Origin: Methanosarcina vacuolata Z-761
Lineage (GTDB): Archaea; Halobacteriota; Methanosarcinia; Methanosarcinales; Methanosarcinaceae
NCBI RefSeq assembly: GCF_000969905.1
Contig: NZ_CP009520.1
Coordinates: forward strand, 1-64,000
DNA: 64,000 nucleotides
Direction of reading: 5' to 3'
Positions 1-64,000 of the stretch are shown here, piece by piece. Positions within the stretch are counted from its first letter, which is position 1. Each line of letters opens with the position of its first letter. The translations under genes were made by a program, and so were the position numbers. The notes under the pieces are model-generated. The model searched no databases. It was not told the DNA's origin and saw only the letters and a list, made by a program, of their open reading frames with translations.

Positions 1-1012
1 TATTTAAGGTATAAAATATTTCCAGTGGAAATCAGGGGGTCTTTACCATAACAATTAATACGGTGTACTTCCATTGCATCTACTGCAAATATAGCTTAAA
101 TTCACTTGTTTATAAACCAATTTCACCTAAAATTTCAACAAAAGAAGATATGGAATATAGATTTTATCTGGTAGGCGAGGTATCTTAATACTTAAAACTC
201 GCCCGCCATTTTATCATTAGCTAGTAGAAAATAAGGGTTTCAGGCATTAATTATAAGCAATATGTCTCTTCTATCCCTTTCTCCTTATTAGCAGGATATA
301 TAGGGTTTTTCATAAAGGCACAAATAATGATGGAGTAAAATCTCAGAAATCCTAAAATGAACTTTAGTTCCAGATATTGAAAGTTAAAATTTCGGAGTTG
401 AGAGTTTAACCTTTCCCCCTTTCCCTCTCTCCCTCTTTCCAAATATCCCTTACATGAAACCACATTTACAGCCTCCTAAAATCCCTTGATAACCATTACA
501 CAAATTATTGAAAACCGCTGAACGGCTATTGTAAAATCAGTCTAAAGCTTGTCAAATAGTTGCGGTTATAATTGTCAGGCATTTGAAAAGGAAGCTCTAA
601 AAACACAATACTTAATAGATGCGGATCAGGAGGATTAAATTGACTGCAGACTGTAAAAATTCCTCCTGATTTCAGGTAACAGTAAAACGTTTGAGATTAA
701 AAACACTTAAAATTAGTAAAACGCTTAAAATTAAAAGCACTTAAAATTAGTAAAACATTTAAAATCAAAACATTTAAAATTAAAAAACTAAAAATCATTA
801 TTACAAAAATAAATATTAAAGTAATTCAAAGAAAAAGTATACAGAGTTTTTCAACTATATTAATTTATTATATCTAACTTACTTAGTAAAATTACTGTAT
901 CTACTGTATCCATTAATTTGACATGCAATGGTTTGCATTGTATTAATTATCTGCGTTAGAAGTATCTTAATTTCTTAAATGCTTAATATCATAATTTTTA
1001 TAGAGGATCTTC
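1..1012. other. Probable flank of a replication origin upstream of orc1/cdc6
   Basis: This AT-rich stretch before orc1/cdc6 contains no convincing gene. It has one Orc1/Cdc6-box-like site at 19-40 and a run of short A/T repeats (variants of aaaacacttaaaattagt) at about 680-800, followed by very AT-rich DNA to about 1000 that could unwind easily. In archaea, origins usually lie next to a cdc6 gene, with origin recognition boxes flanking an AT-rich unwinding element. Only one box is visible here, so the main part of the origin may lie to the left of the window. The origin role is inferred. Confidence 0.55.
19..40 (+). promoter_or_regulatory. Origin recognition box-like site 1
   Basis: The plus strand reads tttccagtggaaat followed by a G run. 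This matches the known archaeal ORB layout of a short dyad (TTCCAGTGGAA) with a G-rich tract on one side, which Orc1/Cdc6 binds. It lies about 970 bp before the orc1/cdc6 start. Its orientation is opposite to the three similar sites at 17.2, 17.4 and 21.3 kb. Confidence 0.7.
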
Positions 1013-2257
1013 ATGATAAAAGCTCAATCATTAGACGGCTTATTCGAAAAATTACTTGACGGAAAATCAATTTTCAAAAATAAAGAAGTACTTCGGCCTT
1101 CTTATACGCCTGACCTTTTATTGCACAGAAATGAGCAAATTAACAGTCTTGCGACAATCCTGGTTTCTGCACTCCGAGGAGAAACTCCTTCCAATGTACT
1201 TATTTATGGGAAAACCGGGACAGGAAAAACCGCTGTTACCCGTTATGTTGGAAAAGAACTTGAAAGGGTAAGTGAAGACAAATCCCTTTTCTGCTCGGTT
1301 GTTTATATTAATTGTGAAGTAATCGATACACAGTACCGGCTCCTTGCAAATCTTGCCAGACATTTTGAAGAAGAAGTTCCGATGACCGGATGGCCTACTG
1401 ATCAGGTCTTCATGAAATTCAAGGAGGCAATAGATTCCAGAGAGCAGGTCATTGTCATAATTCTGGACGAAATCGATAAGCTGATAAAAAAAGGCGATGA
1501 TGTTCTTTATAACCTGTCGAGAATCAATACAGACTTGCAGAGAGCCAAAGTCAGTATGATCGGCGTTTCAAACGATCTTAAATTCACGGAATTTCTGGAC
1601 CCCAGGGTCAAAAGTTCCCTGGGTGAAGAAGAACTTATCTTTCCTCCTTATGACGCTGAACAGATAAGCGATATCCTGAAACAAAGAGCAAAAATGGCCT
1701 ACACCGACGGTGCTCTTGGTGAGATGGTAATTCCCTTATGCGCCGCTTTTGCAGCTCAGGAACACGGCGATGCAAGGCGCGCACTTGACCTCCTAAGGGT
1801 CTCGGGGGAAATTGCAGAAAGGGAAAATCAGCCTCAGGTTCTTGAAGAGCACGTAAGGCGCGCTCAAGAAAAAATCGAAGTTGACCGCGTAGTCGAAGTG
1901 GTAAGAACCCTTCCAACCCAGTCCAAACTCGTACTCTATAGTATCATTCTTTTGCGGAGTAGAGGCAGAGAAGGTAAAAATGTCACAACAGGCGAGATGT
2001 ACAATGTTTACCGCCAGCTCTGCCACCATATTGACGTGGATATTCTTACCCAGCGCAGGGTTACTGATCTCATGTCCGAACTTGATATGCTGGGAATAGT
2101 CAACGCAGTGGTTGTAAGTAAAGGTCGCTATGGTCGAACGAAAGAAATTTCACTGAGCGTTCCAGTCGAAAGCACCCGTAAAGTACTTCTTGAGGATTAC
2201 AGGCTCAAACCTCTGGTAGATTTCAAGGCATCAGTTTTCAGCAAGATGTTTTCGTAA
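1013..2257 (+). CDS. cdc6: Orc1/Cdc6 family replication initiator
   Basis: This 414-residue AAA+ protein is the archaeal counterpart of Orc1 and Cdc6. It binds origin boxes and loads the MCM helicase. Walker A is GKTGTGKT at residues 66-73, Walker B is LDEID at about 151-155, the sensor 1 region is IGVSND near 183-188, and sensor 2 is GDARRALD near 252-259. The C-terminal third is the usual winged-helix DNA-binding domain. The start codon follows a GAGGATC ribosome-binding site. An origin-box-like site lies upstream. The stop codon sits inside a 14-bp tandem repeat that continues past the gene. Length and motifs fit a full, active member; the exact paralogue number is not assigned. Confidence 0.96.
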   Translation: MIKAQSLDGLFEKLLDGKSIFKNKEVLRPSYTPDLLLHRNEQINSLATILVSALRGETPSNVLIYGKTGTGKTAVTRYVGKELERVSEDKSLFCSVVYINCEVIDTQYRLLANLARHFEEEVPMTGWPTDQVFMKFKEAIDSREQVIVIILDEIDKLIKKGDDVLYNLSRINTDLQRAKVSMIGVSNDLKFTEFLDPRVKSSLGEEELIFPPYDAEQISDILKQRAKMAYTDGALGEMVIPLCAAFAAQEHGDARRALDLLRVSGEIAERENQPQVLEEHVRRAQEKIEVDRVVEVVRTLPTQSKLVLYSIILLRSRGREGKNVTTGEMYNVYRQLCHHIDVDILTQRRVTDLMSELDMLGIVNAVVVSKGRYGRTKEISLSVPVESTRKVLLEDYRLKPLVDFKASVFSKMFS

Positions 2258-2370
2258 AGACGTTTTCGTAAAGACGTTTTCGTAAAGACGTTTTTGTAAA
2301 GACGTTTTTGTAAAGACGTTTTTCTAAAGATGTTTTCAGCAAGACGTTTTCATAAAGACGTTTTCATAAG
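2233..2370 (+). repeat. 14-bp tandem repeat across the cdc6 stop codon
   Basis: About nine to ten copies of a unit close to aaagacgttttcgt begin in the last codons of cdc6 and run about 110 bp past the stop. The cdc6 TAA is part of the unit. The period is not a multiple of three, so copies beyond the stop do not extend the protein. The array looks like an expansion of the gene's own 3' end. Confidence 0.85.
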
Positions 2371-2831
2371 AATGAGGCATGTTTTCACAAGGATGAGACT
2401 TTTTATATTCTCCATCCTGGTTTTTTGGCCTACCTGCTAACTTCTCACTTTTTCGGGGTTTCCATAACTTCTTTTAACTTTTCTTATTTTAGGTCTTTAA
2501 GTCTTCTCTAACTTCCCTTACTTCAGGTTTTTGCCTTTCTTTGCCCTTTCTCTACTCTCAGTTTTCTCTCAGTTTTTCAGTTTTTTTCGTGCTCCAGCTT
2601 ATTTTTATCATTCATGTGTTAGTTTTCAGGAAATAATATATACGATCCTGTGATTTGACTAGAATCATATTATCTTATGTTAGCTTATGGATTCGATTAT
2701 TCAACTTACTATTTAATTTATAATTTTATCTCTATCCACCTTTGAAATTAGGATTCAATATACTCAGGTTTCTGTTCAAATCTAATAATTCAATAGTACA
2801 AACCCAATAATCTAATATTAAACAAATTAGA
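2371..2831. other. Intergenic region, T-rich then A-rich
   Basis: Pyrimidine-rich DNA at about 2400-2600 could include the cdc6 terminator. It is followed by AT-rich DNA with TATA-like words. No gene or RNA is recognised. Confidence 0.5.
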
Positions 2832-3024
2832 CAATTCAAATCCAATGATTATTGCTTAGGCAATTCAGATCCAATGATTATTGCTTAGATAATTCAGATC
2901 CAATGATTATTGCTTAAATAATTCAAGTCCAATGATTATTGCTTAGATAATTCAAATCCAATGATTATTGCTTAGATAATTCAAATCCAATGATTATTGC
3001 TTAAATAATTCAAGTCCAATGATT
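2832..3024 (+). repeat. 29-bp tandem repeat, about 6.6 copies
   Basis: The unit is close to caattcaaatccaatgatt plus attgcttag and repeats at 2832, 2861, 2890, 2919, 2948 and 2977, with a partial last copy. Copies differ at only a few positions (aaatcc, agatcc, aagtcc). There is no spacer between units, so this is not a CRISPR array. It ends about 90 bp before the UPF0200 gene and so could be part of its leader or promoter region. Confidence 0.9.
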
Positions 3025-3112
3025 CACGATCCAGTAATTCAAGTTAATAATTCAGGTTTAATGGCTCATATTAATAGTTTAAGTTTAATTAAAGTTTAAA
3101 GGGTAATTTTTG

Positions 3113-3673
3113 ATGAAGATAATAGCGTTCGTAGGCATGCCAGCATCTGGAAAGTCGGAAGCTGCCAGAATTGCTGCTGAAATGGGTATTCCCGTTATTA
3201 ACATGGGTGATGTGATCCGGAAGGAAGTTTCAAAGCGCGGGCTTGAACCCAATGATTCCAATACCGGAATGGTTGCAACACAACTTCGCAAATGCGAGGG
3301 TATGGATGCAGTCGCAGTACGCTGTACTTCCCAAATCAGGGATGCCGGCTCTGACCTTATTGTTGTGGATGGGGTGCGTGGAATTGCCGAAGTGGAATGC
3401 TTCAGGCGAGAATTCGGAGAAGGTTTTATTCTAATTTCGATTTATGCTCCTATTGAAATTCGCTTTTCTAGAGTTCAGAAACGAGGAAGAAGCGATGATA
3501 TGAACAGTATAGAAGGTCTCCGCAACCGGGACGAACGAGAACTCGGCTGGGGGATGGGAGAAGCTATAGAAGCATCGAATATTGAAATTGAAAATAATTC
3601 CACTCTGGAAATTTTCAAAAAGGATGTTGTTGAAGTTTTGAGCAACTACTTTGGAAAAACTCCCGCGAAGTAA
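3113..3673 (+). CDS. UPF0200 family P-loop NTPase
   Basis: This 186-residue protein has a P-loop, GMPASGKS, at residues 8-15 and a DGVRG motif in a Walker B-like position. It resembles dephospho-CoA kinase and adenylate-kinase-like enzymes and belongs to archaeal family UPF0200, whose substrate is not established. The start is taken as the ATG at 3113; a TTG one codon earlier is possible. The UPF0201 gene follows directly. The two families are neighbours, or fused, in many euryarchaea, which suggests a shared function. No active-site loss is seen. Confidence 0.88.
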   Translation: MKIIAFVGMPASGKSEAARIAAEMGIPVINMGDVIRKEVSKRGLEPNDSNTGMVATQLRKCEGMDAVAVRCTSQIRDAGSDLIVVDGVRGIAEVECFRREFGEGFILISIYAPIEIRFSRVQKRGRSDDMNSIEGLRNRDERELGWGMGEAIEASNIEIENNSTLEIFKKDVVEVLSNYFGKTPAK

Positions 3674-3746
3674 CACTCTCAAATATATTTCTGAAAAAAA
3701 TTCAAAATTCCGGAATAAATCCTTTTTAAATTACTGGAGTAGATTT

Positions 3747-4226
3747 ATGATACATGTTAAGGTTTCAGCAGCTGTATATCCTACAGAAGACTCGGAAAAG
3801 GTTGTCAAAGCAGTCTCGTCTCTTTTTACTGATATTGAACTTGAGAAGAAAGATATTGAAATCACTGGTTCAGAAACGGGAGTTTCTCCTTCCTTTTTCT
3901 TTTCAGGGGAAGGGGGAATTGATGTTCTGCAAACCCTGCATTGGCTCATTCGCAGGGAAGAAATTATAGATAGCGTCCGCAACAAAGCTTTCAGCAAAGG
4001 TTTGTCCAGCGACGGGCTTTCGGTTCGTTTTTCGCTCAATAAACAGGCTGCTTTTGTCGGAATTCCCAGTGTTCCTGCGCAGGAAGAATCTCTTGGATCT
4101 ATTGAAATCATTATCAGGGCCGACTCTCAGGAAGAAATGGAAAGGCTTTTTGAATGGCTTTTGCCCCTTACTGAAGATGGAAAGCCTGTTGTTGAGGTAG
4201 AAATGGACTATGTGGAGAGGAATTGA
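3747..4226 (+). CDS. UPF0201 family protein
   Basis: This 159-residue protein starts at the ATG at 3747 (MIHVKVSAAVYPTED). An open frame extends further left, but it overlaps the end of the UPF0200 gene and lacks family similarity. The family is archaeal, small and of unknown role. It contains an RNA-binding-like alternation of strands and acidic helices, ending in VEVEMDYVERN. The gap to UPF0200 is about 70 bp, so the two are probably co-transcribed. Conserved pairing with UPF0200 is the main clue to function; I do not assign one. Confidence 0.85.
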   Translation: MIHVKVSAAVYPTEDSEKVVKAVSSLFTDIELEKKDIEITGSETGVSPSFFFSGEGGIDVLQTLHWLIRREEIIDSVRNKAFSKGLSSDGLSVRFSLNKQAAFVGIPSVPAQEESLGSIEIIIRADSQEEMERLFEWLLPLTEDGKPVVEVEMDYVERN

Positions 4227-4468
4227 AGGGCTTTAACATGTTTTACACAACATACATTTTCTTTGTAACCTTTTAATCCATTTTTAATCAATTTTTAATA
4301 TATTCAAAATATATTTTTAATACATTTTTAATACATTTTTAATATTTAACATCTTTAATATTTTGTAAAACTGGGCTAATAATAGTTCATTAAAATAATT
4401 CAGTTAAATATATCTCAGTTCTCGCTAGATGATGTATATTGATAAATGAAAAGGAATGAACTTTCATC

Positions 4469-5242
4469 ATGCAATTGCACAGAATCAGCTATTCTTCGCG
4501 TGCAGTCATTGAAGACCCTTTCAAATGGGCTTACACGCTCGAAGACCATGGATACACCGGTTGGGAAGTCGTACAGGAAGGTTCTCAGTGCCTGAACAGT
4601 AAGAACATTCAGAATTTGAAAAATATCAGTGAAACCACAGGTCTCGAGCTAACTCTGCACCTACCTTTCTCGGATATGAATCTGGCAGGTCTGAATTACT
4701 CAATCAGGACAGAAGTTATCAGGCAGATGAAGCACTACCTCACTCTTGCCTCTAACTATGTCAATCTTGCTGTAGTACACCCTGGTTATCTTTCTCCTTA
4801 TGGTGCGCAGGTTCCACAGGAAGCTTATTTTACCAATCTTGCTTCTCTCCAGGAAATCTGTGACTTCGCTGCGGATTTCGGAATCCTTGTTGCTGTCGAA
4901 AATATGCCCGACATGCCTAAGATCTTTGGAAAATATCCCGACGAGATGCTTGAGATGCTTGAATCCATTGGAAGCCATAATGTAGGTTTCACCTTCGATG
5001 TCGGACACGCAAACACATTAGGGCTTATTGACGATTTTCTGGATCAGTTAAGCAATCGTATTTCCCATGTGCACATCCATGATAATATGGGAAAAAAAGA
5101 TGAACATTTACCTATTGGAGAGGGTAATATTAACTGGAAACAGGTTATGGAGAAGCTCTCAAACTATGAAGGAATCTTTGTTACTGAAATGAGTTCAGTA
5201 GAAGAAGGGATCAAGAGCCTCGAGTTTTTAAGGAATTTGTGA
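4469..5242 (+). CDS. Sugar phosphate isomerase/epimerase-like TIM-barrel protein
   Basis: This 257-residue protein belongs to the xylose isomerase-like/AP endonuclease 2 superfamily. Metal-site signatures are visible in order: TLHLPFSD, VVHPGYLS, AVENMPDMP, TFDVGHAN, HVHIHDN and a final VTEMSS. These supply the His, Glu and Asp residues that normally bind divalent metal at the barrel mouth. The start ATG follows aaggaatg. The gene appears monocistronic: an AT-rich 240-bp gap precedes it and it converges on the methyltransferase gene. The substrate is unknown; an epimerase or a phosphodiester-acting enzyme are both possible. Confidence 0.8.
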   Translation: MQLHRISYSSRAVIEDPFKWAYTLEDHGYTGWEVVQEGSQCLNSKNIQNLKNISETTGLELTLHLPFSDMNLAGLNYSIRTEVIRQMKHYLTLASNYVNLAVVHPGYLSPYGAQVPQEAYFTNLASLQEICDFAADFGILVAVENMPDMPKIFGKYPDEMLEMLESIGSHNVGFTFDVGHANTLGLIDDFLDQLSNRISHVHIHDNMGKKDEHLPIGEGNINWKQVMEKLSNYEGIFVTEMSSVEEGIKSLEFLRNL

Positions 5243-5289
5243 TAAGGAACTTGTGAGTTTTTGAGGCTCTGTTTCCCATTTTTTACTTC

Positions 5290-5395
5290 TTTCAAATTAT
5301 TTTTTTCCCTATATTTTCATAACTCATCTTTCTGAAGAACCTCTTGAAATTATTTTTCCCCTATATTTCCATAACTCGTCTTTCTGATGATACTA
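5290..5395. repeat. Two-copy T-rich repeat between convergent genes
   Basis: A segment of about 54 bp containing aaattatttttttccctat and ataactcatctttctga occurs twice in a row with small changes. It lies between convergent stop codons, so its U-rich tracts may terminate the plus-strand transcript. Confidence 0.6.
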
Positions 5396-5401
5396 TTTAA
5401 A

Positions 5402-6241
5402 TTACTTTTTAGTTGCCTTGCAAAAGATAACATTATTTCCATTCCAGAGATCAGTATCTGGCAAGACGTCATCATAGCACTCGACCTGTTTAAAGCCTTC
5501 CTGTTCCAGAATTTTCTTCAGGTCATCAGACGTAAAGAAGTGAGTCCAAAAACGATATACATTGAAATTGTCAGAATTATCGATTACGATGTGCTGGTAC
5601 AATATCACTTTGTCCATCGGATAATAATAGGAGTCTGAAAGAACAAGGTATGGTCTATCTTTCCAAAAGCCACATTCTTCCATTTCCCAGGATTTTTCAG
5701 CAACTTTCAATTCGATGTCTTTATCGCTGAGAACATCAAAAATGAAAATTCCTTTAGGCTTTAAAGCTCTGTAAGTATTCTGTAATAAAGTCCTTCTTGC
5801 AACTGGTGTTAAGACGCCAAAATCAGTAAAAATCATCATTGCAAGGTCATATTTATTCTCTTCACATAGTTCGAGGTAATTCTGGTTTATGTATTCTATA
5901 TCCAGGTTTTTCTTTATGGCTTCATTTCTGGCATATTCGATTGAATTCTTTGAGAAATCGACACCTGTTACTTTATGTCCCCTCTTTGCCATAACCTCAG
6001 CATACAATCCGGGTCCGCATCCCAGATCAAGAATATTCATTTTTTCCTGATTGACGGAGTTTAAAATCCAGTCCACGGTACTCTCTATACTTGCTTTTTT
6101 CCGGCTTGCCAGATCAATATCCGGGTTCAAATGGATATTCAACAGCTGCTTTGAAATGTGGTCATCTGTCCACATAACAGCGTTTCCTTCTGCATAGATT
6201 TGCGGTTTCTTTGTAAACTCTAGAATATCTATAAAATTCAT
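5402..6241 (-). CDS. Class I SAM-dependent methyltransferase
   Basis: This 279-residue protein has a classic class I fold. Motif I is ILDLGCGPG, followed by the acidic end of strand 2 in VTGVDFS and the later motif YDLAMMIFTDFGVL. The central domain is flanked by an N-terminal region with WTDDHISKQLL and a C-terminal strand-rich part. The substrate cannot be deduced. The start ATG follows agaggg. A 55-bp tandem repeat array lies 60 bp upstream in its promoter or leader region. Confidence 0.88.
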   Translation of the reverse strand: MNFIDILEFTKKPQIYAEGNAVMWTDDHISKQLLNIHLNPDIDLASRKKASIESTVDWILNSVNQEKMNILDLGCGPGLYAEVMAKRGHKVTGVDFSKNSIEYARNEAIKKNLDIEYINQNYLELCEENKYDLAMMIFTDFGVLTPVARRTLLQNTYRALKPKGIFIFDVLSDKDIELKVAEKSWEMEECGFWKDRPYLVLSDSYYYPMDKVILYQHIVIDNSDNFNVYRFWTHFFTSDDLKKILEQEGFKQVECYDDVLPDTDLWNGNNVIFCKATKK

Positions 6242-6300
6242 AAATGAGCCCTCTTTTCCACCATCATGGATTTATTTACGGACTTATTCACGGACTCTTA

Positions 6301-6454
6301 TATTTGCGATTAACCACAACTCTCTATCTCTACGATTAACCGTTAAACAACTCTCTATTTGCGATTAACCACAACTCTCTATCTCTACGATTAACCGTTA
6401 AACAACTCTCTATTTGCGATTAACCACAACTCTCTATCTACGATTAACCGTTAA
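6301..6454. repeat. 55-bp tandem repeat, about 2.8 copies
   Basis: The unit begins tatttgcgattaaccacaac and repeats at 6301, 6356 and 6411. Each unit itself holds two related halves built on cgattaacc and actctctat. The third copy has small deletions. The array lies upstream of the minus-strand methyltransferase gene (start 6241). The remainder of the 6242-6655 gap shows no gene. Confidence 0.88.
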
Positions 6455-6655
6455 CATCTTTCAATAAAACAGAATGCTCAGCTGTTGTTCATTCTAAAAT
6501 CCTTTTTTGAATTCCCTATTAATAACTTACGCCATGGTGGGAATTCTTCGTAATGTTTAGCATGAAAATTCTTTCAAGTACTTTCATTTCTTTGTGCCTG
6601 TGATTAGAAGAATTTCATGTGTGTTTTGGTAGTATTATTCACTTTCTTAATTGTT

Positions 6656-7243
6656 TCATTCCTGTGGTTCTTTTTCATTCAAGTATCTGGCCCAGTCACC
6701 ATGCTCGATTCTTTCCGATTCAGGTTTCTCATCATAAACGTAAATAAAGCCTCTAAATTTCTGCTCACCAATTTCCAGATCTACATACTCCCTGTGGTAT
6801 CCTCCGAAAAGTTCCATATAATCAATTGATTTGGCAATTTCAAGCTGCTGTTTTCCTGAAAACCTGCGTACTTCAGCTACAACACAGGAATTTTCCAAGG
6901 GATAGATGCCTGGATAAGGGCCCAGGGAGTAAAGAGCGTACCCTCTTACTGTTGTTGTACCAAGAAACTCTGACCTATTTTGCAGATCAAAACGGCGGCT
7001 ATTGTAAAGCCCATTTCTTAGGCTGCCGTACAGTGCTATGATAAGCTCTTCACCTTCAGGTTTCTGGTAAGAACGCTGCCAACAGACATTTCTATGAAAA
7101 ACATTTCCATAAAGAGTCTTATCTCTTACTGTACTCTCCACGTCTTCACAAGTAGCTTCATTTTTTCTTGAATCATCTTTTCCTAAATCCCTTTTTCCTA
7201 AATCCTTTTTTCCCAAATCCTTTTTTCCTGAATTTTTCTCCAT
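6656..7243 (-). CDS. Gamma-glutamylcyclotransferase-like (AIG2 family) protein
   Basis: This 195-residue protein has the family signature IIALYGSLRNGL at the start of its conserved domain (about residue 67 on), followed by FLGTTTVRGYALYSLGPYPGI and a YMELFGGYHREYV segment typical of the family. The catalytic acid in these proteins is usually a Glu in the middle of the fold; I cannot fix it here. The first 65 residues are an extra, highly charged tail with the five-residue repeat GKKDL/GKRDL/GKDDS, coded by a 15-bp tandem repeat. The start is backed by an aagggt site. The substrate is unknown. Confidence 0.82.
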   Translation of the reverse strand: MEKNSGKKDLGKKDLGKRDLGKDDSRKNEATCEDVESTVRDKTLYGNVFHRNVCWQRSYQKPEGEELIIALYGSLRNGLYNSRRFDLQNRSEFLGTTTVRGYALYSLGPYPGIYPLENSCVVAEVRRFSGKQQLEIAKSIDYMELFGGYHREYVDLEIGEQKFRGFIYVYDEKPESERIEHGDWARYLNEKEPQE

Positions 7244-7284
7244 ATTCTACCCTTAAAAATTATGTATATAAATTTATAAAATAG

Positions 7285-8355
7285 TTATTTTGTAAAGCCA
7301 TAGCCTGCAAATCTCTGGGGAATGTCAAGGTTTGCCAGCAGGAAACGGTCTTCTTTACTGTAAGCTACTTTTTTGTTACCTAAAAGTTCCATCACGCAGG
7401 TACTGCCAGGCTTTGCTTCTTTTACTTCCTTCCCATCAACCAGGATCTTCTCCACACGTACAGGTTCGGACTGCAGGCCAACAAAGAGATGAAGCACACT
7501 TGAGGTTTCAATTGCTCGTGTGAATCTTGAGATGGTGCATTCAAGGACATAATCAGTACTTATGATTTCTTTATCGGAGATGATAAATCCCCTTTCTATA
7601 TCTTTGGCCTGCACGTTTTTAAGACGCATTCCTACTCTGGTGCCTGTGGGTGCACTTTCAATATCCACATCGTGGCTCTGGATGGATCGGATTTCAATGT
7701 CTCTGTCCATCGGGAAAATTTTGGTTTTGTCCTTGTCTTTTGAAATCCCCTGTTTGACAACTCCAAGAACAACGCAGCCTTTTCCAGTAACATTGAACGC
7801 ATGATCTATAAACACTCTTGTAGGCAGACTATTCAACTCAGCCTGTTCGGCTTCGATTTTTTCCGAGATCTCGGAAATTTTGGCTTTGAGGTCTTCCACA
7901 CCCTCAAAAGGATCTTTTGCACTTTTATTGGTATTCAGGGAAATACATTCCCAATCCTGAAGGGAAGTGCCTGCGGTCATCAGTTTTATTTTCTTTATCA
8001 GCTCATCGATTGCATACATATGTGTACTGTCGGACTTTGTCAGGGCAATTATTCCATGCTTAAAGCCGAGCAGATCCAGGGCAACAATGCATTCTCCGGT
8101 ATGAACACTTGCAGGATTATTCCTATCAAGGCCATCAGGAGGGACACAGAGGACTGCCATATCTGAAATATTCAGTACCGTAATCAGGGATTTTAAAGCT
8201 TTAGGATAGCCGTGCGAGTCTACAAAAACCATTTTCCGGCTCTCCTTAGCATTATTATACATAGTTATGTCGGAGGATGTTCCTTTTTTCCCCAGGTTTG
8301 CGGCAAGGGAGGTTCTTCCACTTTTTTCCGTCCCGATAATTGCAACATTTGTCAT
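7285..8355 (-). CDS. SelB/EF-Tu-like translational GTPase with weakened G motifs
   Basis: This 356-residue protein has the layout of an EF-Tu-like factor: a G domain (about 1-170), then beta-barrel domains with DHAFNVTGKGCVVLGVV, the domain 2 signature. The G1 loop is GTEKSGRTS, so the usual Lys is Arg; G3 is DSHG and G4 is TKSD instead of NKxD. This fits the archaeal SelB-like family (aSelBL) known from methanogens, where GTP hydrolysis is doubtful and the role is unknown. The start follows AAGGA. Its leader holds a long 10-bp repeat array with AAGGA in most units. Confidence 0.8.
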   Translation of the reverse strand: MTNVAIIGTEKSGRTSLAANLGKKGTSSDITMYNNAKESRKMVFVDSHGYPKALKSLITVLNISDMAVLCVPPDGLDRNNPASVHTGECIVALDLLGFKHGIIALTKSDSTHMYAIDELIKKIKLMTAGTSLQDWECISLNTNKSAKDPFEGVEDLKAKISEISEKIEAEQAELNSLPTRVFIDHAFNVTGKGCVVLGVVKQGISKDKDKTKIFPMDRDIEIRSIQSHDVDIESAPTGTRVGMRLKNVQAKDIERGFIISDKEIISTDYVLECTISRFTRAIETSSVLHLFVGLQSEPVRVEKILVDGKEVKEAKPGSTCVMELLGNKKVAYSKEDRFLLANLDIPQRFAGYGFTK

Positions 8356-8360
8356 ACTGG

Positions 8361-8630
8361 ATTCCTTCTAATTTTTTGTAATTTCTTTTAATTTCTTGTA
8401 ATTCCTTTTAATTTCTTTTAGTTCCTTGTAATCTCTTGTAATTCCTTTTAATTTCTTTTAATTTCTTTTAATTTCTTGTAATTTCTTGTAATTCCTTTTA
8501 ATTCCTTTTAATTCCTTTTAATTCCTTTTAATTCCTTTTAATTCCTTTTAATTCCTTTTAATTCCTTTTAATTCCTTTTAATTCCTTTTAATTCCTTTTA
8601 ATTCCTTTTAATTCCTTTTAATTCCTTATA
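8361..8630. repeat. 10-bp tandem array, 27 units
   Basis: The unit attcctttta repeats in perfect 10-bp register from 8361 to 8630, including 13 exact copies in a row at 8491-8620 and variants (atttctttta, atttcttgta) nearer the gene. On the transcribed minus strand it reads taaaaggaat, so most units carry an AAGGA-like Shine-Dalgarno core. It begins 6 bp upstream of the SelB-like gene start. The rest of the gap to 8824 shows no gene. Confidence 0.95.
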
Positions 8631-8824
8631 GTGTCTTGCAATTCCTTGATCTATGTGCTATTGATAACTCTGAATTTACAGTGTATTATGACTCTGAATT
8701 TACAGGGTATTATAACTCTGAACCTGCATCTGGTATAATTATACTGTAATATATTTCTTTTCGAAACACTCTGAAAAAAACTATTCAAAATTCAAATCTT
8801 AAAACACAATCTGGCAGGGAAAGA

Positions 8825-9997
8825 TTACCAGGTTTCACCCTGCCACATTGCTTGAGTTTTATCGTTGGTGCTTTTGTTAATCTTTTTTATAATTACCAGA
8901 TACTCTTCTCCTACTAACTGAGGCTCTTCAAAAATTGCATCTATCCCGAGTCTTTTAAGATAATCTTCGAACTCGGCTGCAGTTTTTAGATCCCTTACCC
9001 GGATCTTTGCTTCTTCATATAACCGCTGACCGTTTTTTACACTCAGAATGGATTCACTGAGAGGGCCAAGTATACTCTTCCCTAGCTGCATGCAGCGTTT
9101 TTCAAACTCGGCCTTATCTTCGTTCCATTCAACTGTTTGAAAACCTTCTCTGACAATTCGGGAAAGCATATAGTCTCTGCCGGTCTCATTGTAAAACTTA
9201 AAGGCATGTCTGAGATCCGAGCAATTACTCTGGGAAGAGGTATATTTTAACGGAGAAAGAACCATTTCCGGGTCTTTTATTACGACGCCTTCATGTTCTT
9301 TTTCTCCGAGTTCCCGGATGATTTTTCCAATTTCTTCAGCAGCACTTTCCAGAGGAATTTCTTTGAAAAACTTTACCTGGAAAAAGCCGTACTTTTCCAA
9401 AATTTCCTGTTTCCGGCTTATTGGGAGAGGCTTACCGCTATTTTTCTCCCGGATATCAAAAATATAAAACTCTACTGAATCGATGCCATAGATATCTTTA
9501 GGGACATAAGGATTGTCCGGACCTATCATCTCTCCATAAAGTACAAGTTCAGGGAAATCGTCAAAAAACTTCAGGTTCAATTTCTCTTTTGCTTTTTGAG
9601 TCGTATAGGGACAGATATATCCGCTTCGGGTAATTGCAAGAATTTCGTCTTTTGCAATCGCTATGCGGACATTATACCCATTCATCTTTTCTTCCACAGC
9701 CACTTTTTCAAGGCCGCTGAAGTGCTTTTTAATCGTGGTGTCCAGTACCATTGCTCTCCGGATTTTCGGGAAACCCATTATGATTTCGAAAGAATCGTCT
9801 TTCTCATAAAGCACAGTTCCCCTCTCTATATGGGAGATCTCCTTATCGAAACGGAACAGATATTCATATTTTCCCCAATTCTGGGCAAGATAGTTTTTCT
9901 CAAAAAGGTGCTGAACCCTTTCTTTATCGAATCCCAGGAAACTGGCAAGCTTAACTATAAATTGAGGATCTATTTCCTCGTTCCCCTCTCTACTCAT
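8825..9997 (-). CDS. Pab1020-type ATP-dependent RNA ligase
   Basis: This 390-residue enzyme joins RNA ends through a covalent AMP-lysine intermediate. The nucleotidyltransferase motif I is EEKMNGYNVR at 102-111, with Lys104 as the nucleophile. Motif III-like EFYIFDIR and motif IV EGVVIKDP follow, and the C-terminal third is the family-specific helical domain. Length matches the archaeal Rnl3 (Pab1020) family, whose known members act on single-stranded RNA and can circularise it. No strong ribosome site precedes the ATG. A 16-bp repeat array lies upstream, shared with the divergent AIM24 gene. Confidence 0.92.
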   Translation of the reverse strand: MSREGNEEIDPQFIVKLASFLGFDKERVQHLFEKNYLAQNWGKYEYLFRFDKEISHIERGTVLYEKDDSFEIIMGFPKIRRAMVLDTTIKKHFSGLEKVAVEEKMNGYNVRIAIAKDEILAITRSGYICPYTTQKAKEKLNLKFFDDFPELVLYGEMIGPDNPYVPKDIYGIDSVEFYIFDIREKNSGKPLPISRKQEILEKYGFFQVKFFKEIPLESAAEEIGKIIRELGEKEHEGVVIKDPEMVLSPLKYTSSQSNCSDLRHAFKFYNETGRDYMLSRIVREGFQTVEWNEDKAEFEKRCMQLGKSILGPLSESILSVKNGQRLYEEAKIRVRDLKTAAEFEDYLKRLGIDAIFEEPQLVGEEYLVIIKKINKSTNDKTQAMWQGETW

Positions 9998-10068
9998 GTT
10001 TATTTATCTGTTTTCACGCCTGAAATAAGTTGTCGTTATCAGGCATGTATCAGAATATCTACATCTGT

Positions 10069-10147
10069 CTTCACAATAACCTGTCTTCACAATAACCTGT
10101 CTTCACAATAACCTGTCTTCACAATAACCTGTCTTCACAATAACCTG
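10069..10147. repeat. 16-bp tandem repeat, five copies
   Basis: The unit cttcacaataacctgt repeats five times with almost no change. It lies in the divergent promoter region between the RNA ligase gene (start 9997, minus) and the AIM24 gene (start 10265, plus). Confidence 0.93.
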
Positions 10148-10264
10148 TTTTCATGAAATAATTTAAAAATGATTTAGTCCATTAAAAATGTTTTTAAGTA
10201 TTCGGTTCTAATTTGTTTCTAATTTTATTACATCTAAGCTTACAAAAAGGTTGGAGAGTATAAT

Positions 10265-11053
10265 ATGGCAGATGAAATCGACTACGAGATTATCGGCGAC
10301 GATATGCAGATCGTTGAAATTGAGCTTGATCCGAATGAAGCTGTTCAGGCAGAAGCCGGGGCTATGGCATACATGGGGCCCGGAATTGAGATGCAGACCA
10401 GTATGGGTAACGAAGGTGGTGGATTTTTCGGAGGTCTCAAAAAAGGACTTAAAAGGGCCCTGACAGGGGAAAGTTTCTTCATTACAAGCTTTGTTCAAAA
10501 AGGTTCTGGAAAGGGACATGTAGCTTTTGCGGCTCCTTATCCGGGAAAGATTATTCCCCTTGACCTCACAAAGTTTGGAGGCAGTCTCCTCTGTCAGAAA
10601 GATTCATTTCTCTGTGCTGCTCGCGGAGTAGAAATAGAAGTAGCTTTCACCCGCAAGCTTGGAGCAGGATTCTTCGGTGGCGAAGGTTTTATCCTGCAGA
10701 GACTGACAGGTGACGGTCTGGCCTTTCTCCATATCGGGGGCACAGTTATAAGAAAAGACCTGGCGGTTGGTGAGACTTATCGTGTTGACACAGGCTGTGT
10801 GGCAGCTTTCACCGAAACCGTAACATATGATATAACCTGGTCAAGGAACTTTAAAAATGCCCTTTTCGGTGGTGAAGGAGTTGTTCTTGCAACCCTTACA
10901 GGTCCGGGCACAGTATATATGCAGAGCCTTCCTTTCTCCCGCCTTGCTGACAGAATCTTTGCAGCTTCTGCTTATAGTCACAGGGACGAACAGACCGGCG
11001 TTGCTGGAACTGGTATTCTGGGAGGCCTCATCGGTGGAGATAGATCTTTCTAA
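10265..11053 (+). CDS. AIM24 family (TIGR00266) protein
   Basis: This 262-residue protein is rich in glycine and beta strands. Typical segments are AEAGAMAYMGPGIEMQT, GGGFFGGLKKGLKRALTGESFF and two later copies of the FFGGEG-ILQRLTG type. The family includes bacterial and archaeal proteins and the mitochondrial protein Aim24; no biochemical role is established. There is no signal peptide and no membrane segment. The start follows a GGAG site at good distance. The gene stands alone. Confidence 0.88.
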   Translation: MADEIDYEIIGDDMQIVEIELDPNEAVQAEAGAMAYMGPGIEMQTSMGNEGGGFFGGLKKGLKRALTGESFFITSFVQKGSGKGHVAFAAPYPGKIIPLDLTKFGGSLLCQKDSFLCAARGVEIEVAFTRKLGAGFFGGEGFILQRLTGDGLAFLHIGGTVIRKDLAVGETYRVDTGCVAAFTETVTYDITWSRNFKNALFGGEGVVLATLTGPGTVYMQSLPFSRLADRIFAASAYSHRDEQTGVAGTGILGGLIGGDRSF

Positions 11054-11128
11054 AAATAGGAAAGTATTCTAAATGAAAAAATCATTCTAAAAGGGGAATT
11101 GTTTTAAAATCGAATCTTCTTAAACAGG

Positions 11129-11281
11129 CAGTCTCAAAAGTAAACTTGATTCTACAATTGATATATTATATTTGACTGTAAAGTTAATCCATATCTAAAG
11201 TTTGGAAAAATAGCTTCGATGTATTTAAAGTAAATATTATCCATAGTCCAATTGTAGAAATGGCTTGAGTTTTGAGACAGC
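11129..11281. mobile_element. Candidate miniature inverted-repeat element
   Basis: A segment of about 153 bp is bounded by imperfect inverted repeats of about 30 bp: the left end contains gtctcaaaag and ttctacaattg, and the right end contains caattgtagaa and ttttgagac. The interior is AT-rich with no open frame. The size, ends and lack of coding fit a MITE mobilised by an IS transposase located elsewhere. No clear target duplication is visible. Similar flanking words (aaatcgaat followed by cttcttaaa) occur on both sides. The rest of 11054-11515 shows no gene apart from the terminator-like hairpin. Confidence 0.6.
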
Positions 11282-11419
11282 TTGTAAAGAGAAATTCATT
11301 GAAAAATCGAATTCTTCTTAAAGAGAGATTCATCGTAAAATAGGAATCCTTCCTAAATCGGATTAAAGTAAAATTTGTTTTAAAGCAAGAAATAGGTCCA
11401 AGAGAAAGTGCAGAAATTC

Positions 11420-11454
11420 AAAAAAGGCCTGTTTAAGAAAGCAGGCCTTTTTTT
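11420..11454. terminator. Perfect 12-bp hairpin between convergent genes
   Basis: aaaaaaggcctg at 11420-11431 and caggcctttttt at 11442-11453 form a perfect stem with a 10-nt loop. It reads as a hairpin followed by U residues on both strands. It lies between the AIM24 gene (plus) and the first CBS gene (minus). A bidirectional terminator is the simplest reading. Confidence 0.65.
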
Positions 11455-11515
11455 AATTACTGGCTTTCAGGATTTCAATTAAGTTTTTTCTCTCTCTCTT
11501 TCTCTGGTTTTGAGC

Positions 11516-12292
11516 TTACTTCTCAAGTGTATTTATTACATTTCTGCGGGCCAGGAAACCAGCAAGTTCATCATCCAGGCTAAGGACTGGAACACCTCCT
11601 ACATCGTGTTCTAGCATTGTCCTGACAGCTTCTTCAAGTGGAGTATTGGTATAGACACTAATCACACTACGGGTCATAATATCCCCTACCAATAGGTTCT
11701 TGATCCTTGAATCCTGCTGATTATCAGCCACCAGATCCCTGAAAGAACGCATGGCAAAGGCAATATCGTCTTCAGCAATAATGCCTACAAGTTTTCCGTT
11801 TTCAAGTACTGGCAGCCTTCCTACATCTTTGTCCAGGATAACTCGCCTAGCATGGCTAACCCTATCGGATGAACTGATTACTACAGGATTTTTTTCCATT
11901 ACTTCCCCGACAAAGCCTGTGAAGTGATTTAGTTCCATGAATTCCTGGGGTGTCACCCAACCCAGGGCTTTTCCATTATCAGTGACAATAATTACGCCAC
12001 CAGTCTTTTTCATCAGGGTAAGAACATCCCTGGTATCGGTATCAGGCAGAACCTTTACAAAATTGTCGGATACGGCTGTTGCAACATGCAGAGAGGATGC
12101 AGGTTTGCTCAGTTTCTTGCGAGTCCCGAGCTGCTCTGTCAGACTTCTCATTGTAAGTACACCGATTATCTGATCGTCATGAACTACCAGCAGACGTTTT
12201 GTGTTTTTCTTTTCCATTAGATCCAGAGCGTGAGATATGGTGTCTGACTTATCAATCCTGTATGGCTGTACCATCATGTCTTTAGCTTGCAT
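11516..12292 (-). CDS. CBS-domain protein, four CBS motifs (array gene 1)
   Basis: This protein of about 258 residues consists of four CBS motifs, i.e. two Bateman modules, with no enzyme domain. Typical signatures recur: [53 protein letters not shown] and [23 protein letters not shown]. Such modules bind adenine nucleotides or SAM and act as sensors. The start is taken as the ATG at 12292 because GAGGTG lies 6 nt before it; a GTG at 12301 would overlap that site. It is one of five adjacent CBS genes, all on the minus strand. Confidence 0.87.
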
Positions 12293-12463
12293 GTAATTCA
12301 CCTCATGCGTATCCAGAATTTTTAATTATATTTTTCGTAATTCTTTACGTGTTTTCTTCATCCGTTTCCTACGGTTTAATTCCGCATTCTTTTCTTACAT
12401 TTGGATGATTTGTCTATCGCTGTTAATTGGTTCTTTCGCAGTATGTACCTCCACTGCGGTGTT

Positions 12464-13309
12464 TCAGAGGATGGCTTTCATGATATCGGTTCTGCTTATT
12501 ATGCCCACTATATCTTCTCCATCACTGACAGGTAATGCAGTCACTCCATTTTCAATCATCTTTTTGGCGGCTGCACTGATATCTTCATTTGAATCAATGG
12601 AGTTTATTGGAGATATCATGATGTCTTCTGCGGTCAAGGGTAACTCTTTTACATATCTATAGGTCTTCTGGCCCCCAGGAGAGGATTTGCGAGTCATCTT
12701 GATGTTTTTCGTGGAAAGTTCGCCTTGAAAATCAGTTAAGAGGTTTAAGGCAAGGCTTCTGCTGGAAATAATTCCTACAGGCTTTCCTGCATCGTCTTTA
12801 ACAATCACTCTTTCGATGTTATTTCTGTTCATTTCGTCAATTACATGGTTGATAGTATGATGCCTGTGAACAGAAATAATATCTTCAGTCATTAATTTAG
12901 AGATTTTTGTTTTCATTTCCTCGTCATTTTCCGCAACAAAGCGCACAAGATCTGTCCTGGTGATAATACCTACAATATCGTTCTTTACAACCGGGATAGT
13001 ATGCACCCCGTTCTCAAGCATTAAGGCAGCTGCTTGGGAAATAGAGGCTTCAGGATAGATGCTAATGACCGATTCAGTCATCAATAACTTGATAGGGATT
13101 TGATCTATTGGCCTCCTCCTCCATAGAGGTTCAGCCTGAGCCAGACGGTTAGTGATGTCTGATTTTGTAACGATTCCCACTATTTTGCCCTCATTGAGGA
13201 CGAGCAACGTACTGATTTTATGCCTTAACATCAGTTTTCTCGCACGTGACACGGGTTCATCTGTATTTACGACGTACACAGGTGAACTCATGATGTTCGC
13301 TACATTCAT
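12464..13309 (-). CDS. CBS-domain protein, four CBS motifs (array gene 2)
   Basis: This 281-residue protein has two Bateman modules with the repeated signatures [60 protein letters not shown] and [20 protein letters not shown]. Modules 1 and 2 are joined by a basic linker ([20 protein letters not shown]). The start is well supported by AAGGAGG. There is no output domain, so it presumably senses a ligand and acts through a partner. It is separated from array gene 1 by 171 bp. Confidence 0.92.
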
Positions 13310-13599
13310 GAAGTACCTCCTTCACTTTTACAATATATAAGTGTCAATAATTATACTTTTTGAATCGGAAGCAAAAGTTACAGTTTTTAGCTGTACTCGG
13401 TGAAATTTCAGGGAAGTAACCAGTACCTCTTGTTGAAGCGAGAATTATTTTAAAAGGTTCTTATTTTAGAAAGTTTTTATTTTAATGAGCTACACTTCAA
13501 ATCCTGAGTACTCAATGTACAGCTTACTTTTCGACCTATCCACAAATTGTAGGCTTACTTCTTGATCTATCCAGCTAGAAAATTTTCCTTTTCTTCAAG

Positions 13600-13655
13600 T
13601 CTCCTGGAACCTTAGTCTCCTGGAATCTTAATCTCCTGGAATCTTAATCTCTTAA
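13600..13655. repeat. 16-bp repeat, about 3.5 copies
   Basis: The unit atctcctggaatctta repeats in tandem between CBS genes 2 and 3. It is followed at 13662-13682 by a 7-bp hairpin (agcccga/tcgggct) that could end the transcript of gene 3. Confidence 0.75.
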
Positions 13656-13661
13656 AACTTA

Positions 13662-13682
13662 AGCCCGAAAGTTTCTCGGGCT
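13662..13682 (-). terminator. GC-rich hairpin downstream of CBS gene 3
   Basis: agcccga and tcgggct pair around a 7-nt loop about 200 bp past the stop of CBS gene 3. There is no strong U run, so the terminator role is uncertain. Confidence 0.35.
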
Positions 13683-13730
13683 CAGTTCAACTTTAATTTT
13701 CGCTAAACTTCGTTAAGTTCCGTGACAGTT

Positions 13731-13840
13731 TGAACCAGCTTGAATCAACTTGTATCGGCTTGAATCAGCTTGAATCAGCTTGAATCAGCTTGAACCGACT
13801 TGAACCAGCTTGAATCAACTTTAACCAGCCTGGATGAGGT
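13731..13840. repeat. 10-bp tandem array, about 11 units
   Basis: The unit tgaatcagct repeats in 10-bp register, with variants tgaaccagct, tgaatcaact and tgaaccgact. It lies between CBS gene 3 (stop at 13883) and CBS gene 2 (start at 13309). It is one of four unrelated arrays in this window with the same 10-bp period. The rest of 13310-13882 shows no gene. Confidence 0.9.
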
Positions 13841-13882
13841 CTAATCAATTTGAATCTCTAATCAATTGATTATTCCTAGAAT

Positions 13883-14911
13883 TCATTTAAGAGATCTCAG
13901 AAGGTCTCTTTCAGTAATAATGCCGCGGAGCAGCCCATTATCCAGGACCGGAAGTGAACCTATCTTTTTCTCAAGCATTATTTCCATTGCTTTTCCCAGG
14001 TCTGTGCCTGGACCAGTCCATATCAGCTCTCTTGAGACAATAGAACCTACAGGCCGGTCTAGAGCCTCGTGAATGTTTCCTGTTGTCAGCTTACTGAAGG
14101 CTTCCCCCTTTCCAAGGAAATGGATAATATCAGAGGACGTGATAATTCCTGCGAAGATGCCGTCCTTGACTACAGGAAGCCTTCGAAGCCTGTTCTCTAC
14201 CATTATTTTTGCTGCCTGTCCAATGGGGGTATCAGTTGAGACCATTCTGACGTTCTCGGTCATATATTCATCAACAGTTCGGTTTGTCACGATTCCGCCC
14301 ATCAATTCAAGTGCATTCCTTTCGGTAAAGATTGCAACGACCTGCATGTCACTGTTCACGATTGGCAGACCGCCTGTTCTTCTTTCAATCATTGTTGAAA
14401 CAGCGTCTTTAAAGTCAGCCTGGTCATAAAGATAGGGAATGTCAGTTTCCATGATTTGTCGTACTTCTTCGTTGATTGCAGCCAGAAGGTTACCTTTGAA
14501 GCGGTTTTCAACGAGCAGATTCTTTTTTCCGCCCCCCAGAAAATCGATAATATCTACGGAAGTAACTACCCCTTCCAGTCTCCGCGTACCGGCGTTTGTA
14601 ATAGGAATGCGCCTGAACCTCTTTTCAGTCATAATCCTGATTGCATCCATTATTTTTGCGGTTGGAGGGAGGGTTACTACATTTCTTGTTGCCAGAGCCA
14701 GGATTTTTCCCTCATGTTCTGAAATGCGGGATTTAAACTCAGGACCTATTCGCATAGTGCCCATGCTGCTAATCGTGTGCGGGTCTTTCTGCTGCGCTTT
14801 CTTGGATTTGCTCACACCTGGCTGAATCTTCATCTTGTCGACAGATTTAAATGTCATATTTTTGTCCAATGGAATCACCGAATTCGAGTTGCAGTTAATT
14901 GCTTTTTTCAT
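13883..14911 (-). CDS. CBS-domain protein, four CBS motifs with basic N-terminal tail (array gene 3)
   Basis: This protein of about 342 residues has four CBS motifs: [61 protein letters not shown] and [21 protein letters not shown] basic, probably disordered tail of about 75 residues precedes them ([20 protein letters not shown]). The start is placed at the ATG at 14911, which follows a ggaagag site; an open frame runs up to 15154, but that part is low-complexity and unlike the family. A start further inside (MTFKSV) cannot be excluded. Confidence 0.85.
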
Positions 14912-15186
14912 ATGCCGTTTTTCTCTTCCTGCAGCTTGCAGGAGTTTCCCTGGAGCGTGCAGCTTACTTCTCAGCAAACCCAGGTTTGCTACTGGAAAAA
15001 ACAAAACCTGAAAGCAATTTCTCCCGAATCTTTCCGAAAGGTTTACTTTATTTGTGGATTTATAATTATTATTGATGATAGTCTTTGATGTTATAATCTT
15101 TTTGCATGAAAACTGCCATTTATTTTTTACATTAATTTTCTGGCCAGTTTTCACAATTCACGGAGCTTTAAAGTAGAAAGTTAATT

Positions 15187-16002
15187 TCAAAAGCGATTAT
15201 CTGAGGGTTGTTCAGTCCATACATTGACAATAGACTTCAGAAGATCCTGTCTGTCAGCAATTCCGGATACTTTTCCATGTTCATTCACTACAGTGACCCT
15301 CCCGATATCATAGTGAATAATCATCTCAATTGCACTCCGGACGGAATCGCTTTCTGAAATAGTATATGTGGGAGTTGACATTACCGTTTCAACCTTCGGA
15401 CTGTCATTGGGCCTTGTCGCTCGATCGTCTTCTACGGATATCCGCACAGCTCCTGATTTGATGATGTCCCTTCTGGTTATCATCCCTATGGGCTCCCCTG
15501 TTTTTGAAGCTACAGGAATACCCGTGTAATCTGTCTCAAGCATACGCCCCCAAATCTTTGCCACTCTTTCTTCTGGAGAGCAGATTTCAACTTTTTTTGT
15601 CATAATCTCCTGTATGGTTTTGGGAAGATTTTTCGGAAGCTCCACGTTTCTAAGAATATCCACATTACTCAGGACGCCGACAACCGTATGGTCAGCAGTT
15701 GATTTAACAACCGGGACCCTATTCTGTTTCGATTGCACTATTAACCTTGCAGCTTTCATGACATCCATATCCGGAGTGACTGTCGGGGATTGGCTTGCAT
15801 ACCCGTCTACTGTGACATTTGAGCGTGTAGAGGTAACCCTCAAGATATCCTGGTCACTTAGCATTCCCACAAGCCTGTTCTCTTCGTCAACAACAACAAG
15901 GCTTCGAAGAAGGTAATCGCGCATCAGCTGACGGGCGTGAGTTACAAAGTCTCCTTCTTTGATACTTATAGGCCCTTCTGACATAATCTCGCTGACATTC
16001 AT
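15187..16002 (-). CDS. CBS-domain protein, four CBS motifs (array gene 4)
   Basis: This 271-residue protein consists of two Bateman modules. Signatures include [63 protein letters not shown] and [20 protein letters not shown]. The start is supported by ggaaggt 7 nt upstream. Only 64 bp separate it from array gene 5, which lies upstream in the direction of transcription, so the two are probably co-transcribed. No catalytic or DNA-binding domain is present. Confidence 0.92.
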
Positions 16003-16066
16003 TGTTTACCTTCCTGTGCTTTCTTTAAGACCGAATATTTGAAAGTCGAGATTTCAAGATTGTAAT

Positions 16067-16714
16067 TCATTCGTAATTCTCCCCTTCTTCTTGCCGACAG
16101 TTTTCGCATAAATACATGCCGTCAACTAATTTAAGGTCTGCTGAGTGATAAAAACAGGATTCACATATTCCTGTGATGAACTCCTCTGTAATCTCTTCAA
16201 CTGAAGGAGTGGAGAGGAGAGCTTCCCGGTTCATATCAATAAGATCTTTGAGTATGGTGCTGAGCCCGGGTGTAACCATCAGAATATCAGTATTCGAAAC
16301 CACTCCTATTATTGTACCGTTTTCCAGGACTGGCAACCTTTTAATATTCGCCTTTAACATGATCTCAGAAGTTTTTATTACACTTGTTTCAGGCTTTACA
16401 GTTATTAAGGGGGTTGAGAGGATTTCACTTGCCTTTACCTCACCTGGTTTTCTATCTTCTGTAACAATACCCTTTACAAAGTCCCTTTCAGTTATAATTC
16501 CCATGGCTTTGCCATTTTCTGTAATAATGACGCTTCCTGCATCACGGCTGACCATTTCCCTTGCAATGGCAGGAATGTCTGAATTAATGTCCATTATTAT
16601 GACTGCTTTATTCATGACTTCAGCAACTGAGACCTCTCTTTCAATCTCTCTGCTGTGAATACCAGTATCTATATCTCTCTCAGCATCGGTGCCCCTTCTA
16701 GGTCCATCTGCCAT
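16067..16714 (-). CDS. CBS-pair protein with C-terminal zinc ribbon (array gene 5)
   Basis: This 215-residue protein has one Bateman module (two CBS motifs: SRDAGSVIITENGKAMGIIT and [20 protein letters not shown]) and a C-terminal four-cysteine ribbon, CESC...CENC, near residues 185-210. The ribbon could bind zinc and contact nucleic acid or a protein, giving this gene an output domain that the other four lack. The start follows agggggaac. It is the promoter-proximal gene of the array; its upstream gap holds two origin-box-like sites. Confidence 0.9.
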   Translation of the reverse strand: MADGPRRGTDAERDIDTGIHSREIEREVSVAEVMNKAVIIMDINSDIPAIAREMVSRDAGSVIITENGKAMGIITERDFVKGIVTEDRKPGEVKASEILSTPLITVKPETSVIKTSEIMLKANIKRLPVLENGTIIGVVSNTDILMVTPGLSTILKDLIDMNREALLSTPSVEEITEEFITGICESCFYHSADLKLVDGMYLCENCRQEEGENYE

Positions 16715-17233
16715 CTACCGCCGTTCCCCCTTTCATTCCGTAATTCGGCAATTCACAATATAAAATTTACAGATAATTTTAGATAATTTTAGATAATGTT
16801 AGATAATGTTAGACAACGTATAATATATAAACTTATAATATATTATTTAAAATATAATTTATACTAAAATTTCGAAAAAGCTCTTCAGGTATCAAGTGTC
16901 CTGTGGAAAAACGTTCAAGATCGCTTTAGTTTTCCCTCCAGTTTAGGCCTTGCAATCATTAGCTTTTTAAAGATAATACTCCGGTGAGGCCCATTGTCCC
17001 GGATTTCTTTTTTTGTCCGCTTCCTCTAAGATGTTTTCCCCATAATTTTCGGACTTTTTTTACAGCTTATATTATGATTCAATGGTACATAATAATAACG
17101 GCATTTACTTTTTTTGTAGAGAACATAAATTTGCATGAAGTCAAGCGCATTCACTTTAAATCTCCAGTTAGTTTGCTTATGGTAAATCTCATAGTAAAAA
17201 GCTTGAGGAAATCACGGAGGAAATTTTTCAGAA

Positions 17234-17252
17234 CCCCCCTATTTCCACTGGA
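17234..17252 (-). promoter_or_regulatory. Origin recognition box-like site 2
   Basis: The plus strand reads cccccctatttccactgga, i.e. the minus strand reads TCCAGTGGAAATA followed by six Gs. It shares a flanking word, gaaatttttcaga, with site 3, so the pair arose by duplication or is conserved as a longer element. Confidence 0.65.
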
Positions 17253-17410
17253 GGTTTTTGCTGAGAATGAAAAAGATTCAATCTTCTGGAAGAAGTATTA
17301 GAAAGAAGTGCAGAAAAGAAGTATACTTTAGAAAATAGGCTTATACAGTTTCAAAAAATCCAAATTATATTTGTAATGCTTTCTATTTCTCTCACAAGAA
17401 ATTTTTCAGA

Positions 17411-17430
17411 CCCCTTTATTTCCACTGGAA
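17411..17430 (-). promoter_or_regulatory. Origin recognition box-like site 3
   Basis: The plus strand reads cccctttatttccactggaa, preceded by gaaatttttcaga as in site 2. Orientation is the same as sites 2 and 4 and opposite to site 1. Confidence 0.65.
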
Positions 17431-17520
17431 CGCACTTTATAAGTTTTTACCTTAAAAAGTATGGCTTGAGGAGTAAACCAGAAGCAGAAGCCCGATCCGA
17501 ACCCGAAAAAGGGAAAGTGA

Positions 17521-18975
17521 TTAAAGCATAATTACTCTGCTTCGGTTCCCAATACTCAGCTCGATTTCTTCATTCAGGCCATACTTCGAATATGCATTAA
17601 TGACCTGGATTTCGGAGTCAATATCAAGATCTTCGATCACATAAGCCTGTTCTCCCCAGAGAGTTAGCCTTATGCTGCCGGTTTCGTCTTTTATTTGGAG
17701 ATTTGCAACCACATTCTCGGTTCCATCTTCCCTTTCAAACTCGCGGAGTTCCCCTATTTCGGAAACCTTACCCTGAACCGAATAGTTTTCCCCAGGGATA
17801 ATATCAGCGATATCCGTAAACTTTTCTCTGTACTCAATCTCCTTTTCACTCTTCTGGATTATTCCCCGGCTTCCCATGTTGAGTTCCACCTGCTGGTTGA
17901 AGGCATTTTCACGAGAGTAAGCATGAAGTACCTCTATGGTCTCGTCAAAGTCGATTTCATCCAGAAAACTGGTTTTTTCATCCCATAGAGTCAGCCTGAT
18001 TTTTCCAGTGGAATCACCAAGAAGAAGATTTCCGACTCTTCCGGCAGACCCGTCTTTTTTCTCAAAGGTCCGGATTTCCCCTATATCAAGAACTCTACCG
18101 GAAACGTTAATATTGTTCATATCAGCCCCGATATCCTCAATTGGGGTAAATTCCTCTTCGTACTCGATTTTTTTCTCACTTTTCTTTATTATACTTCGGT
18201 TTCCCACCTGCAACTCAACTTTCTGGGTAAAGGCATTCTCCCGCGCATAAGCACTGACCAGCTCCACAGTGTCTCCATATTCTACCTGGTTCATAAACTC
18301 AGTCCTGTCGTCCCAGAGGGTCACCCTGACTGTGCCTGTACTGTCTCCAAGAAGCAGATTTCCTACCTTTCCATTGGTCCCGTCTTTTCGCTGGAAGGTC
18401 CTTATCTCTGAAATTTCCAGGACTTTTCCTGTCAAATTCAGGTCTCCCATGCCGTCCTTTATATCCTTTATTTTCTGGTTGTTGGCAGCTACATCGATTT
18501 CTTCTTCACTCTCGGCCAGGACTCCATTATTTCCGACATTGACTTCCACTCCTGAGTATCCTTGCTTCGCATAGCCGCTGATCTGGAGGGTTTGCCCTGC
18601 TACGATTTTTCCAGTTTTGATGAGATCTGCCATGTTGTCCCAGAGAGTGAGCTTAATCTTGCCGGTTTCATCTCCAACAATTATATTTCCGACTCTACCT
18701 ATCGTCCCGTCGTTTCGGGTGAATTCTTTGATCTCAAAAACCGACACAACCTTTGCAACAAAGTTAATTTGCCCGCTATCAGCTGTAATATTTTCAACTT
18801 TTACACTATCCCGACCTACATCCGAAAATCCAAGTTCATTGGCAACCAGCATGGCAGCCATAGGTTCATCGCAAAGCCCTCCCATGCTTTCGACCTTTTC
18901 CTGTACACGCTGCAGAAAGTCTTCTTTACTGATAACGTTATTAAGTTTATTATAGATTGATTCAATATCTGTCAT
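17521..18975 (-). CDS. rpa1: Replication protein A, four OB folds
   Basis: This 484-residue single-stranded DNA-binding protein has four tandem OB folds, at roughly 69-162, 174-270, 287-380 and 395-484. Each carries the core VGNLLLGDSTGxxRxTLWD, and repeats 2 and 3 are nearly identical. There is no zinc finger. This matches the four-OB RPA1 described in Methanosarcina; the other RPAs there have fewer OB folds plus a zinc finger. The start follows AAGGGG. A short N-terminal helical region precedes the first OB fold. Two origin-box-like sites lie just past its 3' end and a 10-bp repeat array lies in its leader. Confidence 0.94.
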   Translation of the reverse strand: MTDIESIYNKLNNVISKEDFLQRVQEKVESMGGLCDEPMAAMLVANELGFSDVGRDSVKVENITADSGQINFVAKVVSVFEIKEFTRNDGTIGRVGNIIVGDETGKIKLTLWDNMADLIKTGKIVAGQTLQISGYAKQGYSGVEVNVGNNGVLAESEEEIDVAANNQKIKDIKDGMGDLNLTGKVLEISEIRTFQRKDGTNGKVGNLLLGDSTGTVRVTLWDDRTEFMNQVEYGDTVELVSAYARENAFTQKVELQVGNRSIIKKSEKKIEYEEEFTPIEDIGADMNNINVSGRVLDIGEIRTFEKKDGSAGRVGNLLLGDSTGKIRLTLWDEKTSFLDEIDFDETIEVLHAYSRENAFNQQVELNMGSRGIIQKSEKEIEYREKFTDIADIIPGENYSVQGKVSEIGELREFEREDGTENVVANLQIKDETGSIRLTLWGEQAYVIEDLDIDSEIQVINAYSKYGLNEEIELSIGNRSRVIML

Positions 18976-19060
18976 ATTATCCCCTTAATATATGATTTCT
19001 ATTTTCAGTGTCTATTATTTGCCTCAATTATTTGCCTTAATTCCTGTGGCAATAATTGTT

Positions 19061-19186
19061 AGTGACTATTAGTGATTGTTAGTGACTATTAGTGATTGTT
19101 AGTGATTGTTAGTGACTATTAGTGATTGTTAGTGACTGTTAGTGATTGTTAGTGATTGTTAGTGATTGTTAGTGACTGTTAGTGAC
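19061..19186. repeat. 10-bp tandem array, about 12.5 units
   Basis: The units agtgattgtt, agtgactatt and agtgactgtt alternate in strict 10-bp register. The array begins 85 bp upstream of the RPA start, so it lies in the leader or promoter. The rest of 18976-19812 is AT-rich; an 89-codon frame at 19334-19603 contains a short repeat and is not called. Confidence 0.93.
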
Positions 19187-19773
19187 GGTCAATGCTTTGA
19201 ATCCGGTTTAGCATTATGGCATAAAATTCAAAAACTGTTAAGAGACAAGTAAATTACAGGTTAGTAAATTACAAGTTTATAAGTCTGAGCACATTAACTT
19301 AAGTCGCACATTAACTTTTTCTTACATCTTTTAATGAATGATAAGAATAATCATAACCAAATACCTTCTAAAGTCCCTTTTATTCTTTTTGATTTTAAGT
19401 TTGAACACGCGGCTGTTGAAGTACTTTATATATTGCGCTACGATATGCAAGCCGTCTTACTAAAGATTACCGTGTGCCAGATGAAAGTATTTCTCAACAA
19501 AGCGGAATCAATATTAATAAACTATGCCCGTTTAATAAACTATGCCCATTTAATAAACATGCCTGAGCTTATCTATTCTATCTCCCGCTGGCTTTCAAAC
19601 TAAAAATATCCTGAAATCAAAGCTTGATATTCACTATTTTTCCTTGAATGCCGTACTGAAGAACTCAGAGGTTTCCTGTCCTGCGAATTTCAGGAAATAA
19701 ATTGGGGTAGAGGATAGTTGAGAAACATACAATTTTGGCTCTGCAACTTTGTTAAAATAAAACTTAAAACAAA

Positions 19774-19784
19774 ACCTTATTTAT
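19774..19784 (+). promoter_or_regulatory. TATA-like box of kptA
   Basis: cttatttatag lies about 36 bp before the kptA ATG, which would put the transcript start about 10 nt upstream of the start codon. No ribosome site is seen, so the mRNA may be nearly leaderless. Confidence 0.4.
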
Positions 19785-19812
19785 AGTAAAGTTTCATTAT
19801 GTACGTGATATC

Positions 19813-20436
19813 ATGATTCGAAAATGCACTGAGCACGGCTATTTTAGAGGAGGCAGCTGTCTGCAGTGTAAACGCCCTGGAAGATACCTGCTGGACGATA
19901 ACAAGGAAGAAAAGCTTGGCAGGTTTGTATCTGGTGCTCTCAGACATTTCCCGGAATCTGCGGGAGTTGAAATGGACAGATTCGGCTGGGTTAATATCAA
20001 CGATTTCTGTGACGTTATGAGAAAGCGATACAACTGGATGAGGAAGGAATACCTTTACGCGCTTGTAGAATCTGATGAAAAAGGAAGGTACGAGATCCGC
20101 AATTCAAGAATCAGGGCACGTTACGGGCACTCTGTCAATATTGATCTGGATTACAGGGAAAGCGATTCTCCATATCTGTATTATGGGGCAAGCCCTGAAG
20201 AAGTTGATGTTCTGCTGGAGAACGGAATATTTCCAATAAAGCAAAGATATGTCCATCTCAGCACTTCGTATGAAAAAGCAGTAGAAGTGTCTCTTATTCA
20301 TACTGAAAGCCCTGTCATCCTTCAAATCGATGCCTTTAAAGCTCAGGAAGATGGGATCTCTCTCAAACTTGCAACTGATGACATCGTACTTGCGGAAAAG
20401 ATACCTCCTGAATATCTCTTTATCGTTGAAGACTGA
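19813..20436 (+). CDS. kptA: RNA 2'-phosphotransferase (Tpt1/KptA)
   Basis: This 207-residue enzyme transfers the 2'-phosphate of a spliced or damaged RNA to NAD+. The family's Arg-His-Arg-Arg tetrad is visible: Arg44-His45 in LRHFP, an Arg in IRARYGHS (about 101-106) and Arg145 in QRYVHLS. A short N-terminal extension holds a small Cys cluster (C5, C16, C19, with H8) that may bind zinc. The usual LYHGT motif reads LYYGAS (122-127), an unusual change in the NAD-binding region. The gene converges on rtcA, another RNA-end enzyme. Confidence 0.88.
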   Translation: MIRKCTEHGYFRGGSCLQCKRPGRYLLDDNKEEKLGRFVSGALRHFPESAGVEMDRFGWVNINDFCDVMRKRYNWMRKEYLYALVESDEKGRYEIRNSRIRARYGHSVNIDLDYRESDSPYLYYGASPEEVDVLLENGIFPIKQRYVHLSTSYEKAVEVSLIHTESPVILQIDAFKAQEDGISLKLATDDIVLAEKIPPEYLFIVED

Positions 20437-20560
20437 TTTTAAAGGGTCGATTTCAAAAGAACAACTTTAAAAGGCTGATTTTTAAATTTCCAGCAAGTTA
20501 TTTGTGTTACTTTTCTTTTCGTTCTTTTCTTTTTTCTTTTCTTTCTCTTTCTCTCTTCTT

Positions 20561-21556
20561 TCAATTCACGGACACTTCTAAAAAGCCTTCTTTTTTTTCT
20601 ATCCTGAATTTGACATTCAGAAACTGTTCAGTAATCCAGATATTTGTCGTAGTATGAAGAGAGAGTTCACGGACAGTGTAAGAACAATTTCCTGCAAGAG
20701 CCATGTACGGTATTAGCTGGTCTGCCAGATGTGTGTCCACCGAGGCTCCTGATCTAAGTTCAGGAATAATTTCGTCTGCGGCATATTTGCCTACTTTTTC
20801 TGCGGGAAGCCCTCTTTCCCCAAGGGCACTCCCACCTATATAGCCTGTCCAGAGGGTTATCCCGCTTCCGGTGGAAAAAGCTTCAAAGGATTGAGTTTCA
20901 ATTTGAGATGTATATCCGGCTTCCATTAATCTCGTACTGGCAGCTTCGGCCTGGCGTAAAGGTACATGAGCCGGAAGATTCGAAGCGTGAGAAATCCCCT
21001 TGATTTCTTCCTCTTCTTTTAAAAAATTAAATCCTCGCAACCTGCACGGCTTAAAATAAGCTGAAACTTTTCCTCCTCCTTTTGGGTAGTAACCGTGTTC
21101 TTTCAGAGTTAAGCTGCCTGAATATCCAAGTTGTTTCAGAGCCCTGAAGGTTACATTCTGCAGGTAGTCTATTGTTGGAGACCAGGCAACGTCGGTTCCC
21201 CCTTTTATAGTGAGCTCGACCTTCTTTTTTGCAAACGGTAGGGCAGGCATAATGCACTGGAGGAGCAGGGTTATGCTTCCTGCAGTCCCGATATCAATAT
21301 CATACTTACCCCCCCCTATTTCCACTGGAACAAACAAAATTTCAGTAGAGCCTGGAAAAAGTCCAGATGTCTGAGCTCTACATATACTGGCTGCAGTTTC
21401 CAGCGCCTTTAAATGCTGCTGTTTCAGGCCTGGATTTGGTCTGTTTTTCCTGATATTAGTAATCCTTATCCCATTTCCGGTAACTGCGGAAAGGGCAACA
21501 GCCGTTCTGACCAACTGCCCTCCCCCTTCACCATAAGAGCCGTCGATCTCTAACAT
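20561..21556 (-). CDS. rtcA: RNA 3'-terminal phosphate cyclase
   Basis: This 331-residue enzyme converts an RNA 3'-phosphate to a 2',3'-cyclic phosphate using ATP. Conserved segments include EIDGSYGEGGGQLVRTA at the N-terminus, NIRKNRPNPGL, GTAGSITLLLQ and the active-site histidine region ASVDTHLADQLIPYMALA near the C-terminus. The start is placed at the ATG at 21556 because a gggggaa site precedes it; an upstream ATG adds five residues and lies on that site. The coding sequence contains an origin-box-like element at 21309-21331. Confidence 0.93.
   Translation of the reverse strand: MLEIDGSYGEGGGQLVRTAVALSAVTGNGIRITNIRKNRPNPGLKQQHLKALETAASICRAQTSGLFPGSTEILFVPVEIGGGKYDIDIGTAGSITLLLQCIMPALPFAKKKVELTIKGGTDVAWSPTIDYLQNVTFRALKQLGYSGSLTLKEHGYYPKGGGKVSAYFKPCRLRGFNFLKEEEEIKGISHASNLPAHVPLRQAEAASTRLMEAGYTSQIETQSFEAFSTGSGITLWTGYIGGSALGERGLPAEKVGKYAADEIIPELRSGASVDTHLADQLIPYMALAGNCSYTVRELSLHTTTNIWITEQFLNVKFRIEKKEGFLEVSVN
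21309..21331 (-). promoter_or_regulatory. Origin recognition box-like site 4, inside rtcA
   Basis: The plus strand reads a run of C, then tatttccactggaac. It codes for FVPVEIGGG of RtcA, so it could be a chance match under coding constraint. Its match to sites 2 and 3 extends through the C run and the dyad, which makes chance less likely but does not exclude it. Confidence 0.45.
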
Positions 21557-21655
21557 TTGCTTCCCCCACATTTTCCTGATTCCATCTTACGTTATCCTAC
21601 TGATTTCTATTTGCTTTGCTTCCATTTATGTTGCTTCTATTTTCTTCGCTTCCAT

Positions 21656-23134
21656 TCACTGTGTTTCTATTTGCTTTCCTTCCTTTTCCTTTATATTTCG
21701 GATTGCAGTTTTTACAGCTGGTCTGAGAGGATCCACAAGCATAGAGACCGGTGGTGCATAGCAAGTCTCCAGGTCAAGAAGGTCTCTAATGGTAGCTTTC
21801 TTTCGGATTGCCAGGGAAAGAGCATCAATCCTTTCTTTTATTCCCTCTCCTCCGGCAAGCTGTGCACCTACCAGAATATCGTCTTTGAATAGGAGTTTAA
21901 TGTACAGGTCTTTACGGCCCGGATAATAGGAAGCTCTAGTACGCCCCCGTGAAAATCCTGTGTTTATTTTTATTCCATGGCTTTCAGCCTCTTTTGAGGT
22001 AATGCCAACTCCGCCGAATTGTAACTCTCCTGCCACGGCTACCCAGGGGTTGGTAAGTGGTCCGAGAGGAGTACGTTTTCCTGTGAGATTATTGCCGATT
22101 ATGTCGGCCATATGCCGGGCTGTCGTTCCCAGTTGACTTAATTTTGCTTCCCCTGTTATAAGATCTATTACTTCCACACATTCCCCGCCTGCATATACAT
22201 AGGGAAGAAATTCTTCTCCTGCCTTAACCTGGAGCATTTCATTTACAATTATTCCTCCTGCTTTCCCTATTTCGATACCGGCCTCCAGGGCAAGGGATAT
22301 CTCAGGTCTAACTCCACTCGCAAGAAGTACAAGATCTGCAGAAAGCTGACTATCTCCTACATATAGCGTTTTTTCTTTCCAGAAATTTTCAGGATAAACA
22401 GCAAGTTCCCCGAAAATGACCTCAATCCCGAGACTTTCCAGATGTTCTTTTATGATTTCGGAAATGTCAGGGTCCAGTTGTCTGGAAAGCAGATTTTTAC
22501 TTCGGCTTATAAGGGAGGTTTTAATTCCTCTTTTTGAAAGTGCCGCTGAACACTCTATTCCTATTGTTCCTGCGCCTATTATGCAAACTCTCTCAACAGT
22601 TTCCAGGGCTTTTTCAAAAAGTACTCCATCGTCAAGGGTCCTTAGAGTAAAAACACCATAAGGGAGAACATTTGTGCTGCCTGTTAGAGGTATAAATGGA
22701 AGGCTACCTGTAGCGATAACAAGTTTGTCAAAAGGATAAGTCCCTTCTCCTGTCCGAACAACTTTTAAATCGAGGTCTATTGAACTGACACACTCGTTTA
22801 GCCTGACATCTATTCGATTTCTTTTGAAAAAATCCGTGGGCTTCACTATTAATTTTTCAAAACTCTCGATTTCCCGGCTCAGAACAAAAGGGATTCCGCA
22901 GTGGCTGTAAGCAGTATGGGAATCTCTTGAAATTACGGTAATCTCAAAATCGCTCTGTCTTCGAATTTTGGTAGCAACCGCCATTCCACAGGCTCCCCCT
23001 CCTATAATAACCACTTTTACGGGGTCTTTTTTTTCGAGATTCTGTGCGGATACTGCTCCCTGAAATTTTCCATCGGCTCTGACTGCTTTCTGTATTTCAT
23101 CTACAACGCTTTCTGTGCCAAAATCGCTTCCCAT
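21656..23134 (-). CDS. CoA-disulfide reductase-like FAD/NAD(P) oxidoreductase
   Basis: This 492-residue flavoprotein has an N-terminal FAD-binding motif VVIIGGGACGMA (about 43-54), the single redox cysteine in SHCGIPFVL (the position used by CoA-disulfide reductase and NADH oxidase), the NAD(P)-binding motif VCIIGAGTIGIE and the later FAD-contact segment VYAGGECVE. The last 130 residues form the dimerisation domain. About 40 extra residues precede the first Rossmann motif. It may reduce CoA disulfide or related thiols, or oxygen or polysulfide. No partner is adjacent. Confidence 0.88.
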   Translation of the reverse strand: MGSDFGTESVVDEIQKAVRADGKFQGAVSAQNLEKKDPVKVVIIGGGACGMAVATKIRRQSDFEITVISRDSHTAYSHCGIPFVLSREIESFEKLIVKPTDFFKRNRIDVRLNECVSSIDLDLKVVRTGEGTYPFDKLVIATGSLPFIPLTGSTNVLPYGVFTLRTLDDGVLFEKALETVERVCIIGAGTIGIECSAALSKRGIKTSLISRSKNLLSRQLDPDISEIIKEHLESLGIEVIFGELAVYPENFWKEKTLYVGDSQLSADLVLLASGVRPEISLALEAGIEIGKAGGIIVNEMLQVKAGEEFLPYVYAGGECVEVIDLITGEAKLSQLGTTARHMADIIGNNLTGKRTPLGPLTNPWVAVAGELQFGGVGITSKEAESHGIKINTGFSRGRTRASYYPGRKDLYIKLLFKDDILVGAQLAGGEGIKERIDALSLAIRKKATIRDLLDLETCYAPPVSMLVDPLRPAVKTAIRNIKEKEGKQIETQ

Positions 23135-24649
23135 GCTCTCAGTAATTGTGTTTCCCGCCTATTATAATTTAAGTGCCCAAAAAGCTTTCAGGTTAACGAG
23201 TGGAGAATTCTTAAAACGATTCATCAAGGTTATTTGATCAGGCATTTTTTGAAAGGCAGATTACTTGAAAATCATCTGCTCTTCCCACATGAAAATGGGT
23301 CTTTACATAATCCGGAAAAAGCGTGAAAAGGACTTATAATCTTCAGGGGTGGCTGAACGAGCGAGTTTGGGAGTGGGGGGTTAGTACATAAAAAAGTTTC
23401 TATGCCTCGCCCGTTCAATTTTTTACAAGTCTTTTTTTTTATATATACTTTTCTAAATTTTCGACTCTATTATTTTTTACATTTTCTAAATTTCTTATGA
23501 CCCGTTCTGAAAGACTTCTTCTGAAGTTGTTTTGAAAGTATCTTATCTTCAAGACATCAGACATGAAAAATTACTTTGATTTGATAAAACTCTTTAAATA
23601 ACCACAAAGTTCTTAAAGCCTGCCGGCATTAAATACATGAATTTAAAACATATGACGTACAGGTTTCCTCATTTGCCGAGACTCCTTTAAAAGCAGAAGG
23701 GAACTGTTCTGTCAGATCATATCATTGATTAACAACTTCACCTATTCACCATTGCTAAATTCGTAAAGATAATCCAATGTAACTAATCCATATGCAAATT
23801 AATAAAAACTTCAGATTCACTACATTATCACTCAGGGTTAAAATACCATTCAACGTAAAACTGAAATTCATATCTCATCACCCATGAAGTAAAAGTCAAA
23901 AAGTGTTCTCGATAAACCTGATATACATTTCACTTACCGCTTACCAGTTATCACTACAGAGCCCCTAAATCACGGGATAGGGCGTCTGCACATATCGGCT
24001 TCATGCCCGGATTACCCGTTTTTAAGGGTATTTATTGAAAATCATAGTTATCAGGCTAATTGAAATGTGAACACTTTTTTTTGGCTTTCGGTCCTGAAGT
24101 TTATCTCAGGGTCATAATAAGAACTTATGTTAGGGAAAAGGCTTTCGAACAGATATTGGAAAGTCTCAGAAACAACGCAGGTATTATTGTCTGTTCAATT
24201 GAAAGTTAAGAGATTCTAGATCTAGAGAGCCTTAAGACAGGTTAACTCAGGTCTGGGATTATAGCAGGTTCTCATAAGGTAAGAGCTTCCACTTAATAGC
24301 GTAAATTTCTGGCACTCTACCGAATTATGTCTCCTGGCATAAGTACAATGGAAACTCAAGGCAGGTTCGGAACTAGCTTTCCGGCTACATTTATAGTTAA
24401 TTCTTAAATCTGCCCCTTCAAGGGTGTTTTGTCCCTGATCCGAGATGAAATCTGATTTTTTTACTATTTTTGCATTTTCAGGGCTTTACGAGTTTTCGGA
24501 GTCTAGAGAATAGTTTATGTTATCAGAAAACTCGACGGATCTAATTCACAAATGTAATTAATTACAATTGTTGGGAATTAACTTCCTAGTGTGTTTAATT
24601 TAATAAATCTATCACGATAAATCATTCACAATATATGAGGAGAATTCAC
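23135..24649. other. 1.5-kb divergent intergenic region before dnaG
   Basis: This is the longest gene-free stretch apart from the rRNA genes. It lies between two divergent genes. It contains a candidate structured RNA at 23326-23440, a 50-codon frame without a start codon near 23900-24065, and the dnaG leader. Base composition from 23900 to 24500 is less AT-rich than typical gaps here, suggesting a long leader, an unrecognised RNA or a decayed gene. Confidence 0.5.
23326..23440 (+). ncRNA. Candidate structured RNA with terminal U run
   Basis: An outer stem pairs aaaaggactt (23326-23335) with aagtcttttt (23427-23436), with one G-U pair. An inner 12-bp stem pairs tgaacgagcgag (23354-23365) with ctcgcccgttca (23406-23417), with one mismatch. 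The loop has a G-rich segment (gggagtggggggttag). A run of nine Ts follows. It matches no RNA family that I recognise. The orientation is chosen from the T run. Confidence 0.45.
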
Positions 24650-26206
24650 ATGCAAAATACGGATACTACAAAATACATCATTCATTCTAAAATTAATGCT
24701 GATGGGGTAATTGAACGTCCTGATATCGTAGGTGCGATCTTTGGGCAAACTGAGGGATTACTCGGGGCTGATCTTGATCTCCGTGACCTGCAAAAAACTG
24801 GCCGGATTGGCAGGATCGAGGTAATGGTTACGGCTAAAGGAGGAAAGACTAAAGGAAATATCTTTGTTCCCTCAAGCCTTGATAAGGTCGAAACCTCAAT
24901 TCTTGCCGCGTCGCTTGAGACCATTGACAGAGTGGGGCCATGTAGCGCAAAAATCGAGGTTTTCCAAGTAGAAGACGTAAGAGCTGTAAAGCGAAAGAAG
25001 ATTATTGAAAGGGCAAAACTCATTTTTACCAAAATGTTTGATGAGACCGTGCCTGAATCCCAGGAACTGGCCGACGAAGTACGACAGTCCGTAAGAGTCG
25101 ATGAACTCACTTACTACGGAAAATCCAGAATTCCCTGTGGGCCGAATGTACTTAATTCAGATGCCATTATTATTCTCGAGGGAAGGGCTGACATTCTAAA
25201 CCTGCTCCGCTATGGTATAAAGAACACCATCTGTGTAGGAGGAACAAATATTCCTCCGGAAGTTGCAGAGCTTACTAAAAAGAAAACGGTAACAGCGTTT
25301 ACTGACGGAGACCGCGGAGGAGAACTCATAATACGTGAGCTCCTCCAGGTGGCAGACATCGACTATGTTGCCCGTGCCCCCGATGGAAAATGTGTAGAGG
25401 ACCTTGTCCAGAAAGAAGTTATACGAGCTCTTCGTCGGAAGGTTCCTGTAGAGCAGATCATCGAGAAATACGGAATCCAGGAGAGGGAAGGCGAAGATAG
25501 TGCCTGCAGAGTGGAGAGGGGCTCCAAAAGAAAGATAAGGACACCTGAAATTGCTCCCAGGATTGCCGAAAAGAAGTTGCACAAGCGTGTTAAAGTTCAC
25601 AGGGTCTCTTCAAAGCCAGACCTTTACGGGGAGGAATTCCCGGAAGAAGAAACGAAAGAAACAGAATCTGTAAAAGCTTTTGAAAAGATTTCTGAAAAAA
25701 CTGCTGAAAAAGTCTCGGGAATAGTTCCTGTGACTGCAGAAAAAGTCAAAACAAGACCTATCATCGCAAAACCTCAGATTTCAGCAAGGGTAGTTCCTTC
25801 TGCTGTCAGAGTTTCCAGAGAAAAGCCTGCCGATAAGATCCCGGCAGCCGTCAAAGTTCCTGGAGGTGAGGCGGTCAGGGTCTCACCTGCTCCAGTAAAG
25901 CCAGTCCCTGTTTCTCCTGAAGCCCTCAGGTTCAGGCCTCATGTCGAGGCTCTGAAAGGAACTTTAACAGCCAGAATTCTTGACTCTCAGGACAAGGTAA
26001 TAGAAGAGATTGCGGTGCGGGACCTTGCGAGCAGGCTGAAAACCTATAAAGAAAATATCCAGAGCGTAGTTTTTGATGGCGTAATTACTCAGAGACTCGT
26101 TGATATTGCCTCAAGTAATGCAATTAAGAACCTTATAGGTGTAAAGATAGGGAATATAGCCAAGGTTCCTGCTGATATGGAAGTTTTAACCGCAAGCATG
26201 CTTTGA
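24650..26206 (+). CDS. dnaG: Archaeal DnaG-type primase
   Basis: This protein of about 518 residues has an N-terminal domain, a TOPRIM domain and a long C-terminal part. TOPRIM signatures are [14 protein letters not shown] (Glu near 177) and the metal-binding DGD in [11 protein letters not shown] (219-221). Residues of about 280-430 form a charged, low-complexity linker. The start is the ATG at 24650, because GAGGAG lies just before it and overlaps a weaker upstream ATG. Archaeal DnaG has primase activity and also associates with the exosome, so roles in RNA decay and replication are both possible. Confidence 0.93.
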
Positions 26207-26904
26207 GAGACCTTTACTTCTCTCAATATTTATTCTTTTTTACTTCCTTTTTTCAATTTCTATTCCTTATTACTTCCTTTTTTCTATTTTCATTCCTTAT
26301 TTCTTCATTTTTTCATTTCCTATTCCTTATTACTTCTTTTTTCACTTTTCATTCCTTATTGCTTCCTTTTTTCATTTTTCCTTCCTTTTTACTTCTATTA
26401 TCCTAATTTCCATCCTTTTAAACTACTCTTTTTTCAATCTTCACTCTTCCCTATTCTTTTTTCTTTTTCCAGCTTATCTTTCATTTTTTCAAGTTTTTAC
26501 TTCTTTTTTGTTTTTTTTCTTAATTCTGGGGTTTTATTTTCTAAAATCTGTTTTTTTTCCATAAGTTCTTACATTTCATGATCTCATTTTTCTAAAAAAT
26601 ACATTCCTATACTTTCCATCTTTTTCTAAAGTCAACTCCATCTGGACTGTCATCTTATGTGTAATATTTATATATAAGGTCCAGAAGTTTATGTATAGGG
26701 TCTAGAGGATCACCACGATTTGGTATTTTTTCACACCATAGTGCTAAACTTCACACTTTCTGCCATAATCCTTCATTATTTATCATATACATTATATGGA
26801 AAAGTTTATCATTTAAAACTAGGAAGTTCATTTCCTCGGATAATTCTTTTATCCGATTCAAGATAACATTAAATTGATCTTGTAAAATTGTAGGTCTGTT
26901 CGCT
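26207..26904. other. T-rich intergenic region
   Basis: From 26215 to 26400 the sequence is a degenerate repeat of about 35 bp, built on attccttattacttcctttt, just downstream of dnaG. It probably contains the transcript end. A TATA-like box (atttatatataagg) lies near 26668. No gene is recognised. Confidence 0.55.
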
Positions 26905-27183
26905 ATGCACAAGGAAGAGCTAATACAACTACACACGTATATGGCCCAAATGAAGAGATATTTCGAAAGGCACGGGGTAACGCACGAATTCGATGATTAC
27001 AAGGCTTTATCCATAAGCCCTGTACACATTCACCGGAGCAAGGCAGATCACAAGCGCGCAATTTTTATTTTAGGAGGCGAACTTGCAACTCTCATGTCCC
27101 GGGACGATCCTATCTTTGAAGAAACACCAGCTCATATGAGGGATTCACTGAATTCCGTCATCAAGCTCATGGGTAATAACTGA
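26905..27183 (+). CDS. UPF0058 family protein
   Basis: This 92-residue, mostly helical protein matches the archaeal UPF0058 family through HKEELIQLHTYMAQMKRYFE, the SPVHIHRSKADHKRAIFILGGELA core and an acidic C-terminal helix. The function is unknown. Two His residues in the VHIHRSKADH segment could bind metal. Its 3' end overlaps the convergent acetyltransferase gene by 17 bp. No clear ribosome site precedes the ATG. Confidence 0.85.
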   Translation: MHKEELIQLHTYMAQMKRYFERHGVTHEFDDYKALSISPVHIHRSKADHKRAIFILGGELATLMSRDDPIFEETPAHMRDSLNSVIKLMGNN

Positions 27184-27697
27184 TAGGGCCCCTGAAGGTG
27201 ACAAAGAATTCGTTATCTGAAATTATAGATTCCAGGTATTTTTGTTTTGAAATTAGGAGACGATAAGGGTGAAGGTGCATCTTCATCACCATCCCGTCCT
27301 CTCCATCTGCATAATATTTTTTTTCGGTCCAGCAGGATACAAATCCTATGGACTTATATAATTTTTGCGCTCCTTCGTTACTGTTTCTTACTTCGAGCCT
27401 TGCGTATCGAAGACCGTTTGCAACAAATATATCACAGATAGCATGAATTAGTGATGTGCCTATTCTTCTTCCCCGATATTCTTCTTTGACACCGACAGAA
27501 AAAATGTGCCCTTCGTTTTCTCCGGAACGGTAGCCTACTACATACCCCACGACTTTTCCATCTTGTTCTGCGACAAGAAAACCATCCCCGACGGTTTCAT
27601 AAAAGCTCATGTACAGGAGGGAGTTGTGCTCCGAAAAGGCCTCACTTTCAATTTCAACTACTTCTTGAAAGTCCTCAGGTACAAAACGCCTTATCAT
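27167..27697 (-). CDS. GNAT family N-acetyltransferase, RimI-like
   Basis: This 176-residue protein has the GNAT fold. The acetyl-CoA-binding motif A is VGVKEEYRGRRIGTSLI (Q/RxxGxG/A form RGRRIG), preceded by VVGYVVGY and followed by LEVRNSNEGAQKLYKSIGF, the motif B segment typical of RimI-type protein N-terminal acetyltransferases. Archaeal homologues acetylate protein N-termini, but the substrate here is inferred only. A 15-bp repeat array lies upstream, and the gene shares 17 bp at its 3' end with the UPF0058 gene. Confidence 0.87.
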   Translation of the reverse strand: MIRRFVPEDFQEVVEIESEAFSEHNSLLYMSFYETVGDGFLVAEQDGKVVGYVVGYRSGENEGHIFSVGVKEEYRGRRIGTSLIHAICDIFVANGLRYARLEVRNSNEGAQKLYKSIGFVSCWTEKKYYADGEDGMVMKMHLHPYRLLISKQKYLESIISDNEFFVTFRGPISYYP

Positions 27698-27811
27698 AAT
27701 ATCTAATATATTCCTGCCATTTTATTATTTCTTCGAGAGGAAAAGTTTCTTCTAATTTCCTCCCAAAGTTCTTCTGAAGTCATTTTGAAGCCATAAAGTT
27801 CAGATTTCATG

Positions 27812-27970
27812 AACTTATTTCAGTATAGCTGGTTTTCATATAGCTGGTTTTCATATAACCGATTTCAATATAACCGATTTCAATATAACCGATTTCAATA
27901 TAACCGATTTCAATATAACCGATTTCAATATAACTTATTTCAATATAACTTATTTCAATATAACTGATTT
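27812..27970. repeat. 15-bp tandem array, about ten copies
   Basis: The unit gatttcaatataacc and variants (tggttttcatatagc, ttatttcaatataac) repeat at 15-bp spacing. On the minus strand each unit contains ggttatattg, a TATA-like word. The array lies about 115 bp upstream of the acetyltransferase start and just past the arcS stop codon. Confidence 0.92.
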
Positions 27971-27988
27971 AGAGGTCCATGTATAAGC

Positions 27989-29869
27989 TCAGAGTTTCTT
28001 GATATGCCTGACATCCACTGCAACTCCTCTACTGGATTTCACCATTTCTTCTCCGCTCATCATAGCTCGCCCTACACAGAGCGCTTTTTTCCCGAGCACA
28101 ATTACCTCATCATTAGGCCTTATTCCCGGATCGGCTTCAATAACTCCTGGGGCAAGGATGGAACCGCGTGGTAGAAAATCATCAATTTTTACCAGGTATT
28201 TCTTGTTTTTTAGCACGAGTTCAGCCCCTTCGAGGGAAAGAGCAAGCATTCCGTATTGCGGAACCAGGGTTGCGAGTTGTTTTTTTCCAGAAAAGAGCTG
28301 ATACTTGGGGAATCGGCCTTTAACTGCAAGCTTTCCGGTTTCTTCAGAGAAAAGAAATGCAGCACCTTCTCCGAACTGATATTCTGCAATAGCTCTCATG
28401 AAATTCTTTTTGTCTTCTTCCGCGTTCAGGCTTTTCCTGCTGAAACTTTCGGATGTGCAGATAGACTCAACGGTCTTCTTGAGGTTTGAAAGAGCCTCCA
28501 TAGATACAAGGCTTCCTGTGGCAGTATAGGTTATTTCAATCCCGAGCTTACCTGCCGATCGTTCACAGATTTCTCTGTATGCCCCTTCTACATGGGCGAC
28601 TATGGCCTTGTATCTGTATTTTGAGAGATAAGCCTCAAGGCAGCCGGAAACCCAGGCTTTTTCTTCTTCGTCCCAGTGCCCTGTAACCGCAGTGTCATAA
28701 TGGGCTGCTGGGTATGTTAATTCCAGTTCTCTGGGTACTATTCCAAGAGGCGAGGTTAAAATCACTTCATGGACGAATTTCCGGTATTTTCCTAGGGCCA
28801 GAATAAATTTCTGATGGGATTGGGAAATTGAGTAAGGTTTTCTGGCCGCGCATGGTAAAAGTACGAGGATCTCAAGGTCCGGAGGTGTATACTTCTCCTG
28901 TATACGCCGTGCAAACCGCACCACTTCGACTCGAGATAGAGCCTCCGAGGTATCTGCAAGCAACTGGTTTTGCCGGAAAGCAGGAATTCTTTCTTCAAGG
29001 TAGGAATACTCAAAATCTCCAAGTCTTAACAGGGCTGTGAGCCAGGGCCTGACTCTGCACTGGCCTTCAACATATTCTCTCAATGTTCCGGTCCTTATTC
29101 TTTCCCGCACAAGGGAAAGTTCGGCTTCGAGAGCATTCTTATTGTGAGCTGAAAGGAATTTTGCTCTCTCTATCTTCGGAAGCTTCCTGAGATCTGCAGG
29201 TGTACTTTCGGCACATACCCTGCACCTGCAGGGAAACTCTGTCAGGGAGTCAAGATAAAAGCTGCCTGCTGCTGTCAGGTAAATATCAGAATAAGCTGCA
29301 ATTTCTGCTCTGGTATCGTCCAGGACATCAACTCCGAGGTAGACCAGCATAGCTATATTTTCAGGAAGCGCCAGGTTTGGGGCATAAAGAGCTGTATCAG
29401 GGGGAATATGGTTTCTAAACTCTATTACAGTCTCGAGAAATCTTCGTGCATTGTTTTCCAGGGTACCTGCCCCTTCCATTACATACAGGTCAGTTTTTTC
29501 AGGCTGTTCTCCCATCCTCAGGAGAGAACCTGTCGGGCCTGCATCTTCAACGTTTTCGCCTTTAAAAGCAGTAAATTTTTGGACTTTCTCAAGGGACTCA
29601 ACTGGAATAGAAGGCGGATACGCTTGATGCGGCAGGATTATAAGAGTTCCTTTTCCTGCTTTTTCCCGGATTTGCTTTACGCGTGCTTCTAGCTCTGCAT
29701 CGGATTTTACACCCCAGAAACTTCCTGCATCAATAACAGGGCCAGGTTTTTCCAGCCTTCCTAGTTTTGCCGCATTCAAAATGCAGGGCGTATGAAGCTC
29801 GGGAGACAGCAGAAGTTTTCCAATCCTTGCTGCTCCGTCTCTCTGTTCTATCTCAAAGTACCGTGTCAT
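27989..29869 (-). CDS. arcS: Archaeosine synthase ArcS
   Basis: This protein of about 626 residues acts after TGT in making archaeosine at position 15 of tRNA. It is a TGT paralogue: an N-terminal TIM-barrel region, a zinc site (C214, C216, C219, H242 in CRCRVC and AHN), the ArcS-specific motif PCAARKPYSISQSHQKF near 339-355 that replaces the glycosylase function, and a C-terminal PUA domain ending in GEEMVKSSRGVAVDVRHIKKL. The start is the ATG at 29869, after GAGGA; an upstream frame extension is not supported. Confidence 0.92.
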   Translation of the reverse strand: MTRYFEIEQRDGAARIGKLLLSPELHTPCILNAAKLGRLEKPGPVIDAGSFWGVKSDAELEARVKQIREKAGKGTLIILPHQAYPPSIPVESLEKVQKFTAFKGENVEDAGPTGSLLRMGEQPEKTDLYVMEGAGTLENNARRFLETVIEFRNHIPPDTALYAPNLALPENIAMLVYLGVDVLDDTRAEIAAYSDIYLTAAGSFYLDSLTEFPCRCRVCAESTPADLRKLPKIERAKFLSAHNKNALEAELSLVRERIRTGTLREYVEGQCRVRPWLTALLRLGDFEYSYLEERIPAFRQNQLLADTSEALSRVEVVRFARRIQEKYTPPDLEILVLLPCAARKPYSISQSHQKFILALGKYRKFVHEVILTSPLGIVPRELELTYPAAHYDTAVTGHWDEEEKAWVSGCLEAYLSKYRYKAIVAHVEGAYREICERSAGKLGIEITYTATGSLVSMEALSNLKKTVESICTSESFSRKSLNAEEDKKNFMRAIAEYQFGEGAAFLFSEETGKLAVKGRFPKYQLFSGKKQLATLVPQYGMLALSLEGAELVLKNKKYLVKIDDFLPRGSILAPGVIEADPGIRPNDEVIVLGKKALCVGRAMMSGEEMVKSSRGVAVDVRHIKKL

Positions 29870-30184
29870 ATTTGTCCTCTTATGTCTATCAGGATGTAAA
29901 GGTTTGTCCTGCACTTTTTTCCTGAATATTTCTTTTACTCCCCGCTTTTCTGAAGCTAAAAGGTTCTCAGCTTTACGTTTTATCCCTTGAACTCTTCAGA
30001 AGGAGAATGGTATTCTTCAGAAGAAAAAAAGATATTCCTCAGAAGAAAGGAGGATGGTATATTTTTATATATTATTAATCTTGATTATTTGCTGCAACTC
30101 ATCTTTCATTTGTCTGTCATTGTCTGTCTCAAGCCGTGGCAGAAATTCTATTTTTCACATTTGAACTCCAATTTGAGGTCTAGA

Positions 30185-31555
30185 ATGGATATAACTGCAG
30201 AACTTCAAAAAATCGTTGGTGGACGACTTTCTGTCTCTCCTTCGGAACTTTATTGTTATTCTTCTGATGCATCCCAGGTCAAGGGAATGCCTGATTACGT
30301 GGTACGCCCGAAAAGTACAGACGAAGTAAGCCGGATTGTCAGGCTTGCCTATGAGAACGAGATCCCTGTGACTGCAAGGGGAGCAGGCACCGGACTTGCA
30401 GGTGGTGCAGTCCCTGTTAAAGGGGGCATTGTGCTGGATATGTCGGGCATGAACCGTGTTCTTGAACTCGATATTGATAATATTCAGGTTCTGGTAGAAC
30501 CCGGGCTTATTCAGGATGCTTTAAATGAAGCGCTAAAGCCTTATGGCTTTTTCTTTCCTCCAAATCCTGGCAGCTCAGCCATGTGTACTATCGGGGGTAT
30601 GATAGCTTACAACGCAAGCGGAATGCGCTGTGTTAAGTACGGTACTACCAGAAACTACGTTCGTGACCTTGAAGTGGTGCTTGCGGACGGGACAGTTATT
30701 CATACCGGTTCAAAGATGCTGAAATCCGCAGCAGGATATGATTTGACCCAGCTTATTGTAGGTTCGGAAGGCACACTCGGCATTGTCACAAAAGCCAGGC
30801 TTAAGATTGCTCCTCTCCCTAAAACCCGAAAACTGGTAATTACTTCCTTTGAAAATGCGGAAATTGCAGGGCAGGCAGTTGTAAAAACCTTTTCAAACGG
30901 GGTTATTCCCTCGGCCTGTGAGATTCTGGACAGGGTTTCTCTACAGGTTCTCAAACGTTACGACCCGAACCTTGTGCTTCCTTCAGAAGGCGATGTTATT
31001 CTTTTCGAGGTTGACGGCACTGAAAACTCGGCACGTGAAGCTGCAGAACAGATAATGAAAGTTTGTGCCCCCCTGGCTCTTTCCATAAGGCTTGCGGAAA
31101 GTGAAAAGGAAATGGCAGATATCTGGGCAGCCAGAAAACTCGTAGGGGCTGCTGTTTCTCGCCTGGATCCAACAAAGAGCCGCATCTATGTCGGAGAAGA
31201 CGTGGGAGTTCCCATAAAGCAAATCCCGGAACTGCTAAAACGAGCACAGGAAATCGCCGAGAAATTCAACCTGCCGGCTATGAAATACGGGCATATAGGG
31301 GACGGAAACCTGCACCTTGCCCTTTTCATCGATGTCTTGAATAAAGACGAGTGGGACCGCCTGAAAAAAGCTGCGGACCTTATTCACAGGACAGCGATTG
31401 AGCTTGGAGGCACAGTTAGCTCCGAACATGGTATAGGCGCGGCCAGGGCTGAATACATGAAAGCACAATGGGGCCCTGCCCTTGAGGTAATGCGTGCGAT
31501 CAAAAATGTCCTTGACCCGAAAGGTATACTGAATCCGGGCAAACTGGGGTTGTGA
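30185..31555 (+). CDS. glcD: FAD-linked oxidase, GlcD/D-lactate dehydrogenase type
   Basis: This protein of about 456 residues is a PCMH-type flavoprotein. The FAD-binding loop is TARGAGTGLAGGAVP, then GSEGTLGIVTKA, and the C-terminal oxidase domain holds KYGHIGDGNLHLA and SSEHGIGAARAEYM. It matches glycolate and D-lactate dehydrogenases. The start is the ATG at 30185, after GAGGT; a longer frame from 29987 codes for low-quality sequence. The GlcF-like Fe-S gene follows after 4 bp, so the two probably form one complex that oxidises a 2-hydroxyacid. Confidence 0.9.
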   Translation: MDITAELQKIVGGRLSVSPSELYCYSSDASQVKGMPDYVVRPKSTDEVSRIVRLAYENEIPVTARGAGTGLAGGAVPVKGGIVLDMSGMNRVLELDIDNIQVLVEPGLIQDALNEALKPYGFFFPPNPGSSAMCTIGGMIAYNASGMRCVKYGTTRNYVRDLEVVLADGTVIHTGSKMLKSAAGYDLTQLIVGSEGTLGIVTKARLKIAPLPKTRKLVITSFENAEIAGQAVVKTFSNGVIPSACEILDRVSLQVLKRYDPNLVLPSEGDVILFEVDGTENSAREAAEQIMKVCAPLALSIRLAESEKEMADIWAARKLVGAAVSRLDPTKSRIYVGEDVGVPIKQIPELLKRAQEIAEKFNLPAMKYGHIGDGNLHLALFIDVLNKDEWDRLKKAADLIHRTAIELGGTVSSEHGIGAARAEYMKAQWGPALEVMRAIKNVLDPKGILNPGKLGL

Positions 31556-31559
31556 GAAC

Positions 31560-32753
31560 ATGAAAAACGAAGGAAAAAAGGAAACTGAGCAGGCAAAAAA
31601 ACCGGCAAAAACCAAAATAACCGATAATGAGATCAAAATAACCGATAATGGGATAAACGGGAATGAGAGCGAAAGCGAAAAGCAGTCCTTTGAGGTTGAC
31701 CGCAGGTCGGTTTATAGATGCGTGCAGTGCGGGACCTGCCGCTCGGTTTGCCCTGTGTTTGACGTGGTAGGCTGGGAATCTGCCAACACACGAGGCAGGA
31801 TGCTAATCATCAAAAGCCTGCTCGAAGGGAGGCCCCCTTCCGAAGATGTCCTCCCAAGCCTTGCTTCCTGTACAACATGCGGAATCTGTGCTTCCAAATG
31901 CCCTGCAGGAGCAAACCCACCTGAAGTTGTGGAAGCTGCCCGTGCCCAGCTTGTGAAATGTGGTATCACAACTGACGCCCAGGAAAACTTGAAATCGGCA
32001 ATTATGACATACGGAAACTCGTTCGGGGAAACAAGAGGCCGTAAACACTGGCTCTCCGAAGCAGAACTTTCCAAACTTCCTCATAAATCCGATTATGTCT
32101 ATTTTGTGGGCTGCTTCGATTCCTACCGCTATCCGGAGTTTGCTAAAAGAACTTTTGAAATTCTGCAGCGTTTTGGAGTGACTCTCCTTCCTGACGAGCA
32201 GTGCTGTGCTTCTCCACTCCTGCGTACCGGATTTAGGGAGGAAGCAGAAGAGGTAATGAAGCACAACCTTGAGCAGATCAGAAAAGTAGGGGCACACACA
32301 ATTATCACAAGCTGTGCCGGTTGTTATACAACGCTCAAGAACAACTACCCCGAGGAACTTAAGGTTATAAGTCTCCCTGAATTCCTTGCCGAACACCTGG
32401 AAGAACTCAATTTAAAGAAACTTGACCTTACAGTTACCTATCATGACCCCTGCCACCTGGGCAGGCATAATAAGGTTTATGATGCTCCAAGAAAGGTTAT
32501 TCAGGCAATCTGTACTCTCAAGGAAATGAAGAATATTAAAGAGAACGCACGTTGCTGCGGCGGCGGAGGCGGGGTACGGACAGGGTATCCTGATATCTCT
32601 CTTGAACTTGCAAGAAACAGGCTTCAAGATGTGCCGGAAGGCATGGATTATATCGTCACTTCCTGTCCTCTCTGTGTGAGAAATCTCAGGGATGCAGGCG
32701 GAAATATCGAGGTTATTGATATTGTAGAACTCGTGGCAATGGCAATGGAGTAA
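31560..32753 (+). CDS. glcF: Fe-S/CCG-domain protein, GlcF/HdrD-like
   Basis: This 397-residue protein has two [4Fe-4S] motifs (CVQCGTCRSVCP and CTTCGICASKCP) and two CCG segments (QCCASP with SCAGC, and DPCHLGRH with CCGGGGG). The same plan occurs in GlcF and in HdrD, whose CCG domains handle heterodisulfide or quinone electrons. Paired with GlcD, it probably passes electrons from a hydroxyacid to the CoM/CoB system or methanophenazine. Its first 45 residues are a charged low-complexity tail with an imperfect KITDNEI repeat. It starts 4 bp after glcD. Confidence 0.88.
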   Translation: MKNEGKKETEQAKKPAKTKITDNEIKITDNGINGNESESEKQSFEVDRRSVYRCVQCGTCRSVCPVFDVVGWESANTRGRMLIIKSLLEGRPPSEDVLPSLASCTTCGICASKCPAGANPPEVVEAARAQLVKCGITTDAQENLKSAIMTYGNSFGETRGRKHWLSEAELSKLPHKSDYVYFVGCFDSYRYPEFAKRTFEILQRFGVTLLPDEQCCASPLLRTGFREEAEEVMKHNLEQIRKVGAHTIITSCAGCYTTLKNNYPEELKVISLPEFLAEHLEELNLKKLDLTVTYHDPCHLGRHNKVYDAPRKVIQAICTLKEMKNIKENARCCGGGGGVRTGYPDISLELARNRLQDVPEGMDYIVTSCPLCVRNLRDAGGNIEVIDIVELVAMAME

Positions 32754-32905
32754 TTCTATCTCCTTTTTCTTTCTCCTTTTTCTTTCTCCTTGTCTGATGT
32801 CGCTTCAACAGTAAAAAACAGTATATTTTTATCTCCTGAGTGATTCTTGTTATTGAATGCTGTATTCAGATGTCAACCTTATAAGTAAGTCAGGAGGACA
32901 GGACT

Positions 32906-33178
32906 GTGAGTGATAATTCAATAACTTTCCATAACGTTTCACCTGCCAGTTTCAAATGTATGAAGAAAAAGCTTCAGAAAATGGGTATTTTTGTCCCTCC
33001 TGGCAACAAAGGAAAGCTTTCAGGCCAGGGAGTTGCAGCAGATTTCGAATGGGATGGAGAGTCAAAACTTATCATTACAATCAAGAAAAAGCCCTTAATT
33101 GTCAGTTACGAGACTGTAACTTGGAAAATGAGCGAATTTGTTAAAGAGTGCCAGGGCTCAATAGAGAAAATTCTGTGA
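32906..33178 (+). CDS. Small conserved protein A of a tandem pair
   Basis: This 90-residue protein starts at a GTG well supported by AGGAGG, eight bases upstream. It shares a pattern with the next gene: F-N-V-x-P-x-x-F-x-C, then KK, G-N-x-G-x-L-x-G-x-G-(I/V), a central (E/S)WDGE, IK, and a C-terminal ECQG. This is a beta-rich small fold without recognised motifs. I do not recognise the family. The pair is probably co-transcribed (6-bp gap). Confidence 0.75.
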   Translation: MSDNSITFHNVSPASFKCMKKKLQKMGIFVPPGNKGKLSGQGVAADFEWDGESKLIITIKKKPLIVSYETVTWKMSEFVKECQGSIEKIL

Positions 33179-33184
33179 TTAAGT

Positions 33185-33466
33185 ATGGCCGAAAGGAAAC
33201 TGGATACTGAGGGCTGCCAGGGAATTAAATTCAGAAATGTAACTCCTGAAGTATTTTCCTGCATAAATAAAAAATTTCAAAGCTATGGACTTGAAGTTTC
33301 ATCCGGGAATTCCGGTGTTCTTAAAGGAAACGGAATAGTTGCACATTTTAGCTGGGATGGTGAGGCAAACCTGTCAATTGAGATCAAGGAAAGGCCTCTG
33401 GACACTTACTGCGGGCAGGTAAGTGGAAAATTCAGGGCTTTCTGGCGTGAATGTCAGGGTTTATGA
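33185..33466 (+). CDS. Small conserved protein B of a tandem pair
   Basis: This 93-residue protein is a paralogue of protein A, with the same FxNVxPxxFxC, GNxGxLxGxG, WDGE and ECQG positions. Its ends differ (LDTYCGQVSGKFRAFW). The function is unknown. The 3' end of this gene and 35 bp beyond are duplicated 2 kb downstream at 35413-35520, enclosing the flippase gene. Confidence 0.72.
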   Translation: MAERKLDTEGCQGIKFRNVTPEVFSCINKKFQSYGLEVSSGNSGVLKGNGIVAHFSWDGEANLSIEIKERPLDTYCGQVSGKFRAFWRECQGL

Positions 33467-33502
33467 AGGTAAACCCAAGCCATGCTTACATCAGGATTAC
33501 GT
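33395..33502. repeat. 108-bp direct repeat, left copy
   Basis: It covers the last 72 bp of small gene B and 36 bp beyond. It matches 35413-35520 over the same length with eight mismatches (about 93% identity) and no gaps. The pair encloses the flippase gene. Confidence 0.9.
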
Positions 33503-33714
33503 GTGTTTTTTATAACTGGTTTAAAAAAGAATTATTGATTGATTTGGCAGATCTTGATATTGAAATACGGTATCTTTGTAGATATAGTACTTGAGAATCT
33601 CATAATCCCATAATCTCATAAATATTTTCACAACTCTTTCCATGTTACGGGAATTATAGCAATATTTTAGTTTTATGCGGCAGAGAATGAGTTCAACATT
33701 AAACAGTCTAATGT

Positions 33715-35193
33715 TTAAACTCCAATTATTTTGACTAGATTTTTCTTGATTCCAAACAAATATCTTTTCATTAAAGAAAGTTCAAGGTCGTTGAACCCTC
33801 CCAACAGAAACATTCCAAATAAATAGATTAAAACACCTATTCCTGCTACCTCAAAAATCTCATGGATGCTTGAAATCTCAAAATAAGAAACAAAGAGATA
33901 CATAGCCACTGAGGACAAAATGCTTTTTGCAATATCATGAAAATAGAATTCATGTTTAAAATATTTTAAAGACATATGCGTGCAGAGAATTGCCATAAAA
34001 AAGTATGAGATCAGAGTTGAAAGAGCAGCTCCGACAATACCTATTGAGGGTATTAGTAAAAGATTGAGCAATACGTTCGAAACTGCCGCAGCAATATTGA
34101 TATTAGTTTGTGCTTTTGTTTTTTTGACAATTAACAGTGTATTGACAAAAATTTGAACAACTCCTGCCATAAGGCCAGAAAAAGCGATAACAGGAATCAC
34201 AAACCAACCCGATAGAAAGTCTTCAGTTGTAAATATTCCAAGTAAAGGCTTTGCAAGAGCTGAAAGCCCAAAGACTGCCGGAATGGAAATGAAAAGGAAA
34301 TATCGCAAAGAATAGGACATATAAATAATTACTTTGTCAATTTTATTTTCATCAAACAATTTTGCAAGTTCTGGGAGAAGAATAAGCTGAAGGGGACTTA
34401 CAAAAAGCTGTGTAAGGCTACCAATGGAACAGGCTGCCGAATAAACACCCACAATTTTTAGACCAAGAAAGTAGGTAACCAGATATCTATCACTTGATTC
34501 CGTAACCCATCTGATAAGAGCATTTGGGGTCAGCGGTAAAGAAAATTGCAGGTACTCTCTTATATAAACAAATCGAGGAATAACAAATCCAATCTGTGAT
34601 ATAATTGTTAGAAAAGCGATTAAAATAATCATGCTCTGTACCATTAATGTGGCTGCTATGACACCAAGAAGCCCGTATCCCATTTTAAGAAGAGCAAGAG
34701 TCAAAAGTAGTTTTCCAAACACCTCAAAAATAGTAAGGCAAGAGTATTTCTTGATCTGTTTAAATACTCTGAAATAATATAGGGACACAGGTTCGAGCAC
34801 ATTCAAGAGAATCAAAAGTGAACCTGCTTTGATGAAATAAGCTGCTCTAAGGTCCTTGAAAGCAAATGTCGCGAGAGGTTCTGCAAACATATAAAGCAAA
34901 AAAGAGACTAAAAGACCAGACATAGTTACGAAAAAAAGAATGGAGTAGACAGCTTCCCTTATTTTGTTAATCTCTGTTTCAGAAGATAAAAATCTAACAA
35001 GAGCCATTGAAAGGCCCAGAAGTGCAAATGGGGTAATAAGGGACACAGTGATAGTGATCTGAGCCCAGATGCCATAATAATATGCTCCAAGGCTTTTTGT
35101 GATTATCGGAAGTAGAAAAAAAGTACCCAGGCTTGTAAGTACTTGAGCCGTGCCTATTAAGCCAACATCTCTTGCAAACTTTTGATATGACAT
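33715..35193 (-). CDS. Polysaccharide flippase, Wzx/MATE-like
   Basis: This protein of about 492 residues is a multi-pass membrane protein with 12 to 14 hydrophobic segments spread over its whole length. The N-terminal segment (FARDVGLIGTAQVLTSLGTFFLLPIITKSLG) is typical of oligosaccharide flippases that move lipid-linked sugars across the membrane for cell-surface glycans. The start is the ATG at 35193. No glycosyltransferases are nearby, so it is an isolated member. It lies between 108-bp direct repeats, which suggests insertion as a cassette. Confidence 0.88.
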   Translation of the reverse strand: MSYQKFARDVGLIGTAQVLTSLGTFFLLPIITKSLGAYYYGIWAQITITVSLITPFALLGLSMALVRFLSSETEINKIREAVYSILFFVTMSGLLVSFLLYMFAEPLATFAFKDLRAAYFIKAGSLLILLNVLEPVSLYYFRVFKQIKKYSCLTIFEVFGKLLLTLALLKMGYGLLGVIAATLMVQSMIILIAFLTIISQIGFVIPRFVYIREYLQFSLPLTPNALIRWVTESSDRYLVTYFLGLKIVGVYSAACSIGSLTQLFVSPLQLILLPELAKLFDENKIDKVIIYMSYSLRYFLFISIPAVFGLSALAKPLLGIFTTEDFLSGWFVIPVIAFSGLMAGVVQIFVNTLLIVKKTKAQTNINIAAAVSNVLLNLLLIPSIGIVGAALSTLISYFFMAILCTHMSLKYFKHEFYFHDIAKSILSSVAMYLFVSYFEISSIHEIFEVAGIGVLIYLFGMFLLGGFNDLELSLMKRYLFGIKKNLVKIIGV

Positions 35194-35412
35194 CAATTAA
35201 CCTTGAAAAAATCCTGTTTTTTTATATTTATAATTTGAATAAACTCACGAAAATAATACTTACAAAAATACTCTTAAAATTTAATCCAACTTATTATCAA
35301 TAATGTATTTAAATCCTTTTGAACGTCATGTGGAGGTCCATTGCAAAAATAAACCCTAAAAATAAAAACACATTGTCACAAAAATCAACATTATCTAAAT
35401 TTACACATAAGA

Positions 35413-35520
35413 CCTCTGGACACTTACTGTGGGCAGGTAAGTAGGAAATTCAGGGCTTTCTGGCGTGAGTGTCAGGGTTTATGAAGGTGAATCCAATTCA
35501 TGCTTACATCAGGATTACGT
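35413..35520. repeat. 108-bp direct repeat, right copy
   Basis: This copy of the 3' end of small gene B has no coding context of its own: the upstream part of the gene is missing. It lies 220 bp past the flippase start. The rest of 35194-35592 is AT-rich with no gene. Confidence 0.9.
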
Positions 35521-35592
35521 TTATTACAGCAAATTCATGACACTGCCGAAGTGCTACTAAAGTTCAACAATTTACACGAACTTGCACTTTAA

Positions 35593-35853
35593 TTAATAAG
35601 CATCTTTGTGATGGGCCAATTTTACTAACGTCACAGTTTGCTCTTTTTCATCAACAGAAAAACATAGCACAAAATTAGAATCAACATGCACTCGCTTATA
35701 CTTATTCAAAGGATAGTTGAGATTTTTGTAATGCTGAGGATTAATGCAAATTTCATCAGCTTTTTTGAATACTGCCTCAAATAGGACATGATTCTTTTTG
35801 TTTAACTTTCTCAGCTCTTTTGAAAGTTTTCCTTTGATTAATAATTTGTACAA
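35593..35853 (-). CDS. RelE/ParE-like toxin
   Basis: This 86-residue basic protein matches RelE/YoeB-like mRNA interferases in length and layout: a helical hairpin (KLSKELRKLNKKNHVLFEAVFKKADEI), NPQHYKNLNYPLNKYKRVHVDSNFVLCFSVDE and the C-terminal VTLVKLAHHKDAY. The HHKDAY ending is typical of toxin families that cleave mRNA on the ribosome. The start is a TTG at 35853, with GAGGATG upstream inside the end of the antitoxin gene. It is two bases past the antitoxin stop, so translation is probably coupled. Confidence 0.83.
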   Translation of the reverse strand: MYKLLIKGKLSKELRKLNKKNHVLFEAVFKKADEICINPQHYKNLNYPLNKYKRVHVDSNFVLCFSVDEKEQTVTLVKLAHHKDAY

Positions 35854-35855
35854 GC

Positions 35856-36116
35856 TTATTCATCCTCATCAGGCAAGCTTTCGATGTATGCTTTTAGTTC
35901 ATTGGCATTTTCAAATGGCCCAATTACTTCGTCATTTTCCGAATCAAGCATTTCCTTTATGAACTCAGGACTGTACTGAGGCTCAAGTATTTTCTCTTCA
36001 TACTGAGCTACAACTAAGTCAAGAGCTGCACTCTTATCCTTTAGATTATATTTGGCTTTAACAATATTCAAAACCTGGTTTGTCCTGTCTGATATTTTAA
36101 CTCTAGCTTGTATCAT
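35856..36116 (-). CDS. DUF2683-type antitoxin
   Basis: This protein of about 86 residues has an N-terminal ribbon-helix-helix-like segment (ARVKISDRTNQVLNIVKAKYNLKDKSAALDLVVAQYEE) and an acidic C-terminal tail (ESLPDEDE) that would wrap the toxin. It is upstream of, and coupled to, the RelE-like gene. The ATG at 36116 is preferred because the AAGGA site lies about 6 bp before it; the ATG at 36122 is too close. Such antitoxins usually repress their own promoter. Confidence 0.82.
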   Translation of the reverse strand: MIQARVKISDRTNQVLNIVKAKYNLKDKSAALDLVVAQYEEKILEPQYSPEFIKEMLDSENDEVIGPFENANELKAYIESLPDEDE

Positions 36117-36389
36117 ATACATTCCTTATGCACATTATATGCACACGTTGAATATAATACTATCTTTCTATAAAGCCGAAAAATACATAGCTTTATGACA
36201 AAAACTATGAATCATAAATTAAAATTGTCAGATCTTTAGATATACTGATTTGAAAAACAGTTTTGGCACTAATTTTGCAACAAAAACAGATTTTTGTTCA
36301 CTTGATGTACGTCATAAAATAGGACAAAGGACAATGAAATGTCATAAAGAAAAACATGAGAATTTATACTCTAAATAAGATTTCTTATT

Positions 36390-37715
36390 ATGAGCAAAAA
36401 AGACCAATTCATAAAAGAGTTTAAACCTTTGATAGATAATTTTCTGCAGATAATATGGGATAATAAAAGACATCAAAAAGAAAACGTAAAAGGTTTTACT
36501 GTCTCTGGTTTTCAATATGATATTATCATAACAATAGATCAATTTACCTCTTTTAATGATCTTGTGACGAAGCTCACTTACTACCAAGATTTTGAGGGTA
36601 ATTTTTCAGAAAAGTATGTAGAAAAAGAATTCTTAAACCTACTTCATAAATTACGAAATGATTACTCCCAAGCCGATGAATCTATTGAAAAGTTCTATAC
36701 AAATTTTATAGAGAATTCAAATAATGAATGGCGCGTTATTGCTCAGTTAGAAAATGTAATATTTGTGGAACGTGCCGTTTTTAAGTTAATTGATTGCACT
36801 CTAAAACATATGAAGCTAGATGACTTAATTGATTGCACTCTAAAATTAATGAAGCCAGATGAATTATCCATTAGCGGTAGTTCACTCCAACAGGAGGTTT
36901 TAGGACCTCATTATTCAAACTGGGTATTATCACATTGCATATATACAGACGTTAAAGCAGGTGATCTCTCAAAAGCCGAGGAATTGGCTATTGATAATTT
37001 TAATTTATCTATTAATTTATTAAAACTTTATTTTCCAAATTTAAAAATTAGTATTAAAAATCCGGTATCTCTATCGGATAAACAAGAAACAATTATTTAT
37101 GAACTAATTTCAACTAATATCACGAAAAAATGTGCTAATGTATCTGGAAAAAAAGATATCAACCAACAGCAAAAATTGAATCCAAAAGTGTATGAGTACT
37201 TAGTAAAAAATGGAATAAACAGTCTTTCGAATAATAATCAAATAAACTGTGAGTTTAAAATAAGTGATGTAGTAAAAGATTGTTTATATTGGTATGGACT
37301 TGCTTTGGACACAAATCTTCTGTCAGCCAAACTCCTTAATTACGTTACTGTTTTAGAATCCGCTTTAAAATTCAACGATCGTAACGAATTGACACAAAGG
37401 ATTGCAGATCGCTGCGCTTTGTTCCTAGAAACTGATTATAAAAAGAGAAAGGATATTTGTACAAATGTAAAAGAAATTTATAAAATGAGAAGTGCAGTTG
37501 TTCACTCGGGTAGTATCATTGGCAAAAAATTTAATAAAAAATTTGAACAATTGAAATTAATTGAATTAGCAGGTATATATGCAAGAAGTGTATTGATAAA
37601 ATTAATTAGAGAGAACGATCAACGAAATGGAGATTTTAAGACATTTATTCAAGATCTAGATGATATTAAATACAAAGAAAAATTTTACGTTTTAACTGTT
37701 CGTGACTCAGTATAA
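36390..37715 (+). CDS. Apea-like HEPN domain protein
   Basis: This 441-residue protein has a C-terminal domain (about 310-430) with the Apea-like HEPN pattern: LLNYVTVLESALK, NELTQRIADRCALFLETD and YKMRSAVVHSG, where the Arg-x4-His of RSAVVH (about 367-372) is the HEPN RNase signature. The N-terminal 300 residues are unrecognised. A 13-residue tandem repeat (LIDCTLKHMKLDD, then LIDCTLKLMKPDE) lies at about 133-158. The gene is strikingly AT-rich compared with its neighbours and is divergent from the toxin-antitoxin pair, so recent transfer and a defence role are plausible. Confidence 0.78.
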   Translation: MSKKDQFIKEFKPLIDNFLQIIWDNKRHQKENVKGFTVSGFQYDIIITIDQFTSFNDLVTKLTYYQDFEGNFSEKYVEKEFLNLLHKLRNDYSQADESIEKFYTNFIENSNNEWRVIAQLENVIFVERAVFKLIDCTLKHMKLDDLIDCTLKLMKPDELSISGSSLQQEVLGPHYSNWVLSHCIYTDVKAGDLSKAEELAIDNFNLSINLLKLYFPNLKISIKNPVSLSDKQETIIYELISTNITKKCANVSGKKDINQQQKLNPKVYEYLVKNGINSLSNNNQINCEFKISDVVKDCLYWYGLALDTNLLSAKLLNYVTVLESALKFNDRNELTQRIADRCALFLETDYKKRKDICTNVKEIYKMRSAVVHSGSIIGKKFNKKFEQLKLIELAGIYARSVLIKLIRENDQRNGDFKTFIQDLDDIKYKEKFYVLTVRDSV

Positions 37716-38074
37716 AGCTACAATTTTGACAAAAATGAGAAACTCTCGAAAATGGTACTGTCAAGTCCTACGGGTGCTAAGGTATTTTTCCAGCCACGGT
37801 TGAGCTTATAAAGTGTCTAGCATCTGTCAACTTGACAGAATATAAATATTTGTACAGCGCATTCACAAAATCCATTCATTTCATACTATCTAGAATACGA
37901 AACAATTCACCGATCCTATCAAACGTAAAAAATAGTGAGAAACATATAGGCAGAATTAATGGGTATTTCACCTAGGTTTTTACAACAAAGCCTATGTATC
38001 ACAAATTATAATTTACAGAACTTTTAGTATACTACCACTGAATTACTTTAATTTCTATAAGAACAACTTTATCT
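37716..38074. other. AT-rich intergenic region
   Basis: This is the right edge of the accessory stretch, between the HEPN gene and the ygiQ stop codon. No gene, RNA or clear repeat is recognised. Confidence 0.5.
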
Positions 38075-40291
38075 TTACCACTTACCTTTCCTTCTTATCA
38101 AACACTTATGGGCATTACCTACGAGGTCAAGTCTTCCTACCTTCTCGAGAGCTTCATATACAAGCTCGTAATTTGCAGGGTTCCTGTAGTGCATAAGGGC
38201 TCTCTGCATGGCTTTTTCTTTCTTACCTTTCGCAACGTATACTTTTTTGCCTGTGAACGGGTCAAGTCCTGTATAATACATGCATGTCGATACGGTCATA
38301 GGTGTTGGGGTAAAGTCCTGTACCTGTTCAGTATAGCCTCCATGGTCTCGCACATACTCCGCCATTTCTATCATATCTTCAAGGGTACAACCCGGATGTC
38401 CTGACATCAAGTAGTTTACGATGTACTGTTCTTTGCCGCACTTCCGGTTGACATCTGTAAATTTCTGGGTAAATTTCTCGTAGACTTCCCTGCCTGGCTT
38501 GCACATTACATTTGTAACCTGCCTCGAAAAGTGTTCAGGTGCGATTCGTAATTGTCCGCTGATATGGTAAGTGCAAAGCTCTTCAAGGTACTCTTCATCC
38601 TTAAGAGCCAGGTCATAGCGTACCCCGTAACCTGTAAAGACATGCTTCACTCCCGGAAGTTCGCGCAAGCGGCGTAAGAGTTCAAGCAGTTTTTTGTGGC
38701 TGGTATCCAGAGCAGGGCAAATGCGAGGATAAAGGCAGGATTTGTCCAGACAGGCTCCTTTTTTCTCCCAGGTTTTACACTCCATGCCATACATGTTTGC
38801 GCTTGGACCGCCAACTCCGTTTATAATGCCCTTGAAATCAGGTTTTTCCGTGAGCTTTTTTGCTTCACGCAGGACAGATTCGATACTGCGGCTTGCAATC
38901 ATGCGTCCCTGATGTTCTGTAATTGCACAGAAAGCGCAGCCTCCAAAACAGCCTCTGTGCGTTGTAAGGGAGAATTTTACCATTTCAAGAGCAGGAACCG
39001 GTTCAGTATAGGAAGGGTGTGTTTCGCCAGTGAACGGCAGTTCATACACATGGTCCATTTCAGCCTCTGTAAGGAGACGCATTGGCCTGTTTTGCACGAT
39101 TATGGTTTTCGGGTGAGGTTGAATAACCCCTTTCCCAGTAACAGGATTCTGTTCCGCAAAATAAATGCGAAAAGCCTTTGCAAATGCCGTTTTATCCTGA
39201 GAAACTTCTGAAAAGGAGGAAACTTCGAGATATTGCTTTAAAAATGTGGCTGCGTCCTCAGCTATTTTCTCGTCTTTTTGTTCTGATTTTTCGGCTCTTT
39301 CCTTGAGTTCTTTCCAGGCTTTAACTTCCATCTTCCATACTGTACCCGGAATATCTCTGATATTTCTGATATCTTCCCCGGCTTGCAGTCTTTTTGCAAT
39401 TTCCACGACCTGAAGCTCCCCCATGCCGTAGACTATGAGGTCAGCAGGCGCGTCAGCCAGAATGGACTGTCTGACCTTATCCGAAAGATAGTCGTAATGG
39501 GCAAAGCGACGTAAGGAAGCTTCAATACCTCCCATTACTATAGGCACTTCAGGGAATGCCTCTTTTATCCTGTTTGAATAAATTATCACGGCGCGATTCG
39601 GACGAAGCCCTGCTTTGCCTCCAGGGGAGTAAACGTCCTTTTCGCGTGGTTTCAGGCCCGGAGTCAGGTTGCTGACCATAGAATCAGTATTTCCTGCACT
39701 TACAGAAAAAAAGAGTCTGGGCTTTCCAAGTTTTTTGAAATCTTCAGGGCTATCCCAGCGCGGTTGGGCGATTACTCCTACTCTAAAACCGGCATCTTCA
39801 AGAACTCTTCCTATTATTGCCGTGCCAAAACTGGAATGGTCTATATAGGCGTCCCCAGAAATCAGAATAATATCAAGTTCTTCCCAGCCGCGAGCTTTCA
39901 CTTCCTCAGGGCTCATTGGAAGAAATTTCGATGCAGGTATGCGGGAAGAAATGTATTTTTCTTTTCTTTCCTTCTTCCTGTGTTTGGTCTCAGATCCTTT
40001 CCCTGGTTTTCTTCCCACTGCTGTCGGGGACTTTACTTTTGAGATCTTTACTTCTGAGACCTTTACTTCTGAGACCTTTACTTCTGAGAACTTTATTTCT
40101 GCTTCTTTTCCTTTGGTTTTATCAGATTTTATTCTGGGATTTACGCCTAATTTAGCTTCTTCTTTTGTTTTTTGCTTCGCTTCAGCTTTTTTTGGAACAA
40201 AAGAACTGGGTTTTCTGCTCGGTCTTTCTTTATTTGGCTTTTCCGAGCTTAAGCTCTTATTCTTCTTTGAAATTGCTGTATCTTTGGCCAT
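38075..40291 (-). CDS. YgiQ family (UPF0313) radical SAM protein
   Basis: This 738-residue protein belongs to the YgiQ family. The N-terminal 120 residues are a basic low-complexity tail that includes several copies of SEVKVSEVKI. Then come a B12-binding-like region (ILISGDAYIDHSSFGTAIIGRVLE) and the radical SAM core with HRGCFGGCAFCAI, the three cysteines that bind the [4Fe-4S] cluster. A further segment with clustered Cys (CKTWEKKGACLDKSCLYPRICP) is typical of the family. The start follows GAGG. The substrate of the family is unknown. Confidence 0.92.
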   Translation of the reverse strand: MAKDTAISKKNKSLSSEKPNKERPSRKPSSFVPKKAEAKQKTKEEAKLGVNPRIKSDKTKGKEAEIKFSEVKVSEVKVSEVKISKVKSPTAVGRKPGKGSETKHRKKERKEKYISSRIPASKFLPMSPEEVKARGWEELDIILISGDAYIDHSSFGTAIIGRVLEDAGFRVGVIAQPRWDSPEDFKKLGKPRLFFSVSAGNTDSMVSNLTPGLKPREKDVYSPGGKAGLRPNRAVIIYSNRIKEAFPEVPIVMGGIEASLRRFAHYDYLSDKVRQSILADAPADLIVYGMGELQVVEIAKRLQAGEDIRNIRDIPGTVWKMEVKAWKELKERAEKSEQKDEKIAEDAATFLKQYLEVSSFSEVSQDKTAFAKAFRIYFAEQNPVTGKGVIQPHPKTIIVQNRPMRLLTEAEMDHVYELPFTGETHPSYTEPVPALEMVKFSLTTHRGCFGGCAFCAITEHQGRMIASRSIESVLREAKKLTEKPDFKGIINGVGGPSANMYGMECKTWEKKGACLDKSCLYPRICPALDTSHKKLLELLRRLRELPGVKHVFTGYGVRYDLALKDEEYLEELCTYHISGQLRIAPEHFSRQVTNVMCKPGREVYEKFTQKFTDVNRKCGKEQYIVNYLMSGHPGCTLEDMIEMAEYVRDHGGYTEQVQDFTPTPMTVSTCMYYTGLDPFTGKKVYVAKGKKEKAMQRALMHYRNPANYELVYEALEKVGRLDLVGNAHKCLIRRKGKW

Positions 40292-40333
40292 AATTTGCTT
40301 TAAGGCTCCTCATTTTCGTATTTTTATTCGCTT

Positions 40334-40975
40334 TTATTCGCCCATCATCATTTTTAGCATTCTGTACGAAGCCATAATCTGGTTGTTCCCATCCCTGTCT
40401 GTAGGAGCTCCATGTCCAGAATACAGAGCTTTTACGTCCAGTTTTGTGAGTTTTTCTATTGAGCTAGCCATCTTTTCAGGTTCCGAACCCTCAAAGTCCG
40501 TTCTTCCGAACCCTCCGCCTGGAAACACAGTGTCTCCGGAGAAAAGACTTTTTGAAACAGGCTCATAGAGGCAGATACTTCCTTTTGAGTGGCCCGGCGT
40601 ATGGATTACTTCCAGGTATTCCCCATTTCCTATGTCTATTTTATCTCCTTCTTCATATGTAATTGTGGGCCTGACCTCAGGAGCTCGCTCCCCAAAAATC
40701 ACGGCCACGCTGAGGTATTCATCATTTATGCCTTCCAGGTCAGCTTTATGTATTCCGACTTTTGCACCGCTTCTTTCTGCAATAACTGCGGCTGCTGCGG
40801 TATGATCATAATGACAGTGTGTCAGGACTATTAATTCGATGTCGGTTAGCTTTATATATTTCTCCAGTTGCTTGATAATCAGGTCGCTGTTCATCCCTGT
40901 ATCGATCAGCACTTTCCCATTTACCAGATAGACACTGGAATCGTAAGCTGTAGGGCAAATATACCGGACTTCCAT
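40334..40975 (-). CDS. Metallo-beta-lactamase fold hydrolase
   Basis: This 213-residue protein has the metal-binding motif LTHCHYDHTAA, then HTPGHSKGSICLYE and SGDTVFPGGGFGRTDF, giving the usual His/Asp set for two metals. The length and layout match glyoxalase II-like single-domain hydrolases. The start follows agagga. It is 42 bp downstream (in gene order) of the ygiQ start and may share its transcript. A 10-bp repeat array begins 85 bp upstream of its start. Confidence 0.9.
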   Translation of the reverse strand: MEVRYICPTAYDSSVYLVNGKVLIDTGMNSDLIIKQLEKYIKLTDIELIVLTHCHYDHTAAAAVIAERSGAKVGIHKADLEGINDEYLSVAVIFGERAPEVRPTITYEEGDKIDIGNGEYLEVIHTPGHSKGSICLYEPVSKSLFSGDTVFPGGGFGRTDFEGSEPEKMASSIEKLTKLDVKALYSGHGAPTDRDGNNQIMASYRMLKMMMGE

Positions 40976-41060
40976 AGTTTTTCCTCTTTCACTTCTCTTT
41001 CTCTTTTTTCCTTGCTGCCATTTCCTGCACTTTCTGCGTAACTTCTCTTTCTTACACTTT

Positions 41061-41220
41061 CCTTAACTTTCCTTAACTTTCCTTAACTTTCCTTAACTTT
41101 CCTTAACTTTCCTTAACTTTCCTTAACTTTCCTTAACTTTCCTTAACTTTCCTTAACTTTCCTTAACTTTCCTTAACTTTCCTTAACTTTCCTTAACTTT
41201 CCTTAACTTTCCTTAACTTT
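41061..41220. repeat. 10-bp tandem array, 16 identical units
   Basis: The unit ccttaacttt is repeated 16 times without a single change, in exact 10-bp register. On the transcribed minus strand it reads aaagttaagg, so each unit boundary gives AAGGAAAG, again resembling a ribosome-binding core. It lies upstream of the metallo-hydrolase gene (start 40975). The perfection of the array suggests recent expansion. Confidence 0.97.
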
Positions 41221-41287
41221 CCTTGCACTTTCCTTACTGTTAGTTCACTCTTTGGTTTTAATATGTCTGAGCACTATGTCTGATAAT

Positions 41288-42061
41288 TTAGATATTAAAA
41301 GCTCTGCGCGCATTTTCAGTAGTCGATTTTGCAATTTCTGCTGGCTCCATATCCTTAAGTTGTGCTACTACCGGAACGGAGTCTACTATGAAGGCAGGCT
41401 CGTTTCTGCCTTTGCGGGGAGAAAGGAAGGGACTGTCGGTTTCCAGAAGCAAGTTTTCAAGCGGGACTGCTTCTGCAAGAGTTTGGTGATGTTCGGAAAA
41501 GCATACAAGAGTTGCCAGGGAAATATAGTATCCCATATCCACAATTTCCTTCATGGTCTCAAGAGGGCCGCTATAGCAGTGATAGATTACCGTATCCAAG
41601 TCTTTGACAAGTTTCAATACTTCCGCTTCAGCCATTCGGGCGTGCACTATAAGAGGTTTGTTCAGATCTTTTGCAAGCTCAATTACCTTTTTGAATGCAG
41701 CAGTCTGTCTCTCACGTTCCTCGTTTGTTTTGCAGTCCTGAAAATCCAGTCCTGCTTCCCCGATTCCAACTGCTTTTCCTGCATTGGCCTCAATCTGGAC
41801 AAGAATATCATTTATCTCTTTATCTTCGCCTTCCCTGCCAATATCAGGATTCAGGCCAAGTGTGGCATAAATATCTTCATTATTTTCCGCAAGTTCAAGG
41901 CTAATGCGGTTGCCTTTCAGGGAAATCCCGGAGTTGATCATTCCGACAACTCCTGCCTCTCTGGCTCGTAGAATAGTCTCTTCCCTATCGCGGTTAAATT
42001 TGGGAAAATCAAGATGACAATGAGAATCAATAATTGGATAAGGCATGGGTCTGTATTCCAT
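41288..42061 (-). CDS. TatD family metal-dependent hydrolase
   Basis: This protein of 252-257 residues has the family metal motif PIIDSHCHLDFPKF, then GEAGLDF, VHARMAEAEVL, IYHCYSGPLE and LLLETDSPFLSPR, the set found in TatD nucleases. Two starts are possible: the ATG at 42061 (MEYRPMPYPI) and the ATG at 42046 (MPYPI). The first lies inside the arm of a perfect 15-bp inverted repeat and has no clear ribosome site; the second follows that hairpin immediately. Known TatD enzymes act on DNA and related substrates. Confidence 0.88.
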   Translation of the reverse strand: MEYRPMPYPIIDSHCHLDFPKFNRDREETILRAREAGVVGMINSGISLKGNRISLELAENNEDIYATLGLNPDIGREGEDKEINDILVQIEANAGKAVGIGEAGLDFQDCKTNEERERQTAAFKKVIELAKDLNKPLIVHARMAEAEVLKLVKDLDTVIYHCYSGPLETMKEIVDMGYYISLATLVCFSEHHQTLAEAVPLENLLLETDSPFLSPRKGRNEPAFIVDSVPVVAQLKDMEPAEIAKSTTENARRAFNI

Positions 42062-42106
42062 CTCATTTTATTTTACTTTTTACACATGATTATGGAATAC
42101 AGACCC
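42047..42106 (-). promoter_or_regulatory. Perfect 15-bp inverted repeat at the tatD start
   Basis: gggtctgtattccat (42047-42061) and atggaatacagaccc (42092-42106) are exact reverse complements separated by 30 bp. In the tatD transcript the hairpin would enclose the ATG at 42061 in its 3' arm and end directly before the ATG at 42046. It could control translation or mark an insertion scar. Confidence 0.75.
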
Positions 42107-42200
42107 GAAAATGAGTATGCAGCTCTTATCCGGTTTTTTGTTTTTTTAATTATAGCACTCGAGCCTGCCAGTCTGTTTTGGCCAGCCCAAGTTGTCAATT

Positions 42201-43709
42201 TTAGCTTTTTTCTTCTCTCTTATACAGCAGGTTCATAGCATTTACAAGAGCTTCTACAGAGGCCATAACTATGTCCGGGTTTGCAGACCGTGCAGTTACG
42301 ACTCTGCCCTTTTCATTTTCGAGACCTATGTATACATCTGCAAGGGCATCTGCTCCACCTGTAATTGCATCGATCCTGAATTCCTGGAGTCTGAAGTGGT
42401 TACTTTCTCCCAGGATATCTCTTACTGCTTTGAGGGCGGCATCTACAGGGCCAACCCCTGTCTTTGCTGCAATGATTTCTTTGCCTTGGATATCTGCTTT
42501 GACTACTGCAGTTGGTGTCAGGATATTTCCTGTCATTACAGAAACTTCTTTGAGTTTAATCAGTTCTTCTTCTGAACTTGCTTTCCCAAGCACGGCAGAG
42601 GCAACAGCATAAAGGTCTGCATCTGTAATGTGCTTTCCTTTATTTGCAATCTCCTTAATTCTGGATACAATTTCATCAAGCTGCTTGTCACTGCTAATTA
42701 TGCCTGCAGATTCAAGAGATTGCTTGACTGCATGTTTGCCTGTATGCTTACCAAGGACAATACGCCGTTTGTGTCCTACCATTTCCGGTGTCATTATTCC
42801 GGGCTCGAAAGTATCGGATTTTTCGAGTACTCCCTGGCTGTGGATTCCTGACTCATGGGAAAAGGCGTTTTGACCTACGACAGGTGTATTTGGAGGCAGC
42901 CTGATTCCAGTATAGTTTTCAATCATTTTCGAGGTTTCTACAAGATACTCAGTGTGAATATTTGTTTTTGCCCCGTAGATTGAGGTCAGACTCATGACTG
43001 TCTGGGAAAGGTCGGCATTTCCTGCTCTTTCACCTATTCCATTTATTGTAACCTGAACTTGGGATGCACCTGCTTCGACTGCCATAAGGCTGTTTGCTAC
43101 AGCAAGCCCGAAATCGTTATGGCAATGTACGTCAATGGGAATCGTTATTTCAGTCGCGATGTCCTTTATCTGCCTGTACATTGCTGATGGAACCATAACG
43201 CCAACAGTATCTGGCACATTAATGATATCGCATCCTGCTTCCTGCACTGCTTTGAAAACCTCTATGAGATATTCAGGTTCGGTTCTCGTAGCGTCCATTG
43301 CAGAAAACATGCATCTTCTCCCATTATCTTTAATGTACTGGACAGCCTCCACAGCCATTTGAATAACTTCTTCCTGGCTTTTTTTGATGGTGTATGTCCG
43401 CTGTACTTCAGAAGTAGGGACGAAAGTATGCACAAGTCCTACATCACTGTCAAAACAGGCATCAATATCTTTTTTCAATACACGGGCAAGTCCACAAACC
43501 TCAAGGTCCAGTCCGTCATTAGAAATAGATTTTACGGATTCTTTATCTCCTTCTGATGAGATAGGAAATCCAGCTTCTATAATGTCTACCCCAAGTTTGT
43601 CAAGTTGACGGGCAATTTCCAGCTTCTGGGCAGAAGTTAGAGATACACCAGGGGTTTGTTCTCCGTCACGCAGTGTTGTGTCAAAAACAGTTACCTTTTT
43701 ATTCCTCAT
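42201..43709 (-). CDS. leuA: Isopropylmalate synthase family enzyme, probably LeuA
   Basis: This 502-residue enzyme condenses acetyl-CoA with a 2-oxoacid. The catalytic domain starts VTVFDTTLRDGEQTPGVS, and metal-binding DVHCHNDFGLAVANS and HESGIHSQG follow. The C-terminal third (about 370-500) is the regulatory domain of leucine feedback (LKEVSVMTGN ... EFRIDAITGGADALADV). It fits 2-isopropylmalate synthase, the first step of leucine synthesis. (R)-citramalate synthase, the isoleucine-route enzyme, has the same layout and remains possible. No ribosome site is obvious. Confidence 0.82.
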   Translation of the reverse strand: MRNKKVTVFDTTLRDGEQTPGVSLTSAQKLEIARQLDKLGVDIIEAGFPISSEGDKESVKSISNDGLDLEVCGLARVLKKDIDACFDSDVGLVHTFVPTSEVQRTYTIKKSQEEVIQMAVEAVQYIKDNGRRCMFSAMDATRTEPEYLIEVFKAVQEAGCDIINVPDTVGVMVPSAMYRQIKDIATEITIPIDVHCHNDFGLAVANSLMAVEAGASQVQVTINGIGERAGNADLSQTVMSLTSIYGAKTNIHTEYLVETSKMIENYTGIRLPPNTPVVGQNAFSHESGIHSQGVLEKSDTFEPGIMTPEMVGHKRRIVLGKHTGKHAVKQSLESAGIISSDKQLDEIVSRIKEIANKGKHITDADLYAVASAVLGKASSEEELIKLKEVSVMTGNILTPTAVVKADIQGKEIIAAKTGVGPVDAALKAVRDILGESNHFRLQEFRIDAITGGADALADVYIGLENEKGRVVTARSANPDIVMASVEALVNAMNLLYKREEKS

Positions 43710-44144
43710 AGGTTCGATGTAAAAATCGATCCCTTCTTTCAGTTCTTACATTCATAGTAATCATCTAGTTGAATGTTAATTCCTAGTATATAAATCTCAC
43801 GAGAGTTCTTTTATATTTAATATTAAGTTTTGTTTTTCAATTTCTCGACGGAAAATTATATATACTAGATACCCCATTCTAGGGTTGCTTCTCAAGGTGT
43901 AACACAACATCTATGAGGATGAAAAACGAAACTTGAAAAACGGGACTTGAAAAACGGAATTCAAAGGTGCCGAAAAAACGAATCTGAAAAATGGAAACAG
44001 AAGGCGCCTGTAGGCATTGTTTCTTGAAGCAATGGCTCATAAAAACGGATAAAGTTAAGGATTCGAAAGTACAACTCTTTTGAAATCTTTTAACTCTTCT
44101 CATTTCCCTCTTTCAAAATTGTTCAATCTCCTTTGCAGGAGAAG
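43710..44144. other. Intergenic region before the rRNA promoters
   Basis: This AT-rich leader of leuA is followed by a segment with degenerate repeats (gaaacttgaaaaacgggactt near 43927). No gene is recognised. Confidence 0.5.
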
Positions 44145-44145
44145 T

Positions 44146-44314
44146 TTTATATACAATCAATGCGTTGTATATCTTCCTCGTACATCTCCAATGTTCTGAG
44201 GAAAGCAATACAAAGCTTTATATACAAGAAATGTCTTGTATACATCCCTCACACAAGCGATTGTGTCGAGGTGAATAACACAAAGCTTTATATACAAGAA
44301 ATACCTTGTATATG
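44146..44314 (+). promoter_or_regulatory. Three tandem rRNA promoters
   Basis: Three TATA boxes (tttatatac) lie at 44146, 44217 and 44287, spaced 71 and 70 bp. Each is part of a palindrome: tatacaa/ttgtata at 44150-44171, tatacaag/cttgtata at 44221-44242 and at 44291-44312. The two downstream copies also share the preceding word caaagcttta. This repeated array precedes the 16S gene by about 230-400 bp and would allow strong initiation. Confidence 0.8.
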
Positions 44315-44397
44315 ACCCTGCGCAAACTGATTGCGTAGATACAAATCACAAATCTCTTTCATCTTTTAATGGAGTCAGGAGTTGTTTCCTGACTGAC

Positions 44398-44433
44398 GAG
44401 GATTTTGTCGGTTCGGTTAATTCTGGGCGGTGA
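44398..44433 (+). other. 16S rRNA processing stem, 5' strand
   Basis: gaggattttgt and tcggtt (44398-44418, with a 4-nt bulge), then ctgggcggtg (44422-44431), pair with 46051-46067 and 46032-46041. This forms the helix with bulges that archaeal splicing endonuclease cuts to release pre-16S RNA. Confidence 0.75.
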
Positions 44434-44540
44434 GAGTTTTCATAACATATCATCGCGAAACTGAAATAACTGAATTGATAGTTGTTAGTGCAAGTTTCTG
44501 CGACCAAGATCTTTATTTTGAAGTGTGCGATACATTAACA

Positions 44541-46018
<1,478 letters not shown>

Positions 46019-46029
46019 AAGCAAAAAAA

Positions 46030-46073
46030 CCCACTGCCCAGATGCCGATAAACCGAACAAAATCCTCACCATT
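46030..46073 (+). other. 16S rRNA processing stem, 3' strand, in a spacer without tRNA
   Basis: cactgcccag and aaccgaacaaaatcctc pair with the strand upstream of 16S. The 16S-23S spacer is about 225 bp and contains no tRNA-Ala, which many other euryarchaea carry here. Confidence 0.75.
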
Positions 46074-46242
46074 AAAATCATCGATCATAATCTCATGATC
46101 AACTCAAACTCATCAAATGCACCCGGAAAGTAAATTTTCGGGGAAGGGCGGATTGCCTGCGTTGACACGCAGGTACATGAAGTCATGTATAGGTGCTGTA
46201 TACTGGACGCTTTCTGGACCTGGTTAGGATACACAGGAATTA

Positions 46243-49125
<2,883 letters not shown>

Positions 49126-49201
49126 CCTTTCCTAATCAAGTCCAGGCGAAATTCAGTATGCAGCACTATACATGACTTTATTTCATAATCCCACTTATAG
49201 G

Positions 49202-49332
49202 TTGAGTCTGGCGGCCATAGCGGCAGTGTAACTCCTGTACCCATCCCGAACACAGTAGATAAGCCTGCCCGCGTTCCTTACTGTACTGAAGTGTGCGAGC
49301 CTTCGGGAACTCTGGATCGCTGCCATACTCAC
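49202..49332 (+). rRNA. 5S ribosomal RNA
   Basis: The terminal helix pairs gagtctggcggc (49204-49215) with gctgccatactc (49319-49330). Loop A/B words such as cccatcccgaacac are present. It lies about 75 bp after the 23S gene and is probably part of the same transcript. Ends are accurate within a few bases. Confidence 0.93.
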
Positions 49333-49813
49333 CTTATAATACTTTACTTTTCATGATCTGTTTTTAAAATTAGTTTTTGATTAATTTTATATCGCTTTTT
49401 CAGTCCATTTTTGAATCGCTTTTTCTCGTATTCTGCTTTATAGACCTTCTTATGACTACAAAAACAGATATTCGCCTTTTTCCATAAGAAATAAAGGCGA
49501 TAAGAAATAAAGGCGTTTTCTGATTCTTTTAATGCTCATGTTTTTGCATCGTTATCGTCTAACTGCTGCCAATTTGGTAGGATATTTTGTATTCTTACGT
49601 GATCGGCGGAATTAATGATTTAAGAAAGCAATAAAAAAGGCTAAAAATATATTCACAAATTCTATTTCCAATTTCTCATCTTATAACTCTCCTTAGAAAG
49701 ATATTCCTGGGATACTGAAAATTTTTTTACCCTTTAGTCAGGGCATCTCATGAATGGCCCCAGGAACCTCTTAAAAGCAATCTTTTCAAGATATAGATTC
49801 AGCAGGAACTTCC
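49333..49813. other. Intergenic region after the rRNA operon
   Basis: It is T-rich just after 5S, where the operon probably terminates, with a short direct repeat (gataagaaataaaggcg) near 49485-49515. No gene is recognised. Confidence 0.5.
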
Positions 49814-50284
49814 TTATCCATAGATCTGCTGTGCCAGATAGGTCTGGATACCTATCTGTCCAATCTGGTCGAGCTGGGCTTCTAACCAGTCGACGTGTTC
49901 TTCTTCTTCCTTCAGGATAGATTCGAGAAGGTTTTTAGTGTTGTTATCTCCCAACTCCGTCGCCAGGCGAATGCTTTCATTATAACCTTTGACGGCCCCT
50001 AATTCAGCCTCAAGATCATGCTCATGCATCTTCGGCACATGGGAACCAATGGTTATTTCGTTCAGTTTGCTGACTATGGGCTTTCCTTCCAGGAAGAGGA
50101 TACGTTCGATTAGTTTTTCAGCGTGTTTCATCTCGGCAATGGCTCGCTGCTCGATTGCCTCGCCCAGTAGTTTGTAGTTCCAGTTTTCGCACATCTCAGC
50201 ATGAACAAAGTACTGGTTGATAGCAGTCAGTTCCTCGGCCAAACGAGCGTTTAGACTCTCGATAATCTTTTCATCTCCTTTCAC
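49814..50284 (-). CDS. bfr: Bacterioferritin
   Basis: This 156-residue protein stores iron and detoxifies it. All ferroxidase ligands are at canonical positions: E18, E51, H54, E94, E127 and H130. Met52, the haem ligand of bacterioferritin, is present (EMKH), so this is a haem-binding member rather than plain ferritin. The start is a GTG at 50284, after an AGGGGGG site. An AT-rich dyad (aattataa/ttataatt) lies 25-50 bp upstream and could be an operator for a metal-responsive repressor. Confidence 0.95.
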   Translation of the reverse strand: MKGDEKIIESLNARLAEELTAINQYFVHAEMCENWNYKLLGEAIEQRAIAEMKHAEKLIERILFLEGKPIVSKLNEITIGSHVPKMHEHDLEAELGAVKGYNESIRLATELGDNNTKNLLESILKEEEEHVDWLEAQLDQIGQIGIQTYLAQQIYG

Positions 50285-50304
50285 AAATAAACCCCCTATG
50301 CAAA

Positions 50305-50335
50305 AGAAATTATAATTTTCACAATTTATAATTAT
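50305..50335. promoter_or_regulatory. AT-rich dyad upstream of bfr
   Basis: aattataa and ttataatt are separated by about 9 bases close to the expected promoter of bfr. A repressor site is possible, but in such AT-rich DNA chance is also likely. Confidence 0.35.
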
Positions 50336-50577
50336 AGTTTATGAATATTTTTATGTACCCACCAATTCCTGAAAGTGTTGAAGTTTTTCATTGGGGAAAC
50401 AATGTTGTTGAGCCTGGTTTTTGGGCTTTTCGACCACAGAAACCGTCTCAAATTCTGAGTAATAGCAACCAACTACCATCGAAATCAATGTTAAATTTTA
50501 GCGAATCCGGAATATTATAAAAATCGTCTAAAATTGTTAAATATCATGAAGTCTTTAATTATTGTGGGGAATATATT

Positions 50578-50964
50578 ATGAGTGATGAAAATAAAACGAG
50601 TCAAGATAACGAGAGTAGGTTCAGGTATAGACTTGGTAAGTGGCTTCTGAATAGAAATGAATGCGTCTTCATGAGTGTAATAGATCAGAACAGGGACGAT
50701 AAATCTATACACAAGCACTTAATTGGATCAATTAATAATTGGGTAAACAAAAAGGAAGAATTTGCAACACAGGAAATGGTTTCTGAGATATGCGAGTTTA
50801 TTAAAAGCGAAAATGAAGACCTTTACTACCGTTTAATGGAAAAATGCGCTCTAAAAGGAATAAATGTAGGTGAAGGTATATTTGAAGCACTGAGCATGTG
50901 CAAGTGTGAAGAAGCAGTAACTAATCCCCAATGTGGTATAACTGACGACGCATCTGGTGTGTGA
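50578..50964 (+). CDS. Hypothetical protein, 128 residues
   Basis: This soluble, mixed-charge protein has no domain that I recognise. It contains an aromatic-basic start (RFRYRLGKWLLNRNE), an acidic helical middle (EEFATQEMVSEICEFIKSENEDLYYRLMEKCA) and a Cys-containing end (SMCKCEEAVTNPQCG) in which three Cys could bind metal. The start follows a gtgggga site. It stands alone between bfr and the Yip1 gene. Codon use looks like a real gene. Confidence 0.65.
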   Translation: MSDENKTSQDNESRFRYRLGKWLLNRNECVFMSVIDQNRDDKSIHKHLIGSINNWVNKKEEFATQEMVSEICEFIKSENEDLYYRLMEKCALKGINVGEGIFEALSMCKCEEAVTNPQCGITDDASGV

Positions 50965-51192
50965 GATCTCCAGTCTGCTTTCTGATTTTCGTGAACATTC
51001 AATGCAATGCTATTTGTGCTGTATTAGTGATCCAGGTTCGTGTTCGGTGGGGGTCTCTATATTATGTGCCTCTACCGTTACGGGCTTATAATGAAATTTC
51101 TCTTAATTTTACTGAGATCAAAGGATCTTATCAGAACATTTTAATAAATTCATCTAAATAATAATTAAATCTATACTTATTGGGGGTAACTC

Positions 51193-51825
51193 ATGGGTTA
51201 TATCGAAACCTGGAAAGAGGTAATGCAAAGTCCGTCTGACTTTTACAGAGAAATGCCTAAGACCGGAGGGTATACTGATCCGCTTACCTTTGCAGCAATC
51301 AGTTTCATCATATACGCGTTTTTAGCCGCACTTTTAACCGTACTCTTTGGCCCTGGAATGTATATGGGCTGGATGCACGGTGGAACGTATGGTGGGATGT
51401 ACGAGGGTATGTTCGGTAGTTCGAGAGGGCTTGGCTTTTTCACGATACTTATGACTGTGATCATAACACCTATTACAGGTATTATTTCTATCTTTATCGA
51501 AGCTGCAATACTCTATGTTATTTATAAAATACTTGGAGGAACGGGAAGTTACGAAGGCACTGTAAGATTCATTTCTTATGCAACTGCTGTACTGGTACTT
51601 TCCTGGATTCCTATTATCGGCTGGATTGCCGGAATTTACGGGATATATCTCTATATTGTGGGCGGAATATATGTCCATGATATAAGCATGGCAAGGTCCG
51701 TAATAGCTATACTGCTACCAACTTTACTTATAATCCTGTTTATGGCCATATTCATGGCATGGATATTTGCTTTCTCAGGATTATCTCTCTTGGGGTTCTT
51801 TTCTACGGGGGTTATCCTTTTATAA
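51193..51825 (+). CDS. Yip1 family membrane protein
   Basis: This 210-residue protein has an N-terminal WKEVMQSPSDFYREMPKTGGYTDPLTFA segment, typical of Yip1/YIPF-like proteins, and five hydrophobic segments, at about 30-50, 85-115, 125-145, 150-165 and 175-205. A methionine- and glycine-rich loop (MYMGWMHGGTYGGMYEGMFG) follows the first segment. In eukaryotes Yip1 proteins act in membrane traffic; the archaeal role is unknown. The start follows TTGGGGGT. Confidence 0.82.
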   Translation: MGYIETWKEVMQSPSDFYREMPKTGGYTDPLTFAAISFIIYAFLAALLTVLFGPGMYMGWMHGGTYGGMYEGMFGSSRGLGFFTILMTVIITPITGIISIFIEAAILYVIYKILGGTGSYEGTVRFISYATAVLVLSWIPIIGWIAGIYGIYLYIVGGIYVHDISMARSVIAILLPTLLIILFMAIFMAWIFAFSGLSLLGFFSTGVILL

Positions 51826-51889
51826 GAACGACTCCCTCTACTTTTTAGTTACGTTCTCTGTAAAAATTTAAAAACCGATTGCCTCGAGC

Positions 51890-51905
51890 TAAATATTTAT
51901 ATATT
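51890..51905 (+). promoter_or_regulatory. TATA-like box upstream of tRNA-Cys
   Basis: aaatatttatatatta lies about 50 bp before the first tRNA-Cys gene, with no other candidate closer. The second copy has no obvious box of its own. Confidence 0.5.
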
Positions 51906-51952
51906 AGAAATTACTTTAATTGAAGCTACACGAGCAATACGTGATCAAGAAT

Positions 51953-52024
51953 GCCAAGATGGCGGAGCGGCTACGCAATCGCCTGCAGAGCGATTCCATT
52001 CCGGTTCGAATCCGGATCTTGGCT
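51953..52024 (+). tRNA. tRNA-Cys (GCA), copy 1
   Basis: The acceptor stem gccaaga/tcttggc, the anticodon arm atcgc-ctgcaga-gcgat with GCA in the loop, the T arm ccgg-ttcgaat-ccgg and discriminator U73 are all visible. CCA is not encoded. U73 and GCA are the known cysteine identity elements. Confidence 0.95.
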
Positions 52025-52084
52025 TCTTACTTAAACAATTTATTGCTCTAAATTTTTAAAGTATTCCAAACGAATTTGCATAAT

Positions 52085-52156
52085 GCCAAGATGGCGGAGC
52101 GGCTACGCAATCGCCTGCAGAGCGATTCCATTCCGGTTCGAATCCGGATCTTGGCT
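52085..52156 (+). tRNA. tRNA-Cys (GCA), copy 2
   Basis: It is identical over 72 nt to copy 1, 60 bp downstream. It probably shares the upstream promoter. Methanosarcina makes Cys-tRNA both through CysRS and through SepRS/SepCysS, so extra tRNA-Cys genes are of interest. Confidence 0.95.
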
Positions 52157-52310
52157 TTCCTTTAAAAACCAATCTTTTTTCCAGAACTTTTAATTCCCTG
52201 AGAACTTTTAATTTCCTGATTCTCACGACTTTTATGTAATTTAGAGCTTACTTTGATCCAGGTTCAATTCCGAACCTTAATTTTATATTAGAGAATACTG
52301 ATTTTTGAGC

Positions 52311-52925
52311 ATGGACATTGATGAACTCATGAAGAGGCTCTTTGAACTTTATCCTGAAGCTTCTAACGATGCCTTTAAAGATCCTTTTTTTGCGCTAATT
52401 TCCACTGTGATGTCCCACAGAACCCGGGATGATGTGACCTATCCAGCGGCTAGCAAGCTTTTTGAGAAATTTTCTACGCCTGAAGAAATGGTGAGAGCTG
52501 ATGTTAGCGAGATTGAAATTCTTATAAAAGATGTGGGCTTTTATAGAGTTAAAGCCGGAAGAATAAAGGAAATTTCCAGACTTCTTCTAGAGAAATATGA
52601 TGGCAGGGTTCCTGACGATATGGAAGCTCTTCTTGAACTGCCTGGAGTTGGCAGGAAGACTGCTAACTGCGTGCTTGCGCATGCCTTCCTTAAGGATGCC
52701 CTTGCCGTGGATACTCATGTTCACAGGATTTCTAACAGGCTTGGTCTGGTAGAGACAAAAGCTCCTGAAGAAACTGAAATCGAATTAAAAAAGATCTTTC
52801 CACAAAAATATTGGAGACATATAAATCTCCTGCTTGTAAAATTAGGGCAGAATACCTGCCGGCCCATTTCTCCCAGGTGCAAAACATGCGCTCTTGATGA
52901 TATCTGTCCTAAAATTCTCCTTTAA
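52311..52925 (+). CDS. nth: Endonuclease III
   Basis: This 204-residue DNA glycosylase/AP lyase removes oxidised pyrimidines. The helix-hairpin-helix is LPGVGRKTA, with catalytic Lys116, followed by AVDTHVHR, with the conserved Asp134. The [4Fe-4S] cluster cysteines are 183, 190, 193 and 199 (C-x6-C-x2-C-x5-C). Length and motifs match the family fully. The ATG at 52311 is preferred to a TTG two codons upstream. It lies just after the tRNA-Cys pair; no operon partner is clear. Confidence 0.95.
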   Translation: MDIDELMKRLFELYPEASNDAFKDPFFALISTVMSHRTRDDVTYPAASKLFEKFSTPEEMVRADVSEIEILIKDVGFYRVKAGRIKEISRLLLEKYDGRVPDDMEALLELPGVGRKTANCVLAHAFLKDALAVDTHVHRISNRLGLVETKAPEETEIELKKIFPQKYWRHINLLLVKLGQNTCRPISPRCKTCALDDICPKILL

Positions 52926-53212
52926 TAGGGAGTTTTCTGTGGTCCCGGAAATTTCGAAGTCAAACTCCAATATGGCTCCGAAAACTTCAAAGTCAAACTC
53001 CAAAATCGAACTCCGTGCCTCTCTTTGGCTCTATCAGGCTGCGGAAAAAACCTGCGAGGCGATACGAGATTATTTATATAAGGCTGGCATTTAGCAGGCA
53101 AAAGGGTTATTCGTATCCTTAGTTAATAGTAAAATATTTCCATGTACACGGCTATCCATACCGTTATCAATACTCAGTATCATATAATTTATCACATTTT
53201 ACGAGGTCAAAT

Positions 53213-54391
53213 ATGTTTCAAATAGGAGAAGCTTTAATGGGGCAGGGTGCAGAACTTGCCCATGTTGATTTGATGATTGGAGACAAGGGAGGACCCGTAG
53301 GTCAAGCTTTTGCAAACGGCCTGACCCAGCTTTCAGTCGGCCATACTCCACTCCTGTCCGTTATCAGGCCCAATTTGCCTCCAAAGCCTTCAACTCTAAT
53401 TATTCCGAAGGTTACGGTAAAAAATATGGATCAGGCAGGAAAAATTTTCGGACCTGCTCAGTCAGCCGTTGCAAAGGCAGTAGCAGACTCAGTTGAAGAA
53501 GGCGTAATCTCAAAGGATCAGGTTGAAGAAATTGTCATTGTAGCCAGTGTTTTTATTCATCCTGATGCCCAGGATTACAACAAGATATACAGGTATAATT
53601 ACGGAGCCACAAAACTTGCAATCAAGCGTGCTCTCAAAGGCTTCCCGGACATAGACACTGTTCTGGAGGAAAGCAACAAGTCTACCCATGCTATCATGGG
53701 ATTCAAGGTTATAAGGCTCTGGGACCCTCCCTATCTGCAGGTTGCTTTTGACAATCCTGACATCCAATTTGTGCAGTCTGCCATCTCCCAGATTCCTAAA
53801 AGTGATCACGTTATTATCGAAGCAGGTACACCTCTTATCAAACGCTATGGTATGGATGTCATTTCAAAGATCAGACAGGTAAGGCCTGATGCCTTCATAG
53901 TAGCTGACCTGAAGACTCTGGACACCGGAAACCTTGAAGCAAGAATGGTTGCTGATGCTGCAGGAGATGCTATTGTAGTCTCTGCCCTTGCTCCTATCAA
54001 CACTATTGACAAGCTTATCGAGGAAGCTCATAAGACAGGCATCTATGCAGTCATGGACACGCTTAATCAGCAAGATCCAATTTCTGTCTTAAAACAGCTT
54101 AAGGTCATGCCTGATGTCATTGAACTCCACCGTGGAATCGACATTGAGGCCACTGAACATGCATGGGGCAATATTGCTGAGATCAAAAAGATTGCTCCAA
54201 AAACTCTGGTTGCTGTTGCAGGCGGGGTCCGTCTGGACAAGGTGCCTGTGGCTCTCAGTCAGGGTGCTGACATTCTTGTTGTGGGCCGTGCGATTACTAA
54301 CGCAAAAGACGTCAGGGAAGTTGCTGAGCAGTTTATCAACAGCCTTAATAAACCGGAAATTGACCAATTCAGGATCATGACTGACTTCTAA
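53213..54391 (+). CDS. fae-hps: Formaldehyde-activating enzyme fused to hexulose-phosphate synthase
   Basis: This 392-residue bifunctional protein has two parts. The N-terminal Fae part (about 1-160) has the catalytic His17 in [14 protein letters not shown] and condenses formaldehyde with tetrahydromethanopterin. The C-terminal Hps part (about 165-392) is a TIM barrel with [19 protein letters not shown] and [10 protein letters not shown], and interconverts hexulose-6-phosphate with ribulose-5-phosphate plus formaldehyde. In methanogens the fusion supplies pentose phosphate and safely passes on the formaldehyde. The start follows GAGGT. tpiA lies downstream, after a repeat array. Confidence 0.96.
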
Positions 54392-54393
54392 GC

Positions 54394-54490
54394 AGGTTTA
54401 GGAATTTTCCATAAAAAGGTTTAGGAATTTTCCATAAAAAGGTTTAGGAATTTTCCATAAAAAGGTTTCAGAATTTCCCGAAAAAGGTTG
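54394..54490. repeat. 23-bp tandem repeat, 3-4 copies
   Basis: The unit ggtttaggaattttccataa plus aaa repeats three times exactly, then once with changes (gtttcagaatttcccgaaaa). It lies between fae-hps and tpiA. Confidence 0.9.
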
Positions 54491-54617
54491 CTGAAAACCT
54501 ACTGCTAAAAACTTACCGCTAAAGGGGAAAACCATGCAGTGATTTCGGCAGAAACCTTTAGAGAAAGCGTTGAAATTCGCGCTTTCCATTCTTTTTACTT
54601 TTCAAGAGGGGATTTTT

Positions 54618-55286
54618 TTGGGTTTACCATTCATTGTATTGAACTATAAGACTTATTTGCAGGGTACTGGTCAGGGAGCAGTGGAAATTGCAAAGGCCTG
54701 TAAAGCCGTATCCGAAGAGTCAGGTATCGAGATAGCAGTAGCTCCGCAGCTTCCGGATATTTACAGGGTAGCTTCGGAAGTTGAGCTTCCGGTCTTTTCA
54801 CAGCATCTGGATGGAATAGGAGCAGGAAGCTTCACAGGCCATGTTTTTGGAAAATCCATAAAAGAGGCAGGTGCTGTAGGGACTCTGATCAACCACTCTG
54901 AAAAGCGTCTGACCCTTGCAGAGATCGAGGCATCGTTAAAGGCTGCAAAGGAATTCGGACTCAGGTCAATTATCTGCACTAATAATGTCCCGACAACTGC
55001 AGCAGCAGCAGCTCTGGGTCCGGATTATGTTGCAATCGAGCCCCCCGAACTTATAGGGAGCGGAATCCCCGTTTCAAAAGCTGACCCCGAAGTTGTTAGC
55101 GGTTCGGTTGAGGCAGTTGCAAAAATTGATCCCAGGGTAAAGGTACTCTGCGGAGCCGGGATTTCCAAAGGTGAAGATCTCAGGGCAGCCCTTGACCTTG
55201 GTTCTCAAGGCGTGCTTCTGGCATCTGGAATTGTGAAAGCCGCAGACCCAAAAGCCGCACTTGAAGACCTTATCCGTCTGGTTTAA
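54618..55286 (+). CDS. tpiA: Triosephosphate isomerase
   Basis: This 222-residue archaeal-type TIM interconverts DHAP and G3P. Catalytic elements: LNYKTY with Asn9 and Lys11, INHSEKR with the His, and VAIEPPELIG with the Glu; the phosphate loop is GAGISKG. The start is a TTG at 54618, with an aagagggga site upstream; that gives the standard archaeal length of 222, whereas an ATG 16 codons upstream gives an unusual hydrophobic extension. Its 3' end overlaps the convergent HEAT-repeat gene by 4 bp. Confidence 0.92.
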   Translation: MGLPFIVLNYKTYLQGTGQGAVEIAKACKAVSEESGIEIAVAPQLPDIYRVASEVELPVFSQHLDGIGAGSFTGHVFGKSIKEAGAVGTLINHSEKRLTLAEIEASLKAAKEFGLRSIICTNNVPTTAAAAALGPDYVAIEPPELIGSGIPVSKADPEVVSGSVEAVAKIDPRVKVLCGAGISKGEDLRAALDLGSQGVLLASGIVKAADPKAALEDLIRLV

Positions 55287-58159
55287 GTTTTGTTTTCTTG
55301 AATTTCAGGTTGAGCTTTGGTATTTGCATTTAAGTACTTGGTGAGAGGTTTTACCGCTCTTTCATCTCCAATGTCAATTAGCAGGAACACGGAGTTCTCC
55401 CTGATATTCTTGTTTTCACTACTCAGGCCTCTTATTAGAGGTTTCACTGCTTCTTCTTTTCTATCAATAAGGATCTTTGAAGCGCAGTTTCTTACTTCTT
55501 TGTTATTATCTCCCAAAGCTCTGACAAGAGTTTCAGTTGCTTTTTCATCTTTTATCTCTCCTAAAGCAGTAACAGCAGAGAGCCGAATTCTGGAGTTATT
55601 ATCCTCAAGAGCCTTCTCAAGAGTTCCAACTGCTTTTGGATCGTTTATTTTTCCCAGAGCTTCTAAAGCAGCGCATCTGAGTGTTTCATTTCCATCTACT
55701 GCAGCACTATTGAGCACACCCACAGCTGTGGCATTACCTATATTTCCAAGAGCCCATGCTGAAGCGGTTCTCACATTTTCGTCTCCATCTTGCAGTGTCA
55801 CAGTTAAAGATTTCACTGCTTTTTGGTCCCCTATTGCCCCCAGAGCCAGAGCTGCATTTTGCCTTACTTCGGGATCTTCATCGGATAGTATCTGGGTCAG
55901 GGATTTAACTGCCTTCGGGCTTCCAATTTCTCCCAGAGCAAGGGCTGCACAACTTTTTACGGAATCGTTTTCGTTTAAAGCCATGATAAGAGGGGCTACT
56001 GCCCTTTGATCCCCGATTTTTCCGAGGGAAATGGCACTGCACTCTTTCACATTGTCGTATTTATCCGTTTTCAGGGCAATTGATAAGGGTTCCACTGCCT
56101 TTTTGTTTCCAATTTCTCCAAGAGAAAAGGCTGCACAGGCTTTTGTCTCATTGCAGTCTTTGACCAGTATTTCAATAAGAGGCTCGATAGAACTTTCTTT
56201 TCTCATTCCTCCCAGTGCAAGTATAGAGCTGACTCTCACATAACTCTCTTCATGTTTTAATGCATCTAAGAGTTTCTCCGGCGCTTTTTTATCTTTAGGA
56301 TTAACTCCGGAAGCCTCTTCGTATTTTTTTATGTTTTGAGGGTCTGCTTTCAGTGCATTGATGAGGGGTTTTGTTTCTGAGTTCCCAACATCTTCAAAGG
56401 CGTTTGCCACTTCCTTCCGGAAGTTCAGGTCTTTTTCTTCTACAGCCTTCTGGAGAGTCTGGTCTACTTTTTCGTCACCTTTTTTTTCAGTAAGTTCAGC
56501 AGAAGTTTCTGTTTTTTCCTTGAAAAGTTCCTCAAGTTCTGGAACGGCTCTCTTGTCTCCCATTTCAATGAGTGAAAAAACAATATATTTTCTAACAGTC
56601 TTATTCTGGTTCTCAAGAGATTTTATCATATAAGGGACTGCGGGTTCTCCTATTTCTACAAGAGCTCTGGCACAGCTCAATCTTGTTTCTTCATTTTCAG
56701 CCGAGAGATTTTGAATGAGAGGTTTTATTGCTCTTTTATCTCCTATATTTCCAAGAGCCCAGGCGGCCGTACTGCTTGTATATGCATCATCATCTGAAAG
56801 GGCTTCTATAAGGGGCTTAACTGCTGGTTTTCCGATTTCAACAAGAATATCACCAGCATATTGCTTGACATTCTTATTTTTATCCTTTAATGCCTGAATA
56901 ATCGGTTTAGTGTTTCTATCTCCCGTTTCTTCAAGCGTTTTTACAGTTATATTTCTGACTTTTTGGTCAGGGTCTTTTAACTGCTGGACGAGAGCTCCTA
57001 TTGATTCTTCTTCTCCTAATTTTCCAAGAGATTCCACGACAAGACTCCTTACTTCAGGATCTTCATCTGAAAGAGCACTTATCAGGGCTTTTTCGGCTCT
57101 CTGATCCCCAATCTCTCCCAATTCAACAGCGGCAGTACAGCGGATTTCCTTATCTTCACTCGAAAGGGCCTTAATCAGGGCTTCTGTTGCTCTCTCTTCC
57201 CGGAGTTCTCCAAGAGCGACAATGGCTTTCTTTCTTGTTTCTCTATCTTCGTCATTCAATGCTTTTATCAGGGGTTCAGTTGCTTTTTTATCCCCTATTT
57301 TTCCAAGGGCTTCCACAGCATTCCTTCGAACTTTTTCGTCCTTCTCTGAAAGTGCCTGAATCAGAGACTCTTCAGCTTTTTCTCCTCCAAGTTTCCCCAG
57401 AGCTTCTGCTGCATTGGACCTTACCTCACTGTTATTATCTTCGAGACTCAGGCAGAGTGCCTCAACAATTTCCTCATTTTCGACTTTTCCTGAGAATAAG
57501 GTTCCTCCCCAGTCATCTTCCTCTGAAGAAGAACCTGTCTTTTCAATTTCCCCAAGAGCCCAGGCTGAATTGGAGCGCACTCTTTCATCTTCGTCTGAAA
57601 GTGCCTGGATTAGTTGTTTTTCTGCTCTCTGGCTTCTTGCATTACCAAGAGCTAGAGCTGCACTGCTTCTAACCTTCGGGTCTTCGTCATTCAAAAGCTT
57701 TATTATGGCTTTTTCTGCTTTTTGCCCACCAATATTTCCAAGAGCCAGAGCTGCTTCACATCTTATTTCCGGGTTTTCAGAGTCAATAACTTCTATAAGA
57801 GGATCTACAGCTTTTTCTCCCATTTCTTCCAGAGCGAATCTGGCTTCCTTTCTGGAGTCTATATTGTCATTTCCTAATGCCTTTATCAGAGGCTCTATAG
57901 CCTGTTGAGTTTCTGACTCATTCGTATCTAACATGGTTGTTTCATTGGAGTTTTCATTGTTGCTTTCGCTGATCCCGGAAGCAGCTCCAACCAGTGTTAG
58001 TGTGGGAGGTTCTATAGCCTGTTGAGTTTCTGACTCATTTATATCTAAGATGGTTGTTTCATTGGGGTTTTCTTTGTTGCTTTCGCTGATTCCGGCAGCA
58101 ACTCCAACCAGTGTCAGTGTGAGTAGTAACAGTAAGATTTTAGGCACTGAATGATTCAT
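55283..58159 (-). CDS. Exported HEAT-repeat (PBS-lyase type) protein
   Basis: This 958-residue protein consists of about 27 HEAT repeats of 31 residues, with the pattern A(V/I)xPLIxALxDxDxxVRxxAAxALGxIGD. It begins with a signal peptide (MNHSVPKILLLLLTLTLVGVAAG). The end of that signal peptide and the following acidic linker are duplicated once: about residues 14-51 and 53-90 are near-identical. It therefore probably lies outside the membrane as a long binding scaffold. Partners are unknown. The irregular segment at about 530-600 (EKTETSAELTEKKGDEKV) breaks the repeats. Confidence 0.88.
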   Translation of the reverse strand: MNHSVPKILLLLLTLTLVGVAAGISESNKENPNETTILDINESETQQAIEPPTLTLVGAASGISESNNENSNETTMLDTNESETQQAIEPLIKALGNDNIDSRKEARFALEEMGEKAVDPLIEVIDSENPEIRCEAALALGNIGGQKAEKAIIKLLNDEDPKVRSSAALALGNARSQRAEKQLIQALSDEDERVRSNSAWALGEIEKTGSSSEEDDWGGTLFSGKVENEEIVEALCLSLEDNNSEVRSNAAEALGKLGGEKAEESLIQALSEKDEKVRRNAVEALGKIGDKKATEPLIKALNDEDRETRKKAIVALGELREERATEALIKALSSEDKEIRCTAAVELGEIGDQRAEKALISALSDEDPEVRSLVVESLGKLGEEESIGALVQQLKDPDQKVRNITVKTLEETGDRNTKPIIQALKDKNKNVKQYAGDILVEIGKPAVKPLIEALSDDDAYTSSTAAWALGNIGDKRAIKPLIQNLSAENEETRLSCARALVEIGEPAVPYMIKSLENQNKTVRKYIVFSLIEMGDKRAVPELEELFKEKTETSAELTEKKGDEKVDQTLQKAVEEKDLNFRKEVANAFEDVGNSETKPLINALKADPQNIKKYEEASGVNPKDKKAPEKLLDALKHEESYVRVSSILALGGMRKESSIEPLIEILVKDCNETKACAAFSLGEIGNKKAVEPLSIALKTDKYDNVKECSAISLGKIGDQRAVAPLIMALNENDSVKSCAALALGEIGSPKAVKSLTQILSDEDPEVRQNAALALGAIGDQKAVKSLTVTLQDGDENVRTASAWALGNIGNATAVGVLNSAAVDGNETLRCAALEALGKINDPKAVGTLEKALEDNNSRIRLSAVTALGEIKDEKATETLVRALGDNNKEVRNCASKILIDRKEEAVKPLIRGLSSENKNIRENSVFLLIDIGDERAVKPLTKYLNANTKAQPEIQENKT
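57890..58120 (-). repeat. Duplicated signal-peptide/linker segment of the HEAT-repeat gene
   Basis: Two in-frame copies of about 114 bp lie next to each other, coding for TLTLVG(V)AxGISESNxEN and the ESETQQAIEP end. The second copy carries a hydrophobic stretch that resembles a second signal-peptide core. Confidence 0.85.
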
Positions 58160-58831
58160 ATTTTATACCGTTTCCGTAAATTCAATGTCAGTTTGATTTT
58201 GAAGTTTAGAGCCTTAAGTTTTGTAGATATTTTCTGAAATAATGAATCTAGCTTAACGTTAAATGAATATCCTGATACATTTTTGGTATATATTTAGTTT
58301 CTTGCAATTGATTTATGTAAATTTTTGCAAAACAAATTTTCAGAAATTTACATTCTTACCAGGGGACGGTGCTTGATGAGGGATATGCTTGGGTGATGAA
58401 AATTGATGCATCGAAGGAATTATGAGAAATTTTAAAAATCTCCATAGGGTATTCATTAATCTAATTTTTACTTTACTATTTATTACTAAAAAAATCATTA
58501 ATTATTACCGTATGTTATGAAAAAATACTTTTCAAGAATCCACGCCGGAAAATCTATCCTTAAACATTCGATAGCAATACGCTGCCGGCAATTAGTTTCA
58601 GCTTCCAGAAAGCGTCTTCCGGGGAGCACTTTTGAGAGCTTCTCAATTCCATGACTGCTATAAATGTCTTTTAGCATTTTCCAGGTTTTTACCTTTTTTC
58701 AAAGATTGAAAAATGTCAGGCAATTAACGGTAGCAGGAAACTTCATCAGGAGTTAAAAATCATCTTATCCATACGGAATCGCGAAGAGCCCTAATATAGT
58801 GCATAAGAATAGTGTCGCAGTTTATAAAAAT
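58160..58831. other. Intergenic region, no gene seen
   Basis: This AT-rich region lies between the HEAT-repeat gene start and the DP1 stop. It presumably contains the promoter of the HEAT-repeat gene. No repeat, RNA or gene is recognised. Confidence 0.5.
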
Positions 58832-60874
58832 TCAGTCAAAAGGAAGAATCTTTACGTCGAAATTTTCGAGATCCACGATAGGGACCCTGGCAGGGACAGG
58901 TACTAGATTTACACGCTTCTGGAACTCTGTTTGGCCCTGCCATGTTCCGGAATTGACCAGAAGGACGTTCTTATAGTGCTGGACCCCAAGGGTGTGGACG
59001 TGACCTGTATGAATAATATCAGGCACAGGATCGATTATGAAATAATCCTTTTTCTCAGGGGATATTGAAACTCTACTCCCATAGGTCGGAGCAAGATGCC
59101 TGCGTTTCAGCATCTCAAGGACTGCCCCGGCAGGTTCCTGGTACGAGACTCCGGGGACACTCGCCACAAGGTCGTCAATCGACCTGCCGTGGTAGATCAG
59201 AAGGCGAACACCGTCAAGTTCCAGAAAAGCAGGGTTACCAACAAAAACAATATTCTCAGAGAAATACGCCTGGATACTTTCCGGCAGGGCAGGCTGAGGT
59301 TCTGCCTGGCGAACAGCATCGTGGTTACCTGGACTTATTATTACACGAATATGCTCGGGGATTTCCCTGAAATATTCGGCGGCCTTCCTGTATTGGTCGT
59401 AGACATCCAGAATGTCAAGTTCCAATTCCTGGTCAGGGTAGATCCCTATCCCGTCAACAATATCTCCTGCGACAACAAGATAACGGACACTGGCTGCAAG
59501 TTCCCGCATATCCTCTGAATCCGATTCCCCTTTCAAAAAATCCAGGAAATCAAGCCAGGCATCTTCCATAAACTGGGAGCTACCCACGTGCACATCCGAA
59601 ATCAATATAGCTTTTCCGTGGCTTCCAGTTCTGCGCTGTACATTATTCGGGACATCGGGTTGTATTAGCTTTGTTGCTATCATGAGGCTTCCGTCATTGG
59701 TTATCGAACCAGTAACCCCTATGACCTCATCAAGGAGAATTTTTGATGCAAGCTCAAAAAGCTCTTTATCGGAATTTCGAATCAGGACTGAAAAAGAACC
59801 TGTTGGGTCTTCCAGAGAAAGGATTTTGTGGCCGTTCGTTGTGCTGTTGATATCCGAAACCATACCTATAATCGAGATTTCTTCAGAACCTCCATCTCCT
59901 CCTCTGCGAAAGCTTCTTCTTTTTAAGCTTTCGATAGGACGTGCATTGATCCTGCTCCGGATAATCTCCGAAAGCCTGCTGTATCTGTCCCTAAAATATT
60001 GCACAAATTGCATATATTCCCCGACACAGGTGGAATGCCCTGTTATATCCGAAACGACGGTCACAGGATTTTTGCCCGGATAATGTTTGTATTCATCGAT
60101 GGAACTCGAAAATATCCCTCTCTCAGAAGTGGAAGAAGATGGTTCTGTCCTGAAACTCCTATTTGAAGGAATTGAGGAAAGAGAGTTCTCCTGCCCGAAA
60201 AAAGAGGAGACTGGCCTGTTTGCATCCAGGGAGGGATGAAAAGAGAAAGTTGGAGTTGTTGTTTTCACCGAAGAAAAGGAGTCTGAGGCAAGATCGGAGG
60301 CCAAAGCTTCGTCAGATAAAACAGTGATTGATTGTGTATTCAGAGTATTCGGAGTATTCGGAGTATTTGAAGCATCTGGAATATCCTGAATGTTTGAAGC
60401 ATCTGGAATATCCGGATCTGGTTCGTAAGCCTTATCCAGAACAATGCCCTGAACTGAAGAATCAGGAACATCGTCTTGAGATAATTTTATACTTGGATCA
60501 GAAGCTGTAGTAATAACATCGGGCTCTGAGGAAAGAACAGGTTCTGAAAGAGGATCGGGCACTAAAAAGGAATCAGGTTCTGAAGATGGATTGTCTGATC
60601 TGGAAGAAAGTATGGAAGTCCCGGAAAGAATTTTCCTTTCCTCTGTAGAGGAGGCATGTATTTTATCTGAATGCGATTCCCCTGCCGAAAAAGCGTCAAA
60701 GCCTTCAAGATCTATATCTTCGATACTTATGACAATAACAGAGGCATTTACAGTTGAAAGGACATATTTAAGCAGGTCTTCGGGAGAATTACTGGAATAA
60801 ATAAGTTCTACAGCTTCAGGACTTATCTGGTACTCTTTTTCCATAACAGTCCTTATAATATCCTTTTTTTCCAT
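58832..60874 (-). CDS. polB: DNA polymerase D small subunit (DP1)
   Basis: This 680-residue protein is the exonuclease subunit of archaeal PolD. An N-terminal helical domain (about 1-60) is followed by a long disordered linker (about 60-290) with short repeats such as DASN/TPNTPNTLNT. Then come an OB fold (IIGMVSDINSTTNGHKILSLEDPTGSFSVL) and a calcineurin-like phosphoesterase domain with ISDVHVGS, VVAGDIVDG, SPGNHDAVR and HTGHVHTLG, the metal-binding motifs of the 3'-5' exonuclease. The linker is longer than usual. The large subunit is not in this window. Confidence 0.95.
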   Translation of the reverse strand: MEKKDIIRTVMEKEYQISPEAVELIYSSNSPEDLLKYVLSTVNASVIVISIEDIDLEGFDAFSAGESHSDKIHASSTEERKILSGTSILSSRSDNPSSEPDSFLVPDPLSEPVLSSEPDVITTASDPSIKLSQDDVPDSSVQGIVLDKAYEPDPDIPDASNIQDIPDASNTPNTPNTLNTQSITVLSDEALASDLASDSFSSVKTTTPTFSFHPSLDANRPVSSFFGQENSLSSIPSNRSFRTEPSSSTSERGIFSSSIDEYKHYPGKNPVTVVSDITGHSTCVGEYMQFVQYFRDRYSRLSEIIRSRINARPIESLKRRSFRRGGDGGSEEISIIGMVSDINSTTNGHKILSLEDPTGSFSVLIRNSDKELFELASKILLDEVIGVTGSITNDGSLMIATKLIQPDVPNNVQRRTGSHGKAILISDVHVGSSQFMEDAWLDFLDFLKGESDSEDMRELAASVRYLVVAGDIVDGIGIYPDQELELDILDVYDQYRKAAEYFREIPEHIRVIISPGNHDAVRQAEPQPALPESIQAYFSENIVFVGNPAFLELDGVRLLIYHGRSIDDLVASVPGVSYQEPAGAVLEMLKRRHLAPTYGSRVSISPEKKDYFIIDPVPDIIHTGHVHTLGVQHYKNVLLVNSGTWQGQTEFQKRVNLVPVPARVPIVDLENFDVKILPFD

Positions 60875-61604
60875 AATTCCAACCTGACCTTTCGAACTGA
60901 CCTGAGTTCTTCCAACTTTTCGTGCGATCTGGCACCATGATCAATTTCACTCAAGACTTACAGAGACTAAAGCAAAAGCCTGCTTACAATATAAAAACTA
61001 ATAAGGTACAAAACTAATGTACTAAATTTAGTTTGTTACCATAAAGAAGAATGTATGAAACTTTTGTACGCTCGATAGAGTACTTATAGTTATTAATTCC
61101 TATCTATTGTAGAATGAGTATTAGTTCCTATACGATATAGAACGAATCTGTTCATTGTTTATTAAGAAACGATAAATGTTTTAAATAAACAATAAAAAAT
61201 ATTAAAAAAATAGATTAATCAATTGAAAAGAATTGGTTAAAAAAGTTAATTGAAAACTAATATAAAGTAAAAACAAGTCTTCAGTAATCTACTGAGAAAA
61301 CTCAATAAACCAATTTTTGACTAACTTATATAAGTCAGAAATGTAGAATGTAGGGCTGAAATAGTTTTGCGGCTGCATTATACTCTGAAAATCATACTAA
61401 GTCCCTGGGTAATAATAAGTTTAGCCAGATGATAAGATTTCGAGTAGGACAAAATCTAATGGAATATAACGCAGCATCCTGGTGTTGAGTCAACAACAAA
61501 ATGTCGTATCAAATCGATTGCAATTATTCGGAATTATTGAATCCTTGATGATTGACTCGACACTGGCATCTATAAGGATAAAATCAAAAGAATAAAGGCT
61601 TAGC
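60875..61604. other. AT-rich intergenic region
   Basis: A divergent region between DP1 and signal peptidase. It holds several TATA-like words (aacttatataagtcag near 61322) and no gene that I can support. It probably carries both promoters. Confidence 0.5.
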
Positions 61605-62162
61605 ATGAGCGAGATTAATAAGGAAAAAAGTGCCCAGGAACAAGAAAACGCCTGGGTTTCCCTTGGGAAGGACTTGATGTCCGTTGTAGCTGTCGTGATC
61701 ATTTTTATGGTCCTTTCCAAGCTGGCATTTGGACTCTGGACTCCTATGGTTGCGGTGGAGTCGGGGAGTATGGAACCGCATATGCAGATAGGAGATATTA
61801 TTTTCATTAAAAGCATCGATAGATCAAATATTACAACGTACGAAGAAGGAAAAAACACAGGCTATAAGTCATTTGAAAATTATGGAGATGTGATTCTTTA
61901 TCGCCAGTATGGCGAGGAAGGAGTGACTCCGATTATTCATAGGGCTATGTACAGAGTGGAAGCTGGAGAGCCAATGTGGGAAGGCGGTCCACCTGCTCCT
62001 TATTCCGGTTATATTACCAAAGGAGACAATGCTGTAACCAACAGTCACTATGACCAGGAAGGGCAGATAAGTTATAATATGCCTGTAAAAGATGAATGGA
62101 TTATAGGGACTGCGAAGTACAGGATTCCTTATCTGGGATATGTCAGATTGCTCTTCTCATGA
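61605..62162 (+). CDS. Signal peptidase I, archaeal (S26B) type
   Basis: This 185-residue membrane enzyme cleaves secretory signal peptides. One membrane segment spans about 23-45. The nucleophile is Ser55 in ESGSMEPHM, His112 in IIHRAMY replaces the bacterial Lys, and Asp141 in TKGDNA and Asp163 in VKDEW complete the site, as in eukaryotic Sec11 and archaeal S26B enzymes. It would process the HEAT-repeat protein encoded nearby, among others. No clear ribosome site is seen. Confidence 0.94.
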   Translation: MSEINKEKSAQEQENAWVSLGKDLMSVVAVVIIFMVLSKLAFGLWTPMVAVESGSMEPHMQIGDIIFIKSIDRSNITTYEEGKNTGYKSFENYGDVILYRQYGEEGVTPIIHRAMYRVEAGEPMWEGGPPAPYSGYITKGDNAVTNSHYDQEGQISYNMPVKDEWIIGTAKYRIPYLGYVRLLFS

Positions 62163-62346
62163 ATCAAATTCATATGACTCTCGACTTATCTTTTTAAATC
62201 CCTGAATCAGTTTTCTTGATTAACTGGTTCAGGCATCCTGTTCTTTATTTCTTGAATCTTTTCAGGTTCTTGGTTTGTGTTTCTCTTATTATTATATATT
62301 ACAATGATTATGTTTTTAAGTAATCGTTCTATTTTTGCCAGAAATT

Positions 62347-62503
62347 GTGTGAGTTTCTAGTTGCGTGAATTTCTAGTTGCGTAAGTTCCTGATTGCGTAA
62401 ACTTCTGGTGCGTAAACTTCTGGTTGCGTGAATTTCTAGTTGCGTGAATTTCTAGTTGCGTGAATTTCTAGTTGCGTAAACTTCTGGTTGCGTGAATTTT
62501 TAG
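62347..62503. repeat. 16-bp tandem array, about ten copies
   Basis: The units gcgtgaatttctagtt and gcgtaaacttctggtt repeat at 16-bp spacing. It is followed from about 62690 by a second, A-rich degenerate array (aaccaaaaat, aatcaaaacag) running up to the dus start. Both lie in the dus leader region, and no gene is seen in 62163-62836. Confidence 0.88.
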
Positions 62504-62836
62504 GTTTTGGCGTATTAGAGAAAACTCACATAGATTCAAAGAATTTCAGGAAATCAAAAGAGGCTCAATAAATCACAAAAAGGTTTCAATTACAGGAAGC
62601 TAGAGGCAGCAATCTTTGAGGAGGCAACTCCAAAACAAATAAATAAGGGAAAGGAATGAGAAAACCACTAGGAAAATAATTAGAAAAACAGTCAAAAAAC
62701 AACCAAAAGAAACCAAAAATAACCAAAAATAACCAAAAACAATTAAAAATAGAATCAAAAACAGATCAAAACAGAATCAAACTGGAATCAAAACAGAATC
62801 AAACTAGAATCAAAATATTCAAAAACCGTTGGAAAA

Positions 62837-63808
62837 ATGAAACTTAATAAACTAAAAATCGGCAAGACCGAAACACCTGGAAACCTTCTTCTTGCGCCTA
62901 TGGCAGATGTTACAAATCTGGCTTTCAGGTTGCTCTGCAGGCAGAATGGAGCTGACCTTACATATACTGAGATGATCAGCGCAGATGCCCTGGTCAATGA
63001 AAACCGAAAATCACTCCTCAAGGGGCTGTCTTCCCCTGAAGACCGACCTTTTGGAGTTCAGCTTGTAGGAAGTTCTCCTGAGAAACTGAGGGAAGCTGCT
63101 CTCTTTATTGAAGACGAGTATAGACCTGAACTCATTGACGTGAATATGGGTTGCCCTGCACAGCGCATTACTGGAACAGGGTGCGGCTCAGCTCTTCTTA
63201 ACTCCCCGAAACTTGTATATGAAATTATCTCAGAGCTGACCGATGTGCTGAAGACTCCTGTGACTGCAAAGATCCGCATTCTGAAGAGGGATGAAAAAAC
63301 CCTTGAGATTGCACGCCTGATCGAAGAGGCTGGGGCTTCTGCCCTAACTGTACATGGCAGGAGGGCAGAGCAAATGTACTCCGGAAGTTCAGACCTTAGA
63401 GCGATAAGGGCCGTTAAACAGGAACTTTCCATTCCAGTAATTGCAAACGGCGATGTAAGGGATGAGGAGTCTGCCGAAGCTGCCCTTGATTTTACTGGAT
63501 GTGATGGGCTTATGATCGGACGCGCAGCAATGGGGAATCCCTTTATCTTCAAAAGGATAAGGCATTACCTGGAAACTGGGGGAAGGCTGGAATTTGACAG
63601 GCAAGTTCGGCAATTGGAGGACTTTGAGAATTATATCGCCTTACTTGAAGAATATGACCTCAGCACGTCTACAAATCTAAGAATGCACGCTCACTGGTTT
63701 ACAAAAGGGTTGCGCGGCTCGCGGCAGATTAGGGAAAAGATTAATAATCTGAAAGATGGAAAAGCGATGATTGAGTTAATAAAGGATTTCTATAAAGAGA
63801 AATATTAA
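62837..63808 (+). CDS. dus: tRNA-dihydrouridine synthase
   Basis: This 323-residue flavoenzyme reduces uridine in tRNA. The barrel begins LLLAPMADVTNLAFRLL, then QLVGSSPEKL, DVNMGCPAQRITGTGCGSALL with the catalytic Cys, TAKIRI, TVHGR and GDVRDEESAEAAL, with MIGRAAMGNPFIF at the FMN phosphate site. A helical RNA-binding domain of about 70 residues completes the protein. The length is typical. The start is the ATG at 62837, without a strong ribosome site; A-rich repeats precede it. Confidence 0.94.
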   Translation: MKLNKLKIGKTETPGNLLLAPMADVTNLAFRLLCRQNGADLTYTEMISADALVNENRKSLLKGLSSPEDRPFGVQLVGSSPEKLREAALFIEDEYRPELIDVNMGCPAQRITGTGCGSALLNSPKLVYEIISELTDVLKTPVTAKIRILKRDEKTLEIARLIEEAGASALTVHGRRAEQMYSGSSDLRAIRAVKQELSIPVIANGDVRDEESAEAALDFTGCDGLMIGRAAMGNPFIFKRIRHYLETGGRLEFDRQVRQLEDFENYIALLEEYDLSTSTNLRMHAHWFTKGLRGSRQIREKINNLKDGKAMIELIKDFYKEKY

Positions 63809-64000
63809 AATATCCCATATTTTTAAAAAGATATTTGTTTACGGCTATGGTGCAATAAAAACGTAACCAGACAACAGGTTAACCTGAATGTACCAAATAT
63901 AATACATTTAAAAAATAATTATAGATTAGAAATATATATAAAGAATATATTTCAATTCACCGAAAACCTAATAATATTCTACACTATTATCCATGAACTA

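Follow-up and report, generated by a model that had tools for sequence, protein, structure and literature searches.

Two conserved origin recognition boxes beside the RPA gene, and a third inside rtcA, as candidate satellite sites of the replication initiator in Methanosarcina

Why do two boxes resembling those of a replication origin lie beside the gene of replication factor A (RPA) in Methanosarcina vacuolata Z-761, far from cdc6? The initial annotation of this DNA noticed the duplicated, same-orientation boxes and considered that they could be Cdc6 satellite sites, a second origin, or a device for the self-regulation of replication genes. The window that we analysed covers positions 1–64,000 of a 4,505,752-bp contig; its position 1 is just 5' of cdc6-1, which codes for an orc1/cdc6 initiator (1013–2257, plus strand; TIGR02928, 498.8 bits). 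The duplication is confirmed: ORB-A (17234–17252, reading TCCAGTGGAAATAGGGGGG) and ORB-B (17411–17429, reading TCCAGTGGAAATAAAGGGG), both on the minus strand, form a direct repeat with a start-to-start distance of 177 bp, about 15 kb from cdc6. On the plus strand, their contexts are gaaatttttcagaaccccccta-tttccactgga (17221–17252) and gaaatttttcagacccctttatttccactgga (17398–17429), respectively. Like the boxes of the cognate origin, each has the TCCA-TGGA dyad core and then the G run; in sequence, the two are textbook examples of the origin recognition boxes of archaea (ORBs, TCCAGTGGAAATNNRGGGG). In the alignment, an A/T-rich extension follows the G run of each box on the minus strand, ttctgaaaaatttcc at 17219–17233 for ORB-A and tctgaaaaatttctt at 17396–17410 for ORB-B.

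The pair is placed between the stop codon of RPA (484 aa; 17521–18975, minus strand; NF011288, 1021.7 bits) and the start, at 16714, of a downstream gene coding for a CBS-domain protein (16067–16714, minus strand). There are four adjacent CBS-domain protein genes in this region (12464–16714), all on the minus strand. Since the boxes sit on the 3' side of RPA, past its stop codon at 17521, self-regulation is not supported for RPA and control of the RPA promoter is rejected.

The boxes are not a stray repeat. The 19-mer TCCASTGGAAAYNNRGGGG has six exact copies in the 4.56-Mb genome, against 0.002 expected, so that the scan proposed in the initial annotation reveals a motif that is not common, and the reversed control pattern has no exact match in this genome. 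The six copies are found at cdc6-oriC, RPA, rtcA and one distant locus; when one or two mismatches are allowed, the additional matches include the cdc6 upstream region and a cluster at 355 kb. A chance repeat is ruled out by this rarity, by the absence of matches to the reversed control and by the conservation described below. The origin-side ORB upstream of cdc6-1 (TCCAGTGGAAATCAGGGGG, 21–39, plus strand) had been left unlinked to the RPA boxes. The core of the RPA boxes, G run and dyad included, matches exactly that of the ORBs that precede cdc6-1 in the respective genomes. We also observe, at about 59–77, a degenerate ORB-like sequence in inverted orientation (tgcaatggaagtacaccg on the minus strand) that faces the ORB at 21–39 and perhaps completes the origin core.

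Conservation of the locus in related organisms, another check suggested at the outset, is clear. The pair is kept in 27 of the 28 Methanosarcina loci for which there is enough sequence, each time as a direct repeat (27/27) that lies on the RPA strand; the sole exception, in the genome G018, has a single box. The spacing is 177–180 bp in 24 of these loci and 173, 168 and 247 bp in the remaining three, while the gap between the RPA stop codon and the pair varies from 78 to 827 bp. The pair also occurs in genera g4 and g5, with spacings of 135 and 167–168 bp, respectively. The conserved unit begins shortly before ORB-B and ends with the extension past ORB-A, and conservation falls outside. Between the boxes, on the minus strand, it includes the invariant 10-mer AAATATAATT (17363–17372), which in most Methanosarcina is 56–59 nt past the start of ORB-B and 120–121 nt ahead of ORB-A, and, in the alignment, a conserved TTTCATTCTCAGCAAAA block just ahead of ORB-A (17256–17272). 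The spacing of 177–180 bp and these conserved blocks suggest a defined nucleoprotein structure, not a loose pool of sites. A structured RNA between the boxes was rejected: RNAalifold returns no structure, weak pairing appears only when the ORBs are included, and there is no Rfam match. A small conserved open reading frame was also discarded, since ATG codons are common there but stops break the frames in most genomes. At one locus of the genome G010, the interval that separates RPA from the pair holds an extra ORB with one mismatch, 270 bp beyond the stop codon of RPA.

A third box of the same region had been overlooked. ORB-C, an exact ORB (TCCAGTGGAAATAGGGGGG; 21311–21329, minus strand), is inside the coding sequence of rtcA (RNA 3'-terminal phosphate cyclase; 20561–21571, minus strand). 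It is present with at most two mismatches in 25/25 Methanosarcina rtcA loci. In other genera, 14 of 15 rtcA loci have it, the protein identity going down to about 53%. Of the 198 rtcA codon columns in which a degenerate residue is conserved, those of the ORB-C codons CCA, GAA, ATA and GGG show the strongest constraint for P, E, I and G, respectively (product of ranks ~2e-5). ORB-C persists across the family under unusually strong synonymous constraint. In the genome G062 (genus g10), rtcA was not detected at the locus, yet an exact ORB is present between kptA and dnaG, and four further g10 genomes carry an exact ORB upstream of RPA, at a similar distance from it. The codon test and the g10 locus where rtcA is not detectable both disfavour the idea that protein constraint alone explains ORB-C. 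The DnaG encoded in the window (24635–26206, 523 aa) matches a 419-position model from end to end and seemingly has about 90 extra residues.

What binds these boxes is very probably Cdc6-1, because they are identical to the ORBs upstream of cdc6 and because Cdc6-1 is close to archaeal Orc1 proteins of solved structure (2qby_A, E=5e-113; 2v1u_A, E=7e-106); the match extends to the winged helix, with its RR and GRYG stretches. Two strongly conserved elements, the extension GAAAAATTTC and the AAATATAATT block, lie outside the ORB core; this would also be expected if another DNA-binding protein or chromosome organisation, rather than Cdc6, kept the boxes in place. We consider this very doubtful in view of the core itself, whose dyad and G run are those of the ORBs found upstream of cdc6.

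Could the locus then be a second, or dormant, replication origin? The ORBs adjoin a replication gene, the DNA nearby is A/T-rich (80-bp maximum of 0.89 AT in this genome), and Haloferax mediterranei is known to have dormant origins (PMC4595724). Nevertheless, the ORBs are direct in all 27 loci, not inverted like those that flank the AT-rich unwinding region of an archaeal origin, and no initiator gene is adjacent, the nearest cdc6 being about 15 kb off. From ORB-A to the CBS gene, the maximum AT content is on average 0.76 (26 genomes), to be compared with 0.88–0.91 upstream of cdc6 in three genomes. The cumulative skew computed over 464 kb has no vertex at 17 kb, although the curve is noisy and cdc6 does not coincide with its maximum either. 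Last, work based on Z-curve and GC skew suggests that M. mazei and M. acetivorans have one origin (PMC3984812). A second origin is thus the proposal that fits the evidence least; it is poorly supported and, in our view, improbable. A third cdc6 homologue is present at 29312–30415 of the second contig (58 kb by subtraction), which is possibly a plasmid.

The best reading is that the pair and ORB-C are satellite sites of the initiator Orc1/Cdc6-1, whose own origin is about 16–20 kb away. Among the options first proposed, this is the one favoured by the identity of the motif with the cdc6-proximal ORBs, its rarity in the genome and its conservation at the locus. The conservation of the pair and of ORB-C suggests that this is where the cell parks or senses its replication initiator, and we estimate the probability that the boxes sequester the initiator near the origin at about 50%, which makes it the most likely function that one can propose from the DNA. 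The mechanism would be as follows: satellite sites near the origin would be copied soon after initiation, this would double the number of competing high-affinity sites, the concentration of free initiator would fall, and re-initiation would be damped.

The main rival to sequestration is the control of a promoter about 140 bp from the boxes: Cdc6-1 bound at the pair would control transcription toward the CBS-domain gene and tie this gene to the replication state. This is what is left of the self-regulation first envisaged, once RPA is set aside. A conserved promoter-like block (GCCGTTATTATTATGTACCATTGAATCATAATATAA; 17067–17105, minus strand) lies 135–158 nt past the start of ORB-A in most genomes; it can be written GCCGTTATCATTATGTACCATTGACTCGTATATATAA, or GCCGTTATCATTATGTAC...TATATATAA, and it is directed toward the CBS gene. 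The main support comes from the shared presence or absence of pair and block across genera: both occur in Methanosarcina, g4 and g5, and both are absent from the RPA–CBS intergenic regions of the g7, g11, g12 and g13 loci that were read. The spacing inside this module is nearly fixed, and Orc1 paralogues can regulate transcription, as does Orc1-2 of S. islandicus (PMC9738581); however, Orc1-2 is a non-initiator paralogue that recognises a different motif (ANTTTC). The very conserved block would leave a leader of about 290–560 nt ahead of the CBS match, and no clear structure was found in this leader.

ORBs also occur where no promoter is expected, within rtcA and between convergent genes. The latter case is that of the cluster at 355 kb (about 355.4–356.3 kb of the contig; 5450–6327 of the extracted locus), where three direct ORBs lie between convergent radical-SAM and aldolase genes, an intergenic region in which a promoter is not expected. 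Two to three direct ORBs are found between these two genes in 13/13 Methanosarcina loci of that kind that were read, with a looser spacing. A dcd gene adjoins the aldolase gene at the 355-kb cluster. We favour sequestration over promoter control because the boxes, which are few, rare and conserved, occur on the 3' side of a gene, inside a coding sequence and between convergent genes; control of the CBS promoter is possible, but we would not call it likely. Titration alone does not explain the near-fixed spacing, the invariant AAATATAATT block and the co-occurrence of the pair with the promoter-like block. Two Cdc6 boxes about 178 bp apart, with the invariant 10-mer between them, may assemble into a defined complex with a double role, sensing or sequestering Cdc6 and switching the nearby promoter, and a further box would be kept in a coding gene by synonymous-site selection; such a putative control element is a tentative and rather unlikely proposal.

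Titration of an initiator has already been described or proposed in other systems. In E. coli, datA is a small set of DnaA boxes that titrates the bacterial initiator. The Methanosarcina boxes are also a small set that would titrate an initiator, and the comparison concerns only the way the two would work, since datA involves DnaA boxes and a bacterial initiator, and no site for a bending protein was identified at the Methanosarcina locus. The closest described case is oriC2D of Haloarcula hispanica, an ORB-rich negative control region for which initiator titration was proposed (PMC3936714, which also cites datA). In both cases ORBs are found outside the origin proper, and the presence of additional initiator boxes near the origin, though not within it, is what the Methanosarcina locus shares with titrating loci of the oriC2D or datA type. 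However, oriC2D comprises 11 ORBs within 722 bp, directly downstream of its cdc6E (PMC3936714), whereas Methanosarcina has 2+1 ORBs 15–20 kb away, at a near-fixed spacing and partly within a coding gene; having three sites instead of 11 weighs against titration. An ORB within a coding sequence, as in rtcA, is not without precedent: in Thermococcales, the gene of DP1, reported as a conserved neighbour of cdc6, holds an ORB and mini-ORBs (PMC2643942), but rtcA is about 20 kb from cdc6 and encodes an RNA enzyme. Regarding the action of an Orc1-family protein away from the origin, which we propose here, Sulfolobus Orc1-2 acts at damage-response promoters (PMC9738581), although it does so as a non-initiator paralogue whose motif, ANTTTC, is not an ORB.

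Little is known about how archaea with one main origin avoid re-initiation, and the sole titration model in the papers that we read is haloarchaeal. The titles, abstracts and passages covered by our targeted searches contain no description of these satellites in Methanosarcina, which is not proof of novelty. Methanosarcina is genetically tractable, and one of its conserved boxes can be removed by a synonymous change in rtcA, which would make initiator titration in a methanogen directly testable.

The distance between cdc6-1 and RPA is 16–33 kb in genera g1, g5, g7, g9, g10 and g13, and about 45–75 kb in g11 and g12; the RPA–rtcA module thus stays origin-proximal. A rule according to which satellites point to the origin fits the RPA and rtcA boxes in the complete genomes compared by eye, but symmetric inversions keep the orientation automatically, and the clusters of the 355-kb type disobey this rule. 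These clusters are not always close to the origin either, which counts against sequestration: in the genome G004, about 1.76 Mb separate the cluster from the contig end closest to cdc6.
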